Assembly: GCA_001829185.1 (NCBI GenBank)
Contig: MIAR01000004.1
Span: 1 to 64,000 of the forward strand
DNA: 64,000 nucleotides
Direction: 5' to 3'
From: Spirochaetes bacterium GWB1_60_80
GTDB lineage: Bacteria; Spirochaetota; Spirochaetia; Treponematales; UBA12059
Shown here piece by piece: positions 1 through 64,000 of this stretch. The notes under the pieces are model-generated. The model saw nothing but the letters and a program-made list of their open reading frames with translations, had not been told where the DNA came from and made no database searches. Position 1 is the stretch's first letter. Each line of letters starts with the position of its first letter. Made by a program: the position numbers and the translations under genes.

Positions 1-33
1 CATAAATCACCCCATGGTAGAGTCTACTCACAG

Positions 34-91
34 GGCTAGATTTTACTTATGAGTCAACCACTTTTTTTCGGCTAGATTAATTATGAGTCAA
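34..91. repeat. Imperfect direct repeat, two copies
   Basis: Two near-identical stretches of 24 and 22 bases lie at 34–57 and 70–91. Both begin GGCTAGATT and end TTATGAGTCAA, and they start 36 bases apart. The second copy runs into the ATG at 91. This is seen directly. It may be an operator pair, a small duplication or the end of an upstream gene cut by the window edge. Two copies with a 12-base gap do not make a CRISPR array. Confidence 0.5.
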
Positions 92-420
92 TGCGGCATC
101 TTGCCAAGCGCCGGCCTTTGGATTACTATGCCCCAATGTTTGTATCAGTCATGTGCGACCTGGGCAGTGATGATTCCCGTAAGGCTGTCTTTGGTTTACT
201 GCCGCAATATGGATTTGAAAAGGTTCAGCGGGCTTGTTTCGAAAGCAGTAGCATCTCCGAAAAGCACTTGACTAACCTCAAGCGAGATATCGATAAAGTT
301 ACCGACTATTACGACACCATCCGAATATACCAGTTTCCGGTGGAAGGCCGACTGGCCGTCTCGATCCTGAAAGAAAACAAGTGGAAGCGCTTGCTGGTCA
401 ATCCACCAGCCAAAGTTTAA
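91..420 (+). CDS. Orphan Cas2-like (Cas2/VapD superfamily) protein
   Basis: A 109-aa protein (94 aa if it starts at the ATG at 136, where Cas2 similarity begins). From Met16 it follows the Cas2 ferredoxin-like layout: a first strand (FVSVMCDLG) with Asp at the position of the Cas2 metal-binding Asp, a helix, then YGFEKVQRACFES matching the Cas2 'YG-x-x-RVQ-S-VFE' segment, a basic helix, and a YYDTIRIYQFP strand. Cas2 normally partners Cas1 in spacer capture; some relatives are plain nucleases or VapD-like toxins. No cas1, other cas gene or CRISPR array is in the window. It ends 30 bases before prfB and probably shares its transcript. No clear ribosome binding site is visible. The family assignment is from motif reading; the function is unknown. 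Confidence 0.62.
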   Translation: MRHLAKRRPLDYYAPMFVSVMCDLGSDDSRKAVFGLLPQYGFEKVQRACFESSSISEKHLTNLKRDIDKVTDYYDTIRIYQFPVEGRLAVSILKENKWKRLLVNPPAKV

Positions 421-450
421 ACAATCCCGTACCGAGTCACAGGAGTTACC

Positions 451-1585
451 ATGCTTGATGATTTTTATAAGCCGATCGGAGACCTGAAAAAAGAAATCCT
501 GGACATCTGGGGGCGTCTTTGACGCCCCAGGCATAGCCCGTAAAATCCAGCAAAAAGAAGACCTGATTGCCAATCCGGACTTCTGGAACAATCCCCAGAA
601 GAGCCAGGTCGTCATGTCGGAACTCAAGATGCTCAAAAGCCGCCTCGACACCTGGCAAAACCTGAAAAAGGACATCGAGGATCTTGAAGAAGTCTTCAAG
701 ATGGCCCTCGATGAGGCCGATGGTTCTCTGGAAAGCGATATTGTCGCCGCTTTGATCGAAATCCGGGCTCGCTTCGATGCCAGCGTCACCCTGGAGCTGA
801 TGACCGGCGAAGCTGACAAGGCCAGCGCCTTCCTGACTATCCACGCCGGATCCGGGGGCACCGAAGCCTGCGACTGGGCTGGAATGCTGTTTCGCATGTA
901 CATGCGCTGGATAGAGCGCCGCGCCTTCAAGTACGAAGTAATCGACCTCCTTGAGGCCGAAGGCGGTATCAAAAGCGTTACTCTGCAAATCGACGGGCTT
1001 TTCGCCTATGGCTTGCTGCGTGGTGAATCGGGCGTGCACCGGCTAGTCCGGATCAGTCCCTTCGATGCCAACGCCCGGCGGCATACCAGTTTTGCCAGCG
1101 TTGCCATTTTGCCGGTGCTGGACGACACCATCGAAGTCATCATCAAGCCGGAAGATATCCGGATCGACACCTATCGAGCCGGCGGTGCCGGTGGCCAGAA
1201 GGTCAACAAGACGGATAGCGCGGTGCGCATCACCCATTTACCGACCAATATTGTGGTTACCTGCCAGAACGAGCGCAGCCAGCACAAGAACAAGGATTTA
1301 GCGATGTCGGTGCTCAAGAGCCGACTCTATACCGTCTACCGCGAGGAGAAGGACCGGGAAAACGCCAGATTCCAGGCCGAGAAGAAGGAAAACACTTGGG
1401 GGTCGCAGATCCGTTCCTACGTTTTTCAGCCTTATACTATGGTCAAGGACCATCGCACGAAATTCCTGGTTAATAATATCCAGCCGGTCATGGATGGCGA
1501 CATTGATCCATTTATCCAGTCTTACCAGCATTTCCTTTGGAAAGGCGGCACGATTTCCTCTGATGACGAGGAGGAGGAGCTCTGA
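451..1585 (+). CDS. prfB: Peptide chain release factor 2, with programmed +1 frameshift
   Basis: RF2 ends translation at UGA and UAA. The frame opened by ATG 451 (AGGAG six bases upstream) runs 23 codons to an in-frame TGA at 520–522; shifting +1 at CTT TGA C continues to the stop at 1583–1585, giving about 377 aa (E. coli RF2 is 365). The SPF stop-recognition tripeptide occurs in RISPFDAN and the GGQ peptidyl-transferase motif in GGAGGQKVNK. The C-terminus is acidic (DDEEEEL). As in other bacteria, low RF2 would favour the shift, so the factor regulates its own synthesis. The next gene overlaps its stop codon, so it is translationally coupled. The TGA is not a mutation: the slippery site and Shine–Dalgarno-like spur are intact. 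Confidence 0.97.
508..523 (+). promoter_or_regulatory. RF2 programmed +1 frameshift signal
   Basis: The sequence TGGGGGCGTCTTTGAC contains a Shine–Dalgarno-like GGGGG, a three-base spacer and the slippery CTT TGA C. It differs little from the E. coli prfB signal. The ribosome pauses at the in-frame UGA and slips from CUU to UUU, so the next codon read is GAC at 521. Confidence 0.95.
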
Positions 1586-3027
1586 ACCACGTTCGGCGAT
1601 GGAAGTATGGATTATTGATTCTCGTTTTCTCAGCCAGCCAGGCTTTGGCCATCGCCCAAGCTCAAACCCAGACAAATGATTATATTATAACATTCAATGA
1701 ATTTGACGTTTCCTTGATCGATCCGGGGCTGGCCTACCTGGCCGGCGCTTTTCCCCGCCAATTGATGCAGCGGCTCTATTTCGTGAAAGCCAGAATGCCT
1801 TTAGCGGCTGAGCGGGAATTGCTGGCTCAAGCCGGCGAGGTGAGCAGCCGCGAGGCTGCCCGAGACGCCGTAGCGGCCGCCCGGCGGAAACGCGATACCG
1901 TTTCCCTGACCACCATGGATCCGTTCCAGCGCGACGGCCTCCTGACGGCAGCCGAGGAGGGCATCGCCACCGCTATAGAGCGCCTCGGCCAGTCAGACAC
2001 CACGGCGGTCGTATCTAGCCCTATCATCGTGCCCGTGCGTTTCAATGAAAGCAACGACGCGACGCCATTGCCAACGACAGCCAACCCAGCGACTGGCAGC
2101 CGCTTGTCGTCCTTAGCCATTTCAGTCAGCGGCAGTTTTACGCAAATATCAGATTGGCTGGCCCTGCGCCTGACCGTTTTTTCTCACGCCCTGAATCAAG
2201 TCTTGCTTGAAGAAGTCTATTATTGCAGCGCCGATGACCTGGATTACTTGTTGGCATCGGTTACTCGACCGGTCGCCACGACGCTGCTCGGCCGCGAGTA
2301 CTCCCTGGTTGAAGTACGTGTCCAGCCCGACTCGGCCGTAACCAGCGTCGGTAATACGGTAATTGGAGACAACTTTTTTCTGGCCTTCGATTCCGGCACC
2401 TACAGCTTCAAGATCGGGCATCCGCGCTTCATCGCGCAAGCGGTGGAACGTACTCTTGAGATCGGCGTCGATGATCGCCTGGAAATAACGCTTGCCCCTC
2501 GGCAGTCGACCACCGTCACCATCGATTCTGCTCCCCAGGGGGCCACCGTCCTGCTTGATACCGTTGAGGCCGGCACAACCCCGATGGAATTACCCGTTGG
2601 CGGGTTGTCCCAGGTTGTACGCCTCGATGCGGAAGGCTATGAGTCACAGACCTTCGTCATCAACGGGGCACAACCTGGGCGTACCTATTTCTTCACGCTG
2701 GTTCCTGCCTCGGATTTATCCTTCAGCGATCGCTTTGACCTTACCAAAGACGGCTTCCTCAATGCCCTCGGCCTCTTTGTATGCAGTCTGCCGGTAACCA
2801 TCCTTTCATACGGCTTTTTCTCGATGTACTACGAGGCACAGGTCAATGCCAGTACCAGCTATCCGACCGGCTCCTTATCCAACGAGGAGATTGCCGCCAT
2901 TTACACACGGCTGGAATCAGCTTACTTTACCAGCCAGCTGATCTTCTGGCCTTCGTTTAGCGGCAGCGTGCTACTGGGAATACACGCGGCCTACCGCCTG
3001 ATTATATACATCTACAGTCTCAACTAG
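1582..3027 (+). CDS. PEGA-domain secreted/membrane protein of unknown function
   Basis: About 481 aa. The best start is CTG at 1582, overlapping the prfB TGA as CTGA, with GAGGAGGAG just upstream. From there the N-terminus has Arg/Lys (NHVRRWKYG) before a hydrophobic stretch ending near ALAIAQAQ, a good signal peptide; the TTG at 1615 would lose the charged part. The middle is polar with an Ala/Arg-rich helix. A PEGA domain lies at about residues 305–375 (TVTIDSAPQGATVLLD, then EAGTTP and LDAEGYESQ). Two hydrophobic segments near the C-terminus probably anchor it. PEGA domains are surface or periplasmic beta modules common in spirochaetes. Function is not recognised. Confidence 0.75.
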   Translation: MNHVRRWKYGLLILVFSASQALAIAQAQTQTNDYIITFNEFDVSLIDPGLAYLAGAFPRQLMQRLYFVKARMPLAAERELLAQAGEVSSREAARDAVAAARRKRDTVSLTTMDPFQRDGLLTAAEEGIATAIERLGQSDTTAVVSSPIIVPVRFNESNDATPLPTTANPATGSRLSSLAISVSGSFTQISDWLALRLTVFSHALNQVLLEEVYYCSADDLDYLLASVTRPVATTLLGREYSLVEVRVQPDSAVTSVGNTVIGDNFFLAFDSGTYSFKIGHPRFIAQAVERTLEIGVDDRLEITLAPRQSTTVTIDSAPQGATVLLDTVEAGTTPMELPVGGLSQVVRLDAEGYESQTFVINGAQPGRTYFFTLVPASDLSFSDRFDLTKDGFLNALGLFVCSLPVTILSYGFFSMYYEAQVNASTSYPTGSLSNEEIAAIYTRLESAYFTSQLIFWPSFSGSVLLGIHAAYRLIIYIYSLN

Positions 3028-3047
3028 TCGCAAAGCAAGGAGCCTCG

Positions 3048-3914
3048 ATGAAGCTTGGAGATAAGATAAAAAAACTATTTGGTCTGCCCGTCATCGAGGA
3101 TCATGTCTGGGATGATTTGGTTGACATGCTCATCGAGAGTGATTTAAGCCCCGCTTATGCCATGCAACTTGGTGATACTCTCCGTAAAAGCATCAAGAAA
3201 AGTGGAGACCTTTCCATCGACTCTATCAAGCGCAGCCTGGCGGCGATGATGAAAATCGATCTATTATCAGCCAAACTGCCACCGGCCGGTCCGGAACTGG
3301 AGGTCGTCATGTTGCTCGGCGTCAATGGCGTCGGCAAGACGTCGACGGCGGCCAAGCTGGCCCACTACTTTCAAAAGCAATCCGAATCCGGCACGGTCAT
3401 TCTGGCCGCGGCCGATACCTTCCGAGCCGCCGCTATCGAGCAATTAAAGATTCACGGCCAGCGGCTCGGCGCGCGGGTCGTAGCCCAGGAACACGGTTCG
3501 GATGCCGGCGCCGTCATCTACGACGCCTTGCAGGCGGCCACTACCGCCCACGCCAATTTGCTGGTCGCGGATACCGCCGGCCGCATGCACAACAAGCTAA
3601 ACCTGGTGCGGGAACTTGAAAAAATCGATAAGATCATCACGGCCAGGGTCAAGCCGGCAAACTACCGCAAGCTTTTGGTACTCGACGCCACCACGGGAAC
3701 CAACGCCCTCCGCCAGGCCGAGATATTTTCTGAAGCCGTCCGTATCGACGGCATCATCATGACCAAACTCGATTCCACCGCCCGAGGCGGCATGCTGGCA
3801 ACCATTTGCCGAGAACTAAAATTGCCGGTGTTTTTCGTCTGCGACGGCGAGTCGTATGCCAATATCCAGCCTTTCGATGCCGACTCGTACTTGCAAGGGC
3901 TCTTGGACCTTTAG
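3048..3914 (+). CDS. ftsY: Signal recognition particle receptor FtsY
   Basis: A 288-aa SRP GTPase that docks ribosome–SRP complexes at the membrane. A short N domain (about 1–80) precedes the NG GTPase: G1 GVNGVGKTS near residue 92, the insertion-box segment AAADTFRAAAIEQL, G3 DTAGR, and G4 TKLD followed by STARGG. The acidic A domain of E. coli FtsY is absent, as in many bacteria, so membrane contact likely uses the N-terminal helix MKLGDKIKKLFG. AGGAG lies nine bases before the ATG. The next gene starts immediately after its stop, suggesting co-transcription with the envelope genes that follow. Confidence 0.96.
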   Translation: MKLGDKIKKLFGLPVIEDHVWDDLVDMLIESDLSPAYAMQLGDTLRKSIKKSGDLSIDSIKRSLAAMMKIDLLSAKLPPAGPELEVVMLLGVNGVGKTSTAAKLAHYFQKQSESGTVILAAADTFRAAAIEQLKIHGQRLGARVVAQEHGSDAGAVIYDALQAATTAHANLLVADTAGRMHNKLNLVRELEKIDKIITARVKPANYRKLLVLDATTGTNALRQAEIFSEAVRIDGIIMTKLDSTARGGMLATICRELKLPVFFVCDGESYANIQPFDADSYLQGLLDL

Positions 3915-4661
3915 ATGCAGCGCCCCCTCGGTTTGGCCATCGCCTTCCTATCACTACTGACCTTGCCAAGGTTGGCAATGGCCCAGTCAACCGAACAGAC
4001 GACCGCGGCTGATTCGCCCGGGATGATATGGGGACCAGGCTCTATGTTGCTGCAATCCGGTACTCCGGAAGCCGGATTGGCCGGAATTTCGTATACCTTC
4101 AGCAGCGCTAGCTATTCTTGGATGCAGGCCGATGGCATTGTCACGCTCTATGCTTTCGACGAGGCTGGACGCCTGACCATCGCGTCACGCTACTCGCCGG
4201 CCGGCGAACTCTTGGCCCGCGAAACCTACCGCTTCGTCGCGGACAAATTGACCGAGATCGAGAAGCAAGATGTCGTGCAAGCCTCTGTCGTGCTTACCGT
4301 CTATGACGATAACGGCCGCGTCACCCAGGAAACAGTTACGGTGACCGACCAGGTGGTCAGCTATACGGCCAATCAGTATGACGACCAAGGCCGACTGACC
4401 GGCCGGCTGGTCACCGATGACCGCAACAATCACACCCGGATCGTTTTCAGCTACGGCAACGAAGACCGGCTGATCGTTGAAGAGTGGTTCCAGAATGATT
4501 TGCTTTGGCGACGTATCGAATATGAAACGGCCGCCGATTATACGGTACTCCTCCATGATGGCGGTATACTCTTCGCTAAGGAATACTACCAAGCAGACGT
4601 GTTGGTGCGTCAGGAACTTTGGCGCGACGGCAATCTCATCCGGACAAGGACCTACGATTGA
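3915..4661 (+). CDS. Secreted protein with YD-repeat-like beta modules
   Basis: A 248-aa protein with a signal peptide (MQRPLGLAIAF to about LAMAQS). The mature part has repeated units of about 20–30 residues of the type YAFDEAGRLT, VYDDNGRVT and QYDDQGRLTG, resembling RHS/YD or MORN-like beta repeats, with a later partly eroded repeat. I see no catalytic motif. It begins directly at the ftsY stop and its own stop overlaps the lolC start (TTGA), so it is embedded in the ftsY–lol transcription unit. An envelope role linked to lipoprotein sorting is conceivable from position only. Confidence 0.7.
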   Translation: MQRPLGLAIAFLSLLTLPRLAMAQSTEQTTAADSPGMIWGPGSMLLQSGTPEAGLAGISYTFSSASYSWMQADGIVTLYAFDEAGRLTIASRYSPAGELLARETYRFVADKLTEIEKQDVVQASVVLTVYDDNGRVTQETVTVTDQVVSYTANQYDDQGRLTGRLVTDDRNNHTRIVFSYGNEDRLIVEEWFQNDLLWRRIEYETAADYTVLLHDGGILFAKEYYQADVLVRQELWRDGNLIRTRTYD

Positions 4662-5905
4662 AAGAATATGGTTCCTGGCTTAACTTTGTGGCCTTCCGCT
4701 GGTTCTCGCGCGGCAGTGGTGGCGGAACTTCTTTCGTACCGGCCGCTACCGGAATCTGCGTCGGCGTCACGGCGCTAGTGGTCATCATGGCCATCATGAA
4801 TGGTTTTCAGCTAGGATTCATCGAATCGGTACTCGAAGTCGACAGCTATCATGTCCGGGTGGAATACACCGACAGCATCGACATCGCCGCCCTCCGGGAT
4901 ATCCCGGGCGTTCGCAGCGTCCTGCCATTCTCCGAATATCAGACGATGCTGAAAAACGAGTACGGCGTCATGCAACCCGTCAAGGTAAAAGTTGTTCCAA
5001 CCGATTTTGGCAGTTTCGACCCATCGTTGATCCAACAACTCAACTTGGCGGCCGGTGGTTTTGAGAATAGCGGCAACATCATTCTGGGTAACGAACTGGC
5101 CAGGCAGTTGCGGGTTACTACCGGCGATCCCCTGATGATGCTCTTCCTGAATGCGTCCGAAGAATTTGGCTTATCATCCGAACTGGTCGATCTCAAGGTA
5201 GACCGGATATTTAGTAGTTCATATTACGAATTTGATTCCGGCCTGGTCTTTATTCCAGCTGGGCTGCCGGCCTTGCGCAATACCCATCTGGATACCTACC
5301 TAGGCATAAAACTAAACGATCGTTTCGCGGACCTTGAGGTTGTCAATCGTTTAGTGCAGGCCGGCATCCCGGCCGAAAGTATTCAAAGTTGGCGCGTCTA
5401 TAACAAGGCGTTTTTTGGAGCCTTGCGCATGGAAAAAACCGTCATGCTCATCTTGGTCGGCATCATCTTCCTGGTCGTGGGCGTCAATATCTTTTACGCG
5501 ATGCGAAAATCGATTCATGAACGGATTGATGAAATAGCCATCATCAAGGCCATGGGCTGCCGCTTATACACGGTCCAACGCATTTTCCTGCTTAACGGCA
5601 TGATAACAGGTCTTTCTGGAGCCCTGTCTGGCTTGATGCTCGGATTGCTTATTACCGTTAATATTAACAGCATCTTCGCCTTTCTAGAGGCCGCCAGTTT
5701 CTTCCTAGCCGGCTTATTTGGCGCCGTTGGCTTCCGCTTTTTCTCGCCCGACATTTTCTATCTTACCGAGGTCCCGGTCAGAATCGTCTTTATTGAAGTA
5801 CTGTTTATCGCTCTGGCTGGCTGCCTCTCGGCTATCATCGCCGCCTGGGTTTCGTCCGGGCGCATTGCCCAATTCCATCCGGCGGAGGTTTTACGCCATG
5901 AGTGA
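4658..5905 (+). CDS. lolC: Lipoprotein-releasing ABC transporter permease, LolC/E type
   Basis: A 415-aa permease of the complex that extracts lipoproteins from the inner membrane. One transmembrane helix lies near the N-terminus (about residues 25–48), followed by a large periplasmic domain and three C-terminal helices around residues 265–400, the FtsX/MacB topology. The cytoplasmic coupling segment IDEIAIIKAMGC is typical. I chose TTG at 4658 because it overlaps the previous stop as TTGA, has AAGGA upstream, and gives the expected short N-terminus; an upstream ATG at 4619 would add 13 residues inside the previous gene. It overlaps lolD by eight bases. Confidence 0.9.
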   Translation: MKEYGSWLNFVAFRWFSRGSGGGTSFVPAATGICVGVTALVVIMAIMNGFQLGFIESVLEVDSYHVRVEYTDSIDIAALRDIPGVRSVLPFSEYQTMLKNEYGVMQPVKVKVVPTDFGSFDPSLIQQLNLAAGGFENSGNIILGNELARQLRVTTGDPLMMLFLNASEEFGLSSELVDLKVDRIFSSSYYEFDSGLVFIPAGLPALRNTHLDTYLGIKLNDRFADLEVVNRLVQAGIPAESIQSWRVYNKAFFGALRMEKTVMLILVGIIFLVVGVNIFYAMRKSIHERIDEIAIIKAMGCRLYTVQRIFLLNGMITGLSGALSGLMLGLLITVNINSIFAFLEAASFFLAGLFGAVGFRFFSPDIFYLTEVPVRIVFIEVLFIALAGCLSAIIAAWVSSGRIAQFHPAEVLRHE

Positions 5906-6575
5906 GATAATACGCTGCGCCAATATTCAAAAGGCCTACATCTCCGACGCCGAAACCTTGCAGGTGCTGCGGTCAGTCAATTGCTCAATTGAAAAAGGCG
6001 ACACGGTATCCATCATGGGGCCAAGCGGTTGCGGTAAGAGTACCTTGCTGTCCATCATCGGTGGCCTAGACAAGGCCGACTCTGGAACCTTGAATGTAAA
6101 CGGCTGGAATATCAATGAAGAATCGGAGGACACGCTTTCACAATTTCGGGCCAGCGAGGTGGGCTTCGTTTTCCAGTTTCATTACCTGCTGCGTGATTTC
6201 ACCGCCCTCGAGAATGTCATGCTCCCGCTGTTCATGTTGAAAAACAAGCGCAAGCTGGCTTCCGAGAAGGCCTCTTTCCTGCTAGATCAAGTCGGCCTCT
6301 CCGAGCGTCGTCATCATGTGCCGGCTAAGATGTCGGGCGGTGAACGACAGCGCGTGGCCATCGCCCGCGCCATGATCAACGATCCCGCCATCTTGCTGGC
6401 CGATGAACCGACCGGTAACCTGGACGAAGCCAATGCCCGGGTTATCGAACAGGTACTCTTCAATTTAGTTGAAACCTGCCGGACAACGCTCGTGGTGGTG
6501 ACTCATGACAAGGAAATGGCCGCCCATTCAAGCCGGCGCTTCCTGATGCACGAAGGCGAGATATTCGAACAATGA
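5898..6575 (+). CDS. lolD: Lipoprotein-releasing ABC transporter ATPase LolD
   Basis: A 225-aa ABC ATPase powering lipoprotein extraction. Walker A is GPSGCGKST (about residue 40), the Q-loop is in VGFVFQFHYLL, the ABC signature is MSGGERQR, and Walker B with its catalytic Glu is ILLADEPTG; the switch His lies in VVVTHD. It starts at ATG 5898 inside the end of lolC; a longer upstream frame exists but lies within lolC. It overlaps lolE by ATGA. Sitting between two FtsX-type permeases fixes it as the Lol complex rather than another MacB-like exporter. Confidence 0.95.
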   Translation: MSEIIRCANIQKAYISDAETLQVLRSVNCSIEKGDTVSIMGPSGCGKSTLLSIIGGLDKADSGTLNVNGWNINEESEDTLSQFRASEVGFVFQFHYLLRDFTALENVMLPLFMLKNKRKLASEKASFLLDQVGLSERRHHVPAKMSGGERQRVAIARAMINDPAILLADEPTGNLDEANARVIEQVLFNLVETCRTTLVVVTHDKEMAAHSSRRFLMHEGEIFEQ

Positions 6576-7870
6576 AACGCAAGTCATTGGCCTTTATCGG
6601 CTGGCGTTTCATCTTTGGCAGACGCGGCCACCATGTTCCCGACGATCTGGCCCGCAAGGCAGTACGCGGCGCGATTCTCAGCGTTGCCATCAGCCTGGTC
6701 CCGCTGCTCATCGTGATGCAGGTTTCCGATGGCATGATAGAAGGCATCACCGCCCGCTATATCGAATTGAGCACCTATCACCTGCAAGTCCGATCCTACT
6801 CGCCGGCAAGTTTGGACGAAAATCTGCGGCAGTCTATTCTGGCCACGCCGGCCGTTACCGGTGCCTGGTTCGAGCAGCGTTCGGCCGGCGTGGTTTTCCA
6901 TCAGGGCCACCAGGAAGGCGTTTCGATTAGAGCCTTACAGCCTGCTTTCTTAGCGGACGAAGCGACTCGCCAGTACATGAATTTGCTGGCCGGTGAGCTG
7001 TCGCTGGATAAGCCGGTCGATGCCCTGATAGGTTCAGCCTTGGCCGAAAATTTAGAGGTAGGCCCCGGCGATGCCATCAATCTGATCACCATGCGGACCA
7101 ATCAAGCGGGAGCCCTATTCCCGCGGGTCAGCATTTTTATAATCAAAGGGGTGGTGTCGGCTGGCTACCGTGAAATCGACGCCCACTGGTTGTTGATCCC
7201 GTACCAGTCAGCCGGACGAGTCATGGAAGCTGACTCGAGTGAGAAAATTATCGGGGTCAAGATAGCTGACCCTTATACTGGGTCGGCCCAGGCGCGCGAA
7301 CGCCTGCATACCAGGCTGGCCGGTTCTGCCCAGGTGCACGCCTGGCCGGAAATCGAGCGCAATCTGTTCGCTTCCTTGGCCAACACCAGATCCATCCTGT
7401 TGCTAATTATGGCAATAACCGTCATTGTGGCCGCCGTTAACGTTACCAGCGCCCTGAGTACGCTAGCCATGGAGCGATCCAGAGAAATAGCCATCCTGAA
7501 GTGCCTTGGCGCAAAAAACATCGATATTGCCATGATATTCTCGTTGTCTGGTGCTTTTCTAGGAGCCCTCGGGGCCTTGCTGGGCTGCGTGGCTGGCATT
7601 CTGTGTGGGATGCAGGTTAACGGCTTGATTTACGGTATAGAACGGGTAATTAACGCCAGTCGACGGCTTTTTGCCGGCCAGGCCGAAGCTGGCGCTATCC
7701 GCTTGCTGGAACCGGCTTACTATCTGGAAAAAATCCCGGTGGGGTTTGATTTTCGAAACATTGTCACCATCGTACTGTTGACCATCATCGTATCCTTCCT
7801 GGCTGCCTTATTTCCAGCGCGCAAAGCCGCTAAACTGATTCCGCTAGAGGTCATGCGCAAGCATGGCTAA
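6572..7870 (+). CDS. lolE: Lipoprotein-releasing ABC transporter permease, LolE/C type
   Basis: A 432-aa second permease of the Lol system. A first transmembrane helix at about residues 30–52 (AVRGAILSVAISLVPLL) is followed by a periplasmic domain, then three helices in the last 170 residues. The segment RSREIAILKCLGAK is the conserved cytoplasmic loop that contacts the ATPase. It is translationally coupled to lolD (ATGA). It probably forms a heterodimer with the 4658 gene, serving the abundant lipoproteins of spirochaetes. It closes this group; a new promoter precedes recA. Confidence 0.9.
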   Translation: MKRKSLAFIGWRFIFGRRGHHVPDDLARKAVRGAILSVAISLVPLLIVMQVSDGMIEGITARYIELSTYHLQVRSYSPASLDENLRQSILATPAVTGAWFEQRSAGVVFHQGHQEGVSIRALQPAFLADEATRQYMNLLAGELSLDKPVDALIGSALAENLEVGPGDAINLITMRTNQAGALFPRVSIFIIKGVVSAGYREIDAHWLLIPYQSAGRVMEADSSEKIIGVKIADPYTGSAQARERLHTRLAGSAQVHAWPEIERNLFASLANTRSILLLIMAITVIVAAVNVTSALSTLAMERSREIAILKCLGAKNIDIAMIFSLSGAFLGALGALLGCVAGILCGMQVNGLIYGIERVINASRRLFAGQAEAGAIRLLEPAYYLEKIPVGFDFRNIVTIVLLTIIVSFLAALFPARKAAKLIPLEVMRKHG

Positions 7871-7918
7871 GCCTGGTCATAAGTCGCTAAAATGACCGCC
7901 ATGAAACCTGAATCGTTG

Positions 7919-7947
7919 CTGACAAACCAGCCCAGATATTGTACTAT
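7919..7947 (+). promoter_or_regulatory. Candidate sigma-70 promoter for recA
   Basis: CTGACA at 7919–7924 and TACTAT at 7942–7947 are separated by 17 bases, in the only sizeable gap (152 bases) of this region. It would give a recA leader of about 65 bases. I saw no clear SOS/LexA-type palindrome. The same TACTAT -10 occurs at 36866. Confidence 0.4.
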
Positions 7948-8022
7948 GGCTCACAGTTACGCCACGTATTTCGCAGGCACTGCTGTGGTAGCTGGCGTCT
8001 CTGGTAGCAGGAGGATATTTCA

Positions 8023-9267
8023 ATGGCGAAAAATGACAATACTTCATTGACAGGCAATAGCAGCAATCCGGAAAAAATGAAGGCACTCGAGATCGCCCGC
8101 CTGCAGATCGAAAAACAGTATGGCCAGGGTTCCTTAATGAAATTGGGTGACCATCAGATCTCGCAAGGGATCGAGGCCGTTCCGTCCGGTTCCATCCTGT
8201 TGGATGAAGCCCTGGGAGTCGGCGGTTATCCGCGCGGTCGCATCATTGAAATCTACGGACCAGAATCCTCCGGCAAGACCACCCTGGCCCTGCATGCGGT
8301 GGCCGAATGTCAGAAAAAGGGCGGCGTCGCCGCGTTCATCGACGCCGAGCACGCGCTTGACCCTGTTTATGCCAAAAACCTGGGCGTAAATACCGATGAC
8401 CTGTGGGTTTCCCAACCTGATAACGGCGAGCAAGCCCTGGAAATCGCCGAATCCCTGATACGCTCCGGAGCGGTGGATATCATTGTGGTCGATTCGGTGG
8501 CCGCGCTGACGCCGCAGGCTGAAATAGAAGGTGACATGGGCGATGCACATGTCGGCTTGCAGGCCCGCCTGATGAGCCAAGCCTTACGCAAGCTGACCGG
8601 TACCATCGGCAAATCAAAAGCCATCCTGATATTCATTAACCAGATCCGCATGAAGATCGGCGTTATGTTTGGCAATCCGGAAACAACCACCGGCGGTAAT
8701 GCCCTCAAGTTCTATGCCTCGCTCCGTTTGGAGGTGCGCCGCATCGAAACCATTGAACACGGCGACAACGATGCCATCGGCAACAAGGTACGCGTCAAGG
8801 TAGTCAAAAACAAGGTTGCCCCGCCATTTCGCAAAGTCGAAATGGAGATCATGTTCGGTAAAGGAATTTCCGCCTCCGGCAGCCTGGTCGATGCCGCCGT
8901 CAAATGTGGCGTTATCGATAAAAAGGGAGCCTGGTATACCTATGGCGAAGAGAAGCTGGGGCAGGGTAGGGAAAACGTCAAACTCAATTTTGAGCAGAAT
9001 ACCCAATTATTCGCCGAGATAGACGGCAAAGTCCGAGCTATTTTCTTTCCCGACAAGGCTACACTGGCGGCCGCCGCCAACGCCGCGGCCGTAGCCTTGG
9101 CGGAAGTACAGGCTGGCGAGGCCACGAGGCGTGGATTATCGACAACTGCCGCAAAAAGCGTCAAAGCCGAAGCCGCGGCCGTCAACGAGCCAGCCAGTAA
9201 GACCGCGAAGGCTGGACTGTCCAAGGCTGCCGTCAAGGTTGATGACGTAGACGGAGGACTTTTCTGA
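8023..9267 (+). CDS. recA: Recombinase A
   Basis: A 414-aa RecA that forms filaments on single-stranded DNA for strand exchange. Walker A is GPESSGKTT (about residue 75), followed by the conserved [19 protein letters not shown] (Walker B), the L1 region [14 protein letters not shown], and [19 protein letters not shown] with the L2 region. It is 50–60 residues longer than usual: after the core, the tail is an Ala/Lys/Glu-rich stretch from about residue 345 ending in [14 protein letters not shown] is seven bases before the ATG. Its stop overlaps the CTG start of folK. Confidence 0.98.
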
Positions 9268-9791
9268 GAAGTCGCGTCTACCTTGGCCTTGGCTCGAATT
9301 GCGCTGGCTCGATCCAGCATATATTGGCGGCCTTCAAGCTTCTGCAAGCAGAACTGGACGATTGCCTGCTTTCACCGCTCTACCGCAGTAAGGCTATGTA
9401 TATCGAGGATCAGCCCGATTTTACCAATGCTGTCGTGACCGGCCTGACGGATCGGACACCAGAAGCACTATTGGATCACACCCAAGCTATCGAGGCCCAG
9501 TTGGGACGTGATCGATCAAGGGAACAACCTAAGGGACCGCGGACCATGGACATTGATATTTTACTGTTTGGAGACCGTTGCCAATCCATTGCGCGGCTGG
9601 AAATCCCCCATCCGGGAATGCTGGAACGGGCCTTCGTGCTCCAACCCTTGGTTGACCTTGCCCCCGATCTGGTCGATCCAGTACAGCATAGGAAATACAA
9701 GATGCTATTAGCTGAATTGGCTGGACAGCGTCTTGAAAAAATCCAGGTTGGCGAAACTACCGCTGCCGGAAAAGTATTATGGAAACGATAG
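9264..9791 (+). CDS. folK: 2-amino-4-hydroxy-6-hydroxymethyldihydropteridine pyrophosphokinase
   Basis: About 175 aa. HPPK transfers pyrophosphate from ATP to the pterin in folate synthesis. The N-terminal strand VYLGLGSN is the family signature, [18 protein letters not shown] is typical, and the catalytic block is [14 protein letters not shown] (as [14 protein letters not shown] here). To include YLGLGSN the start must be CTG at 9264: between an in-frame stop (9243–9245) and that motif there is no ATG, GTG or TTG. CGGAGGA lies six bases upstream and CTG overlaps the recA stop as CTGA. The next possible start, TTG 9324, would delete the first beta strand. It overlaps scpA by 13 bases. Confidence 0.93.
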
Positions 9792-10543
9792 ACGAGACCC
9801 CTGCCGCCACCAATACCCGGAATTATCTCTTGGCCGATTTTGAAGGACCGCTGGATCTTCTTTTGTTTCTTATAAAAAAAAATGAAGTCAGCATCTATGA
9901 TATTCCGATTGCCTCCATTACCGAGCAGTTCTTGCGTTTTCTCGACGGTATGGAACATCCTGATCTCGACAATTTGACAGAATTTTATTCGCTGGCAGCC
10001 ACCTTGCTTTATATCAAAAGCCGGATGCTTCTGCCGGTCGAGATCGATTTATCGGAAGAAATTGAGGACCCCCGTCAAGACTTGGTCGAAAAATTAATTG
10101 AATACCAGAAATTCAAGAAAATATCAGAGTTGATGGAGCAGAAAGAATTAGAGGCCGAGTGGTCTTTGGAACGAAAGAAAATCCAGCGGCCCCTGCCTTT
10201 CAACGATAATGATTTATGGGATGAGATCGATGTCTGGGACTTACTCAAATCTTTTTCCGTTATGATTGGTGGCATCAGCTCAGAACGAATTATCGATCTA
10301 TACGAAGAAGTGTCCATCAATGAAAAAACAGCCTTGATACAAGAGTTTCTGGAGAATCGGGAGTCTTTCAGCTTCCATGACCTATTAACACGCCATGGTT
10401 CAACTCTCGACATCGTTTGTGCCTTTTTAGCGCTCTTGGAAGCGGTAAAATTCCGTCTGATTTCCATTTTACAGCATCGACTATTCGGCGATATACAAAT
10501 CCGAGCCTATCATAAACGGAGTGAGCATGGAACTGAATCTTGA
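9779..10543 (+). CDS. scpA: Segregation and condensation protein A (kleisin)
   Basis: A 254-aa kleisin bridging the SMC ATPase heads in chromosome compaction and segregation. The N-terminal block FEGPLDLLLFLIKKNEVSIYDIPI is a family signature, followed by EFYSLAATLLYIKSRMLLP; the C-terminal winged helix (VCAFLALLEAVKFRLI) binds the SMC head. Sequence and order with scpB are standard. It overlaps folK at its start and scpB by 17 bases at its end. No smc gene is in the window. Confidence 0.94.
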   Translation: METIDETPAATNTRNYLLADFEGPLDLLLFLIKKNEVSIYDIPIASITEQFLRFLDGMEHPDLDNLTEFYSLAATLLYIKSRMLLPVEIDLSEEIEDPRQDLVEKLIEYQKFKKISELMEQKELEAEWSLERKKIQRPLPFNDNDLWDEIDVWDLLKSFSVMIGGISSERIIDLYEEVSINEKTALIQEFLENRESFSFHDLLTRHGSTLDIVCAFLALLEAVKFRLISILQHRLFGDIQIRAYHKRSEHGTES

Positions 10544-11078
10544 CACCGAGGCGGCGATACTCGAAACCATCCTCTACCTCGAGGCTGAGCCGCTGGATAT
10601 TGCAGCCTTAGTCCGAATCAGTGGCCTATCCAAAGAGGTTGTCGAAGCCAGTCTTGAGCATCTCAAAGAAACTTTCGCTGCACCGGTACACGGTCTGGAA
10701 TTAATGCAGGTGAGTGGAGGTTGGCAGTTTTCGCCAAAAAAGGAATTATGGGCGGAACTCAAGGAGCGATACGGCAAAAAAAACGAACAAAAACTGTCCC
10801 GGGCCGCCTTGGAAACCCTCTCCATCATTGCCTATTCCCAGCCAGTAACGCGTGGAGAGGTCGAGGCCATTCGGGGGGTCGCCGCCGACAATATGATCCG
10901 ATTCCTGCTTGAAAAAGGTTTTATCAAGGAAACCGGCAAAAAGGATGCACCGGGCAAGCCCATCCAATACGGAACGACCAAGGATTTCCTGAAATTTTTC
11001 CGGCTCAACAGCATCGCGGACCTGCCCAAGCTGGATGACTTGGAACGGGAGCGTTTTGAACTGGAACCAAAGGATTGA
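10527..11078 (+). CDS. scpB: Segregation and condensation protein B
   Basis: About 183 aa. ScpB is a dimeric tandem winged-helix protein that binds ScpA in the SMC complex. The segment LSRAALETLSIIAYSQPVTRGEVEAIRG is the hallmark, followed by LLEKGFIKETG and a typical GKPIQYGTTKDFLKFF end. ATG 10527 is preferred (CGGAG five bases upstream); GTG at 10521 would add two residues. The stop overlaps a TTG that may start rluB. Confidence 0.94.
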   Translation: MELNLDTEAAILETILYLEAEPLDIAALVRISGLSKEVVEASLEHLKETFAAPVHGLELMQVSGGWQFSPKKELWAELKERYGKKNEQKLSRAALETLSIIAYSQPVTRGEVEAIRGVAADNMIRFLLEKGFIKETGKKDAPGKPIQYGTTKDFLKFFRLNSIADLPKLDDLERERFELEPKD

Positions 11079-11842
11079 GCGCATGCGAGTCTTTCATGCC
11101 GATTGATGAAGTGCCAATGCAGCCACTCTGCCGGCTACAGGTCGCCATAGCCCATGCCGGTTATTGCAGCCGCCGGCATGCCGAGCAGCTGATTACCGCT
11201 GGCAAGGTCTCGGTAAATGGCCAAACTGTCACCCAACTTGGTTTTAAGGTCAATGCGTCCGATGTCATAGGGGTTGACGGAAAAACCTTGGGGAATGAAA
11301 TTCGCTACCATTATTTAGCGTTGCACAAGCCTGCTGGCTATCTGTCCGCCGCCTCGGATCAATACGGCCGACCGCTGGCCGTCGATCTTTTCAAACCAGA
11401 AATTACGGAACGCATCTACAACATTGGACGGCTGGATCTTCAATCATCAGGTCTTTTGTTGTTTACCAACGACGGCGCTTTCGCAGCCAAGGTGGCGCAT
11501 CCCTCCAGTGAAATTATCAAGGAATACCAGGTCCAAACGGATTATCCGGTTCCATCTGAGTTCTGCACCAGGTTTCAGTCCGGAATAATGGATGCGGGAG
11601 AGCTTTTGAAGGCTGAATCCGTCAAGCTGAGCGATCCATGCCACCTACTGGTCAAACTCCGAGAAGGCAAGAATCGCGAAATTCGTCGGGCGCTTGCTTC
11701 GTTTGATCTACGGGTGCGCTTATTACATCGCTTGTCTATCGGACCGGTCGTCCTTGGAAATTTGGCAGCTGGTACCTGGCGAAGACTTACGAGCGCGGAA
11801 ATTGCAGAGCTATCAAAACTATTCTGCCCACCGATAGAATAG
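11075..11842 (+). CDS. rluB: 23S rRNA pseudouridine synthase, RluB/RsuA family
   Basis: Up to 255 aa. An S4 RNA-binding domain (RLQVAIAHAGYCSRRHAEQLI) precedes the RsuA-type catalytic domain, with the catalytic Asp in the block GRLDLQSSGLLLFTNDG and a second motif REGKNREIRRAL. The family modifies a single uridine in rRNA; whether this is RluB, RluE or RluF-like is not decided by motif alone, though scpB–rluB adjacency is widespread. The start is uncertain: TTG 11075 overlaps the scpB stop, but ATG 11096 or ATG 11117 (just before the S4 domain) are equally plausible. Confidence 0.88.
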   Translation: MSACESFMPIDEVPMQPLCRLQVAIAHAGYCSRRHAEQLITAGKVSVNGQTVTQLGFKVNASDVIGVDGKTLGNEIRYHYLALHKPAGYLSAASDQYGRPLAVDLFKPEITERIYNIGRLDLQSSGLLLFTNDGAFAAKVAHPSSEIIKEYQVQTDYPVPSEFCTRFQSGIMDAGELLKAESVKLSDPCHLLVKLREGKNREIRRALASFDLRVRLLHRLSIGPVVLGNLAAGTWRRLTSAEIAELSKLFCPPIE

Positions 11843-11874
11843 TTTTGATTTTCAGCAGTGGGAAAGGAAGATTC

Positions 11875-14244
11875 GTGATAGTAGCAATTGACGGTCCGGC
11901 TGGTACTGGGAAAAGTACCATAGCCCGGATGCTGGCGGAAAAATTGAGCTTTATTTATGTAAATTCTGGCAGTTTTTATCGTGCAGTTACGCTGGCTGCC
12001 CACCAGGCCAAACTCGATTTCAATGATGTCGCCAGCATAGAGACCTTGTTGCCTGGGCTGGTTTTGGGTTTTCGTAATCATGCCTTGTACCTGAATGGCA
12101 AAAACGTCGAGGCCGATCTGCATTCAGATTTGATTGATGCTCATGTCGCCCAGCTTTCAGCTATACCGGCGGTCCGAAATACCGTCAATAACGTATTGCG
12201 AGCTTATGCCAAGGGTCGGAATCTAGTCATGGAAGGTCGCGACATTACTACGGTTGTCTTTCCCGACGCTGAATTGAAAATCTATATCGATGCTTCTCCG
12301 GAAGCTCGCGCCACCAGGCGCTTCAATCAAGGAACCAGCCAACTGTCGCTCATTGAAATTCAGGCCGGTATCGAAGAACGGGACCGCATCGACAAGGCAA
12401 AAACCATCGGCGCTCTTAAAATCGCTCCTGAAGCGTGGTATTTAGATACATCGGACTTGACCATAGCCGCTGTTTATGACAAAATAAACGCGAAAATTCA
12501 ACAGCAAGGGAACCGTATGACTAAGGAAGTGGAAATGGGCACAGTCGCACCCTCCGACGAGTGCATCCAGACACAGTTACAGGAACAGTATCTTAAAAGC
12601 ATGGACCACCTGGAAGAGGGAGACCTTGTAGAAGGTCGAGTGGTTCAGATCACCAACGACAGCGTATTCGTGGATGTTGGCGCCAAGAGCGAAGGTAAAA
12701 TCCCGCTCACCGAGTTCCAGACACCACCGGCGGTGGGTGACAATGTAACTGTTGTCCTCCTCAAAAAGGAAAACCGTTCGGGTGAAAGCGTCGTCTCGAA
12801 GCAAAAGGCGGACGAAAAGGTTCATTGGCGAAACATTCAAAACGCCCACAAGAACCATGAAACCGTTGAAGGCATCATCGAAAAGGAAATCAAGGGTGGC
12901 TTCGAAGTCAGTCTTGGCTTTGGGTTGAGGGCATTTTTACCCGTCTCGAAGGCTGATATTCAGCGTGTCGAGAAAGGTGATTACCTCATCAAGCAGAAGT
13001 CGAATTTCTACTTGGAGCGCCTTTACTCCGAACGCCGGGTAAATATTGTCGTCAATCGTCGAGAATGGCTTGAGGAAGACACTAAGAAGCGTCGTGAAAA
13101 GTTCTTCACCACGGTACAGCTTGGCGACACCGTCGACGGTATCGTGAAAAGCTTCACCAGTTTCGGCGCTTTCATCGATCTTGGCGGTTTTGACGGTCTG
13201 CTTCATATCAATGACATGAGCTGGGGACATGTAACCAAGCCAAAGGATTTTGTCCGCAAGGGGCAAGAAATCAAGCTGAAGGTTATAAAAATCGATCCGG
13301 AAGAAGGTCGTATCAACCTGTCCTTGAAGCATTTCTCGCAGGATCCTTGGGATACTTTCGAGAGTCGTTATCAACTTGACGCTATTGTGAAAGGTACCGT
13401 TACCAAGCTGACAGATTACGGCGCCTTTATTGAACTCGAAGACGGAATTGAAGGCCTCGCCCATATTTCCGAATTCTCATGGGTCAAGCGCGTTAAAAAG
13501 CCAGATGAAATGCTCAAGATCGGCGATATCGTCGAATGCATGATTTTAGGCTACGATCTTGATCAGCAGAAAGTATCACTCGGCTTACGTCAGGTTCAGG
13601 ATAATCCCTGGGAAACAATCAGTGAGCGGTACCCAGTTGGCATGCGACTGACTCGAAAAGTCGTCAAGTTAACTGCCTCTGGCGCATTCGTGCAACTTGA
13701 GGAAGGCATCGATGGCTTCCTTTCAGCCGAGGAATTGTCCTGGACTAAAAAGGTTCGCAATCCATCTTCGGAGCTTCAGGTAGATCAAGAAGTCGAAGTA
13801 CTGGTTATCGAGAATAGCCCAGAAAATCATAGTATTCGTCTTTCGGTGCGTCGCTTGGCCGATGATCCCTGGCAAGGTTTTTGTACAGCTTATCAAGTCG
13901 GCTCTCAGATAGAGGGTGTCGTATCCTCGATCACCGACTTCGGCTTGTTCGTGAAGGTACAAGGTGATATCGAAGGCTTGATTCACAAGGCAAACATCAG
14001 TGATAGCAAGGAAGAAGAATTCGAGACCGCTGTAAAGCGTTTTGAAATCGGAACTCCCGTCAAAGCCGTAATCATTGAACTCAGTGCCGACAAACAAAAG
14101 CTGGCTCTGTCCATCAAAGACTTGAACCGGAAGCAATTACAGGCCGAGATGTCCAAATTTATGGATCAGGGAAATACCAGTGAAGGCTTTACCCTCGGTG
14201 ATTTGCTCAAGCATAAAAAGGATGATACGCGCGACAACGCGTAA
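11875..14244 (+). CDS. cmk-rpsA: Fused cytidylate kinase – ribosomal protein S1
   Basis: About 789 aa. Residues 1–210 are CMP kinase (P-loop AIDGPAGTGKST, MEGRDITTVVFP, and the RRF/ERDRIDKA Arg-rich region); the rest is S1 with six OB-fold repeats starting near residues 245, 320, 405, 490, 580 and 665 (for example GIVKSFTSFGAFIDLGG and GTVTKLTDYGAFIELEDGIEGLAHISE). S1 binds mRNA on the 30S subunit. The fusion, known to me in treponemes, joins two genes that are only neighbours in most bacteria. GTG 11875 follows a GGAAG; a TTG at 11845 would add ten residues without homology. An internal ATG at the junction may release free S1. Confidence 0.95.
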   Translation: MIVAIDGPAGTGKSTIARMLAEKLSFIYVNSGSFYRAVTLAAHQAKLDFNDVASIETLLPGLVLGFRNHALYLNGKNVEADLHSDLIDAHVAQLSAIPAVRNTVNNVLRAYAKGRNLVMEGRDITTVVFPDAELKIYIDASPEARATRRFNQGTSQLSLIEIQAGIEERDRIDKAKTIGALKIAPEAWYLDTSDLTIAAVYDKINAKIQQQGNRMTKEVEMGTVAPSDECIQTQLQEQYLKSMDHLEEGDLVEGRVVQITNDSVFVDVGAKSEGKIPLTEFQTPPAVGDNVTVVLLKKENRSGESVVSKQKADEKVHWRNIQNAHKNHETVEGIIEKEIKGGFEVSLGFGLRAFLPVSKADIQRVEKGDYLIKQKSNFYLERLYSERRVNIVVNRREWLEEDTKKRREKFFTTVQLGDTVDGIVKSFTSFGAFIDLGGFDGLLHINDMSWGHVTKPKDFVRKGQEIKLKVIKIDPEEGRINLSLKHFSQDPWDTFESRYQLDAIVKGTVTKLTDYGAFIELEDGIEGLAHISEFSWVKRVKKPDEMLKIGDIVECMILGYDLDQQKVSLGLRQVQDNPWETISERYPVGMRLTRKVVKLTASGAFVQLEEGIDGFLSAEELSWTKKVRNPSSELQVDQEVEVLVIENSPENHSIRLSVRRLADDPWQGFCTAYQVGSQIEGVVSSITDFGLFVKVQGDIEGLIHKANISDSKEEEFETAVKRFEIGTPVKAVIIELSADKQKLALSIKDLNRKQLQAEMSKFMDQGNTSEGFTLGDLLKHKKDDTRDNA
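12504..12519 (+). promoter_or_regulatory. Possible internal ribosome binding site for free S1
   Basis: At the Cmk/S1 junction AAGGGA lies a few bases before an in-frame ATG (12517–12519), the codon for Met215 of the fusion. Translation from it would yield an S1 protein of normal bacterial size lacking the kinase. The site is seen; its use is inferred. Confidence 0.4.
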
Positions 14245-14250
14245 TATCCT

Positions 14251-15771
14251 ATGATCAGTCGTATTGATCCCGAAAAGTTCAGAACGCTTATCGAGATCAA
14301 TACGCTGATCAATTCAAATTATGGTGACGCCACAGCCTTACTGACACACATTCTCGAATCAGCGACGAAGCTTACCGAAGGTGAAGCTTCGTCGCTTTTA
14401 CTTAAAAATGAGGATGATGGCAAACTATACTTTGAGATTTCACTAGGTCCCAAAGGCAAGGATATTAAAAAATTCAGCCTAAATCCAGGTGAAGGAATCG
14501 CTGGCTGGGTTGCTGAACGAGGTCAGTCCTTAATAGTCAATGATGTCGAAACTGACAACCGATTCTTTAAGGATATTTCCAAATCCATCGGCTTCCCGAC
14601 GTATAGTATTTTAGCTGTGCCGATGCTTATCAGGGATCGCTGTATGGGGGTTATCGAGATCATCAATAAGAAAGGGCAAAAGTACTTTACACCAGATGAT
14701 CTGCAGTGGCTAGAAATCTTTGCCGTCCAATCCGCGATTGCCATTGAAAATGCTCGATACTTGGAAAAAGCAAAAGACGAAATCGGCTTTCTTCGCAATC
14801 AGATTTCCACAGATAAAGGGTATCACGTCTTTATCGCCAAAAGCCCGGATATTTTGGAAAAAATCGAGCTGATCGACAAGGTTGCAAAAACGGATTCATC
14901 AGTTTTAATACTCGGCGAGAGTGGAGTCGGCAAGGAGTTGATAGCGGAGCAGGTGCACCTTCGAAGTAATAGAAAAAACCAAGCCTTCGTTCGAGTCAAT
15001 TGCGCCGCTCTTCCAGAAGGTTTACTGGAAAGCGAGTTGTTTGGCCATATAAAAGGAGCCTTTACCGATGCCATCCAAAATCGGAAAGGCCGATTTGAGT
15101 TAGCCAATGGCGGTACCATATTTCTTGATGAAATTGGCGATTTGCCTTTACGACTGCAAGCTAAACTTCTCAGAGTAATCCAGCAAAAGACTTTTGAACG
15201 GGTCGGTTCAAGTGATACAGTCCAGGTGGATGTCCGAATTGTGGCTGCCACGAATAAAGACATAGCAGCACAGGTCAGGAGTGGTGAATTCAGAAGTGAT
15301 CTGTTTTATCGTCTCAATGTTTTGCCAATTTATGTGCCAGCTCTACGACAACGTAAAGAAGATATTCCGGAATTGGCCGATTTTTTCCTGAAAAAATTTT
15401 GCAGGGAAACTAAAAAGCAATTTATAGGGTTTTCCGAAAATGCGATGGAATTGATGCTTTCCTACTCTTGGCCTGGTAATGTCCGGGAATTAGAGAACGC
15501 CATTGAGCGGGCTGTCGTCATCGCTAGGGATAAGCAGATCACAGCCCGTGATTTACTTATCGGAAGCAGTGATAAAACTGATGATGAGTATAAGGGAAAA
15601 GATCTCAAGGAAGCTTTAAGTATCTTCAAGAAACACTTTATCGGCACAGCTTTGGAAGAACATGCCTGGAATCAGACTGAAACCGCGAAAGTTTTGGATA
15701 TTCAACGTACCTATCTTTCGCGTTTGATTAAAGACCTTGCAATTTCGACACCTAAAGGAGTAGATGTATGA
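14251..15771 (+). CDS. Sigma-54-dependent transcriptional activator with GAF sensor
   Basis: A 506-aa enhancer-binding protein. A GAF domain spans about residues 10–165 (GEASSLLLK, GEGIAGWVAERG, AIENARYLE), then a linker, then the AAA+ domain: Walker A GESGVGKE, the sigma-54-contacting loop GAFTDA, Walker B TIFLDEIGDL, R-finger region near FYRLNVLPI, and SWPGNVRELENAIERAV. A Fis-type helix-turn-helix is at the C-terminus (NQTETAKVLDIQRTYLSRLI). All catalytic motifs are intact, so the organism must use RpoN, which is not in the window. It overlaps the next gene by ATGA. Its ligand and target genes are unknown. Confidence 0.93.
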   Translation: MISRIDPEKFRTLIEINTLINSNYGDATALLTHILESATKLTEGEASSLLLKNEDDGKLYFEISLGPKGKDIKKFSLNPGEGIAGWVAERGQSLIVNDVETDNRFFKDISKSIGFPTYSILAVPMLIRDRCMGVIEIINKKGQKYFTPDDLQWLEIFAVQSAIAIENARYLEKAKDEIGFLRNQISTDKGYHVFIAKSPDILEKIELIDKVAKTDSSVLILGESGVGKELIAEQVHLRSNRKNQAFVRVNCAALPEGLLESELFGHIKGAFTDAIQNRKGRFELANGGTIFLDEIGDLPLRLQAKLLRVIQQKTFERVGSSDTVQVDVRIVAATNKDIAAQVRSGEFRSDLFYRLNVLPIYVPALRQRKEDIPELADFFLKKFCRETKKQFIGFSENAMELMLSYSWPGNVRELENAIERAVVIARDKQITARDLLIGSSDKTDDEYKGKDLKEALSIFKKHFIGTALEEHAWNQTETAKVLDIQRTYLSRLIKDLAISTPKGVDV

Positions 15772-16478
15772 GTAATCTCGGGAAGGCACCAAAAGAAAAA
15801 ACTGATGTAGAAACGAGTCTATATACCAAGTTCAATGATTTTCTCAGAAGGAATCGCTTATTCATAGCCTCCGTTTTAGGAATCGCGGTATTGGCCATCG
15901 TCGGTATAGGTATCGTCAGTACTATTACTGAAAGCCGCCTGATGAAGGCAACAACGATACTGGAAACTATCGAGACCGACTTTTCGACCTGGAATTCTGC
16001 CGCCGACGAAGCAGAAAAAGCAAGTTTGAGTGATTCTGTTTTGACAACGATTGATGGTTTTATCGCCGAATACGGCAATCTTTATCCAGCTCTTCGGGCG
16101 CGGAATCTAGCTGCTTCCGTGTTTCTTGGACAGGAAAATTTTCTTAAAGCCAAAGAAGCCTACGACTATATCTACTCTCAAGTGCCAGAATCTCATTTAG
16201 CGCCTATTGCTATGATCAATGCCGCCACAATGTCTGAAAATCTTGGGAATCTAGCAGAGGCCAAGCAGCTTCTGACTGACTTCTTGATCAATTTCCCTAA
16301 TGATCCATCAGTTAATCGAGTCATGTTCAATATCGGGCGTTTGGCGGAAGATTTAGGCAATATCCCAGACGCAAGCTCTGCGTATACTCAATTAATCACC
16401 AAAGGTGATCAAGATGATTGGACAAAACTAGCACATAGTCGTATAATTTACTTTGAAACTCAGGGAATCAGTAATTAG
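15768..16478 (+). CDS. Membrane-anchored TPR protein (YfgM-like)
   Basis: A 236-aa protein with a short cytoplasmic N-terminus, one transmembrane helix (about residues 28–50, LFIASVLGIAVLAIVGIGI) and an extracytoplasmic TPR solenoid of about four helix pairs (for example FLKAKEAYDYIYSQVPES and NLAEAKQLLTDFLINFPND). Topology and length resemble YfgM-type chaperones that work near the Sec translocon, but the similarity is structural only. AAAGGAG precedes the ATG. The operon appears to end after it, although a candidate promoter for the next gene lies within its 3' end. Confidence 0.75.
   Translation: MSNLGKAPKEKTDVETSLYTKFNDFLRRNRLFIASVLGIAVLAIVGIGIVSTITESRLMKATTILETIETDFSTWNSAADEAEKASLSDSVLTTIDGFIAEYGNLYPALRARNLAASVFLGQENFLKAKEAYDYIYSQVPESHLAPIAMINAATMSENLGNLAEAKQLLTDFLINFPNDPSVNRVMFNIGRLAEDLGNIPDASSAYTQLITKGDQDDWTKLAHSRIIYFETQGISN
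16418..16447 (+). promoter_or_regulatory. Candidate promoter for the cyclase gene
   Basis: TTGGAC (16418–16423) and a perfect TATAAT (16442–16447) are 18 bases apart, inside the last codons of the upstream TPR gene. Initiation near 16454 would give a leader of about 115 bases that includes the hairpin at 16515–16552. Confidence 0.45.
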
Positions 16479-16514
16479 GCATATATACTGCTAATTTTGA
16501 TTTCTCCTTGAATA

Positions 16515-16552
16515 CCTGCGGTATGCACTCTGGCATATCGCAGGCTGTTTTT
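16515..16552 (+). terminator. Rho-independent terminator / possible attenuator
   Basis: A 12-bp stem (CCTGCGGTATGC with GCATATCGCAGG, one G·T pair), a six-base loop ACTCTG and then CTGTTTTT. It closes the upstream operon. It ends only 16 bases before the cyclase ATG, so any transcript reaching that gene from the promoter at 16418 must read through it. Confidence 0.8.
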
Positions 16553-16568
16553 GATGGAAGGGGTTAAA

Positions 16569-18968
16569 ATGTCCACTGCAATGAGAAAATTTTTTGGAGT
16601 CAAAACTTTTTCTTTCATCATCGGAATTTTTGTTGTTGCATTGGTGCTTGCGTTGTCGGAATTCACTGGAATATTTGAAAGTATTGAGGATAAAATCCTT
16701 GATTCACATTTTAAGTTGAAAGTAGGGCGAGACAGCAAATCCGTTCAGGAAGGTGCTGTCCTGACCCAAAACAGCATGTTAATCTCCAACGACATCCTTA
16801 TCATCGGGATCGATCAGCGATCCTTGGAACAATATGGCAAATGGCCTTTCGAGCGAACCAGGTTCGCCCATTATATTAACGCGTTTTCGCGAATTAGTGA
16901 TCAAAACAACCGAGAGTCGGCCCTCTTTTTAGATTTTTTCTTTAACGAAAGGGATCCAAATCCTACTCATGATGCCTTACTCGCTGATTCGGTTGAAAAT
17001 TCTGGACGTGTATTTGTTGAAACAGTCTTAGTTGATAGCGGCAGCTTGACGGAGACGGATCCTCTCTATGCTAGACAAAAAATTCTTTATGATACCAAGG
17101 GTACACTCGCAAACGTCGTAGGCGATTGGAAAAAAATTCATATCTTCTCGTATATTGATCCGCCACTTGGTCCAATTGGACAAGCCGCAGCAGGTTATGG
17201 GCATGCCAATTACCGAGCTGATCCGGATAAGATATATCGCAGACAACCATTGATTCTTCGATCTAGTGTACTTCTCAAAACGATAAAACTTGAAGAAATT
17301 ACCGCAGGTTACTCAGTTAATGAATCTAGCTATGAGCGCTTGGCTTGGATTGACTTTAACGGAATGCAACATGAAATTGAAACACCCATCACCGAAGCCG
17401 CCTTGGAACGACTAAAAATAACTATGCAAAAAAACGCTCCGATGGTTTCGGAGGTAGACTCTACAAATGAAATTGACTCATACTATATTATAAGGCATTA
17501 TCAGGATTTTTTTGTTCCAGCAGTCACGCTCTCATTGGCATTGAATTATTTCCATGTTGGTTATGACCAAATTATCATTGAACTAGGGTCACATATATTA
17601 ATAAAAAATCCACGGATTACTTTTACTGATGAAGAAGGTAATTCTGAACTTCGCCCCTACCGTATTCGCTTAACTGATGATAGCTATGATGCTGATGGTA
17701 ATTTTATTTCCGAAGGCCGCTTCAGAGATATTCCAGAAATAAGAATCCCGATCAATGAAGCGGGGCAGATGCTGGTGAATTTCATGGGGCCAGGATCCAG
17801 CGCTTCACCCGAGGGAAATCAAACTTTCCCGGTCAGATCTTTTGCAGCCTACGCAAACCGCGATCCTGGATCTGATGTTTCACACTGGCGACGCACTATG
17901 GCCTCTACCAACAAAATTCTCATGACCGGTGCTTTCTCTTCTGGAATGGCAGATGATGAAAAGCCTACACCGCTTGGCATGATGTTTGGAATAGAAATTC
18001 ACGCAAATGCGCTAAACACGATATTAATGGATAACTTCATTATTAACGCCTCCTATACAACCAATTTGTTGATTCTATGCGGTTTTGTCTTTTTCATGGC
18101 ATTTCTTACATCTCGAATCTCCGCTGCTCTGGCATTTTTCATTGCCTTATTCCAAAGCATCGCCTATTTTTTGGTCGTGAATGCCATATTTGAAAAAAAC
18201 GCCTATCTTATCAACTATTCAGGAGTTGCGTTAGGCTCATTCTTTACCTTCATTTCAGTCGTCATCTATCGCGTCTTCACCGAAGAACGAGAGAAGAAGA
18301 AAATAAGACAGACTTTTGGAAAGTACTTAAGCCCTAAGGTAGTAGAGCAGTTAGCGGAAAATCCTCCAGAACTTGGCGGCCAAGATAAAGAGTTAACAGT
18401 ATTTTTTTCCGATATTCGTGGTTTTACTACTTTATCAGAGAACATGACTCCACAAGAGTTGGTAAATCACCTAAACGTCTATCTTACAGCTATGACTGAT
18501 ATTATTATTCAATATGGAGGTACTTTAGACAAATATATGGGTGATGCTATAATGTGTTTCTGGGGTGCACCAATCGCCTTAGCTGAACATGCCGTTTTAG
18601 CATGTAAATGTGCATTAAAGCAAATGCAAGCCTTAAAGAAGCTCAATCAAGAATGGCCAGAATCGAAAAATATTAATATCGGTATTGGTCTGAACTCTGG
18701 TATTATGACGGTTGGTAATATGGGTTCTAAAATGCATATGAATTATACACTAATGGGAGACCATGTCAATTTAGGATCTAGGCTAGAATCTATCAACAAA
18801 GAGTATGGTACTCAAATAATCATAAGTGAATTTACTTATGCTCAAGTCAGAGATAAATTTATAGTACGCGAATTGGATAATATTAGGGTTAAAGGCAAAA
18901 ACAAACCGGTAGTTATCTATGAATTGGTTGATTGCCTTGAATCTATAGAACCGCCAAACAAGAAATGA
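16569..18968 (+). CDS. CHASE2-domain class III adenylate/guanylate cyclase
   Basis: About 799 aa. An N-terminal transmembrane helix (about 14–34), a large extracytoplasmic CHASE2 sensor (about 40–490, with DIDQRSLEQYG-type start seen as GIDQRSLEQYGKWPF), three transmembrane helices near 500–580, and a C-terminal cyclase domain. The two metal-binding Asp residues are in VFFSDIRGFT and DKYMGDAIM; GLNSGIMTVGNMGS and the transition-state Asn/Arg block (GDHVNLGSRLE) are present, so it should be active. Substrate choice (ATP or GTP) is not certain; I favour ATP. ATG 16569 has AAGGGG six bases upstream. Confidence 0.92.
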   Translation: MSTAMRKFFGVKTFSFIIGIFVVALVLALSEFTGIFESIEDKILDSHFKLKVGRDSKSVQEGAVLTQNSMLISNDILIIGIDQRSLEQYGKWPFERTRFAHYINAFSRISDQNNRESALFLDFFFNERDPNPTHDALLADSVENSGRVFVETVLVDSGSLTETDPLYARQKILYDTKGTLANVVGDWKKIHIFSYIDPPLGPIGQAAAGYGHANYRADPDKIYRRQPLILRSSVLLKTIKLEEITAGYSVNESSYERLAWIDFNGMQHEIETPITEAALERLKITMQKNAPMVSEVDSTNEIDSYYIIRHYQDFFVPAVTLSLALNYFHVGYDQIIIELGSHILIKNPRITFTDEEGNSELRPYRIRLTDDSYDADGNFISEGRFRDIPEIRIPINEAGQMLVNFMGPGSSASPEGNQTFPVRSFAAYANRDPGSDVSHWRRTMASTNKILMTGAFSSGMADDEKPTPLGMMFGIEIHANALNTILMDNFIINASYTTNLLILCGFVFFMAFLTSRISAALAFFIALFQSIAYFLVVNAIFEKNAYLINYSGVALGSFFTFISVVIYRVFTEEREKKKIRQTFGKYLSPKVVEQLAENPPELGGQDKELTVFFSDIRGFTTLSENMTPQELVNHLNVYLTAMTDIIIQYGGTLDKYMGDAIMCFWGAPIALAEHAVLACKCALKQMQALKKLNQEWPESKNINIGIGLNSGIMTVGNMGSKMHMNYTLMGDHVNLGSRLESINKEYGTQIIISEFTYAQVRDKFIVRELDNIRVKGKNKPVVIYELVDCLESIEPPNKK

Positions 18969-18981
18969 TTAGAACAGAAAT

Positions 18982-19674
18982 ATGAATAGAGTCAAGAGTA
19001 ATAAATATAGTGTACTCAGAATTCTCGATTTCTGTTGGCTTAGTTCAATGCTGCTGCTCTTGGTAGCGATCACCTCAAACTGCGGAATTGATAGCTTGCA
19101 AAATTTTTTGAACAACAAGCCAACCGTTTCATCCAGAAATGAAAAATCAGTGGTTTTTTTTGCAGGTAATCCATCGGTTCCCTTTGAAAGCAACTACCTT
19201 GGAATTGAATTTTACTATAAACTCTATAACAACCCCACATTGGCAGAGCAGGATAGAATAGCCTTTGAACAACAACAATCAACAGAAATAGTGCCTGGCA
19301 CCTCGATATCATATTTATCTACTAGTAGTGGCTTAAACTACAGCAAATTGAATCGCGGCAATACAGATTTCATCCTGAACGCATCAAATAGTTTTTCCAA
19401 TGATTCCATAATGAGTTTTATCTGGAACTATGAAAATTTAATATTTGCAATACAAGATGAAGCTCCAATCATTCTCACTCGTACACAACTAGTTGGTGGT
19501 TCCAGCTTCTCTGAAACTCCAAAGACTGGTGATATTGATTACACCGCAGGAACATTGAATACCGGAATAGTACTTCAATTGTATGCAGTGTCCAATGGAT
19601 TCAACTTTACAACGTTCAATGCAATCTATAGTAAGGCTGAATATTTGGCAACAATTCATTTGTCAGCGTACTGA
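18982..19674 (+). CDS. Putative lipoprotein of unknown function
   Basis: A 230-aa protein. A long basic N-terminus and hydrophobic stretch lead to ITSNC with Cys34; Asn at -1 is unusual for E. coli but allowed in spirochaetal lipoboxes. The mature part is Ser/Asn/Tyr-rich and looks like a beta-strand protein, without recognised motifs. It starts 13 bases after the cyclase stop and is probably co-transcribed with it, so it may sit outside the membrane near the CHASE2 sensor. The last gene before convergent transcription. Confidence 0.68.
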   Translation: MNRVKSNKYSVLRILDFCWLSSMLLLLVAITSNCGIDSLQNFLNNKPTVSSRNEKSVVFFAGNPSVPFESNYLGIEFYYKLYNNPTLAEQDRIAFEQQQSTEIVPGTSISYLSTSSGLNYSKLNRGNTDFILNASNSFSNDSIMSFIWNYENLIFAIQDEAPIILTRTQLVGGSSFSETPKTGDIDYTAGTLNTGIVLQLYAVSNGFNFTTFNAIYSKAEYLATIHLSAY

Positions 19675-19750
19675 AAGTAGAAATTTTTTTTCGGGGTTGG
19701 TATATAATATAGGTCGACAGAATATACATTATAAGCAGTATTTGATTTCA
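19675..19750. other. Convergent intergenic region
   Basis: An AT-rich gap between convergent genes. It has a run of eight T just after the lipoprotein stop and an imperfect AT-rich inverted repeat around 19702–19733. No strong GC stem is visible, so a terminator is not established. Confidence 0.3.
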
Positions 19751-22273
19751 TCAAACTAGTGTCGAAAAATAGTAGTTCTTATAAAAATCGAGATAATCCA
19801 TTTTTATTGCACTATCACCGGGTGACATTGCATATTGCCTAAGTCGCTTACCTATAAAAAATAAATCAAGATAATCTTGGCCAATTCCCTCTGAAAGCAG
19901 TCCAGTTATACCTAGGGACTTTTTACCCGAAAAAGGTAGTGCAATTACGATTGAATTTTTAATTTTCTGCACACTAAAATCTCGCTGTTGCATTATTTCT
20001 GATTCTGCGAGTAATTTTGTTATTGACTCTGTAAACTGAGTTATTTTTGAAATATCAGTTTTCGGGAATTCAAGAATAAAATCAGACCCCCAATGAATTG
20101 CTGATAATGAATGTATTTTTGTGCCAATTAATATCGGAGAAACAAATACTCGTTTAACAACTACAAAGATTGGTAAATGTCGCTGCAAATTCGTCAATAA
20201 TGCTTCTTCTGTTAACAATGGACTACCGGGATCATTTTTTATAATCGCTGAGGCATATTCGTCATCTGAACCAAAACCAAGTGGCATGGGTTCAGTAATT
20301 TCAAGTCGCGGTAAAGGGTTATAGCCTTGAGAAAATTCTACTATCAATCCACTTTTTTGCATCGCATGAAAAATAAGACCATGTAGATCATGATGCGCGT
20401 AAAATACGGCAGCATCACATTTTTTAAAATTGAGAATCAACCGTGTTCGAGGTCTAGAAACTGTTTCAACATTATCAATTTCGTTTGTGGTACTTATACT
20501 ATCAATAAAGGCACAAGTTTCTTTTTCAAATTCATCAAAAGAATCTACGCTTAAAGAATCATCACAGGCACCGCATGGATGTTCGCAATTACTATTGCAT
20601 TTTGAAGTTGATTCGAAGTGAATTGCCTTTTTTGTTTCCATCTCTATAAATTTTTGTTGCACTCCTTCATTAATGATTGCCCAAGGAAATAAGGAGGATT
20701 CACTGGGAACAAATATTAGATGCTTATATTGCTCTAAAAGAGTTTGCCATTTTTCTACGTTAAGAAGATCATCCCATGCATCAAAAGAACAGCCACATTT
20801 ATAAGCCGAATGAATCAATTCCCCTACTCTATCATCGCCTCGTGCAATAATCCCTTCAATCGTCGACATTAGAGGGTTATGATAGGTAATTTTAATATTT
20901 TTAAAACAACGCAATGCATCTTTAATGTAGTAAATTTTTGGTAATATTTCACTATACGAAAGTTGCTGTTCGTTTTCAAATGGAGTAAATGGCTTAGGGA
21001 CAAACGTTGCTATTGTAACAGTTATATTTATTGGCAATCTTGTAAATTGCATTAGAAATTGCACAATTGCCTGTTCTTCAGTTACTTCTGATTGTGTTAT
21101 AGGTAACCCAATCATAAAATAGAATTTTACGGTTCGATAACCATATAGCTTTGCCTTTTTTAATATATCATTGATTGCATTCAGCGTCACCGACTTATTA
21201 ATTACAGCCTGTCCAGCAGTCTGTGGTGTTTCTATAGCAAAGGTCAGTGAACCTTTTCTTGTTTCTGACAATTCACTTATTATTGCCAAATCCAATGTCT
21301 CTATTTTTAACGAAGGTAGCTGAAATGAAATTCCTTTTGAAGAGTACTCCAAATTCAGATATCGAACTAATGGCAAAATACCTGGGTAGTCACCACTTGA
21401 TAATGAAGATAACGTAATAGTGGAATATCCCATATCAACGAGTTCAGATACTTCTTGTAAAATCACTTCCACATTTTTATATCGACAAGGCCTGTAATGA
21501 TATCCAGCATGGCAAAATCTGCAGCCATTAGGACACCCTCTCATTATTTCTACAACGCCATGCTCCTGGATAGGTTTTAATGCTGGAAAAGGGAAATGAG
21601 GTGAAAATTTTGTATTGGAAAAATTCATAAAAGTATTTTTAATGACTCCAATTTTTCCAGCATGCCATATTGATGGATGATTTTTTAATATGCTCAACCT
21701 TTCGTTTCTGGAAAATCCATTTTTCTTCGATTCGACAAGTTGTCTACAAAGATCAAAAAAAGCATCTTCTGCTTCCCCTATCCAAACAGCATCAAAAATA
21801 GAACCAAAAGGAATCGGATTGCTTATTCCTGGTCCGCCTGCTATTATTAGTGGTGTATTATCTAGCCTTTCAGCTGCTTTCAAAGGTATCCCTGCTAACT
21901 CTAATGTTAATAAGACATTAGTAGCAGCTAATTCATATCCAATAGTAAATGCCAAAATATCGCAATTATGTACAGGTAACAGGGAATCAAGGCCATAAAG
22001 AGGAATATTTGTATTGTGAAGTTCATTTACGTAGTCGATGGCAGGCGTAAACAGTCTGTCACACAATAATCCATCAATTTCATTTAGCTTTGTATATATG
22101 ATTTTCATTGCATTGTTTGACATACCGAGCTCATACAAATCAGGAAAACAGATAATAAAATGAAATTGAATTATTTCCTTCTCAATAAAACCCAACTCAT
22201 GACCAGTGTACCGGGCCGGCTTTTGAACTTTTTTTAATAATGGCTGAAGTTCTGTAATACTAATTTCTTTCAA
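19751..22273 (-). CDS. B12-binding-type radical SAM protein fused to DUF2344 (TIGR03960/TIGR03936-like)
   Basis: About 840 aa. An N-terminal cobalamin-binding-like domain (FPDLYELGMSNNAMKIIY) precedes a radical SAM domain with the iron–sulfur cluster motif RGCPNGCRFCHAG (CxxxCxxC). A Cys-rich linker (CNSNCEHPCGACDD) follows, then a C-terminal DUF2344 domain (FYAHHDLHGLIFHAMQKSG, SQGYNPLPRLE, MPLGFGSDDEY). The fused form is common in anaerobes, often near rRNA or RNase E/G genes; its substrate is not established to my knowledge. The start is TTG 22273 or 22279 with AGGAG upstream, inside the end of rodA; an ATG at 22318 would add 13–15 residues. Confidence 0.88.
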   Translation of the reverse strand: MKEISITELQPLLKKVQKPARYTGHELGFIEKEIIQFHFIICFPDLYELGMSNNAMKIIYTKLNEIDGLLCDRLFTPAIDYVNELHNTNIPLYGLDSLLPVHNCDILAFTIGYELAATNVLLTLELAGIPLKAAERLDNTPLIIAGGPGISNPIPFGSIFDAVWIGEAEDAFFDLCRQLVESKKNGFSRNERLSILKNHPSIWHAGKIGVIKNTFMNFSNTKFSPHFPFPALKPIQEHGVVEIMRGCPNGCRFCHAGYHYRPCRYKNVEVILQEVSELVDMGYSTITLSSLSSGDYPGILPLVRYLNLEYSSKGISFQLPSLKIETLDLAIISELSETRKGSLTFAIETPQTAGQAVINKSVTLNAINDILKKAKLYGYRTVKFYFMIGLPITQSEVTEEQAIVQFLMQFTRLPINITVTIATFVPKPFTPFENEQQLSYSEILPKIYYIKDALRCFKNIKITYHNPLMSTIEGIIARGDDRVGELIHSAYKCGCSFDAWDDLLNVEKWQTLLEQYKHLIFVPSESSLFPWAIINEGVQQKFIEMETKKAIHFESTSKCNSNCEHPCGACDDSLSVDSFDEFEKETCAFIDSISTTNEIDNVETVSRPRTRLILNFKKCDAAVFYAHHDLHGLIFHAMQKSGLIVEFSQGYNPLPRLEITEPMPLGFGSDDEYASAIIKNDPGSPLLTEEALLTNLQRHLPIFVVVKRVFVSPILIGTKIHSLSAIHWGSDFILEFPKTDISKITQFTESITKLLAESEIMQQRDFSVQKIKNSIVIALPFSGKKSLGITGLLSEGIGQDYLDLFFIGKRLRQYAMSPGDSAIKMDYLDFYKNYYFSTLV

Positions 22274-23591
22274 TTTCAAATCTCCTGGCTCCTGCTGAAA
22301 GAGCGCATCCAAGTCCAATATTTATAGCAACAAGTGCTGAGCCTCCGTACGATAAAAACCAGAGTGGAATTCCAGTAATTGGCATGATCCCAATCGTCAT
22401 TCCAACATTGACTACAAAGTGGAATACTAGCAATCCAGATATTCCGCTTACCATTCCAAGCGAAAAATAATCTCGTGTTCGATTCATAATGATAAATAAT
22501 CTGATTACTAAAATAAAATAGGCAAAGATAATAATACCAGCACCTAAAAAACCAAGTTCCTCGGAAATGATACTAAAGATAAAATCCGTACTCTGAGTTG
22601 GTAAATATCTGTAATGACTGTGAGTTCCCAATAAAAATCCTTTGCCTGTTAAGCCACCAGAACCGATTGCTGTTAGTGATTGTAAAATATGCCAACCAGA
22701 ACCATGTTCATCGATATGTGGATCAAAAAAAACTATTAAGCGCATCATCTGATAATCTTTCAATAAACCAGAAATTAAATTTGCCACACCAAGCCCAATA
22801 ATAAAAATCACAGCAGAAGAAAAAATCCAAAAATAATACTTCTTTTTAAAATAGAAATATCCCAATAATGAAAGAAGCATAATGACTGTACCCAATATAT
22901 AAACGTAAATAACAAATGGAGTTTCGTAGAATATTCTTAAAATATCTATCGGCTTTTCAAGTGCCAAATTCTGCCATAATGGCAATAGAATAAATAGAAT
23001 TATTGTAGCAGCTAGTCCAACCAAAAAATAAAGATATTTTAAATTAATTTTTAGAAAGAATGCAATAAACAAGTATAGGGGGATAAAAACAATTGCTGTT
23101 CCGAAATCAGGCTGCATAGCTATCAAAATAAATGGTAACAAGACAATTAATCCAGAAATGACAAAACGCCTAAATGAACCAGCTTCATGTATTGTTGATG
23201 AAAGATATTTTGACAAGAAAATAATAGTGGATATCTTCGCAAACTCTGATGGCTGTATACCAAATGAACCAACACCTATCCAAGATCTAGAACCGTTAAC
23301 AACCCTTCCAAAAACTAAGGTATAGAATAGCAATATTATAAAAAAAACATAAATAATGAATGAATACTCGAAAACTAATTTTTGTTTTACTAGTAAAAAA
23401 CTAATAAGCAGTAAAAAACTAATAATAGCCCAAAAAATTTGTTTCAAATATTCATCTGATACCAATACGCCACTTGCATTGATACCAGATGAATAGACAA
23501 ATAATATTCCAGAAATCGTAAGAAGCGTAGAAATAATAATGATTAGCCAATCGGTTTTTGACAAGACTGACTTTATATTAGCAATTATCAT
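22260..23591 (-). CDS. rodA: Rod shape-determining SEDS glycosyltransferase RodA
   Basis: A 443-aa polytopic membrane protein with about ten hydrophobic segments. RodA polymerises glycan strands with PBP2 in the elongasome. Characteristic blocks are GSRSWIGVGSFGIQPSEFAKI, MQPDFGTAIVF (with the catalytic Asp region) and ITGIPLWFLSYGGSALV near the end. It overlaps mrdA by ATGA, matching the usual mrdA–rodA pairing. It is slightly longer than E. coli RodA, mainly in the middle loops. Confidence 0.95.
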   Translation of the reverse strand: MIIANIKSVLSKTDWLIIIISTLLTISGILFVYSSGINASGVLVSDEYLKQIFWAIISFLLLISFLLVKQKLVFEYSFIIYVFFIILLFYTLVFGRVVNGSRSWIGVGSFGIQPSEFAKISTIIFLSKYLSSTIHEAGSFRRFVISGLIVLLPFILIAMQPDFGTAIVFIPLYLFIAFFLKINLKYLYFLVGLAATIILFILLPLWQNLALEKPIDILRIFYETPFVIYVYILGTVIMLLSLLGYFYFKKKYYFWIFSSAVIFIIGLGVANLISGLLKDYQMMRLIVFFDPHIDEHGSGWHILQSLTAIGSGGLTGKGFLLGTHSHYRYLPTQSTDFIFSIISEELGFLGAGIIIFAYFILVIRLFIIMNRTRDYFSLGMVSGISGLLVFHFVVNVGMTIGIMPITGIPLWFLSYGGSALVAINIGLGCALSAGARRFEIERN

Positions 23592-25444
23592 TCTATCCTC
23601 TCGGTACTTGGTGTAACTTGTCGAGTTAAACCCAATCGCCTAACGGCTTCCTCAAAGGTTTGGTTGCCAAAGTACCCCTGAAAAATTATATTGGTGGCAT
23701 AAGGAGCCCACCATTCCCATTCGTTTGCAGCTTCAATCATGGCACATACAATAATCACATCTTCAATATGTTCATAGTTATAGGGGGCATATCCAATAAA
23801 CCAGGAATGCCATCTATCAGTCAAACCAACTTCTGCAGTACCCGTCTTACCAGCTATCTCTACTACCCTTGTATTTACTGGATAACGTGCAGTTCCGCTT
23901 ACTAGAACACTACGCAAATTTTCCCTTGTTTGCCTAAATGCATCATTTGATATTCTCGATTGCAGTAGTATCTCAGGTTCTATTACACTAACCACTTCAT
24001 TATTTTGATAGCTCCTAACCTCATGTAATAAATGAGGCTTATAAATAATACCGTCATTCACTATCATTGCCAGCATATTAGCAGCCTGTAACGGTGTAAC
24101 CAGTAAGTATCCTTGGCCAATCGATATGTTTAATGTATCACCACTGGACCACCGCTCATTAAAGCGTCGCTCCTTCCATTGAGGAGTTGGGACGAATCCG
24201 CTAGCTTCCCCTCTCAAATCGATGCCAGTCGGAGTGCCAAGTCCAAAATCCCTATAGTATGAAACAATCCGCTCAATGCCAAGTCGATTATTGCCAACTT
24301 CCCAAAAATAGACATCACAGGATTGTGCCAGGGCTTCTTGGAGGTTTAGCCTTCCATGTCCAGGTTTTCTAATCCAACATCGAAAAATTCTATCGCCCAA
24401 ACTAATCTCACCAGCACAGAGAATAGTTTCTTCTGGATTGATTACCTTTTCTTCAATTATCGCTGTTGTCATTACCATTTTAATGGTTGATGCGGGAGGA
24501 TAGTGAGATTGAATTGCTCTATTAATTAATGGCGTCCGTTGATCAGACAACAAATTTGCAAAGTAATTATTCCCCCCCCTGGCGGTTAGTTGATTTGCAT
24601 CAAATGATGGCCATGAAGCGAGTGCAAGAATCTCGCCAGTCGCAGGCTTTAAAACGGTTATTGAGCCAATTCGCTGTCCCAAAGCCTTTTCTGCTAATAC
24701 CTGAAGATTTCTATCGATCGTCAGAACGACATTACTTCCCATTTGTGGAGGTGTTACATCGAACGGTGTAATATTTATTTTTCTGCCACGAGCGTCAACT
24801 GTTTTATATTGCTTTCCGTCAGCCCCCCGCAGTAAAAGATCATATTGATATTCAATGCCAGCTTTTCCAATTATATCGCCGGCTTGATAGCCATGATTAT
24901 ATAAAACCTTCAACTCATCACTTGTTATTTCTCCGACATATCCGATTATATGAGAAAATGACCCTGACTCAAGATAATTCCTTTTAGGACGTGAAAGCCA
25001 AGAAACTCCAGGGAATTCATCAATTCGCTCCGCGATTGAAAAAACAACTTCAGGACTAATGCCAGTTGCGATTTCTATCGATTGATAGAGGCGATAATAA
25101 GAAGGTGGAATTTTTCGCCTAATTTCATCAATGGAAATACCTATCGCTTGGGCTAATTTGGAGAAAACCGTTTCTTTTAATTCCGATGGAATTTCTGCAG
25201 GAATAACCAAAAGAGCGAAAGAATCGTTATTAATCGCCAAAGGTACATCAAAATTACGATCGAAAATTTCTCCACGCTGTGATGGCAGTACTTCCACTCG
25301 TCTGGAGGTGATGATTGCTCTAATAGCAAAATCACCTGTTTTAATTGCCTGCAAATAAAACAGGTAACCAAGATATGTAATAAAAATTGAAAAGATAAAA
25401 AGAATATAGAAGATTTTTTTCGGTCTATCTATCAAGGAAATCAT
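23588..25444 (-). CDS. mrdA: Penicillin-binding protein 2 (elongasome transpeptidase)
   Basis: A 618-aa class B PBP that cross-links peptidoglycan for side-wall growth. An N-terminal membrane anchor (about 10–32) is followed by the pedestal domain (SQRGEIFDRN) and transpeptidase: the nucleophile motif STIK in PPASTIKM, the second motif SCD in AQSCDVYFWEVG, and KTG in AGKTGTAEVG. These are complete, so it should be active and beta-lactam sensitive. It overlaps mreD and rodA by four bases each, in the standard mre–mrd order. Confidence 0.96.
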   Translation of the reverse strand: MISLIDRPKKIFYILFIFSIFITYLGYLFYLQAIKTGDFAIRAIITSRRVEVLPSQRGEIFDRNFDVPLAINNDSFALLVIPAEIPSELKETVFSKLAQAIGISIDEIRRKIPPSYYRLYQSIEIATGISPEVVFSIAERIDEFPGVSWLSRPKRNYLESGSFSHIIGYVGEITSDELKVLYNHGYQAGDIIGKAGIEYQYDLLLRGADGKQYKTVDARGRKINITPFDVTPPQMGSNVVLTIDRNLQVLAEKALGQRIGSITVLKPATGEILALASWPSFDANQLTARGGNNYFANLLSDQRTPLINRAIQSHYPPASTIKMVMTTAIIEEKVINPEETILCAGEISLGDRIFRCWIRKPGHGRLNLQEALAQSCDVYFWEVGNNRLGIERIVSYYRDFGLGTPTGIDLRGEASGFVPTPQWKERRFNERWSSGDTLNISIGQGYLLVTPLQAANMLAMIVNDGIIYKPHLLHEVRSYQNNEVVSVIEPEILLQSRISNDAFRQTRENLRSVLVSGTARYPVNTRVVEIAGKTGTAEVGLTDRWHSWFIGYAPYNYEHIEDVIIVCAMIEAANEWEWWAPYATNIIFQGYFGNQTFEEAVRRLGLTRQVTPSTERIE

Positions 25445-25950
25445 TGGTATTTATCACTTTTAATAAGTATTTTTTGAAATAAACCAAGAAGAAAAAAAAT
25501 TGGCGGCGAAAGAACCGCATTATATAAAACTTCAATCCATAGAGTCTTTGAGAAGAATGAATATGATAATAATATATGTTCAGCAAAAAATAATTGTAAA
25601 AACTCAATATATATGGCTTTAAATACTGTTGCGACCAAGCCAAAAAGAAATGGAATTACAATTCGATCTATATAGAACTTCCCCGAAAACAAATTGAAGG
25701 TAAAGGCAATCGCCGTTTTGACAAATGAAGTTGTTCCAAGCGGAAATGCACTGATGCTATCATGAAAAAAACCTGATAAGAAACCAATTATTTGTCCTTG
25801 TGGTTGAATATTCTTGAAGGAAATATAAATCAAAACAATAAGAGTAAGATCTGGCACAACGGAATAAACTGATATCGCTTGTAACCAAGTACTTTGGACA
25901 ATAATTACAACAATCATGAGAGCAAAACCAAATATTGATGACTTGATCAT
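25441..25950 (-). CDS. mreD: Rod shape-determining protein MreD
   Basis: A 169-aa polytopic protein with about five transmembrane helices. MreD links MreC to the elongasome and is weakly conserved, so the call rests on topology, size, the SIFGFALMIVVIIVQSTWLQ start, the PDLTLIVLIYISFKN segment, and its place between mreC and mrdA with ATGA overlaps on both sides. Confidence 0.85.
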   Translation of the reverse strand: MIKSSIFGFALMIVVIIVQSTWLQAISVYSVVPDLTLIVLIYISFKNIQPQGQIIGFLSGFFHDSISAFPLGTTSFVKTAIAFTFNLFSGKFYIDRIVIPFLFGLVATVFKAIYIEFLQLFFAEHILLSYSFFSKTLWIEVLYNAVLSPPIFFLLGLFQKILIKSDKYQ

Positions 25951-26819
25951 TGATACCCCCTGAACTCGGTCGATATCGCTGCACTACCAGTAATAATGAA
26001 AACATACTCGAGACGATCAAAATCGATAACTGGTTCAACCTCCAACTCTAGTGAAGTCATATATGGCAAGTCGATAATATTCATCACTCTACCAACCATT
26101 AAACCAGATGGATAAATTGATTGAAGCCCTGAAGTAACAATTAAATCACCAAAACCCAATGTTGGTAGTGCCCGCTTTTTAATATAGCGAGCTAAAAGGT
26201 TTTGGTTATTTGTACCCTGCCCAACAATTAGGCCTTCATATCGAGATTGTTGTAAACGGATAGCGATAAATGCTGAAGCATCATAGATTGGCAAGACAAG
26301 ACATGCATGTGGACTAACTTCTATTACTCTTCCAACCAAACCTTCAATACCATCTTGGTACGCTATAACGATGCTATTTTTCGTTATACCATCTTGGATA
26401 CCTTTATTCAACACAAAAGATGAATATAGATTAGATGGATCTTTCCCAATTATTTGTGCTGCCACATGTTCATAACTTAAATCCGCAGAAAATCCTAATT
26501 GCTCTTTAAGAGCAATATTCTCATTCTTTATTATTGAAAAATCTCTTTCGATTAACCTCAGTTGATCTGTCCTGGCTAATAACTCTTCATATTTCTGTTC
26601 CAATATCCTTAACTCAGAAATACTAGCGATACTTCTGGAAATAAAGAGGGATACTCTTGAGAACCCTGTTTGAAAAAAGGAGATGATTGAAATCCCTATA
26701 CGTTCCGGAACTCCTGTTAAAGATCGAGTTGAGAAAAGTAATACTAGGAATGAAATCACCAATAAGCTTGCTGATAAAACAAAACGGATTCGAACCGTTA
26801 GTTTCTCGTTGTTTCTCAT
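25947..26819 (-). CDS. mreC: Rod shape-determining protein MreC
   Basis: A 290-aa protein with one N-terminal transmembrane helix (about 10–30), a coiled coil (about 60–105) and a periplasmic beta-barrel pair. Segments such as AAQIIGKDPSNLYSSFVLNKG and GLVGRVIEVSPHACLVLPI are typical of the family, as is the late block LPTLGFGDLIVTSGLQSIYPSGLMVG. It organises PBP2 and RodA over MreB. It starts four bases after the mreB stop and overlaps mreD. Confidence 0.93.
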   Translation of the reverse strand: MRNNEKLTVRIRFVLSASLLVISFLVLLFSTRSLTGVPERIGISIISFFQTGFSRVSLFISRSIASISELRILEQKYEELLARTDQLRLIERDFSIIKNENIALKEQLGFSADLSYEHVAAQIIGKDPSNLYSSFVLNKGIQDGITKNSIVIAYQDGIEGLVGRVIEVSPHACLVLPIYDASAFIAIRLQQSRYEGLIVGQGTNNQNLLARYIKKRALPTLGFGDLIVTSGLQSIYPSGLMVGRVMNIIDLPYMTSLELEVEPVIDFDRLEYVFIITGSAAISTEFRGYQ

Positions 26820-26822
26820 TTC

Positions 26823-27863
26823 TTATAAATTCAGATTTCCATTGCCGAAGGAAACGTCTAAGCCGCGCATAGCCTCAAAATACTTTCCAGCCCCAATTGC
26901 AATGCACTCCAATGGACGTTCGGCTAGAATTACAGGAACACCAGTTTCTTTTGCAATCAATTTTGGCAATCCTTTTAAAAGGGATCCTCCTCCAGCCATC
27001 ACAATTCCTCGCTCAACAATATCAGCTGCCAATTCTGGAGGGGTCTGTCCAAGGGTTTTTTTTATTTCTTCAACGATTTGGTTTACCGGTTCTTGCAATG
27101 CTTCACGCACCTCAACGGAGTCTATCTCTAGGCGTCTAGGTAAGCCAGTAATGGCGTCAGTTCCTTTTATTTCCACTCTTTCTACAGTTTTATCTGGTGA
27201 AGCATTACCAATTTCTATTTTTAGCCTTTCAGCCGTTTGTTCACCAATTATCAAGTTATGCGCTGCCCTAATATGTTTAATGATAGCCAGATCAAATTCA
27301 TCTCCACCAACCCGAATAGCATTAGTCACGACCAAATCTCTCAGAGAGATCACAGAAATCTCTGTCGTGCCACCGCCAATATCGCAGATCATATGCCCAG
27401 CTGGTTCGTGAATTGGAATATCAGAGCCTATCGCAGCTGCAAGAGACTCCGGTAAAACTTCAACTTCACGTGCCCCCGCTTTATAAGCAGCATCGATCAC
27501 AGCACGTCTTTCGACCTCAGTTATACATGTTGGAATACCGATTACCATTCTAGGTTTAATAAACCATCTTCTTGGAATAACTTTTTGAATAAAATATTTA
27601 ATCATTTTTTCTGTAGTATCAGGATCAGCAATTACGCCGTCGCGAAGCGGACGGATAGCGATAATATTTCCAGGTGTTTTCCAGAGCATCCGCTTTGCTT
27701 CAGTCCCAACCGCTATTACACGCTTTGTGCCACGCTCCACGGCTACGACAGACGGCTCATTGATAACAATTCCCTTCCCTCTAACATAGACTAGGGTGTT
27801 ACAGGTGCCCAAATCAATGCCTATGTCCAGTGAAAATGAGTCGAAAAATTTCTTCCTTGCCAT
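26823..27863 (-). CDS. mreB: Cell shape actin homologue MreB
   Basis: A 346-aa actin-fold ATPase whose filaments guide the elongasome. Phosphate-1 loop is [13 protein letters not shown], the connect/phosphate-2 block is [15 protein letters not shown], adenosine motif [32 protein letters not shown] is diagnostic against Hsp70. The N-terminus [11 protein letters not shown] precedes the first strand. AGGAGA lies seven bases before the ATG. It is the second gene of the cell-shape unit. Confidence 0.97.
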
Positions 27864-27873
27864 CTTGTCTCTC

Positions 27874-28854
27874 CTATGTTCGTTCGTTCAGTTTCATCCG
27901 GGCATCTATATGCATGGGGTCGATTGAGACTGCTTTTCGCCAAGCAGCCCGAGCCTTAAGGTTATCATCCATTTTTTGGTAGATTAGGCCTTCATAATAC
28001 CAGACATCCGCCGAGTTGGAGTCTCGCTCCTTAATAGTATTAAGAATTGCTAAACCCGCTGCATAATCCTCTTGCTCTAGATAAATAGATGCCAAGAGCA
28101 GCCCTGCTTGTTCGAATAAAAATTGATCAGCAGTTTGCTCCATCACTTGGCTAGCATATTGTAATGCTTTTTCAGAAAAGCCAGCTTGGATAAAAACTTT
28201 TGAAGCTGATAGGAGTAACGCCATATTTTCAGGATTTATTGCAACAGCCAATTCAAAATATGAAATACTTTTTTCTAACTGGCCTAATTCTCGATACATG
28301 ATGGCTAGATATTCCCAGATGTCATCGGATTCATAACCGAGAGATAGAGCCTGGTTAAAAAACATGATAGCAGCGTCGTAATGATTATAGTCTTTATGAA
28401 AATAAGCCTTGCCTAATAAATAGAGTAGTTGAGGTTTCTGACCTTGCACCCCTATAATCAAGGCTTTCCTGATATCGAGAATCGCGCTCTGCATGAGCTC
28501 TAGTTGATCATTACCAGCTTCCAGTTGCATGCCATGATAGAATTCAGCAATACCTCGCATGGATAAAAATGCTGGATCAACAGGTCGTAGTAACAAAATA
28601 TTCCCAGCATCGGCAATTATGTCTGCATATCGGTTTTCCGCCCAGGCGGCTTCTATTTTTACCCGCGTTTGCATTACGGATGCATCAACTGCGGCCATCT
28701 GCCGGTATTCCAGAAATTTTGGCTTACATAGCCAATATAAACCATACAAAAGCGTACAACCCATTATCAATGCTAAAGCAACCACTGGTAGGCTGGTTCG
28801 CTGAAAGAGAGCTTGACGTTTTTTTGCATACAAGAGATTTCTCATAATTGCCAT
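27874..28854 (-). CDS. Membrane-anchored TPR protein upstream of mreB
   Basis: A 326-aa protein with a transmembrane helix (about 22–44, [20 protein letters not shown]) and about seven TPR units such as [34 protein letters not shown] split over residues 170–210 and the last unit [17 protein letters not shown]. It is ten bases upstream of mreB and likely co-transcribed; I recall the same neighbour in treponemes. A role in assembling the elongasome is inferred only from position. Starts at ATG 28854 or ATG 28845; the candidate promoter sits so close that the mRNA may be nearly leaderless. Confidence 0.75.
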
Positions 28855-28857
28855 GAT

Positions 28858-28886
28858 GTTGTACCATTTTAAATGCCAATAGTCAA
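28858..28886 (-). promoter_or_regulatory. Candidate promoter for the TPR–mreB–rodA unit
   Basis: On the minus strand TTGACT (28886–28881), a 17-base spacer and TACAAC (28863–28858). It lies between the RNase P RNA 3' end and the TPR gene. The -10 is only four bases from the ATG at 28854, so if it is used translation would start at 28845 or on a leaderless message. Confidence 0.35.
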
Positions 28887-28914
28887 TTGAATTACGTGAT
28901 TGTATATAGAAAAA

Positions 28915-29294
<380 letters not shown>

Positions 29295-29302
29295 CAAATA
29301 CC

Positions 29303-30157
29303 TCAATTATCAGTCTCATCCATCGAATTTTTGCCGCTTGATTCCTCTTCATCATAAGAATCATCTTCAGAATCATCGCCAAAGTCATCTAGATCAGCCA
29401 AACTTCCCGATTCAATATCTATAAACAATTCGGCTTCTGCAGTATCGCTATCTTGATAATAGAGAACCCTGGAACAATAAGGACAGAATATAACTCTGTT
29501 GCCTTGCCTTACCTCATTAACGAATTGCGCCGGTAAGATCATAGAACAACCTGAACAGACAGCTCCCTTAACTGGCACTATTCCCAAACTTTGTTTGGAA
29601 TTGATAATGCGTTCAAATTTGAAAATAATCTCGCTGTCAATATTGGTGGTCACCTTCTGTTCCGTTATTTTCAATTCTTCGATACGCTTTGTCATTGTAG
29701 TTTCTTCAGTCATTATTTTGTGTTGCTTTTCGGTAATTTCTGCCTCTTGGGATGAAATCAAGGCTGAAGTAGATTTTAAATCTGAATCAGCATCTTTCAA
29801 TACCTCTTCATTGGTTTTTATTTCCTTGCGCAATTTGTCTTCTTTATAACCAGCCTCGGTTATTTCCTTATTCAATGCTTCAAATTCCCGTGGACTAGAA
29901 ATATTATCCATTTGCTTTTCCGAATGAGCCTTCAACTGAACAACTTCTTCCAGTTCAAATTTCAAAATGCCGAGTTTGGTGGAAACTTCATCAAATCTTG
30001 TTTTCTTATCAACATGTGTTTTTTTTATTCGTATTAATACTTCTTCTTGGGCTAAAATTGATTTGGGCAATTCTTTCAGTTGCTTTTCGATAGAAACACG
30101 TTCCATTAATAATTCCTGAAACTGTCTGAGCCTATCAAATAATTCATCCATTAGCAT
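29303..30157 (-). CDS. Coiled-coil protein with C4 zinc ribbon (CT398/DUF164 type)
   Basis: A 284-aa protein. Residues about 10–190 form a long charged coiled coil; then a zinc ribbon CSGC–(about 20)–CPYC (GAVCSGCSMILP, VIFCPYCSRVLYY), and a strongly acidic tail (DDFGDDSEDDSYDEEESS). The architecture matches the chlamydial CT398-like family, whose members have been linked to sigma-54 and flagellar or secretion factors; a function here is not established. rnpB follows after eight bases. A strong promoter lies 95–123 bases upstream. Confidence 0.85.
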   Translation of the reverse strand: MLMDELFDRLRQFQELLMERVSIEKQLKELPKSILAQEEVLIRIKKTHVDKKTRFDEVSTKLGILKFELEEVVQLKAHSEKQMDNISSPREFEALNKEITEAGYKEDKLRKEIKTNEEVLKDADSDLKSTSALISSQEAEITEKQHKIMTEETTMTKRIEELKITEQKVTTNIDSEIIFKFERIINSKQSLGIVPVKGAVCSGCSMILPAQFVNEVRQGNRVIFCPYCSRVLYYQDSDTAEAELFIDIESGSLADLDDFGDDSEDDSYDEEESSGKNSMDETDN

Positions 30158-30251
30158 AGGAAACCACCCTTAATCAACAGCTTTATCATCGATAAGCGAC
30201 AATGCACATTAAAATACATTTATTAAACCTAGCAAGGACACCATATTGTGC

Positions 30252-30280
30252 ATTATACCATAACTGGTATGTCTGTTCAA
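30252..30280 (-). promoter_or_regulatory. Strong sigma-70 promoter (zinc-ribbon gene and rnpB)
   Basis: Minus strand: TTGAAC (30280–30275), 17-base spacer, and TATAAT (30257–30252) with a TGG extended -10. It sits in the gap between rpoD and the zinc-ribbon gene and predicts a leader of about 90 bases. Confidence 0.7.
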
Positions 30281-30323
30281 TTGGGAACTTCAGTGACATT
30301 AGCAAGTAAAATAGAAAAACTAC

Positions 30324-32051
30324 TTAATGATCAACATAATCTCTTAATTTTTGACTACGCTTGAAATGCCGTAACTTCTTCAGAGCCTTCGCTTCAATTT
30401 GCCTAATGCGTTCACGGGTTACGTTGAAATACAGGCCAACCTCCTCTAGCGTCAAGGAATAACCGTCATCCAAGCCAAAGCGCATTCGTAAAACCTCCTG
30501 CTCGCGCGGAGGCAGGGTCGCAAGAACTGATCTGATCTGCTCCTGAAGAAGTCGATAATCTGTCTGAATACTAGGATTTTCGATATCCTTATCCTCAATA
30601 AAATCGCCCAAGAATGAATCGTCATCCTCACCGAGTGGTGTTTCTAAGCTGATCGGCTCTCGTGCGACATTTTTCACGCTTTTTACCCGAGCGACCGGCC
30701 ACCCTAATTGCTGGGCAATTTCATCGTCACTCGGTTCCCGACCTAACTTTTGCATCAGTTGGCGTGATTCTCGTACAACTTTATTGATCTGCTCAATCAT
30801 ATGAACAGGAACTCGGATAGTTCGGGCTTGATCACTTATTGATCTGGTTATTGCCTGTCGAATCCACCAGGTAGCATAGGTTGAAAACTTATACCCCTTG
30901 CGATACTCAAATTTTTCAACAGCCTTAATCAAGCCAATGTTTCCTTCTTGCACCAGATCAAAAAAATGCAGCCCTCTGTTTGTATACTTTTTTGCAATCG
31001 ATACAACCAAGCGCAGATTTGCTTTAATTAAACGATCTTTTGCACTCTTCATCATCTTCCGACCGCGATTTATCTCTTTGGCCATTCTGATTATTGTGTC
31101 GCAATCATTTTCAAAAATATACTCGAGTTCGCTTAATTTTTTTTGTGTGATTTGAATTTGCTTGATTCGTTCTTTTATCTCATCTGAATCAATGCCAAGG
31201 TCAGCTTCAATCTGATCACGACGTTCTTTAAGCGTGAGATTTCTGCCTAGCACGCGAATTTCCCTTAGATTGGTTACCTGTAATATGCGTTCCAAGCGGT
31301 CTTGCTCATTTCGATATTTTTTAATTTTCTTTGCCGCATTTATGAATTTTTCCGAAAATACATTGATTTCTTCGGTATGGAGATCCGTGTCACTCAGCTT
31401 AGTAAGCAAGACCTCGCGTAGTTCCATCAGAGCAACATCATCCTTGATATTGTTTCCTCGAACTACTATTTGTTTTTTTGTTTCTAAATAATTTCGGATA
31501 TCAGTTTGAGTATCGCGCAATATATCACGGTAAAACTGGTTCAAACGGCGTCGTTCGGCGATTTTCTCAGAGTTTTCTTTACGTTGCTGAGTACCAGATT
31601 CACGACGGGCCTTAACAGATATTTGATGGAATTCAGGGATAAGCATGCCGCTTCTTCTGATTATCCGCTTTATTATATTCTCCCCTTCTTCCATCAATTT
31701 CGACAACTCAACCTCTTGTTCAGCTGTCAAGAGGTTTTCCTTTCCTATTTCTCTTAAATACAAGCGAATAGGATCATCAATAGCACCTTCTTTATCACTA
31801 TAAACAAGGCGCTTTTTCTCAGTTACGACGGCTTCATCTTTGACTTCGCTTGCAACTTCTTCTCGAGTAACATCTTCTTCTTCGAGTTGAATATTGTTAC
31901 TTTCTAACAAAGCCAAGACAGCATCGATTTTATCTGAATTCAGCATTTCTTCAGGTAAAAAGTCAGACAACTCATCAAAACTGATCACCTTTTTCACTTT
32001 GCCGTATTCAATCAACTTGCTAATTGCAGGATCGAGTTCAGTGTCGCTCAT
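30324..32051 (-). CDS. rpoD: Primary RNA polymerase sigma factor (sigma-70)
   Basis: About 575 aa. Region 1.1 at the N-terminus ([23 protein letters not shown]), region 1.2 ([25 protein letters not shown]), a non-conserved insert of about 190 residues, region 2 ([55 protein letters not shown]), region 3 and region 4 with the helix-turn-helix [25 protein letters not shown]. The start is ATG 32051, with AAGGAAG upstream and overlap with the dnaG end; an upstream ATG at 32114 lies within dnaG. dnaG–rpoD adjacency is the classic macromolecular-synthesis arrangement. Confidence 0.97.
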
Positions 32052-33834
32052 GTCGTTCTTCCTTAAGTCTAGCGAGTTCGTCATCAAGGTGCATCTTTTC
32101 GTAGAGTAGGTCATTCATCGATATTTCATCAGCATCCCGGGCTGGATTATAGCTTCTAATCTGGTTGACTAGCTTCACCTTCTTCTGTTCCAGGCGATGA
32201 AGTAATAACCGAAACATCCCATCTTTGATGACTTGTTCTTGATTAGATTGGTAATCGCCATTTGCAGCCTTCTCCATGATAAGCGTCTTCAGCGCTGGGC
32301 TAGCCAATAGTTCCATCACCGCATCCGTTGTTAAAGTACCCTTTCGATAGGAATCTTCTAGCACTATGAATGCATCTTTTAGTATCTTTTCCTCAAAATC
32401 TTCCGGTTTTAGCTCACCTCTCACCTTCTCAAAATACTCTGGATTGAGAATCAAGGCAATAATCAGCCCGTGGTCATGCGTACATATCAGTCTGGTTTCT
32501 GGGTCTGCCCCTACCACTGTCTTATCCACTTTTTGTTGCTGATTCGTACTGCAATATCGCTTATAATCTGCCATAACCGAATAGGGATCGAGTCCGAAAC
32601 TGCCAGCCATCCTTTCCAATAATCTGTCCTTACTGATTTCGGATTTCAGGCTGCAGATATAAGAAAATAGAAAGGAAAACGCCTCTTTGTCACCATCGGC
32701 CATTCTTAGCGCATGTGCTTGGCTTAAAATATAGTCATCCTTATTTATAATTGATTCTAAGGACAATTTCAATTGTTGATCGCCAAATTTCTGCAAAATT
32801 TCCGCTGGATCCTTGGCATCAGGTAAATTCATGACGGAAATATCAACTCCGACCGAGTCAGTCAAGGTAATTGCCCGCATTGTGGCTTTCCGGCCAGCAG
32901 AATCGCTGTCGAAACAAAGATACAAGTGATCTGCATTTCTTTTCAGTAAATTGATTTGCTCTTCGGTGAAGGCAGTCCCTAACGGAGCAACCGCATAGTC
33001 GATACCCGCGTCGACAAAGGCTAAAACATCCATATACCCTTCACAGACGATTGCCTTCTTATAAGTCCTGATTGCGGGCTGAGCAAGAGAAAATCCAAAT
33101 AGGGTTTCATGCTTTCGAAAAAGTACAGTTTCTGGGGAATTGATATATTTGGGTCCGCGATCTGCTAAATCTCTACCGCCAAAGGCTATCGTTCTGTTCT
33201 TAATATCGGTGATCGGAAACACCAAACGACCATTAAAAATACAAAAATCGGGATATTTAGCAGAAAAAAGTCCTGACTTTGCCAAAAATTCCTTGGAATA
33301 AGCCTTGCTCTGCAAAAATGAAAATAGCCACCCCCTGTCCGCCGGAACAAACCCCAATTTGAAGCGTTTAATGGTTTCTAGCTTAAATCCTCGAGATTCG
33401 ATATATGCTAAAGCATGCCGGGCTTTGGCGGAATTCAGCAACATATAATGAAAGGTGCCTGTCAGCTTGTCATATAACTCCAGCAAACTATTGCGTTCCT
33501 GGATGCGACGCAATTCGGCTGGATCATCGTCACCTTCATAGGTAATTGTAATTCCAGCAAACTCAGCCAACCGTTCAACAGCCTCAATATATTGGCAATT
33601 CTCAATTTCTTTGATAAAGGTGATGGCATCCCCACCTTTTTTACAGCCAAAACAATAAAAAAAGCCTTGCTCTGGTTGAACGCCAAACGAAGGTGTCTTT
33701 TCGTTGTGAAACGGACACAATCCAACCCACCGTTTGCCACGCTGCTCAAGTTGTACATAGCGATTAATAACGGAAACGATATCGGTATGCAAGCGTATTT
33801 CTTGAATAACTGCATCCGGAATTTTCTTCATCAT
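32038..33834 (-). CDS. dnaG: DNA primase
   Basis: A 598-aa primase making RNA primers for replication. The N-terminal zinc finger ([13 protein letters not shown] … [11 protein letters not shown]) is intact, followed by the toprim domain with [26 protein letters not shown] and the metal site [11 protein letters not shown]. The C-terminal helicase-binding domain is divergent, as usual. ATG 33834 overlaps the mltG stop (TGATG); a second ATG follows directly. It overlaps rpoD by 14 bases. Confidence 0.96.
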
Positions 33835-34910
33835 CAGGGTTTTGTACTCAATGCGGCAGCTTGATTATGCTCATCGAGGGTTATAGAAAAAAAATGCGCG
33901 CCAGTAGCTTCGTCAATCAATCGGAAATATAAATAGGGGGTCGTGGCAGGGGAAAACGCGGCACGCATTGCCACCAAGCCTGGGCTACAGATTGGTGTTG
34001 GAGGTAGGCCGCTATTTTGATAGGTATTAAAGGGACTCGATAATACAAGATCCTGATGATATATCCGGGATGGATGCGGTAAGTTCAATTCTTCAGTAAT
34101 TACATACACGACTGTGGCGCAAGACTGGAGCAGCATATCCTTTTCCAATCGATTATAGAAAACGCTAGCCATCAAGGCAGCTTCCTCTGGCAGCCGGTAC
34201 TCTCGCTCTACAATGCTTGCCACGATAAGCTTGTGGTGGATTTCTAAAACATCCAATCCTTCAGAAATGTTGCCGAGTTTATTAAGATTGCTGCGAAAGT
34301 TCTGCACAATATGTTCAAGAACTTCTTCTGCCGGGCTATCAGTTACGAAAAAGTAGGTATCCGGGAACAAATAACCTTCGAGAGTGTCTGCTGGAATTTC
34401 GAGTCTCTGCAACAAAGATGTATCATGAGCAGCGTCCAAAATACTATCCACTGAGGAAATTCCTGCATTCTCTATCAAGGTTGCAACCTGATGCAGCGTT
34501 TTCCCTTCTGGTATGACAAGCCGAGCCAGTAATTGGGGACCGGTATTCAATAATTCTATAATATCAGTACCAGTCATTATCGATTCTATCTGGTATATAC
34601 CGCTTCTGGTTGTATTTTCAGCTTGGCGGAGCTTCATCATCAAGCGAAAGAACCACTCGGATCGAATTATTCCTGCTTGTGATAGTTTTCTGGCAATTGC
34701 CATTCCCGATTCGCCAGACGCGACCGAAAAACGGATACCCTCAGCTGAAACCAAACCAGTCGGCTGGTCGAAATACCAAAAACCAATAAACAGTCCGATC
34801 ATCATCATAAAAAGGCAGAGGGGTAGTATCACCAGCAGGAATAATAAAAAACCCTTCGCAGAATTTGATCGAGAAGTGCTTTTGTTAGAGGCTCTGAGCT
34901 TTCTTGTCAT
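33834..34910 (-). CDS. mltG: Endolytic murein transglycosylase MltG (YceG-like)
   Basis: A 358-aa protein with a basic N-terminus and one transmembrane helix (about 20–48), followed by a LysM-like region (FSVASGESGMAIARKLSQAGII) and the YceG catalytic fold. The catalytic Glu lies in VASIVEREYRLPEEAALMASVFYNRL; downstream PFNTYQNSGLPPTPICSPG is a family signature. It cuts nascent glycan strands to set their length. It overlaps both neighbours by one to a few bases. Confidence 0.94.
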   Translation of the reverse strand: MTRKLRASNKSTSRSNSAKGFLLFLLVILPLCLFMMMIGLFIGFWYFDQPTGLVSAEGIRFSVASGESGMAIARKLSQAGIIRSEWFFRLMMKLRQAENTTRSGIYQIESIMTGTDIIELLNTGPQLLARLVIPEGKTLHQVATLIENAGISSVDSILDAAHDTSLLQRLEIPADTLEGYLFPDTYFFVTDSPAEEVLEHIVQNFRSNLNKLGNISEGLDVLEIHHKLIVASIVEREYRLPEEAALMASVFYNRLEKDMLLQSCATVVYVITEELNLPHPSRIYHQDLVLSSPFNTYQNSGLPPTPICSPGLVAMRAAFSPATTPYLYFRLIDEATGAHFFSITLDEHNQAAALSTKP

Positions 34911-35134
34911 TAATGAAAATCCTTACTCGGTTGGAGAGCAGTTTCGATTTGCTCAAGTTGGGCAATTGAAAAATGATCATAAAGCTTCGCTCGAAGTTCA
35001 TTCAAAATTCCTTGCTGTTGTTCATCGAGTGTTTCCTCGTACTTCCGGCATAATGTATACAAATGCAAAAATTGCTGTCCGGAAAGGGCCAAGTTCATAT
35101 CCCTTTTATCAAACTCGTCAAATGTCAATTTCAA
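34910..35134 (-). CDS. Small helical hypothetical protein (74 aa)
   Basis: A 74-aa, largely helical and charged protein (FDEFDKRDMNLALSGQQFLH, then EETLDEQQQGILNELRAKLYDHF) with no membrane segment or Cys. It overlaps the MBL gene by 17 bases and shares its last base with mltG's start codon region, so it is firmly embedded in the operon and likely real. No function is recognised. Confidence 0.65.
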   Translation of the reverse strand: MKLTFDEFDKRDMNLALSGQQFLHLYTLCRKYEETLDEQQQGILNELRAKLYDHFSIAQLEQIETALQPSKDFH

Positions 35135-36056
35135 GCCCCTCTCTAGCGAGAATCACTTCAATGCCTCGCTCCTCGAGGTGCCCTAGGTACCAAGCTGCGG
35201 ATTTCAATATCGTGTCGATTTTTTTATCATTGTACATCGGTTCATGATGGAAAAGTATCAGTTTCTTGATTCTCCAAGATGACGCGAAATCGGCGGCTAA
35301 GCTGAATGAAGAGTGACCCCAAAATTGTTTTTCGATAGCTTCCCCAAGGGTATATTGTGTATCGATAATCAAGGCATCGGTATTACGAAAATATCGTTCG
35401 TTTTCGGGAGTCCGGTCAAAATCCTTCGCGTCGAGTTCTGTATCAGTCGAGTATATTACCTTATGGCCTTCTTCTTCCACCGCATAACTATAACACCCTC
35501 CAGGATGATTCATTTTGCGATAATGAACTTTTATGTCACCAATCTGTATACAATCACCGGTCAAAATGCAAAAATTCTTCTGCGCCCGCATTGTCGCCAT
35601 GGTGATAGGGAACACTGGTTCCCGCATCTGATTTTCCAGAATCTCCTGAAAATCACTTCTTGGGCTATAAAAAGTCAAATTGGTGGCTGGGTCATAAGCG
35701 GGGCCAAAAAACGGCAAGCCCTGAATGTGGTCCCAGTGAAAATGCGAAAAAAACAGATGAACCGGTAAATGTTTTTTACTGGCCAGAATCTGGCTACCTA
35801 AATTTTGTATTCCCGTTCCAGCATCAAAAATTAAGTGGCAGTTCTCAGTCGTCTTTAATTCTACACAGGAAGTATTGCCACCGACCGTTGAAAATACCGA
35901 TTCCGGTAATCTGGCTATAAAACGCTCTCGGGCTTCCTGCGAGATCAGGTCATCTGAGGTGATGCTTTGTATGACGGAGGAGATTTTGCTTTTTAGCTTA
36001 TCAGGTGTCATTGGCGTTGGAATTGACCCCCGAACCCCCCAAAATCGAATCTTCAT
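35118..36056 (-). CDS. MBL-fold metallohydrolase
   Basis: A 312-aa metallo-beta-lactamase-fold enzyme. It opens with KIRFWGVRGSIPTP, has GGNTSCVEL and IFDAGTGIQNLG, and the zinc motif HFHWDHIQGLPFF (HxHxDH form), with later His/Asp ligands in YSTDTE and FHHEP-type segments. The start motif is that of PhnP/YycJ/RNase Z-like members; substrates in this branch include nucleotides, and a cyclic-nucleotide phosphodiesterase role is possible but not shown. ATG 36056 has GGAGGG five bases upstream. It overlaps the previous gene by 56 bases. Confidence 0.82.
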   Translation of the reverse strand: MKIRFWGVRGSIPTPMTPDKLKSKISSVIQSITSDDLISQEARERFIARLPESVFSTVGGNTSCVELKTTENCHLIFDAGTGIQNLGSQILASKKHLPVHLFFSHFHWDHIQGLPFFGPAYDPATNLTFYSPRSDFQEILENQMREPVFPITMATMRAQKNFCILTGDCIQIGDIKVHYRKMNHPGGCYSYAVEEEGHKVIYSTDTELDAKDFDRTPENERYFRNTDALIIDTQYTLGEAIEKQFWGHSSFSLAADFASSWRIKKLILFHHEPMYNDKKIDTILKSAAWYLGHLEERGIEVILAREGLEIDI

Positions 36057-36519
36057 CAAGTCCCTCCCCTGCCATTTCGTATGGGATCTCGATTGGCTTA
36101 TTACGTCTTCGCCGCCATAAGGAATCTTCTATCGATGATCGATCTTTCAGCAAACCAGTTTCGATACCGGGGCAATCCGTGGCTTCAGCTTTCCATTTTT
36201 CTTCATTTTCAATGATACTTTCCCAAAACGGATAGGTATTGCATTGAATAGGCCTAGCAGGATAAACAGTACAACCACCAGCTTCCCAAAAAATGCAATC
36301 ATGATTTGGCTTCTCAGTCAAACTCAATGAAATACCAGTTCCAATATCAACCTGCTTTAAGTATTTACTATAAAAAAGTGAAAAATCAAGTTTCAGAAAC
36401 AGAATTAGTTTCTTTAGATCAAGTTTTGACAAAAAAACAAAACCTGGCGCATGTCGACAACAATCCGAACATTGCTGACATGAAAAACGTAGGCCAGAAT
36501 GCCAAAATTCTTTACTCAT
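36001..36519 (-). CDS. YkgJ-family Cys-cluster protein
   Basis: About 172 aa. The zinc/iron-chelating Cys pattern is clear: FSCQQCSDCCRHAPG near the N-terminus, then HDCIFWEAGGCTVYPARPIQCNTYPFW. The family is predicted to bind an Fe–S cluster or zinc; its reaction is unknown. ATG 36519 (GAGGT upstream) is preferred over ATG 36537, which abuts the terminator T-run of the tRNA unit. It is the first gene of the ykgJ–MBL–mltG–dnaG–rpoD unit, but no separate promoter is obvious. Confidence 0.85.
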   Translation of the reverse strand: MSKEFWHSGLRFSCQQCSDCCRHAPGFVFLSKLDLKKLILFLKLDFSLFYSKYLKQVDIGTGISLSLTEKPNHDCIFWEAGGCTVYPARPIQCNTYPFWESIIENEEKWKAEATDCPGIETGLLKDRSSIEDSLWRRRRNKPIEIPYEMAGEGLDEDSILGGSGVNSNANDT

Positions 36520-36538
36520 GCTACCTCGCAAACCCATG

Positions 36539-36563
36539 AAAAAAGGCCGCCTTGTCGGCGACC
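36539..36563 (-). terminator. Rho-independent terminator after tRNA-Tyr
   Basis: Minus strand: GGTCGCC, loop GACAA, GGCGGCC (seven pairs with one G·U) and then six T. It lies five bases after the tRNA-Tyr 3' end. Confidence 0.85.
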
Positions 36564-36567
36564 TGAA

Positions 36568-36649
36568 TGGAGAGAGAAGGATTTGAACCTTCGAAGGCTA
36601 AGCCAACAGATTTACAGTCTGCCCCCTTTGACCACTCGGGAATCTCTCC
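36568..36649 (-). tRNA. tRNA-Tyr (GTA)
   Basis: An 82-nt class II tRNA. Acceptor stem GGAGAGA pairs with TCTCTCC, discriminator A; anticodon loop CTGTAAATC carries GTA; a long variable arm (GGCTTAGCCTTCG) and T-loop GTTCAAATCC follow. The CCA end is not encoded. It is 31 bases downstream of tRNA-Thr on the same transcript. Confidence 0.95.
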
Positions 36650-36680
36650 AAATTGTAACTGTTTTTGCAATACCTGGTAA

Positions 36681-36753
36681 AGCCATCTCCCGGAATCGAA
36701 CCGGAGACCTCGAGATTACAAGTCACGCGCTCTACCAGCTGAGCTAAGATGGC
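36681..36753 (-). tRNA. tRNA-Thr (TGT)
   Basis: A 73-nt tRNA. Acceptor stem GCCATCT pairs with AGATGGC; D arm GCTCAGCTGGTAGAGC; anticodon loop CTTGTAA gives TGT (reads ACA); T arm CCGGTTCGATTCCGG. The anticodon stem CGTGA/TCTCG has a T·T mismatch at its third pair. CCA is not encoded. Confidence 0.93.
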
Positions 36754-36768
36754 ACGTTCAATAACGAC

Positions 36769-36797
36769 ACTATACAAAATCCTTAGCAGTGAGTCAA
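36769..36797 (-). promoter_or_regulatory. tRNA-Thr/tRNA-Tyr promoter
   Basis: Minus strand: TTGACT (36797–36792), 17-base spacer, TATAGT (36774–36769). Each hexamer is one base off consensus. Initiation would fall about nine bases before the tRNA-Thr 5' end. Confidence 0.75.
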
Positions 36798-36842
36798 GCT
36801 GTAAAATCAACTCAATTCCCGCCGCGAAACGCAATAATTCTC

Positions 36843-36871
36843 TTGAACACATCGCAGGTAAATCGTACTAT
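36843..36871 (+). promoter_or_regulatory. Candidate promoter for the pentapeptide-repeat gene
   Basis: TTGAAC (36843–36848), 17-base spacer, TACTAT (36866–36871), diverging from the tRNA promoter. It predicts a leader of about 12 bases with AGGAG before ATG 36890. Confidence 0.5.
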
Positions 36872-36889
36872 TCATTCAGGAGTAACCTG

Positions 36890-37489
36890 ATGTATTCTTT
36901 TACCTCCTGTACGGTTAACGATTGCAATACTACGGCATTAAGCGGAAGCGATTTTTGCGTTCTGCACTTGTCCGATGCTGCCAACCATATCAAAGCACTG
37001 TATGAAACCATCCGACAGCAAAAAACTATTAAAAACATCAACTTGGCAGGTGTACCACTTGATGGCTGGATACTCAAACAGCGTCAATTCTTCGGATGTT
37101 CCTTTGCGGGAGCACAATTGAATAATATTGATTGGTCGGACTCAGTTTTCCGAATGTGCTTTTTTGATTTTTGTACCATCAAGAATGCCCAATTCTGTCG
37201 AATTGATGCCCAATTCTGCTCATTTGCAGGAGCGGCTATTTCCGATACCACGTTCATTGGGTCGGAGCTGGTTCATAACAATTTTAACGGCGTTCATACC
37301 GTGCGATGCAATTTTAGCAATTCGAGTCTCTACAATACCAGATTTATCAAATCACAGCTGGCGGAAACCGATTTTATCGATTGCGACCTAAAAAAAACCT
37401 TTTTTCTTGATATTTCCCAAACATCCGTAAACTGGAAGTTTTCCAATACGCAAGAAGCGTACTTTGAACTAACAGGAGCTGATTTTTGA
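36890..37489 (+). CDS. Pentapeptide-repeat protein with N-terminal Cys motif
   Basis: A 199-aa protein. The N-terminus has a compact Cys/His set (CTVNDCN, then FCVLH) that could bind a metal. From about residue 65 it is built of degenerate pentapeptide repeats (A-x-L/F type), for example FAGAQLNNIDWSDSVF, FVGSELVHNNFNG seen as FIGSELVHNNF, and NSSLYNTRFIKSQLAETDF, predicting a right-handed quadrilateral beta helix. Some family members mimic DNA and bind gyrase; nothing here proves that. AGGAG lies six bases before the ATG. A frame from ATG 36749 overlaps tRNA-Thr and was not chosen. It overlaps the next gene by TTGA. Confidence 0.85.
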   Translation: MYSFTSCTVNDCNTTALSGSDFCVLHLSDAANHIKALYETIRQQKTIKNINLAGVPLDGWILKQRQFFGCSFAGAQLNNIDWSDSVFRMCFFDFCTIKNAQFCRIDAQFCSFAGAAISDTTFIGSELVHNNFNGVHTVRCNFSNSSLYNTRFIKSQLAETDFIDCDLKKTFFLDISQTSVNWKFSNTQEAYFELTGADF

Positions 37490-38094
37490 CAGTGTTTTTT
37501 CACTACTCCCTTTACGGCTTTTCTAATGTTTATCTTGTCGCAAACGATCACACAAAAGAAGCCATTATTATCGATCCAGCTGAGTTTTCAATTAATCTAC
37601 TAAATTTTATTGAAAAAAGGGATTACGACATCAAAGCGGTACTCGTTACCCATAATCATCTGCATCATATTAAAGGCCTGAGAACGCTGCTTAAAATCTA
37701 CTCTGCAATGGTATTTGGCAGCAACTCAATACCTTTCACTTCCAATCATACAATCGTCCACGATGGTGATCAATTCACGACCTGTGGTCTCAAGGTTCAA
37801 ATACTATCCGTCCCTGGCCATTCACCGGATTCTGTTATCTTTAAGATTGAAAAATTACTGTTTACAGGAGATACCCTGCAAGCAGGCTTGCTTGGAAAAA
37901 CCAATAGCAAATATGGGAACAGTCTCCTGAAAGATCAATTAATGAAAAAAATTATGTCGCAACCGGATGACTGTATCGTGTTGCCAGGACATGGTCCGCC
38001 GAGCAGTATCGGAGCGGAACGCAGTTTTAATATCGGACTTTTGGAAAAAGCAATGAACGTTGAACAAGAACGCTATAACTTATTTCTCCAATAA
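37486..38094 (+). CDS. MBL-fold hydrolase, glyoxalase II-like, with altered metal motif
   Basis: A 202-aa protein starting at TTG 37486, overlapping the previous stop. It has the glyoxalase II-like order: NVYLVAND, IIDPAE, the first metal motif, VPGHSPDSV, LFTGDTL and PGHGP. The first motif reads THNHLHHIKG, so the Asp of HxHxDH (position 60) is His, by a GAT-to-CAT change. The Asp normally binds the second metal and activates water. The other ligands (H56, H58, the His of GHSPDS, Asp of GDTL, His of GHGP) remain. It may bind one metal or have different chemistry. Confidence 0.85.
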   Translation: MTVFFHYSLYGFSNVYLVANDHTKEAIIIDPAEFSINLLNFIEKRDYDIKAVLVTHNHLHHIKGLRTLLKIYSAMVFGSNSIPFTSNHTIVHDGDQFTTCGLKVQILSVPGHSPDSVIFKIEKLLFTGDTLQAGLLGKTNSKYGNSLLKDQLMKKIMSQPDDCIVLPGHGPPSSIGAERSFNIGLLEKAMNVEQERYNLFLQ

Positions 38095-38120
38095 GCCAAA
38101 TACTAGTTCTTGAGTAATAC

Positions 38121-38990
38121 TCAAAAAGTATATCGATGGGCGGTAAAACGCTTTGGTGGTAAAAGAATTGCCGCAGCTGATTGCAATATCGCTAACTCAG
38201 TTAGCCCACGTTCATGCGTTAATTCCAGTATCGACCAGATGGTGTTGGTGCTATTTTCCAACGCTAATACTGGATCATGCGTGAGCAAATAGTGCCCCAA
38301 AAATAGCGCGGTAAACAAGTCGCCGGAACCCTTAGGCGCGCTATCAAAAGCCAGCAGGGGTGTTTCTACATAATATTTCCCAGCCTTACAGCTGAGCATT
38401 ACCTTAATAGAATCAGACCGACCACTTCGGCAACTGGTAATAATAACAATGGCTGGTCCGAGAGCATGGATACTGTCGGCCGCCTTTGCGGTATCAGCGT
38501 CATTCTGGATTGACTGCCCATAGAACAATTCAGCCTCAAACTGGTTTGGGGTCACGATAGTTGCAAGTGGCAGAGCCGACTGTTTAAAAAAATCGAACAA
38601 GCCAGGAGCGACGTAATAACCTTCCGGGAAATCACCCATAACTGGATCACAACAATAAAGGGCTGCGGAATTGGCTTGCACTATCTGCTTCACAGCTCCA
38701 ATTATTGCCTCCCCCATAGCAACATTCCCGATGTATCCACTTATAATCGCATCGCAGTTTTTAAGCACTGCAAGTACCTTTAAGGCATCAATAACATCGG
38801 TAATGTGTTGACTTGGGAAAAAGGAACCCTTCCAGCCTGGTTTGCCGCTATGACTGGAAAACTGGACTGTATTTAGCGGCCAGGTCTCGATTCCCAGCAG
38901 CTCAAGTGGAAAAACGGCTGAGCGATTTCCGACATGTCCATATACGACATGTGATTGAATAGACAAAACAACCGGTGTATGCACTACCAT
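38121..38990 (-). CDS. pdxY: Pyridoxal kinase
   Basis: A 289-aa ribokinase-fold enzyme that phosphorylates pyridoxal in the vitamin B6 salvage pathway. SIQSHVVYGHVGNRSAVFPLELLG is the N-terminal signature, YCCDPVMGD carries the ATP/Mg region, VTPNQFEAELF is conserved, and APKGSGDLFTALFLGHYL holds the anion-hole GTGD-type motif with the catalytic Asp (here GSGD). PdxY versus PdxK is not certain. It ends the lepB–hemW–pdxY unit, seven bases after hemW. Confidence 0.92.
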   Translation of the reverse strand: MVVHTPVVLSIQSHVVYGHVGNRSAVFPLELLGIETWPLNTVQFSSHSGKPGWKGSFFPSQHITDVIDALKVLAVLKNCDAIISGYIGNVAMGEAIIGAVKQIVQANSAALYCCDPVMGDFPEGYYVAPGLFDFFKQSALPLATIVTPNQFEAELFYGQSIQNDADTAKAADSIHALGPAIVIITSCRSGRSDSIKVMLSCKAGKYYVETPLLAFDSAPKGSGDLFTALFLGHYLLTHDPVLALENSTNTIWSILELTHERGLTELAILQSAAAILLPPKRFTAHRYTF

Positions 38991-38996
38991 AGGCGC

Positions 38997-40160
38997 TCAG
39001 TGTCCTCCCTCATGCAGACTCGTCAATATGGCTTGCAAGGGCACATTGAGGAAATCCATGCCTAATTCAGTTGGACTAATACAAGCACCAGATATCTGTA
39101 AAAATTGCGGGAAATCTGCCATGGCCGCAATCAATTTACGGCGCGGGATGCCAGGAATTTGTTGCGCTAGCCGATCCATGTCCAGACCATGGCGAGTTCG
39201 TAAGGCTAACATGATATATTCAAAAATTGCATCGTTGCCTTCGATGGTTTCATCGATACCCGCCTTAGTCGGATTTCTGCAGTAATTATCTAAATCAGGA
39301 TCATTGTAATGACGCAAATACTTGCCGTCGACAATTGGTTTATTGCCGACGGCTGATGGTCCTAGGCCATACCAGGTATCAAGGTCCCAGTAATGTTGAT
39401 TATGGCGGCAATTCTGTCCAACCTGAGTAAAATTTGACACTTCGTAGCGCTGAAACCCACTACCTTGCAAGGTATGAAGTGTTTCTGTCCAGCTAGCATC
39501 GGTGTCATCCTGACTGGGCAATTGCTGTATCCGAGAATTTATTGCCACCGCTAAGCGACTGGCTGGCTCAAGAATTAATTCGTAGAAAGAAATATGCCCA
39601 GGCTGCAATTCCAGGACCCTGGAAATTGTATCGCTGACGCTCTTGGCAGTTTGATGCGGCAGGCCATACATTACATCAACAGACCAGGGTATCTTGGTAC
39701 AACCAAGCAGTTTATCTACAGAATCAAGTACTTGACCAGCGCTTCCCCTTCGACCACAAGCAACCCGAACCTTGTCATCCAAACTCTGGATACCGATACT
39801 GAGACGATTAATAAAAGAACTAGATAAAAGACTTAACAAGTCAGCGTTTATATCAAGTGGATTAATTTCCAAGCTTACTTCTGTCTGCACCGTCGAAAAA
39901 TTAGCCAGGATTATGCACAACTCATCTAGTAATTCTATGGGCAAGGCCGAGGGAGAACCACCGCCGATATAGATTGTGTCGAAGTGAGAAATATCATTTT
40001 GAATGATAGTTGCCTCTAGTTCTTGACGCAGGCTAGTTAAAAACTTTTCGGGGTACGATCCTGGCTCCAGAACGGTGCTAAAATAATCGCAATAGGCGCA
40101 ACGCTGTATACAAAATGGCACATGTACATATAACGAAGGAAGCACTCTGGATTCTGGCAC
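38997..40160 (-). CDS. hemW: HemW-type radical SAM heme chaperone
   Basis: A 387-aa protein related to coproporphyrinogen III dehydrogenase. N-terminal SLYVHVPFCIQRCAYCDYFS carries the CxxxCxxC cluster motif; TIYIGGGSPSALP, EVSLEINPLDI and RLSIGIQSLDD are family blocks, and ALRTRHGLD near the end is typical. HemW members bind heme and lack the extra Cys of true HemN. It lies between lepB and pdxY with gaps of five and six bases. Confidence 0.92.
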   Translation of the reverse strand: MPESRVLPSLYVHVPFCIQRCAYCDYFSTVLEPGSYPEKFLTSLRQELEATIIQNDISHFDTIYIGGGSPSALPIELLDELCIILANFSTVQTEVSLEINPLDINADLLSLLSSSFINRLSIGIQSLDDKVRVACGRRGSAGQVLDSVDKLLGCTKIPWSVDVMYGLPHQTAKSVSDTISRVLELQPGHISFYELILEPASRLAVAINSRIQQLPSQDDTDASWTETLHTLQGSGFQRYEVSNFTQVGQNCRHNQHYWDLDTWYGLGPSAVGNKPIVDGKYLRHYNDPDLDNYCRNPTKAGIDETIEGNDAIFEYIMLALRTRHGLDMDRLAQQIPGIPRRKLIAAMADFPQFLQISGACISPTELGMDFLNVPLQAILTSLHEGGH

Positions 40161-40165
40161 TTGAA

Positions 40166-40897
40166 TCAGAGCAAAAAGGGTTTGGTCAAAGGCCAGTATT
40201 TAAAAACTACCTTCCCTTGAATTTCATCGCTGGTGATGACTCCAAAATACCGGGAATCGTTTGAATGAATCCGATTATCATTCATCACGAAAAATTCATT
40301 TTCTTGTAAGGTCATCTCGTCCAAGTAACCGGAAAAGGGCATTTCATTTCGCCAGCCAACTGGTCGACCAGTTCTTAACGTATCATAAATCTGGTTGACA
40401 ATTTCGTGTTCCGTCAGGAAATGTATTGATCCTGCTTGCCGAATGTAAACGACATTATCTTCAATTTTTATAGTATCACCAGCAATCGCCACGATCCGCT
40501 TGACTAATGGCCGGTTCAGGTCGTCGATAGACTTGCTAATACCGCTCTTTTGCAATGTAAAAAACCGAATAAACCGATTTACCATGTGCGCGAGAGGATT
40601 CAAGTCTGTTGCACTTGGGTTATCCATCAATACGACATCACCTCTAGCCGGTAAATTATGGAAGGTGTTGATCCGATTAGAGAACGGCAACTTAAATCCA
40701 TAGGCGGATGGCGATACCAGTATATAGGAGTTTACGGCAATGGCTGGAATCATGCCATCTGTGCGAATTACGTATGACTTTAAGAGATATGAACTTGTTA
40801 ACTCAAAAAAAAGAAACAGTATGACGGCTAAACTTGCCATTTGCCAGATTAGCTTTTGTCTTTTTCGGAGTACTTCGTATGATTCAACCCGCTTCAT
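40166..40897 (-). CDS. lepB: Signal peptidase I homologue lacking the catalytic serine
   Basis: About 243 aa. An N-terminal transmembrane helix (about 20–38) precedes the S26 fold. The family blocks are recognisable: VIRTDGMIPAI (where active enzymes have SGSMxPTL), RGDVVLM, VKRIVAIAGD with the general-base Lys (K133), and MNDNRIHSNDSRYFG. The nucleophile Ser just before Met is Gly48 (codon GGC, 40756–40754). This predicts an inactive protease, a different nucleophile, or a structural role; another signal peptidase elsewhere would be needed. ATG 40897 preferred over TTG 40909. Divergent from smpB. Confidence 0.82.
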   Translation of the reverse strand: MKRVESYEVLRKRQKLIWQMASLAVILFLFFELTSSYLLKSYVIRTDGMIPAIAVNSYILVSPSAYGFKLPFSNRINTFHNLPARGDVVLMDNPSATDLNPLAHMVNRFIRFFTLQKSGISKSIDDLNRPLVKRIVAIAGDTIKIEDNVVYIRQAGSIHFLTEHEIVNQIYDTLRTGRPVGWRNEMPFSGYLDEMTLQENEFFVMNDNRIHSNDSRYFGVITSDEIQGKVVFKYWPLTKPFLL

Positions 40898-40963
40898 GCT
40901 ACCCGCCAATCTAGATCAGACCCTATTCAAACCAGAAATAAAGGTTAGCATTATTTCGATGGG

Positions 40964-40992
40964 TTGACAAGTGTGTCCTAATAGCAAATATT
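40964..40992 (+). promoter_or_regulatory. Candidate smpB promoter
   Basis: A perfect TTGACA (40964–40969), 17-base spacer and AATATT (40987–40992), with a leader of about 15–20 bases that includes GGAAGGA. Confidence 0.5.
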
Positions 40993-41013
40993 GCAGGGAA
41001 GGAAATATGGGAA

Positions 41014-41469
41014 ATGGATGGACATAAACTGATCGCACAAAATAGACGTGCCCGATTCTACTACTCCGTGGAAGAATCAATTGAATGCGGAATGGTATTG
41101 CATGGTTCAGAAGTCAAATCCATTCGAATAGGAATGATTTCCTTTCCTGATGCTTATGCGGTAATCGAAAACAACGAACTTTGGCTAAAAAATGTGCATA
41201 TTAGCGAATATACGTTTAGCTCAATATATAACCATCAGCCAGATCGCTCCAGGAAGTTACTGGTTCATGGCGAAGAATTAAAACGCCTGAAGCGCAAAAT
41301 TGAGGAAAAAGGCTATACACTTATACCTCTCGATTTTCATTTTCGTAATGGTCGAGTGAAAGTTGAACTTGGTATATGCAAAGGTAAAAAAATGGCCGAC
41401 AAACGCGATTCCATCAAAGATCGAGATAGCAAGCGTGATATGGCACGTGAACTCAGGGATAAGCGATAA
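41014..41469 (+). CDS. smpB: SsrA-binding protein SmpB
   Basis: A 151-aa partner of tmRNA in rescue of stalled ribosomes. The N-terminal block AQNRRARFYYSVEESIECGMVLHGSEVKSIR, then WLKNVHISEY, KLLVHGEELKRL, and the basic C-terminal tail (KDRDSKRDMARELRDKR) that reads the empty mRNA channel are all present. tmRNA itself is not in the window. The gene leads a two-gene unit with rsmD. Confidence 0.96.
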   Translation: MDGHKLIAQNRRARFYYSVEESIECGMVLHGSEVKSIRIGMISFPDAYAVIENNELWLKNVHISEYTFSSIYNHQPDRSRKLLVHGEELKRLKRKIEEKGYTLIPLDFHFRNGRVKVELGICKGKKMADKRDSIKDRDSKRDMARELRDKR

Positions 41470-41486
41470 TAGGGAGTTAGGAAAAG

Positions 41487-42065
41487 ATGAGTACAGTTCG
41501 AATCACTGGAGGAATTTATAAAGGACGAGTCATTCAGGTTTCTAAAGGGAATTTGGCTATCCGTCCGGCAATGGATATTATGCGTGAATCGTTTTTTTCA
41601 ATACTCGGCAACCTAGAGGGGCGTTCTTTCTTGGATCTATTTGCTGGTTCTGGCATCATCGGCCTGGAAGCCGCCAGTCGGGAGGCGGAGTCAGTCTGTT
41701 GCGTTGAGCGTGATCGGGCTAAATTTCCACAGTTATTGGAAAATGTAGCTATTGCTGAACGAAAAATTTCATGCCATTGCCTACCGGTAGAACGGTTTAT
41801 TATGCGGGCCAAGGCGACCTGGTCAGTAATATTTTGCGATCCACCATTCCCTTATCAATTTAAACCAGAACTCGTCCAGAAAATTGCACAATATGGGCTA
41901 TTAACCCCTAATGGGGTACTACTCTTGCATTGCCCATCACGAGAGGTACTAGCGGATCGGTATCTCGATTTATCACTCGTTGATGAACGCAAATACGGGG
42001 GATCAACATTGAAATTCTACGCACACTCCACGAGCAATGACTTAGCTAACTCAGTTAATAATTAA
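41487..42065 (+). CDS. rsmD: 16S rRNA (guanine966-N2)-methyltransferase RsmD
   Basis: A 192-aa SAM-dependent methyltransferase. VRITGGIYKGRVIQV, IRPAMDIMRESFFSIL, the SAM-binding LDLFAGSGIIGLEAASR, and the catalytic CDPPFPYQF (DPPF, amino-methyltransferase type) are all present. It methylates G966 of 16S rRNA during 30S assembly. GGAG lies upstream of the ATG. Its end overlaps a convergent small gene by 11 bases. Confidence 0.95.
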   Translation: MSTVRITGGIYKGRVIQVSKGNLAIRPAMDIMRESFFSILGNLEGRSFLDLFAGSGIIGLEAASREAESVCCVERDRAKFPQLLENVAIAERKISCHCLPVERFIMRAKATWSVIFCDPPFPYQFKPELVQKIAQYGLLTPNGVLLLHCPSREVLADRYLDLSLVDERKYGGSTLKFYAHSTSNDLANSVNN

Positions 42066-42216
42066 ACTGATCAAGAATTTTTTTCAGCCGAGCCAAGCTG
42101 TTTCTACAGGAACCCTTGTCGTTCAAGCGCTGCATAGTGTTAGATGCCATGATTTTATCGAAATCAACAGCATTTTCTATAAATTCAGCCCTAATCAAGG
42201 TTGGCTTGCACCTCAT
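42055..42216 (-). CDS. Small 53-aa hypothetical protein
   Basis: A 53-aa frame read on the minus strand from ATG 42216 to TAA 42055. It begins MRCKPTLIRAEFIENAVDF and ends SLARLKKILDQFNY. AAGAGGAG lies five bases before the ATG, an excellent ribosome binding site. The product is helical and basic, with Cys at 3 and 37, and no recognised family. It is convergent with rsmD (11-base overlap) and diverges from the 42404 gene. The ribosome binding site and sensible composition support it; function is unknown. Confidence 0.55.
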   Translation of the reverse strand: MRCKPTLIRAEFIENAVDFDKIMASNTMQRLNDKGSCRNSLARLKKILDQFNY

Positions 42217-42403
42217 GACTACTCCTCTTTAAACAAGTACCTTTAAAATACTGCATTTCTGTCTAATCTTCAGGGGTATCAGTAATTGATTATTTGAAAA
42301 TACTGCACTATACTGCTAAAAGTACGGGGCTGTTAGCTATAAGCTATTCTCCCCGACTTGGCAATGCAAATTTGTATACGAAAAGACAACAGGAATTCTA
42401 CTT
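42217..42403. other. Divergent regulatory region with repeats and hairpin
   Basis: No further gene is seen. AAAATACTGCA occurs at 42245–42255 and 42297–42307, and ATACTGC again at 42309–42315. A composite hairpin spans 42325–42355: CGGGG/CCCCG outside and TAGCT/AGCTA with loop ATA inside, separated by a CTGT/TTCT internal loop. No T-run follows, so it is not a standard terminator. It probably controls the 53-aa gene, the 42404 gene, or both. Confidence 0.5.
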
Positions 42404-42745
42404 ATGGATGAGAAGCTATTCGAACAGTATGCCCATCTTGGCTTGATTAAATCAGTCGACAAGCCCATAGAAGGCATGGATTCTGCCCAAAAAGCCCATC
42501 TCAACCGACGTGGGAATGAATTGTTTAACCTAGGAAAAATTGATACTGCCAGACGTATATTTCAAACAACAGGCTATTCAGATGGCTTGATTCGCATTGG
42601 AGAGAAGTATTTGGAAAACGGGAATCCCGTGGATGCCCTGAAAATGTTCGAGCTCGCCCATGACAAGAATCGCTGCACTCTGTTAGTAGAAAAGGCAGCA
42701 TTCGCGATAAGGAAATTACTGGAAGAAGAGGAAAGTAATGAGTGA
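42404..42745 (+). CDS. Short TPR-like protein (113 aa)
   Basis: A 113-aa all-helical protein. Residues about 28–100 form two TPR-like hairpins (HLNRRGNELFNLGKIDTARRIF and GLIRIGEKYLENGNPVDALKMFELA), without a membrane segment. It overlaps the following TPR gene by eight bases and so is co-translated with it; the two may form one complex. ACAGGA lies upstream of the ATG. No specific function is recognised. Confidence 0.72.
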   Translation: MDEKLFEQYAHLGLIKSVDKPIEGMDSAQKAHLNRRGNELFNLGKIDTARRIFQTTGYSDGLIRIGEKYLENGNPVDALKMFELAHDKNRCTLLVEKAAFAIRKLLEEEESNE

Positions 42746-43886
42746 CCCCACCACCCCTCATGATGAATTGGATGCTACAGGGTCGGCCCCCTTGGAAGCT
42801 CCAAGCTCACATGATCACTTAGAGATTGCAGAAATCTCGAAAAAAGGTTATCAATACCTCAAAGAGAACCGTATCAACGAGGCAGAACACAACTTCCGCT
42901 TAATTGTCGAGGAAGATCCAGAAAACAATTATGCCTTAGTCGGCTTAGGTGACGCGGCTAGAAAAAAAGGCACCTATCGGGATGCTGTTGAGTATTACAA
43001 AAAATGTTTAGTTTATCATCCTGGTAACAACTATGCCTTGTTCGGCTTGGCCGATTGTTACAAAGCGCTTAATCAATATCAAAAAGCAATTGAAATCTGG
43101 GAACAATACTTACTGCATGACAACAAGAATATTACTGTATTAACCAGAATAGCAGATGCATACCGCAAGGTCAGGGATTTCAAGAAATCAAAGGCTATTT
43201 ATTTACGTGTACTGGAAATGGAAACTGACAATCCTTATGCCTTGATCGGTTTAGGGCATTTGCATTATGACTTTAAAGAATATCGGGATGCCTTACACTA
43301 TTGGGCCCGAATGGTTCAATTCCAAGGCGAATCGGTTGATATTAGAGTACTGACCTCAATCGGGAACTGTTATCGTAAACTGAAGCAATTTGATATGGGC
43401 GTTCCTTACTTCGAACGAGCCCTCTCCAAGGAACCAGACAATTTTTACGCTCTATTTGGGCTGGCTGATTGCTATCGCGGTATTACCGAACCTGAAAAAT
43501 CCCTCCAATACTGGAATCGAATCCTCGCCAAGGATCCGAAAAACAAGGTCATTCTGACCCGGGCAGGTGATGCCTACCGCAATATGGGCGATTATGAGCA
43601 AGCCTCTTATTTCTACAGCAAGGCCCTAGACATCGAATTCGACGTTTACGCAGTTTTAGGAATGGCTACAATCGCTCGACTGCAGGGCAAAATAAGTGAT
43701 GCTATCGAATCCTTGCATAAGTTGGTTCAGAACGACACACGAAATTATAGATTATACATAGAATTGGCTCAATGCTACATGGCAACTGGTGATCGAAAGC
43801 GCGCTGAAGAAATTCTGCAAGATTATCAGCGTTTGGGAATTCGAAATCCGCATGTCCAGGATTTATTAGCAAGGATACAGTCATAA
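42738..43886 (+). CDS. Cytoplasmic TPR protein (382 aa)
   Basis: A 382-aa soluble protein. After a 30-residue polar N-terminus it is nearly all TPR: about nine 34-residue repeats with a regular NxYALxGLGD motif, as in PENNYALVGLGDAARKKG, PGNNYALFGLADCYKALN and PDNFYALFGLADCYRG. The regular spacing suggests recent internal duplication. Likely a scaffold; I recall similar proteins in treponemes. It is followed directly by rlmN. Confidence 0.83.
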   Translation: MSDPTTPHDELDATGSAPLEAPSSHDHLEIAEISKKGYQYLKENRINEAEHNFRLIVEEDPENNYALVGLGDAARKKGTYRDAVEYYKKCLVYHPGNNYALFGLADCYKALNQYQKAIEIWEQYLLHDNKNITVLTRIADAYRKVRDFKKSKAIYLRVLEMETDNPYALIGLGHLHYDFKEYRDALHYWARMVQFQGESVDIRVLTSIGNCYRKLKQFDMGVPYFERALSKEPDNFYALFGLADCYRGITEPEKSLQYWNRILAKDPKNKVILTRAGDAYRNMGDYEQASYFYSKALDIEFDVYAVLGMATIARLQGKISDAIESLHKLVQNDTRNYRLYIELAQCYMATGDRKRAEEILQDYQRLGIRNPHVQDLLARIQS

Positions 43887-44945
43887 TTGGATAAGCACTT
43901 ATCCTTGAAATCTTCTTTGCACGAACCGGTCTGGCCATTGGGTTTACTCCCTCAGGAAATTTCCGCTGTCTTAAATTTACGGCAAGCATTCCGTGGCCAG
44001 CAGGTTTTTAATTGGTTGGTTCGTGGGACTAATCATTTTTCAGAAATGACGAACCTACCAAGCGAGGTGCGTGCCCAATTAGCCGCATCATATCCGGAGG
44101 GTATTTATAGTAGTCGGATTGATGCTAGTTTTTCAGATCTGGATGGAACAAAAAAGATAAAAATTCGGCTACATGATGGGGCTGCCATTGAAGCAGTTTT
44201 ATTGCATGATAACGAAGACCGCTTTACCGCTTGCCTTTCAAGCCAAGTAGGCTGTGCGATGGGATGTACTTTTTGTAAAACTGCCACCTTGGGCTGGCAA
44301 CGAAATTTAAAGGCCCATGAAATCATCGAACAATTCTATCTGTTGGGTCAAACTTCCACCAAAATAAGCAATGTCGTTTTTATGGGGATGGGAGAGCCTT
44401 TGCTCAACCTGCCAGAAGTACGCAAAGCCCTCTCATTTCTGACCCTGGAATCCGGTCTAAATATATCCCGGCGAAAAATCACCCTCTCAACCTGTGGGAT
44501 TGTACCGGGTATTTTAGATTTGGCAGATAACGGACCGCAAGTGCGGCTCGCCGTTTCTCTAACTGTCGCCGATAACAATATTCGGTCGCGGATCATGCCA
44601 GTAACAAAGCAGTACTCGCTGGCCAAGCTGCAAGAAGCCTTGATCTATTTCCAGGAAAAAACCGGAGACCGTATCACGATAGAGGCCGCAATTATCAAAG
44701 GCATTAATACAGACCGAAATTCGATACGGCAAATGGCCGAGTGGTTTGCTCCGCTCCATGTTCAAGTTAACGTTATTCCGTGGAACCCGGTTTCCGGCTT
44801 AGCATTCGAAGAGCCAAGTTGGAACGAATTCCAGCAGGTAGTAGGATTCTTGCATGATTTAGGAATCAATGCCGTTCCAAGGACGCGAAAAGGGACATCG
44901 GTCGCAGCAGCTTGTGGTCAACTCGGTGAAACCCTCGAGCCCTGA
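43887..44945 (+). CDS. rlmN: 23S rRNA/tRNA A2503/A37 C2-methyltransferase RlmN
   Basis: A 352-aa radical SAM enzyme. The cluster motif is GCAMGCTFCKTATLGWQRNL (CxxxCxxC), with FMGMGEPLLN, KITLSTCGIVPGI, LAVSLTVADNNIRSRIMP, and the C-terminal methyl-carrier Cys in TSVAAACGQLG. It methylates A2503 of 23S rRNA and often A37 of tRNAs. TTG 43887 follows the previous stop with no gap. Its last 28 bases overlap the convergent mrfB end. Confidence 0.95.
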   Translation: MDKHLSLKSSLHEPVWPLGLLPQEISAVLNLRQAFRGQQVFNWLVRGTNHFSEMTNLPSEVRAQLAASYPEGIYSSRIDASFSDLDGTKKIKIRLHDGAAIEAVLLHDNEDRFTACLSSQVGCAMGCTFCKTATLGWQRNLKAHEIIEQFYLLGQTSTKISNVVFMGMGEPLLNLPEVRKALSFLTLESGLNISRRKITLSTCGIVPGILDLADNGPQVRLAVSLTVADNNIRSRIMPVTKQYSLAKLQEALIYFQEKTGDRITIEAAIIKGINTDRNSIRQMAEWFAPLHVQVNVIPWNPVSGLAFEEPSWNEFQQVVGFLHDLGINAVPRTRKGTSVAAACGQLGETLEP

Positions 44946-45958
44946 TTGTCACCAAAGGCGTGCGGATTCGACCAGTCAGCCAACCATTGTTTCCGAATAG
45001 CCCGATAAACCGGGCGCTCGAGTAATCCCCTCAGTAGCTTGAGAATGAAGCGCTGGGCAGCTGGACGGCCCGTCAAGTCCACACCATACAGTGTCTCCAA
45101 AGCCCGAACCGGATCCACTCTCGCTAGTAGACGGGCAAATCCGTAACGTTCCGCCGATTTGATCTCTGCATGCCCCCAAAAACCTTCGTTACAATAGATC
45201 AATAGTCTGGCTAGGGAGACAATGTCCACGGCGTTATGACTAAAGACAGTGCGTAGATGTTCAAACTTATGATCGCGCAGAAATAAAAACCAACGCTCTG
45301 GTATTTGCCTTCCCGGGATGTCCTCGCCTCTTTGTATACCCAGTATTTCCTTCTCAATAGTCTGCAGTGTCCTAGACTGCAACGTGTCCCGCCATAAGCT
45401 TCGAGCGGTATGAACAATATCCAGATGCTTGGATACCAGTGAAAAGGGTAAACGGTTAAGAATGCACCGAGTGCGCAGTAGTGGCAAATCGAAGCTTCCG
45501 CCGTTATAAGTGACTATGTACTTTGCCTTATCAAGCTGACTGCATACCGCCTCGATAAACGCGGATTCATACGGGTAGTCTTCCAGGAAATATTGATGTA
45601 CAACAATTTCACCGGCCTCAATGGTTCCCAAAGCAGCTAAAAACGCAACGGTGCCAGCCCTGGTGGATAAACCGGTTGTTTCGAGATCAAAAAAAACTAT
45701 TTCGGAATATCGCGCGGCTTCATCCTTCACTTTCGATGCAAAGATAGCTGGCCGAAAAAAGCATGTCGTCTGCAGGCTATCGAGTGAAAATTTCGTGATG
45801 CACTGAAACACGCCTGGTGCTACAGGCAACCAAGAATTTGGAAGTCCAGATGTTGTATCGGATACTGTTGTAGTGCTGCATGGTTCTGGAATCGGCCGGT
45901 TTTCTGCGGCTACGGTAGTGCGAATCCGATTTAACCTCGCTTTGAGATCAAGCTTCAT
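44918..45958 (-). CDS. mrfB: DEDD-type exonuclease MrfB (YprB), RNase H-like
   Basis: About 346 aa. The exonuclease core has FFDLETTGLSTRAGTVAF (first Asp and Glu), YIVTYNGGSFDLPLLRTR (second Asp) and SHNAVDIVSLARLL (last His/Asp), a DnaQ-like set. The C-terminal part is helical. In Bacillus, MrfA and MrfB act together in repair of mitomycin damage outside nucleotide excision repair. ATG 45958 overlaps the mrfA end by 11 bases. The 3' ends of mrfB and rlmN overlap tail to tail. Confidence 0.88.
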   Translation of the reverse strand: MKLDLKARLNRIRTTVAAENRPIPEPCSTTTVSDTTSGLPNSWLPVAPGVFQCITKFSLDSLQTTCFFRPAIFASKVKDEAARYSEIVFFDLETTGLSTRAGTVAFLAALGTIEAGEIVVHQYFLEDYPYESAFIEAVCSQLDKAKYIVTYNGGSFDLPLLRTRCILNRLPFSLVSKHLDIVHTARSLWRDTLQSRTLQTIEKEILGIQRGEDIPGRQIPERWFLFLRDHKFEHLRTVFSHNAVDIVSLARLLIYCNEGFWGHAEIKSAERYGFARLLARVDPVRALETLYGVDLTGRPAAQRFILKLLRGLLERPVYRAIRKQWLADWSNPHAFGDNQGSRVSPS

Positions 45959-48239
45959 GACTAGGGAGGCGAGCCAATAATTCCAGAAAACCGGCAATTA
46001 CCGTTTTACGATCATCAAGTACGCCAAGAGAGGCATCCGGCAAACCGATACAGGACGGACAACCATTGCGACAACCACAATGGTTTAGACGCTCAAGGCA
46101 AAATGAAAACAAGGCTTGAATATGGGGGTGCAGTGCTTCGGATAATCCAGTTCCCCCGGGATATCTATCCCACACATATAAGGCAGGAGTTTCAAAGTGA
46201 TCGTCGCGAATCTTCCAAGCTACACCTAAATCGCCTTTATCACAAAGCAAAAACAAGGGAGCCATATTCTTGATAAGAAAAGTCAATGCTGCCAGAATAT
46301 TCGCCTTGGCGATTTCAAAACCAGACTGCGTAAGGACCTGGCCGGTCACGGTTGTATCCCCAAAAATGAAGATGACAGCCCGCGTTTGAAGTTCCTCTGG
46401 CGGGAGATAAATCTCTCCATAACCAATATTCTCATGAGTATTGAATCGCAGTTTTTTGAATCTTTCGGCCTGTGAAACAACCAACACATCACCACAGGCT
46501 AAATGGTACAGCTTAAAATCATCATATTCATCTTGGGCAAGGATCCTGATATCGCGCCTGACGACTGCATCGGTAAAATAATTTACATCACTCTCTTCAA
46601 CCGAGCAGAGGCGATTATCGACATCAAGTTTGCGTACTATGAATTGATTACCTCGATGAATGTATATCGCCTTCTCAAATAAAAATTCCTTTGCCCCCGG
46701 TCGATCCATCTCGCCAATTACCACATTCCGGCCACCGGTTTCATCAATGATGACAACATTGTCCGCACTGGCTGAACGTAATGATATTTTTTCTGCCGGG
46801 AAAGCCTCGGATGACCAATACCACCGTGACTGACTTTTCCTGACAATTCCGGCTTCTTCCAAAAAGACAAGGACAGTAGTAAGGTCGGTTCCAAATTTTT
46901 CTGTCCCACAGAATGGTAATTCAAAGGCGGCACATTTTACATGATCTAAATAGATGTAAGGATTGTCAGGATCAATATGGGCACTTTCTGCAGCATCAAG
47001 CATTATCCGTTCCGGGTTTTCAAGCAAGTATTGATCCATCGGATCGCCTGTAGCAATGAAAAATTCATAAGAGATCCCTTGCCTTCGACCAGCTCGGCCC
47101 GTCTGTTGTCTGAAGGAAGCAAGACTACCTGGCCAACCAGCAATGACCGCTGCCTCGAGGCCACCAATATCTATCCCCAACTCAAGGGCATTCGTTGAAA
47201 CCACACCCTGAATTGTTCCATCCCTTAATCCTTTCTCGATAGCGCGGCGTTCAGTGGGCAATAAGCCGGCCCGGTATGGTTCGATCTTGATATGATTATT
47301 CTCGTTATAGGCGTTCCGAAAGTAGTCGTTCAAATAGCTGGCGATGAGTTCTACCCGCAGGCGGGAACGTGCGAATAATATAGTCTTTAGCCCCTGCCGC
47401 AGCAGCTTTGCACAGAGCTGCACCGCTTCTAAAGTGGTACTGCGGCGAATGCCTTGAACTGGATCGACCAATGGAGGATTATAGAGAAAGAGTAAGCGCT
47501 CGGCCTTGGGAGCGCCGTTATTGTCCACCAGTACCGGGCAACGTCCAGTCAATGCGGTGGCAAGGGATTCTGGATTGGTTATGGTGGCAGAACAGAGGAT
47601 GAACTGGGGAGTAGCGCCATAAAAGAGGGCAACCCGCAATAGCCGCCGAATCACATTGGCTACGTGACTGCCAAATACCCCTCGGTAAATATGCATTTCA
47701 TCGATAACAATATACTTGAGAGCGGTAAAAAACCGTGACCATTTAGCATGATTCGGCAGGATGCCAGAATGCAGCATATCGGGATTGGTAATGACAATAC
47801 TAGCCTGCTCTCGAGCTAGCTTCCTGGCCGCCTGCGGCGTATCACCATCATAGATATTCGTTTTAATTTTTTCATCAAGGAAGCCGACTAGGTGGCTAAG
47901 CTCGGCTTGCTGATCCTGAGACAAGGCTTTAGTCGGAAAAAGATAAAATGCACTACTATCGGTGGCCTCCAGCAGACTTTGCATAACCGGTAAATTATAG
48001 CAAAGCGTCTGGCCACTGGCCGTTGGCGTTACCACCACCACATCTTTTCCGTCACGCGCGGCATTCCAAGAAGCTAATTGATGTGAATAAAGCTGTTGGA
48101 TACCCTTTTTAATCAAAGCACTTTTTAAAGAAGCATGAAGATCAACTGGTAAATCGACTGTCTTAGGTTCAACCCCAAGGATATGTTCGATATGAACAAT
48201 GTTGCCTTCCAGGCCGGTTTTACTCAGAAAATCAGGCAT
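45948..48239 (-). CDS. mrfA: DEAD/DEAH helicase MrfA (YprA) with DUF1998
   Basis: About 763 aa. Helicase core: Q-motif region IQQLYSHQLASWNAAR, Walker A-like VVVTPTASGQTLCYNLP (Thr-Ala-Ser-Gly-Gln where most have GKT/S), DEMH (Walker B) in VIDEMHIYRGVFGS, SATI, and the second RecA domain with STNALELGIDIGG and QQTGRAGRR. The C-terminal DUF1998 has four Cys (HCGCRNGCPSCIG) that bind zinc. It is a 3'–5' DNA helicase of the mitomycin-repair pair. ATG 48239; a longer frame from 48293 would reach the divergent glgC leader. The GQT replacement for GKT is notable. Confidence 0.88.
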   Translation of the reverse strand: MPDFLSKTGLEGNIVHIEHILGVEPKTVDLPVDLHASLKSALIKKGIQQLYSHQLASWNAARDGKDVVVVTPTASGQTLCYNLPVMQSLLEATDSSAFYLFPTKALSQDQQAELSHLVGFLDEKIKTNIYDGDTPQAARKLAREQASIVITNPDMLHSGILPNHAKWSRFFTALKYIVIDEMHIYRGVFGSHVANVIRRLLRVALFYGATPQFILCSATITNPESLATALTGRCPVLVDNNGAPKAERLLFLYNPPLVDPVQGIRRSTTLEAVQLCAKLLRQGLKTILFARSRLRVELIASYLNDYFRNAYNENNHIKIEPYRAGLLPTERRAIEKGLRDGTIQGVVSTNALELGIDIGGLEAAVIAGWPGSLASFRQQTGRAGRRQGISYEFFIATGDPMDQYLLENPERIMLDAAESAHIDPDNPYIYLDHVKCAAFELPFCGTEKFGTDLTTVLVFLEEAGIVRKSQSRWYWSSEAFPAEKISLRSASADNVVIIDETGGRNVVIGEMDRPGAKEFLFEKAIYIHRGNQFIVRKLDVDNRLCSVEESDVNYFTDAVVRRDIRILAQDEYDDFKLYHLACGDVLVVSQAERFKKLRFNTHENIGYGEIYLPPEELQTRAVIFIFGDTTVTGQVLTQSGFEIAKANILAALTFLIKNMAPLFLLCDKGDLGVAWKIRDDHFETPALYVWDRYPGGTGLSEALHPHIQALFSFCLERLNHCGCRNGCPSCIGLPDASLGVLDDRKTVIAGFLELLARLPSHEA

Positions 48240-48341
48240 TAATTCTCTGGTATTATTTGAATAGTCCACTATAATATAATACAGCAAGTGCATCCTGAGG
48301 TAAATGCTCTATCTCGGGTCAGCTCAGAGGGGGTACTGATC

Positions 48342-49613
48342 ATGTCCAAGGTTCTATCAATTGTGCTCGGTGGCGGAAAGGGCACCCGCTTGTATCCATT
48401 AACCAAGGATAGGTCAAAACCAGCAGTACCGTTTGGCGGCAAGTATCGTATTGTAGACATACCGATATCAAATTGTATCAATTCCGGATTCAAGCAAATT
48501 TACATTTTGACCCAATTCAATTCGGCCTCCCTTCATTTGCATATTGCCAGAAGCTATGCCTTTGATACTTTCTCTAATGGCTTTGTTGAAATACTGGCCG
48601 CCGAACAAACCCTCACTCATTCTGGCTGGTATGAAGGCACTGCCGATGCCGTGCGTAAAAATCTGATGCACTTTCGTCCTCAGAAGCCAACCCATTACTT
48701 GATTGTATCTGGTGATCAATTATACAGCATGGATCTGGCTGCAATGCTGAAGCAACACATTGAATCAAAGGCTCCCTTGACAATTGCTTGCACTTCTGTC
48801 AGTCGTGAGGATGCCAGTGATTTTGGGATCATGAAAATCGACAGTAAATGCAGAATTACTGAATTTCAAGAAAAACCCGGTCCAGTGAAGGATATTGCAG
48901 ATTATAAAATTCCAGATCGCTTTACCAATCCCTTAAAACCGCATAAACAATTCCTGGCCTCCATGGGAATTTACATTTTCAATGCCGAACTCATGGAAAA
49001 AGCGTTAGAAGGTACTGACAATGATTTTGGAAAGGAAGTTATACCGTCTATTCTGACCAAAAATCCGGTGAATGCCTTTATCTTCAATGGATATTGGGAA
49101 GACATCGGAACTATTAAGAGTTTCTACGACGCTAATATTGATTTGGCCTCTATCGCTCCAGAATTCAATTTTTATGATGAAAACATGCCAATTTATACCC
49201 ACCGACGCAACCTTCCTGCCTCGAAATTAAATTACTGTACATTAAACCAAGCCTTGACAGCGGATGGCTGCATCATAACCAATGCCTCTATTTCAAAATC
49301 GATCATTGGTATCCGAACAATCATTGAAACCGGGGCCAGTATTGATGGCGTGGTTTGTATGGGCGCGGATTATTATGAATCACCCAAAGAGAAAGAACAT
49401 AATTATATAAAAAAAGTACCCAATATCGGTATTGGACACGGCACAATAATCAAAAAAGCAATAATCGATAAAAACGCCCGTATTGGCGCTAATTGTAGAA
49501 TCGGTATTGATAATACTGAGCGGATCGATGGAGAATATGGTACTCATTATATTGTCGATGGCATTATCGTGATCCCCAAGGGAGCAATCATCAACAACGG
49601 GACCACCATTTGA
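48342..49613 (+). CDS. glgC: Glucose-1-phosphate adenylyltransferase
   Basis: About 423 aa. The enzyme makes ADP-glucose for glycogen. VLGGGKGTRLYPLTKDRSKPAVPFGGKYRIVD is the pyrophosphorylase signature, followed by GTADAVRKNL, SGDQLYSMD, EFQEKPG and GYWEDIGTI. The C-terminal left-handed beta helix (residues about 300–420) is present with the hexapeptide rhythm. ATG 48342 lies about ten bases after GAGGGGG. The gene stands alone between divergent mrfA and a convergent gene. Other glycogen genes are not in the window. Confidence 0.94.
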   Translation: MSKVLSIVLGGGKGTRLYPLTKDRSKPAVPFGGKYRIVDIPISNCINSGFKQIYILTQFNSASLHLHIARSYAFDTFSNGFVEILAAEQTLTHSGWYEGTADAVRKNLMHFRPQKPTHYLIVSGDQLYSMDLAAMLKQHIESKAPLTIACTSVSREDASDFGIMKIDSKCRITEFQEKPGPVKDIADYKIPDRFTNPLKPHKQFLASMGIYIFNAELMEKALEGTDNDFGKEVIPSILTKNPVNAFIFNGYWEDIGTIKSFYDANIDLASIAPEFNFYDENMPIYTHRRNLPASKLNYCTLNQALTADGCIITNASISKSIIGIRTIIETGASIDGVVCMGADYYESPKEKEHNYIKKVPNIGIGHGTIIKKAIIDKNARIGANCRIGIDNTERIDGEYGTHYIVDGIIVIPKGAIINNGTTI

Positions 49614-49768
49614 CAGCGTGGTAATACCACCTATACCGATTACATCACCTCGCTTACAGCTCTCAAGCGACGGCGCGGAGTGGAGAATCTTTCTACTGCA
49701 GGCATAGCGATTACAGGTCAACTGGAAGATTATAAATCCAGGATTGCTCGTGTTTATTTTAGATCGCT
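49614..49768. other. Region after glgC
   Basis: No gene is established. The glgC frame stays open for 55 codons past its TGA, ending at a TGA at 49779–49781 inside the convergent gene. GTGGT-AAT-ACCAC at 49619–49631 is a small inverted repeat without a T-run. No clear terminator was seen. Confidence 0.35.
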
Positions 49769-52700
49769 CTACTCTGCACCCTGAAAGCCTAGATTCCCAG
49801 AAAAAGCAGTACCCAAAGGGATCGCGTAGCCAATGCAGGCCGAATTACTAGAAAGCAGTCTCATACCCTTGACCGGCGGCAGGAAGGTTGTACTGGGTGC
49901 CTCGATAAAATTCGGTTTAAACGGCAGCGCTCTTGCATTAACCGGGGAAGCAAGGCGATAAGTTCCAATACTCTGCATTAGGTTATTCAGAGCCGTTATA
50001 TCCTGTAGTGATAAAGTGCCTTGGCTGATGAAGTCGAATCCAGAAAAACAATTAGCCGTCAAGAAGACATTTCTAGAATTCCCGACCTGCAAGAGGATGC
50101 TCGAAAGGGCGACTGATTGCAGAATCGAATTCCCAACCACCACACTGCCGTCAAGAATACTAAAACAAGTAAAACTGGCAGCAGTATTAATAAGGGTTGA
50201 TGCCAGAATGGTGATGCTAGAACCACCATTCAAATTCATTAATTCCACCGCACTTGATCCGGTAGTTGCCAGATATGTGTTAACCATCTCCACTTGTGCT
50301 GAGTAGGCTGATATAAAACGAATTGTAGAATTGCCGGCGCTAACCAATAATTGCGAATTTTTAAGAACCAAAGCCGAATTATTCAGTATGAAACTGTTAA
50401 CACCTAAAAAGGGGGTAATTGAAGCGTTCACGGTGCTGAATTCCACCCTGGAATCGCTGGCAGTAAGGCATTGAAAAAAGCGAACTGATGAGGCTATCAC
50501 AATTTCCGAATCTGCACAGTGTAATTCTGTCCGACGTATATCAAATAATCTGGCCGCCAGACTGTCTTCATAGCTGAAGCCACAGCCAGAAAAGGTAATT
50601 GTAGAGTTATCAGACTTCACTAAATGTGAGCCACAATCAGCGCCAAGTTCGAACTTGGTATTCACAGCCAGCAACTCCCCATTTGCAATATCAATAACCG
50701 GAAGCGGCTTTTCCTGGAAGATGGCGATATCCAGATTAGAAAAGGATAGACTGGCGCCTTCAACCTGAAGCGATCCACCAGCTGATCCATCAGTCGTTCG
50801 AAGTATAATAGTACTGTTCCCGCGGCTATTGTTCCACGCTTCATCCCATCCACCATGGATGGCAATATCCTGGTTAATTAGCAGGGGTAGAGTTATAGTG
50901 ATGGCTCCTCGAACCATTAGACTATGTCGTCCGGTCTGAAGTGTCTTGGCCAAGGCGTCATCAAAATTGTTGAACGGTTTTAGCGGAGAACCATCGGCAT
51001 CCGCGATTTGTCTGGTCGTATCAATGTATATCGATAGTGGATCAACGATATAATCAAAACTACTGATGAGCCTTGATCTATTTCCGAACAAGTCGATTGA
51101 ATAAGCGCGAATCAAAAAAGATTCGCGCTGATCCCCAGCAGCTTGAACCATAACGGGATCAACATAGCGTCTGAACGCTTCTGGATTGGGATTATTAATA
51201 CTATAAAAGATATCAACCTCATTAACTAGCTCAAACTGCACTAAAAAGGCATTTCTTAAATCAGGAGCATTGATAATCCGGATCGCCGGGGCACTGGGTC
51301 GAATACCGCTTACCGAAAATGAAATCACTTGCTCGAAGGCTGGTTTCCCAGGCTGGCTATCGTCGAATATCCGAAGAGCATAGTTATCAATCTGATCGTC
51401 GTTGGCGTTCAGAATCAGGTTAGCCGGAAAAAAGGCCGAATCGTCGTCAATAACGGGAGCTGGCTGATTAATCCCCAGGCTGTACCGTAATGGAGACGCG
51501 GCTTGGATTGAGATAGTCATCGCTTTTGAATAGCGTCCGCCGTTGCTAACTCCCTGAATCAAGGGCTGCGGCCGGGGAGCTGCTTGGGATAGGCGCGTTG
51601 CTCGGCTGGCGCTTCTCTGCCCATCAGAAAATAATTCAAACCACTGCAGCGTGGTTTCACGAGAGGCGCGATTTATTACTACTGGATGACGATAGCGATC
51701 AAAAGATTCGCCATTGAGACTATAGATTAGTTGGTTTGCCAGATCGTGCCAGACCATAAGACTCGCCGCTCCGAATTCAATTAATTCTGGCTCAGTTTCT
51801 GGAAACTCGGGCAGGATAAATGGCAATGAACTAAAATTGTTCGAATCTAAGGTGATTGATTCTACGAGAAAAGTGTGACCAGCCTGAATCGCGAACGAGA
51901 TATGGAAAACGTCACAAAAGTGTTTGGGCCACGGAATTGTCAATAATCGGCCTTGAGAAGGTACAAGCACGGGAGTAAACTGCGATACAGCTGAGATGGC
52001 TTGTTGGTCGCCCATGGCAATAAATACTACTGAGTTCGCGCTCGACAGGCGTACAATCAAGTTATCCTGATACCAGCCGGCAGCTTCAATGGTGGCGGCT
52101 GCGCCGAAGCCGGTCACCAGATCGATAACGGGGTCTGGTTCGGGCGCAGGAACCAAAAAGCTGGAGGATGGAATCAAAGTATAAGGAATTAAGCGGAAAT
52201 TTTCGAGTGCGATCCGGCTGCATAACCCAAGCTGGTTCCGTGAATATGCCGCCACCGAGACAGTGTTTGTACTATCTTGAGCAGCCTGTAAGGTCAACGG
52301 ATTCCTCGAGTCGTTTAACACGAAACCAATCGCTGGATCTACACAAACCCAAATTTCCGCATTGTCTACCTGTACCTCAAAGTCAACGACCACCTCGCCT
52401 CGATAGTCACCTGATGAGGACTTAAAAACCGGCGGTGGTGGCGTCCGGCGATTTATTGTATACTCAGCCTTAAACGGAAGCGTATCTTCACCGGCCTTGC
52501 GCAAAAATAAAGTATAACGACGGATCTCCTCAGGAAAAGCATCCAAAACTAGTATGGTATTGAGAGGTGTCCAAAAATCGGCATTCTCAAAACGGTATTC
52601 ATAGAGCGCGTCAAATGAAAACGACAATGGCACTATTTTGACTGATTCAGCATAATCACCAGAACTAGGCAGCTGCAGACCAGAGACGGGCATCGCTAGG

Positions 52701-52780
52701 GCAGAATCGGCTTGTGTTATCTGCCCAACCAGCGAAAATGGTAAAACAACCGCAAGAATCAATGGCACCCAATATTTCAT
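49769..52780 (-). CDS. Large secreted protein with beta-sandwich repeats and C-terminal beta helix
   Basis: A 1003-aa protein with a signal peptide (MKYWVPLILAVVLPFSLVGQ). Residues about 40–590 hold tandem modules of the chitobiase-C/Ig type (RTPPPPVFKSSSGDYRGEVVVDFEV, SPLRYSLGINQPAPVID, VDIFYSINNPNPEAFRRY). From about 600, IYIDTTRQIADADGSPLKPFNNFDDAL starts a parallel beta-helix/Nos-D-like region with many short N-x-x-F/L turns (NSALVLKNSQLLVSAGNSTI). No catalytic motif is seen. Likely surface or periplasmic, perhaps sugar-binding. It overlaps the upstream gene by four bases. Confidence 0.75.
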   Translation of the reverse strand: MKYWVPLILAVVLPFSLVGQITQADSALAMPVSGLQLPSSGDYAESVKIVPLSFSFDALYEYRFENADFWTPLNTILVLDAFPEEIRRYTLFLRKAGEDTLPFKAEYTINRRTPPPPVFKSSSGDYRGEVVVDFEVQVDNAEIWVCVDPAIGFVLNDSRNPLTLQAAQDSTNTVSVAAYSRNQLGLCSRIALENFRLIPYTLIPSSSFLVPAPEPDPVIDLVTGFGAAATIEAAGWYQDNLIVRLSSANSVVFIAMGDQQAISAVSQFTPVLVPSQGRLLTIPWPKHFCDVFHISFAIQAGHTFLVESITLDSNNFSSLPFILPEFPETEPELIEFGAASLMVWHDLANQLIYSLNGESFDRYRHPVVINRASRETTLQWFELFSDGQRSASRATRLSQAAPRPQPLIQGVSNGGRYSKAMTISIQAASPLRYSLGINQPAPVIDDDSAFFPANLILNANDDQIDNYALRIFDDSQPGKPAFEQVISFSVSGIRPSAPAIRIINAPDLRNAFLVQFELVNEVDIFYSINNPNPEAFRRYVDPVMVQAAGDQRESFLIRAYSIDLFGNRSRLISSFDYIVDPLSIYIDTTRQIADADGSPLKPFNNFDDALAKTLQTGRHSLMVRGAITITLPLLINQDIAIHGGWDEAWNNSRGNSTIILRTTDGSAGGSLQVEGASLSFSNLDIAIFQEKPLPVIDIANGELLAVNTKFELGADCGSHLVKSDNSTITFSGCGFSYEDSLAARLFDIRRTELHCADSEIVIASSVRFFQCLTASDSRVEFSTVNASITPFLGVNSFILNNSALVLKNSQLLVSAGNSTIRFISAYSAQVEMVNTYLATTGSSAVELMNLNGGSSITILASTLINTAASFTCFSILDGSVVVGNSILQSVALSSILLQVGNSRNVFLTANCFSGFDFISQGTLSLQDITALNNLMQSIGTYRLASPVNARALPFKPNFIEAPSTTFLPPVKGMRLLSSNSACIGYAIPLGTAFSGNLGFQGAE

Positions 52781-53382
52781 TTTTTCAAAAGGGCCAAAAT
52801 TTGCCTCAACTCAGGATCCTCTGGATAGTAATGTGTCAGTAGCTCCTGTTCAGTTAGGCCAACCAACTCGTGACTCATATAGTGAATCCATTTCTCGTCT
52901 GCCGGACTGGCAAGTTCATGATAACGGCACCAATAATCTGGCTGGATTGGCAATTCCTCGGTTTTGTACTTGAAGACCTTGTAATCATGAACTGCTATCT
53001 TTAGATGCTTCCTTGGAACACCATGTTCAAGGATAATATTGGCGAGATGATTAATGGTTCGTCCAGAATCAAAAATATCATCAACCAAGAGAACCCGATC
53101 GCCGGTCCGTAAAAATTCAGGTGAATACGTCCAGCCGTCAACTCGGACTTGTTCCTGCTCGCGCACATCTGTATAGGACCGGGCCACGACTGCTGCATAA
53201 AAAACCGGCCGATCGTTAGAGCGCACTAGCTTGAAGTACTCAGACATGACATTCCCCAAGTATGCCCCGCCGCGTAATGAGACATAGATGACATCCGGAA
53301 TGAACCCGTCAGTAGCAATGCGATGAGCGAGTTTGAGGGCATTGTTCCTGATTGAATCATATGAAATGAACTCTTTATTCAT
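52777..53382 (-). CDS. Purine (hypoxanthine/xanthine-type) phosphoribosyltransferase
   Basis: About 201 aa. The PRPP-binding motif VLLVDDIFDSGRTI is complete; VIYVSLRGGAYLGNVMSEYF is the flexible-loop side. The fold and the long C-terminal section after DYWCRYHELASPADEKWIHY resemble archaeal and spirochaetal purine phosphoribosyltransferases that salvage hypoxanthine, guanine or xanthine; which base cannot be fixed here. ATG 53382 has GAGGAG upstream; an upstream ATG (53442) would add 20 residues of no homology. Confidence 0.85.
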   Translation of the reverse strand: MNKEFISYDSIRNNALKLAHRIATDGFIPDVIYVSLRGGAYLGNVMSEYFKLVRSNDRPVFYAAVVARSYTDVREQEQVRVDGWTYSPEFLRTGDRVLLVDDIFDSGRTINHLANIILEHGVPRKHLKIAVHDYKVFKYKTEELPIQPDYWCRYHELASPADEKWIHYMSHELVGLTEQELLTHYYPEDPELRQILALLKK

Positions 53383-53479
53383 GACCGTTCTCCTCTGCGA
53401 AAACCCAAGCTGACCAGCGATCCTGCAGGTGTGGTCAGCCATGATTCAACTAGAATATCACCTAACAATAACTCTAACA

Positions 53480-54997
53480 CTACTTTCTGACTATAGCAAG
53501 CGTTGAAACCGATTGACCATCTCGATATACGGTAAAGCGCACTTCAGTGCTGCGAGGATTATTGAGCTGCACGTAGAAATCCAGAATACTACGAATACTC
53601 ACACCATTAATCGCGGTAATGATATCCCCTGGCTGTAGTGCCAGCACTGCGGCCGGCGTACGAGGCAAGACACTGAGCAAGACGACTCCTGATATCTCGG
53701 TGTCAAGGCGCAAGCGGTTACGCGTCTCCTGGCTCAGCGCGGCTACTTCTAGTCCAGGCCACAAAAACGAGTAATCTTGGTTGGAGAGTCGTTCCTCGAT
53801 GCTTACCCGAACTTCCAAGGAGCGACCATTGCGAATCAGTTGAAATACCGATTCCGTACCAGCCGGCAAGTCACCAACTATCCGAACCAATTGTTCGGTT
53901 GATGAAATTCTGCGACCGTCTATAGCTGTGACAAAATCACCAGGCAACATCCCGCTTTTAGCAGCCGGGCCGGTACTGAACAAACTGCCAACCATGGCAC
54001 CACGCGCGGAATCGGGAATCCCGAGGCTAGCCAAACTGTCCCGCTCCAGAGTCTGTAGCAATACCCCTAACCAACCGTATCTGACCGAGCCATGGGCTAT
54101 CAAATCATCAATTACCCGTTTGGTGTTATTGATCGGTATCGAAAAACCCAACCCGATGCTTCCACCACTCGGCGAAGCGATCCAGGTGTTAATGCCGATT
54201 ATTTCGCCCTTAATGTTAGCCAGAGCACCGCCAGAATTACCCCGATTAATAGCTGCATCGGTCTGGATAAAATCACTAATATTACCGTCAGGACCTCCAT
54301 CCCTACCGACAGCGCTGATCACCCCAATGGTAACAGAAGAAAAAAGCCCAAACGGACTACCCACAGCCACAGTCCAATCCCCAATTTTAATGGCGTCTGA
54401 ATTACCAAGGAGCGCCACTCGAATATCGGTCCGATTGGTTTCAAATGACACCAAGGCGAGGTCGCGACGTTCATCAATGCCAATTATTTTTCCTTCATAC
54501 TCGTCTTCGTCAAAAAGCCGAACCAGGATTTCAGAGGCAGATTGCACGACATGGGCATTAGTTAAAATGTAGGCAGTCCGGCCGGTTTTCCGAACGATAA
54601 CACCTGACCCTAGTCCTTCCGATTCCTGATCCGGGATACTAGGGATTTCACCACCCTCGCCTGGATCACCAAAAAAGAAGCGCCACGGTAATTGCTGATC
54701 CGCAGGCGATGCCCCTTGGCTGGTTATGAGAACCTGCAGCTCCACGACGGATGGCAAGACGGTATTGGCCACATAGTTGAAGGCCAATTGCAAAGACTCA
54801 GCGGTCGAAATGGCTTGCGCGGTGCTGGCTTCGGGCTCAGGCCGCGTTTCTGCATCCACTTCAACACGGCTGCCGCTTCTACCGTTCCCCAGACTAGTAA
54901 AAACCAGGAAAGCACTACCAAAACCTAGCATTATGCCTATGAGTACCAAATTAATAAGAAAGAAACGCCTGGAAAACAGTTTTTTAGTGAACGACAT
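53480..54997 (-). CDS. degP: Periplasmic serine protease DegP/HtrA
   Basis: A 505-aa protein. An N-terminal signal anchor (about 10–34) leads into the trypsin-like domain: His in ILTNAHVVQSA, Asp in RDLALVSF, and Ser in GNSGGAL. Two PDZ domains follow (GWLGVLLQTLERDSLASLGIP … MVGSLFSTGPAAKSGM and GVVLLSVLPRTPAAVLALQPGD). It degrades or refolds misfolded envelope proteins. The membrane anchor suggests a DegS-like location with a DegP-like double PDZ. AAGGAG precedes the ATG; an inverted repeat lies just upstream. Confidence 0.94.
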   Translation of the reverse strand: MSFTKKLFSRRFFLINLVLIGIMLGFGSAFLVFTSLGNGRSGSRVEVDAETRPEPEASTAQAISTAESLQLAFNYVANTVLPSVVELQVLITSQGASPADQQLPWRFFFGDPGEGGEIPSIPDQESEGLGSGVIVRKTGRTAYILTNAHVVQSASEILVRLFDEDEYEGKIIGIDERRDLALVSFETNRTDIRVALLGNSDAIKIGDWTVAVGSPFGLFSSVTIGVISAVGRDGGPDGNISDFIQTDAAINRGNSGGALANIKGEIIGINTWIASPSGGSIGLGFSIPINNTKRVIDDLIAHGSVRYGWLGVLLQTLERDSLASLGIPDSARGAMVGSLFSTGPAAKSGMLPGDFVTAIDGRRISSTEQLVRIVGDLPAGTESVFQLIRNGRSLEVRVSIEERLSNQDYSFLWPGLEVAALSQETRNRLRLDTEISGVVLLSVLPRTPAAVLALQPGDIITAINGVSIRSILDFYVQLNNPRSTEVRFTVYRDGQSVSTLAIVRK

Positions 54998-55011
54998 AAC
55001 AACTCCTTATG

Positions 55012-55042
55012 TTCAGGCCAATTTTAAAATTCTGAGCCTGAA
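55012..55042. repeat. Nested inverted repeat upstream of degP
   Basis: TTCAGGC (55012–55018) and GCCTGAA (55036–55042) form a seven-bp inverted repeat that encloses a perfect 12-base palindrome, AATTTTAAAATT (55020–55031). It lies 15 bases before the degP start, just upstream of its ribosome binding site, and could be an operator or a leader hairpin. No T-run follows on either strand. Confidence 0.5.
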
Positions 55043-55146
55043 TTGTTACCCGCATAAAAGATAAGTTTTTTTTATCACATTATTGAAGCAACTTTAATTA
55101 CCTGAAGACCTGATAGCCAGTGACAGAGCCGAATTCAACAACAACC

Positions 55147-55893
55147 CTACCACGCTGTTAAGATCATAGCGCCCGTTGCGGTGACCAGAACGGTATGTTC
55201 AAAATGCGCTGACAATTTACCATCCGAAGTAACTACCGTCCAACCATCATCCAAATCCTTAACATCGCCAGTACCCAGATTAATCATCGGTTCAATAGCC
55301 AGTACCATGCCGGGAACTAATCTAGGATTCGGGCCAGCGCTGACATAATTGGGTACTTGAGGATCCTCATGCTGGGAAAACCCAACACCATGCCCGCAAT
55401 ATTGCCTAACAACTCCGTAGCCATGGGCCTTAGCATGAGAAAAAACCGCTCTAGAGATAGCACTGACACGCGCGCCCGGTTCAATAGCCTTGATGGCCCG
55501 GTCAAGACATTCTTCGGTTACTTGAACCAACTGCCGAGCGGCCGGTTCAACCGGCGGAAGGGCCGACGTAAAGGCCGCATCGCTGAAAAAGCCATCAAGA
55601 TTAATGCCGCAATCGATACCAACCACATCACTATCCCGGATCAGACGCTTGCCAGGAATACCGTGGATGACTTCCTCGTTAATGGATATGCACAGGCTGG
55701 CGGGATAATCCATGTAATTAAGAAAGGCCGGCTCGCCGGAGTGATCCTTAATAAACTCAAAAGCCAGATGATCCAAAGCTCCGGTGCTTACCCCTGGTTG
55801 AATCGCCGGCTTGAGTATGGCAAACAGGCGTGACAACAAATCACAAGACCGCTTGATACCGGCAATTTGCTCTTCATTTTTTAGTTTGATCAT
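55147..55893 (-). CDS. map: Methionine aminopeptidase, type I
   Basis: A 248-aa enzyme that removes the N-terminal Met of new proteins. Metal ligands can be placed: Asp in GIDCGINLDGFFSDAA (two Asp), His in YCGHGVGFSQHEDPQ, Glu in LAIEPMINLG, and the last Glu in HFEHTVLV. The start blocks INEEVIHGIPG and FLNYMDYPASLCIS are typical. It stands between degP and the solenoid lipoprotein gene, with gaps of about 150 and 70 bases. Confidence 0.96.
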   Translation of the reverse strand: MIKLKNEEQIAGIKRSCDLLSRLFAILKPAIQPGVSTGALDHLAFEFIKDHSGEPAFLNYMDYPASLCISINEEVIHGIPGKRLIRDSDVVGIDCGINLDGFFSDAAFTSALPPVEPAARQLVQVTEECLDRAIKAIEPGARVSAISRAVFSHAKAHGYGVVRQYCGHGVGFSQHEDPQVPNYVSAGPNPRLVPGMVLAIEPMINLGTGDVKDLDDGWTVVTSDGKLSAHFEHTVLVTATGAMILTAW

Positions 55894-55964
55894 GTTACTG
55901 CTCCATCATGCAAAATCAATCCCTGGTGAATGCCCCTGAACGGGAATAGCCCCGACAATAGAGT

Positions 55965-57590
55965 TCAGGGTCTTTCAAATCGTACCATAAAAAGATTCGC
56001 CTGCCCAGATTGCGGATCCAAGGATAAGGCTAATTCAGCCAAATCCCGGGCATCTTGTATGTACCCGGAAGCTAGCATGCAGCGAGCCGCCCACAGGTAG
56101 GCTAGCGATTTTTGCTCAAGCGCCACAGTTTGTCCAGCCGCAACAATGAACATATCCTTGGATGCCAGATATTCCTTCTGGAGCAGCAGCAGCATGGCCG
56201 TATTAAAGGGGATTTCCATCCCCGAATAAAACGCTGCACAGTGTTGGAATTCCTCGAGTGCGCGCTCCGAAAGACCATCAAACGCCAGATTATAGGCTGT
56301 GAAAAGCGGCCGTTCTCGCCAATCGCCTCTATCATCAACCCGGGCGAACAAGTGGCGATAGGCCTCCCAGGCTTCCAAGTCTATTAGGGTTGCCAGAACG
56401 GCAGTGGTATCAACTTGATTAATGCCAAGGCTAGCGCAGGTATCGATCACGAAAGGGACAAGTGTTTCGCGCCGCTCTGTTAATCTCAGCCATCCCAATC
56501 GATACCAGAAAGCAGCAGCCGGTTCATCATCCAGTTCGTGCAAACTTGCAGAATACTCTGCATATTGGCCAGTGGAAAGCAGCCATTTCAAGTAATGTGC
56601 CAAAATCGTTTTATTTGTTGGAAAGACTTGACGCATTTCACTGTATAAACGACGAGTTGTTTCATGCCAGGCTCTGATGAGTATTTCATGCTCACTAACG
56701 AGTTGAAAGAGCGAGTCGGTATGTGGAGCAGGCGTAGTGATAATAAGTCCCGATTCACGTACCCGGCGTTGATAATTATCCGCTAAAAGCAGTGCCACTA
56801 TATACGGTGGAAATTGACTATTAACCGGTTGCCCGGGAAGGTTACTCAGTATCTGCAACGCGGCATCCTGTTCGCCGAGTAGCTGGCTGGCTGCCGCTTG
56901 TAACAAATGGGCATCGTAATCGTCCAGGGCATAACCGGATAGGACCAACTGAGTATATGATCCCGTATCCCAAAGTAACTCAGACCCTACAACTACATCC
57001 GAAGTAGCCGTTTCTGTGAGTAGGAGTGTAGCAAGCGCCCCTTGGCCTTTGGTCATAGCTTCCAAGGCGGCCAGAATCGTCAACTCAGGCAGCTGAGCTT
57101 GCCGGGCAGCTGTGATGAGGTCAGGCAGAAGGGTTTCTCCGGTTAACCGATAGCCGTTCGCCGCGGCAGCCAAAAATAGCTCAGCCTGTAGTGCCGGGCG
57201 TATTTCATGTAAGCACTCTTGACGGCTGACGATATAGGCGTCTTGCCATCGCCCAGCCTCTAGAAAGATATCATAGAACAGTAATGCTATCGGCACAGAC
57301 ACTGCCAACCGGCCGTATCGTTCCGCTAAGGGGAGCGCAAAATAAGCGCTTCGCGCCCAAGCTCGTTTGAGAAAGCGCAATCGCCGCTCGGTTGAATCTG
57401 ATAATTCATATCCGGTAAAAAATAGGTCGATTGATGCAGCAGCGCCTTGTTGGTCGATTCGGGCTAATAATGCATTTAACGATTGGGCTTTGGTATGGCA
57501 ACTAGTGAGCGTCGCTACAAGCAAAAAAGCCGCTAGGAATATCCCTAGTCGGCATGCTTGATCATTGAGGATGATTTTTCCAAACTGCAT
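55965..57590 (-). CDS. Helical-solenoid lipoprotein (TPR-like)
   Basis: A 541-aa protein. A hydrophobic N-terminus ends in the lipobox LTSC (Cys about residue 31), then a long array of alpha-helical hairpins, with TPR-like units at the end (AYLWAARCMLASGYIQDARDLAELALSLDPQSG). It is Leu/Ala-rich, with no catalytic motif. It probably works as an outer-membrane or periplasmic scaffold. Its start lies 29 bases inside nusB, so it is co-transcribed with it and the SurA-like gene. Confidence 0.72.
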   Translation of the reverse strand: MQFGKIILNDQACRLGIFLAAFLLVATLTSCHTKAQSLNALLARIDQQGAAASIDLFFTGYELSDSTERRLRFLKRAWARSAYFALPLAERYGRLAVSVPIALLFYDIFLEAGRWQDAYIVSRQECLHEIRPALQAELFLAAAANGYRLTGETLLPDLITAARQAQLPELTILAALEAMTKGQGALATLLLTETATSDVVVGSELLWDTGSYTQLVLSGYALDDYDAHLLQAAASQLLGEQDAALQILSNLPGQPVNSQFPPYIVALLLADNYQRRVRESGLIITTPAPHTDSLFQLVSEHEILIRAWHETTRRLYSEMRQVFPTNKTILAHYLKWLLSTGQYAEYSASLHELDDEPAAAFWYRLGWLRLTERRETLVPFVIDTCASLGINQVDTTAVLATLIDLEAWEAYRHLFARVDDRGDWRERPLFTAYNLAFDGLSERALEEFQHCAAFYSGMEIPFNTAMLLLLQKEYLASKDMFIVAAGQTVALEQKSLAYLWAARCMLASGYIQDARDLAELALSLDPQSGQANLFMVRFERP

Positions 57591-57981
57591 CTAGAACGCC
57601 GTTTATGAAACGATAGGAATCGTCTGAACCAAATTCCTTGGCAATCTCGATAGCCTCGTCGATTGTAATCTGCCCCGGAATATCTCTCTGATAGAGGAGC
57701 GAGTAAGCTGCAGTCCGCAATATGGCCACATCGACACGCTTGAGGCGTTCGAAGGTCCAGTGATCTAAATAATTGGATATTTCAGCATCGAGTTCAGCTG
57801 CCTTCTCGATAACACCTGCAATCTGTAGGCTCGCAAAGGTCTTGGTTTCCTCGTCATATTTGTTGATTTTTTCCTCATCAACCCACGAAAAACTGAGCAA
57901 GTCAGCTAACGGTAGATGGGAAGCGTCCCAGGCATACACTGCCTGGAACGCAAGAATACGGGCTTTTCGGCGTGAAGACAT
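57562..57981 (-). CDS. nusB: Transcription antitermination factor NusB
   Basis: A 139-aa all-helical RNA-binding protein that acts in rRNA antitermination with NusE. RRKARILAFQAVYAWD is the N-terminal signature; the C-terminal block RVDVAILRTAAYSLLYQRDIPGQITIDEAIEIAKEFGSDDSYRFINGVLDAV is the diagnostic NusB end. Its ATG abuts the SurA-like stop, and its end overlaps the lipoprotein gene. Confidence 0.95.
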   Translation of the reverse strand: MSSRRKARILAFQAVYAWDASHLPLADLLSFSWVDEEKINKYDEETKTFASLQIAGVIEKAAELDAEISNYLDHWTFERLKRVDVAILRTAAYSLLYQRDIPGQITIDEAIEIAKEFGSDDSYRFINGVLDAVWKNHPQ

Positions 57982-59000
57982 TACATCCTGCCAACAATCC
58001 GGATTTCGGCCTGGGTCCGCAACTGCGCGCTTAGCTCACCGAGTATCCGGGTTAAAAAGGTATTCTGGCGCTGTTGAGCAATCTGCATCGCCAACGCATC
58101 TTGCACCGTACCGGGTTGCCCGAGGTTAAGCGGATCGGATAATTCAAGTTGCTTTTGGGGATAAAAATCAACACGACGAACCAACCACCAACCACGATCC
58201 GTTTCGAAGGGAGCGGAGACGGCATTGTTCTGCATCGAGAACACTACATCAAAAAACCGCTGCCCCAGGGCTTGCAAGTATTGCTCGCTCCGAGCGACAT
58301 AAAGCGGTGTTGGATTGGCTTGATAGCCGCCTTGGCTAGCGCGAAGCCGGAGTGAATCAAAACTATCCGAACCAGTGCCGAGTCGCTCCGCCAAGTTACG
58401 CATTAATTCTGCACCAGCGCGCCGCTCTTCTTCGGTATGCTGGGTAAATTCATAAAATACGAAGGCAATTTGCACGGTATCGGGCCGGATAAGCTGGGCG
58501 CGCCGCAATTCATAGGCACTTAAAATGTCTTGGGCATTGACCGGAGGGAGAGCGGCAACTTCAGCGGCATGCGTCCTGGTAATCCAACGTTGTAACAATA
58601 ACTGTCGTCGATAAAGAGTACGTAAATCAGCCAAAGTGACGCCTTGGCTGGCCAGTGTGGCTTCAAATTGCTGGGGGGAAGGACTCGCGCTTCTGACCTC
58701 AGTAATTTTCTGTTCAATCTCTGCATCGGTGACCCGGATGCCGTCACGTTCGCACATTTGCAGGAAAAGCAAATTATCGATCATGGCATTGAGGACAGTC
58801 TGTTTGTCTGCCTGGCTGTAGCTACGATTCTCCAACTGCTCTCGCTTGGCTATTTCTGCCCTGAATTCCTGTTCCGTAACAACATCTACCTTAACAAGAC
58901 GAACGGTCGCCAATGGCGTCCCCATGGTTATCGCCTGGGCAGAAAGCAACCATACTTGACAGAGGATTGCTATAAACAAGGCTAATCTTCGTTTGAACAT
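57981..59000 (-). CDS. SurA-like periplasmic chaperone / parvulin-type prolyl isomerase
   Basis: A 339-aa protein with a signal peptide (FIAILCQVWLLSAQA). The SurA N-domain is recognisable (VVTEQEFRAEIAKREQ, QTVLNAMIDNLLFLQMCERDGIRVTDAEIEQKI), followed by a divergent parvulin (PpiC) region about 170–280 (FFDVVFSMQNNAVSAPFETDRGWWLVRR). The chaperone part is better conserved than the isomerase, so catalysis is uncertain. It would escort outer-membrane proteins, complementing Lol and DegP. GGAGAGG lies before the ATG. Confidence 0.82.
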   Translation of the reverse strand: MFKRRLALFIAILCQVWLLSAQAITMGTPLATVRLVKVDVVTEQEFRAEIAKREQLENRSYSQADKQTVLNAMIDNLLFLQMCERDGIRVTDAEIEQKITEVRSASPSPQQFEATLASQGVTLADLRTLYRRQLLLQRWITRTHAAEVAALPPVNAQDILSAYELRRAQLIRPDTVQIAFVFYEFTQHTEEERRAGAELMRNLAERLGTGSDSFDSLRLRASQGGYQANPTPLYVARSEQYLQALGQRFFDVVFSMQNNAVSAPFETDRGWWLVRRVDFYPQKQLELSDPLNLGQPGTVQDALAMQIAQQRQNTFLTRILGELSAQLRTQAEIRIVGRM

Positions 59001-59076
59001 GATACCTCTCCATAGGCCGGTTTACCGGTAGTGTTTCAGCTCGATGCCTACTTCCACCCGGTGATAGTACTTATAA

Positions 59077-59928
59077 TCATTGAAACAAGCAAGTATGTAT
59101 ATGGTTAAAAATTGTCGAACCAATTTGCGTTTTAGGCTTACCTGGTCGTGACCGACGCTTTGGCTTGAGCAAGGCAGGGTAAACAGTTATAGCCTCCTCA
59201 AGGTAGCGTTTTGCCAGATAGGGTTCGTTTCTTTTCATGAATAACTCGGATTTCCGCTTCAGAAAGCAGGCATCATTATACGCACTGGATCGGAGTGCCA
59301 AAGCCCGGTCGATCAGTTGAAGGTATGCAACATCGGTGAGTACTTTGGACAAGTGATCTAATACCAAGGTTCGTAATTCTTCGAGTACTACCTCGAAAAA
59401 ATAGCCAAATCCAGGTTGAACCTGTTCCATCGGAATTAGTCTGGAAAGGACATTGAAGGCATCCACGAATCGATTCCGGCGTATATATTCGCCAACGATA
59501 CAAAATTCAGCATCCATGGCCTCTTCACGCTCAAAAAACCGCACCATCAATCGATCCGGGCTATCACCGAGCTTTTCATAGATTTGTAGAGCTTCGTCTT
59601 CAAATCCGTGCAACAAATCGTAAAACACCAATTTTGCTTGGTACTCGGCGCTTACACCATGTTCCCTTAACTGTTGATGCAACCAGGTACGATATTCAAA
59701 AGTACCAACCGGTTCAGCACTTCGGTACAGGAAGGTTTTACGATCGTATTCCCGCCTGGTTACCGAATCGGCTAAGGTTCTGTAGGCTTCGATTAAGCAC
59801 CTGGCTTTTTCAGCAGAACCATCTATTTTGTCAGGATGGAAAAGCTTAGCCTTCTTGCGAAAGGCTGACTTTATCTCCTTAATTGTGGCTTGTCGCGATA
59901 CACCCAGCAAGGCGTAGAAGTCAGTCAT
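59077..59928 (-). CDS. J-domain protein (DnaJ-like co-chaperone)
   Basis: A 283-aa protein. The J domain is at the N-terminus (DFYALLGVSRQATIKEIKSAFRKKAKLFHPDKIDG) with the HPD motif needed to stimulate DnaK ATPase. There is no G/F-rich linker, zinc-finger or DnaJ C-terminal substrate domain; instead about 210 helical residues (AKLVFYDLLHGFEDEALQIYEKLGD, RRNRFVDAFNVLSRLIPM) form a possible TPR-like region. So it is a class III J-protein that directs DnaK to a specific client, which is unknown. Confidence 0.83.
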   Translation of the reverse strand: MTDFYALLGVSRQATIKEIKSAFRKKAKLFHPDKIDGSAEKARCLIEAYRTLADSVTRREYDRKTFLYRSAEPVGTFEYRTWLHQQLREHGVSAEYQAKLVFYDLLHGFEDEALQIYEKLGDSPDRLMVRFFEREEAMDAEFCIVGEYIRRNRFVDAFNVLSRLIPMEQVQPGFGYFFEVVLEELRTLVLDHLSKVLTDVAYLQLIDRALALRSSAYNDACFLKRKSELFMKRNEPYLAKRYLEEAITVYPALLKPKRRSRPGKPKTQIGSTIFNHIHTCLFQ

Positions 59929-59983
59929 GATTACCGTAAACCTCCACTGCCCACCCTTGATGCCTGCCTAATAAAACCATTGC

Positions 59984-60451
59984 TTAGCGAATTGCATCGT
60001 CTGCAGCCTGCAGACAACGCCAAATCAGGGCCGTATCCGAGGAGCCAGCCAAAATGTCATCACGAAGCGTGGTTTTTTCCAAGGCAGTGGCCAACAATTT
60101 CAAAGCATGCAGATGTTTGTCTGACGTATCAGCAGGAGAAAGCAACAAGAAGATTAGCTGAACAGGCTTGTCATCGCTGGCCTTATATGTGATACCGGTA
60201 CGCGAAATACCGACAACACCAAGTACTTCATTGATTCCAGTTATTTTGGCATGGGGAATAGCGATACCGTTACCAATCGCGGTGGAAAGACGGGCTTCCC
60301 GAACCTGCAAAGCATTGCAAGCCATCATGAAATCCAAAGGCCTGAATAAGGTTTGGTTCAGTTTAGACACTAATACCGCGAAGAGTTCAGGCTTCGCGGT
60401 ATCAACAAGGTCAAGACAGATCCTGTCTTGAGGGAAAATGGTTTGCAGCAT
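59984..60451 (-). CDS. ptsN: PTS EIIA domain protein (PtsN/nitrogen-type)
   Basis: About 155 aa. The active-site His lies in GNGIAIPHAKI, within the block REARLSTAIGNGIAIPHAK typical of fructose/nitrogen-type EIIA. LIFLLLSPADTSDKHLHALKLLATAL is the second signature. No PTS permease is nearby, so a regulatory, phosphorylation-dependent role is more likely than sugar uptake. ATG 60451 preferred; TTG 60457 would add two residues. Confidence 0.88.
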   Translation of the reverse strand: MLQTIFPQDRICLDLVDTAKPELFAVLVSKLNQTLFRPLDFMMACNALQVREARLSTAIGNGIAIPHAKITGINEVLGVVGISRTGITYKASDDKPVQLIFLLLSPADTSDKHLHALKLLATALEKTTLRDDILAGSSDTALIWRCLQAADDAIR

Positions 60452-60479
60452 GCTCAACCGGAAGAGCTATGAGCAAAAA

Positions 60480-60872
60480 TCAGTCGTCTGAAGCAGGGGG
60501 CTGCAACAGGCTGCTGTCTTCAGTCTCATTTAAAGCCGGTACTACGCCATCGAGCAATTCAGTTGCCCGATCCTCGGTAAACCAGCCATCGGCAGCGGCT
60601 TCGTTTTGCAAGATTTCGGTGGTTTCAACATCCCCCAGCTGGGAGCGATTCATGACAGCCAGCGAAAAAGCCAAGACGAAGAACAGCCCGCCCAGCACAT
60701 AAGTAAATTTGACGACGACATTGGTCGAACGCGAACCAAAGGCTGCATTGCTGGCTCCGCCAAACATGCCACCCAAGCCTTCACCTTCCTGATCCTGGAT
60801 AATCACCATAAAAACCAGTAACGCGCAAACAATGGCAAAGAAAACCAACAGAATGACACCTAAAACACCCAT
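60480..60872 (-). CDS. secG: Preprotein translocase subunit SecG
   Basis: About 130 aa. Two transmembrane helices (about 3–28, GVILLVFFAIVCALLVFMVIIQ, and about 55–75, YVLGGLFFVLAFSLAVM) flank the conserved loop QDQEGEGLGGMFGGASNAAFGSR, which is diagnostic. The C-terminus is longer and acidic (ETTEILQNEAAADGWF … NETEDSSLL), a common variation. ATG 60872 has GGAG seven bases upstream. Confidence 0.94.
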   Translation of the reverse strand: MGVLGVILLVFFAIVCALLVFMVIIQDQEGEGLGGMFGGASNAAFGSRSTNVVVKFTYVLGGLFFVLAFSLAVMNRSQLGDVETTEILQNEAAADGWFTEDRATELLDGVVPALNETEDSSLLQPPASDD

Positions 60873-60935
60873 AGGTAAGCTCCACAAATGAATACTCAAA
60901 TAGCCTGATACCCAAGCAGTTGCTAGATAATACCG

Positions 60936-60967
60936 AAAAGCGACAGCCCATGCAAGTAGGCTGTCGC
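60936..60967 (-). terminator. Terminator between tpiA and secG
   Basis: Minus strand: GCGACAGCC, a 10-base loop, GGCTGTCGC (nine pairs), then TTTT. The weak T-run suggests incomplete termination, so some transcripts may reach secG. Confidence 0.7.
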
Positions 60968-60999
60968 GTAAAAATCAAGGAAACACCAGTGCCACAGCT

Positions 61000-61752
61000 T
61001 TAAAGACCAAAATTAACAATAGAGGCGAAGGACTCAACGTTTAAGGAAGCGCCGCCAACTAAAGCCCCATCGATATTGGGCTTGGCCATCAACTCAGCGG
61101 TATTTTCCGGTTTAACCGATCCACCATATTGAATACAGAGGGCACGAGCGGCAGCCGCACCATACAGACCAGAAACCAGCTTCCGAATATAGGCATGAAC
61201 AGAATCGGCATCCTCCGGTGTAGCCGTCTTGCCTGTTCCAATCGCCCAGACTGGCTCATAGGCAATGACCAGTCTGTCTATCTGTGCCGGGGTGACGCCT
61301 TTGAGACCTTCGACAACTTGAACCTTTATAATGGCTTCCAATTGCCCGGATTCACGCTCTGCCAAGGTTTCGCCCACACAGAGGATGGGCTGCAAATCAT
61401 GCTTCAGAGCCAAGAGTAGCTTGCGGTTGATGAGGCTGTCCGTCTCCGCATAGGAGTGGCGGCGTTCAGAATGTCCAAGAATGACCACCGAAACACCGAT
61501 ATCCTTGAGCATGAGGGGCGATACTTCACCAGTATGGGCACCTTGCTCTTCTGGGCCCATATTCTGAGCCCCTAATAGAATGGAAGACCCCTTGATGACA
61601 TCAGCCACCGCTGCCAATGCCGTAAAAGCCGGAGCGATCATAACTTTTGTTTTGCTTCCAGCCAGGGCAAGCTTCAACGAGGCGGCCAATTGGACGGATT
61701 CGTTGATTGTTTTATGCATTTTCCAATTGCCGGCCATATAGTACTGTTTCAT
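61000..61752 (-). CDS. tpiA: Triosephosphate isomerase
   Basis: A 250-aa TIM-barrel enzyme interconverting DHAP and G3P. YYMAGNWKMHKTI carries Asn/Lys of the active site, ILGHSERRHSYAETD the catalytic His, and VIAYEPVWAIGTGKTATPED the catalytic Glu; the phosphate loop is GGSVKPENTAELM. All are intact. It follows pgk in the gap–pgk–tpiA unit. Confidence 0.98.
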   Translation of the reverse strand: MKQYYMAGNWKMHKTINESVQLAASLKLALAGSKTKVMIAPAFTALAAVADVIKGSSILLGAQNMGPEEQGAHTGEVSPLMLKDIGVSVVILGHSERRHSYAETDSLINRKLLLALKHDLQPILCVGETLAERESGQLEAIIKVQVVEGLKGVTPAQIDRLVIAYEPVWAIGTGKTATPEDADSVHAYIRKLVSGLYGAAAARALCIQYGGSVKPENTAELMAKPNIDGALVGGASLNVESFASIVNFGL

Positions 61753-61821
61753 ATTACGTCCTTTTCTAAAAGAGACCTAGTTCTATTTTCAGCCACATTC
61801 CATTACCCCAAGCGTGTGATA

Positions 61822-63081
61822 TTAGCGACAGACATCAATTCCAGGTAAATTCTTGCCTTCCAACAGCTCAAGGGATGCCCCGCCGCCAGTTGAGACATGA
61901 CTCATCCGATTTCCTAGCTGGAATTTGTTGACTGCGGCCACTGAATCACCACCGCCAACTACCGTCATGCAACCACGGTCTGTCGCCGCGGCAACCTGCT
62001 TGGCCAATTCGCCGGTTCCGCCTGAAAAAGCCTCGAACTCAAAGACTCCGAGCGGACCGTTCCAGACAATGCTTTTAGCACTGGACAATACGTCTTGATA
62101 GGTGGCAAGGGTCCTGGAACCGACATCCATACCCATAAGATGGGCCGGAATATCAATGGCATCAACCTTAATAGCCGCAGCATTGGCTTCAAAACGGTCC
62201 GCACAAAGATGGTCAACCGGCAAGATGATTTTAACACCCAGTTTGGAGGCCGTAGCCAAAATGGCCTGGGCCGTTTCCAGTTGGTCATCCTCAACCAAGG
62301 ATAAGCCGACCGTGTGTCCTTGGGCTTTCAAGAAAGTATAGGCCATGCCGCCACCAATTATCAACGCCGACGCATTCTTTAGTAAAGACTCCAGCACTGC
62401 CAGCTTGGAACTGACCTTGGCGCCGCCGATAATAGCCACCATCGGCTTGGGTGGTGCTTTAACCATCGGCTCAAGGTAGGCGACTTCTTTCTCCATCAAA
62501 AAACCACCAACGGCGGCTGGCATGAATTTGGCGATTGAGGCTGTCGATGCATGGTCGCGATGCGCAGTTCCAAAAGCGTCATTGACGAAGACATCGCCAT
62601 AACTAGCCAATTCTTTTGCCAGACGATCACGCTGCAGGGGTTCACTGCTCGTTTCCTCGGCATGAAAACGCGTATTTTCCAGCATGATGATAGTTCCGTC
62701 GGCTTGGGCCTCGATGAAGCCTTTCTTGCCAAAACAGCCATCCTCGCCGGCAAATACTACCGGCCGACCAAGCTTAGCGGCCAAGTAGGTGCAGACTGGT
62801 TGCAGGCGATGTTTGGCGTTTATATACGCCGACTCATTCCAGGGTAAACTCTGTTTTTCAGCCTTTTCTCTGGCCTTCTTGCTATCCTTAGCAGGATCGC
62901 CTAGATGGCTCATCAAAACAAGCGTCCTAGCACCTTGCTCCATGATGAACTCGATGGTTGGAATAGCGGCGGTAATGCGGGTATCATCCTGGACTTGGCC
63001 ATCCTTCATGGGTACGTTAAAATCGACCCTCATCACTACCCGTTGGCCTTTCAGCGAGACATCGCGAACGGTCTTAATCAT
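61822..63081 (-). CDS. pgk: Phosphoglycerate kinase
   Basis: About 419 aa. ATP-making step of glycolysis from 1,3-bisphosphoglycerate. RVVMRVDFNVPM is the N-terminal signature, followed by LVLMSHLGDP, VVFAGEDGCFG, the hinge IIGGAKVSSKL, and the nucleotide loop GGGDSVAAV. ATG 63081 has CGGAG eight bases upstream; a longer frame from 63189 would cross the gap terminator and has no homology. No clear promoter separates it from gap. Confidence 0.97.
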   Translation of the reverse strand: MIKTVRDVSLKGQRVVMRVDFNVPMKDGQVQDDTRITAAIPTIEFIMEQGARTLVLMSHLGDPAKDSKKAREKAEKQSLPWNESAYINAKHRLQPVCTYLAAKLGRPVVFAGEDGCFGKKGFIEAQADGTIIMLENTRFHAEETSSEPLQRDRLAKELASYGDVFVNDAFGTAHRDHASTASIAKFMPAAVGGFLMEKEVAYLEPMVKAPPKPMVAIIGGAKVSSKLAVLESLLKNASALIIGGGMAYTFLKAQGHTVGLSLVEDDQLETAQAILATASKLGVKIILPVDHLCADRFEANAAAIKVDAIDIPAHLMGMDVGSRTLATYQDVLSSAKSIVWNGPLGVFEFEAFSGGTGELAKQVAAATDRGCMTVVGGGDSVAAVNKFQLGNRMSHVSTGGGASLELLEGKNLPGIDVCR

Positions 63082-63151
63082 GATCTGACTCCGAATTGTT
63101 TGATCAATACACGATGAAGCGTCACCGTCGGCTGATCGGTCAGGCTTCCCA

Positions 63152-63181
63152 TAAAAAGCCCGCCAGAGAACTGGCGGGCTT
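63152..63181 (-). terminator. Strong terminator after gap
   Basis: Minus strand: AAGCCCGCCAG, loop TTCT, CTGGCGGGCTT (11 perfect pairs), then a T-run of five that overlaps the last stem bases. It lies just after the gap stop codon and probably makes gap the more abundant transcript. Confidence 0.9.
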
Positions 63182-63185
63182 AGGA

Positions 63186-64000
<815 letters not shown>

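What the first reader, a model, noticed from the sequence alone, without database searches (positions are those of the whole stretch)
40740..40770. Signal peptidase I homologue without its nucleophile
RTDGMIPAI stands where active LepB has SGSMxPTL: the catalytic Ser is Gly48 (GGC), while K133 in VKRIVAIAGD and other boxes persist. This suggests a pseudo-enzyme with a structural or decoy role, or another residue acting as nucleophile.
Basis: partly seen in the sequence, partly recalled or inferred. Interest (0 to 1): 0.6.

Follow-up and report, generated by a model that had tools for sequence, protein, structure and literature searches.

The report
Spirochaete signal-peptidase twin without active site
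Next to smpB and hemN, spirochaetes keep a second copy of the enzyme that trims signal peptides; this copy has repeatedly lost its cutting residues but is still under selection, so it probably helps the real enzyme or holds substrates instead of cutting them.

Summary
ORF 40166-40909 (-) is a full-length S26 protein with Gly (GGC, 40754-40756) where type I signal peptidases have the nucleophilic Ser; the Lys is kept. It is more than one odd gene. The protein belongs to a syntenic family, called LepB2 here (smpB | [lepB1] lepB2 - hemN), found throughout the window's order and, with weaker evidence, in the rest of the class. Across 92 LepB2 sequences the nucleophile column is Ser, Thr, Ala, Gly, Val, Asp or Leu (at least 18 changes on a quick tree). 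The Lys column is most often Arg. Only 18 of 92 keep Ser+Lys. The canonical signal peptidase of the same genomes (lepB1 just upstream, or a ~600-aa version elsewhere) kept both without exception. Nucleophile-less LepB2 pairs show dN/dS of 0.07-0.14, and the window protein keeps 30 of 32 conserved columns, so it is not decaying. Its genome has two other S26 proteins with a Ser-Lys pair. Best reading: a maintained pseudo-signal-peptidase, most likely an accessory partner of the catalytic LepB. The pseudo-enzyme status is well supported; the accessory role is inferred. Known relatives in kind are staphylococcal SpsA and streptococcal SipA.

The parts
40166..40909 (-). lepB2: S26 signal-peptidase homologue without nucleophile, 247 aa from TTG (243 aa from the ATG at 40897)
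40787..40879 (-). single N-terminal helix (residues 11-41), predicted membrane anchor
   Evidence: AlphaFold2 model, pLDDT about 90-97 here
40736..40774 (-). box B, residues 46-58 YVIRTDGMIPAIA
   Evidence: alignment with E. coli LepB and with orthologues
40754..40756 (-). Gly52 codon GGC at the nucleophile column (AGC Ser in the sister genome)
40499..40501 (-). Lys137, equivalent of the general base Lys145
40241..40285 (-). box E, residues 209-223 MNDNRIHSNDSRYFG; Gly272 equivalent is Asn
38997..40160 (-). hemN-like gene starting 5 bp after lepB2, conserved downstream neighbour
   Evidence: named by resemblance; used as synteny marker
41014..41469 (+). smpB-like gene, divergent conserved neighbour; only 104 bp between the two starts, so no lepB1 upstream here

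Best explanation
LepB2 is a membrane-anchored type I signal peptidase paralogue that no longer works as a Ser-Lys protease but is kept by selection. The most likely role is an accessory partner of the genome's one canonical LepB (lepB1 in the same operon, or the ~600-aa version elsewhere): it would hold or present exported preproteins, or steady the catalytic LepB at the membrane, without cutting. In the window's genome the nucleophile is Gly; signal peptides would be cut by the C43 596-aa protein and/or the small C59 protein. Shown: loss of the dyad in the family, purifying selection on dyad-less members, intact catalytic paralogue; predicted: the retained fold. Inferred: lack of activity, physical partnership, substrate binding.
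For: Dyad loss: nucleophile column in 87 well-aligned LepB2 is 58 S, 15 T, 10 A, 2 G, 1 V, 1 D; Lys column is 45 R, 29 K, 4 E, 3 Y, 2 V, 2 Q, 1 F, 1 L. Both are kept in 18 of all 92. At least 18 Ser/non-Ser changes and 4 Lys/non-Lys changes on a quick tree made without those columns. In conservation the nucleophile ranks 52nd and the Lys 63rd of 224 columns. Gly272 (33 of 86) and Ser278 (26 of 85) have drifted too; Pro87 is replaced by many residues. Contrast: LepB1/LepB3 of the same genomes keep S90 57/57, K145 57/57, P87 57/57, G272 56/56 and S278 56/56. Selection: NG86 dN/dS of 0.14 for an Ala/Ala pair, 0.12 for a Thr-Arg pair and 0.07 for a Thr-Tyr pair; the window protein keeps 30 of 32 other conserved columns, the family median. 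Fold: AlphaFold2 pLDDT 85.5, pTM 0.81; Z 16.1 to E. coli LepB and 14.6 to SipA. Partnership: in tandem genomes the lepB1 stop to lepB2 start gap is usually -1 to 21 bp; a canonical LepB is found in all 48 high-quality relatives, usually one copy; the tandem of an intact with a dyad-less gene recurs outside the order.
Against: 11 LepB2 still have Ser, Lys and Gly272, all in the window's family and one neighbour family, so some members may be active, and the closest relative keeps Ser-Lys. No interaction or activity data exist. In the window's genome LepB2 is not next to a catalytic LepB. The substrate-edge strand (Pro87, Gly89) has drifted, which weakens a generic signal-peptide holding role.
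Confidence: 0.55

Rival explanations
1. Independent non-catalytic role like streptococcal SipA: LepB2 binds particular exported proteins with its own cleft and acts as an assembly factor or chaperone, without being a subunit of the signal peptidase.
For: SipA has the same kind of dyad loss (Asp and Gly) with a kept cleft and is essential for pilus assembly (PMC4049620). The LepB2 model matches SipA at Z 14.6. LepB2 has its own invariant motif H[FY]LTE[FYH]E, absent from LepB1/3. In many genomes LepB1 is not adjacent.
Against: The tight operon with lepB1 in about half of the relatives points to the signal peptidase itself. No client gene is conserved next to lepB2 apart from smpB and hemN.
Confidence: 0.25
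2. LepB2 is still a protease in some or all species with another nucleophile or base, for example Thr as nucleophile, or a second signal peptidase of narrow specificity in the members with Ser-Lys.
For: Thr is the commonest replacement (15 of 87), and 18 of 92 keep Ser-Lys. Box E Asp and Arg are kept in nearly all.
Against: Ala, Gly, Val and Asp also occur; the general base is Arg, Glu, Tyr, Val or others in 58 of 87; Gly272 and Ser278 are not kept. In the window protein the nucleophile is Gly and no nearby Ser/Thr/Cys is conserved across the family.
Confidence: 0.12
3. Gene decay or sequence error: the window copy has recently lost function, or GGC is a base-call error for AGC.
For: The sister genome has AGC; one transition separates them. 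In one group (f4 g17) LepB2 has shrunk to about 190 aa.
Against: The frame is intact and 30 of 32 other conserved columns are kept. Gly, Ala and Thr states recur in many unrelated genomes. First/second/third codon position differences to the sister are 0.43/0.20/0.69, a pattern of constraint.
Confidence: 0.08

Closest known systems
Bacterial type I signal peptidase (MEROPS S26A; E. coli LepB, Pfam PF10502, TIGR02227)
   Same: Same predicted fold (Z 16.1 to 1t7d), N-terminal membrane helix, boxes recognisable, family model hit well above cut-off
   Different: Ser nucleophile is Gly; Pro87, Gly89 and Gly272 changed in the window protein; in the family Ser and/or Lys usually lost
Streptococcus pyogenes SipA (pilus assembly factor, PDB 4n31)
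   Same: S26 fold without the Ser-Lys dyad, maintained for a non-catalytic role; model matches at Z 14.6
   Different: SipA sits in pilus operons of a Gram-positive; LepB2 sits between smpB/lepB1 and hemN in spirochaetes and has its own HFLTE.E motif; the window protein still has the Lys
Staphylococcus aureus SpsA
   Same: Dyad-less homologue beside an active paralogue (SpsB); described as lacking two conserved catalytic residues and dispensable (PMC12445088)
   Different: LepB2 is a syntenic spirochaete family with many separate dyad losses; no sequence comparison with SpsA was made here
Spirochaete LepB1 / LepB3 (canonical, about 330 and about 600 aa)
   Same: Paralogues in the same genomes with a shared hydrophobic insert before the Lys strand
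   Different: Keep every catalytic residue examined

Membership tests
Type I signal peptidase (S26A), as an active enzyme | S26 fold and family profile | tested here: met
   PF10502 101.8 bits, TIGR02227 92.3 bits, model Z 16.1 to E. coli LepB
Type I signal peptidase (S26A), as an active enzyme | Ser nucleophile in box B | tested here: not met
   Gly52, codon GGC
Type I signal peptidase (S26A), as an active enzyme | Lys general base in box D | tested here: met
   Lys137 in the window protein; lost in most orthologues
Type I signal peptidase (S26A), as an active enzyme | Cleaves signal peptides | not testable with these tools
   needs an assay
SipA-type pilus assembly factor | S26 fold without a complete Ser-Lys dyad | tested here: met
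   Ser lost, Lys kept in the window protein; Z 14.6 to 4n31
SipA-type pilus assembly factor | Lies in a sortase/pilin operon | tested here: not met
   neighbours are smpB, hemN and, in relatives, lepB1
LepB2 (spirochaete smpB-lepB2-hemN family, named here) | Position between divergent smpB and hemN | tested here: met
   window and most loci long enough to show it
LepB2 (spirochaete smpB-lepB2-hemN family, named here) | H[FY]LTE[FYH]E motif and best match to the family profile | tested here: met
   HFLTEHE in the window; 272 bits against the LepB2 profile versus 124 against LepB1/3; the window protein was a row of the LepB2 profile, so its score is favoured

The most novel reading that the evidence does not exclude
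Spirochaetes run a two-part signal peptidase: one catalytic LepB and one obligate pseudo-peptidase (LepB2) that selects or holds preproteins, a bacterial counterpart in principle to the accessory subunits of the eukaryotic signal peptidase complex.
Probability: 0.3. Interest if true: 0.8.

Novelty: new variant of a known kind. Interest (0 to 1): 0.55.

Why it matters
Bacterial signal peptidase I is treated as a one-protein enzyme, and automatic annotation calls LepB2 'signal peptidase I': the window protein passes the TIGR02227 cut-off although it lacks the nucleophile, while the genome's own long LepB with the dyad falls below it. If LepB2 is an accessory subunit, protein export in spirochaetes, including treponemes and probably borreliae, works with a component for which I found no assay in the literature searched. 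It also means that counting lepB genes in these genomes overstates the number of active signal peptidases. The family offers many natural active-site losses in one fold, useful for studying how an enzyme turns into a non-catalytic partner.

Tried and rejected
The first genome-contig scan with the single protein found nothing; an alignment query worked. A plasmid search gave only distant generic S26 hits. One alignment call failed because of wrong coordinates. dN/dS between the window gene and its only same-genus relative is saturated at synonymous sites and was not used as a number. Rejected: sequencing error as the whole explanation, because nucleophile loss recurs across the family; gene decay, because conserved columns are kept; alternative nucleophile, because no conserved candidate exists. 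Considered and left open: Thr as nucleophile in some members. Literature searches for a spirochaete dyad-less LepB, for TP0185 and for BB0030/BB0031 found no description; the library lacks most subscription journals.

Full report
OBSERVATION. The ORF at window 40166-40909 (-) codes for 247 aa from a TTG, or 243 aa from the ATG at 40897. It is a full-length S26 protein (PF10502, 101.8 bits, cut-off 22.9; TIGR02227, 92.3 bits, cut-off 47). The phmmer alignment with E. coli LepB sets VIRTDGMIP against QIPSGSMMP, so Gly52 (Gly48 from the ATG) stands at Ser90. The codon is GGC at 40754-40756. Lys137 stands at Lys145. Box E (DNRIHSNDSRYFG) is kept, but Pro87, Gly89 and Gly272 are Arg, Asp and Asn.

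OTHER SIGNAL PEPTIDASES IN THE GENOME. The window lies in a 3.60-Mb assembly of 59 contigs, 96% complete. It has two other S26 proteins: C43, 596 aa, with IPSESM and PLIKRLIGL, and C59, 277 aa, with IRGDSM and VKRV. The canonical activity can therefore come from elsewhere. TIGR02227 scores the nucleophile-less window protein above its cut-off and the C43 protein below it, so standard annotation would name the wrong gene.

THE ORTHOLOGUE FAMILY. Searches of relatives and of named genome contigs (59 loci; titles name Spirochaetes, Spirochaetales, Spirochaetaceae, Treponema and, in one case, only 'bacterium') gave 92 distinct LepB2 sequences. They share gene order: divergent smpB, optional lepB1, lepB2, hemN. 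The sister genome G001 is MAG MM_PW_MetaG.mb.28 by matching contig length and identity; it has Ser (AGC) and Lys and is 52% identical.

EROSION OF THE DYAD. In 87 well-aligned LepB2 the nucleophile column is 58 Ser, 15 Thr, 10 Ala, 2 Gly, 1 Val, 1 Asp; the base column is 45 Arg, 29 Lys, 4 Glu, 3 Tyr, 2 Val, 2 Gln, 1 Phe, 1 Leu. Ser and Lys together remain in 17 of 87 (18 of all 92). With Gly272 added, 11 of 87 remain. On a quick maximum-likelihood tree built without these two columns, at least 18 Ser/non-Ser changes and 4 Lys/non-Lys changes are needed; many inner branches are weakly supported, so 18 is approximate. In conservation the nucleophile ranks 52nd and the base 63rd of 224 columns. 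Small residues (S, T, A, G) fill the nucleophile column in 85 of 87, which suggests a packing constraint (inference).

CONTRAST WITH THE CATALYTIC PARALOGUE. A profile of LepB1 and the long LepB3 finds a match in 56 of 59 relatives and in 48 of 48 of good quality, usually one copy; G013 and G041 have two. Where lepB1 is in tandem, the long form was not seen. All 57 sequences examined have Ser90, Lys145 and Pro87, and all 56 that reach box E have Gly272 and Ser278. The two paralogues of the same genomes are thus under different constraints at exactly the catalytic positions.

SELECTION ON THE NUCLEOPHILE-LESS PROTEINS. NG86 dN/dS is 0.079/0.558 for an Ala/Ala pair, 0.088/0.742 for a Thr-Arg pair and 0.143/1.984 for a Thr-Tyr pair, so proteins without the dyad are constrained. 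The window gene's synonymous sites are saturated against G001, but codon-position differences of 0.43/0.20/0.69 show constraint. It matches 30 of 32 columns that are at least 80% conserved, the family median.

STRUCTURE. AlphaFold2 with 35 family sequences gives mean pLDDT 85.5 and pTM 0.81, with one N-terminal helix (11-41) and an S26 beta domain. VIA-align gives Z 16.1, rmsd 2.3 over 149 residues to E. coli LepB (1t7d) and Z 14.6, rmsd 2.5 over 128 residues to SipA (4n31). The fold is kept; no active-site distances could be measured.

BEYOND THE ORDER. Homology of these distant members to LepB2 rests on profile score and adjacency, and is less certain.

MECHANISM. Most likely LepB2 is a non-catalytic partner of the catalytic LepB. 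The steps shown are loss of the dyad, constraint, predicted fold and tight operon linkage (lepB1 stop to lepB2 start usually -1 to 21 bp in tandem genomes). The steps inferred are inactivity, physical partnership and preprotein binding. In the window's genome the partner would be the C43 protein.

COMPARISON WITH THE KNOWN. [quoted passage not shown] LepB2 works like these in lacking the dyad, but differs in host, gene context and breadth. BB0031 is listed in the literature simply as LepB signal peptidase I (PMC3757035). No paper found here describes the spirochaete family as dyad-less, but the library is partial.

VERDICT. Confirmed observation; the pseudo-enzyme reading is well supported for the family and very likely for this gene; function beyond that is inferred. 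New variant of a known kind.

Noticed in passing
L003 679-2469 (G000 C43) and window 40166-40909: NCBIfam TIGR02227 names the nucleophile-less window protein as signal peptidase I while the long LepB with the Ser-Lys pair scores below the cut-off: an annotation trap.
   Followed up: yes
L035, L036, L038, L041 (genomes G030, G050, G036, G044): In one genus (g17) LepB2 has shrunk to roughly 190-200 aa and lost the region around the Lys, still directly behind lepB1.
   Followed up: partly
L202 (G041) and G013 C33: Two long LepB3 genes in tandem in one genome.
   Followed up: no
L252, L253, L264 (family f19, genus g47): An S26 protein with Thr at the nucleophile (KSSTMMNT) and Lys kept recurs in another spirochaete family; whether it is the main signal peptidase there was not checked.
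   Followed up: no
window 40559-40597 (residues 105-117) and alignments A2/A3: LepB1, LepB2 and LepB3 share a hydrophobic insert (RF.TLQ / F.YM.TL) between box C and the Lys strand, predicted as a helix (residues 105-117) in the window protein.
   Followed up: partly
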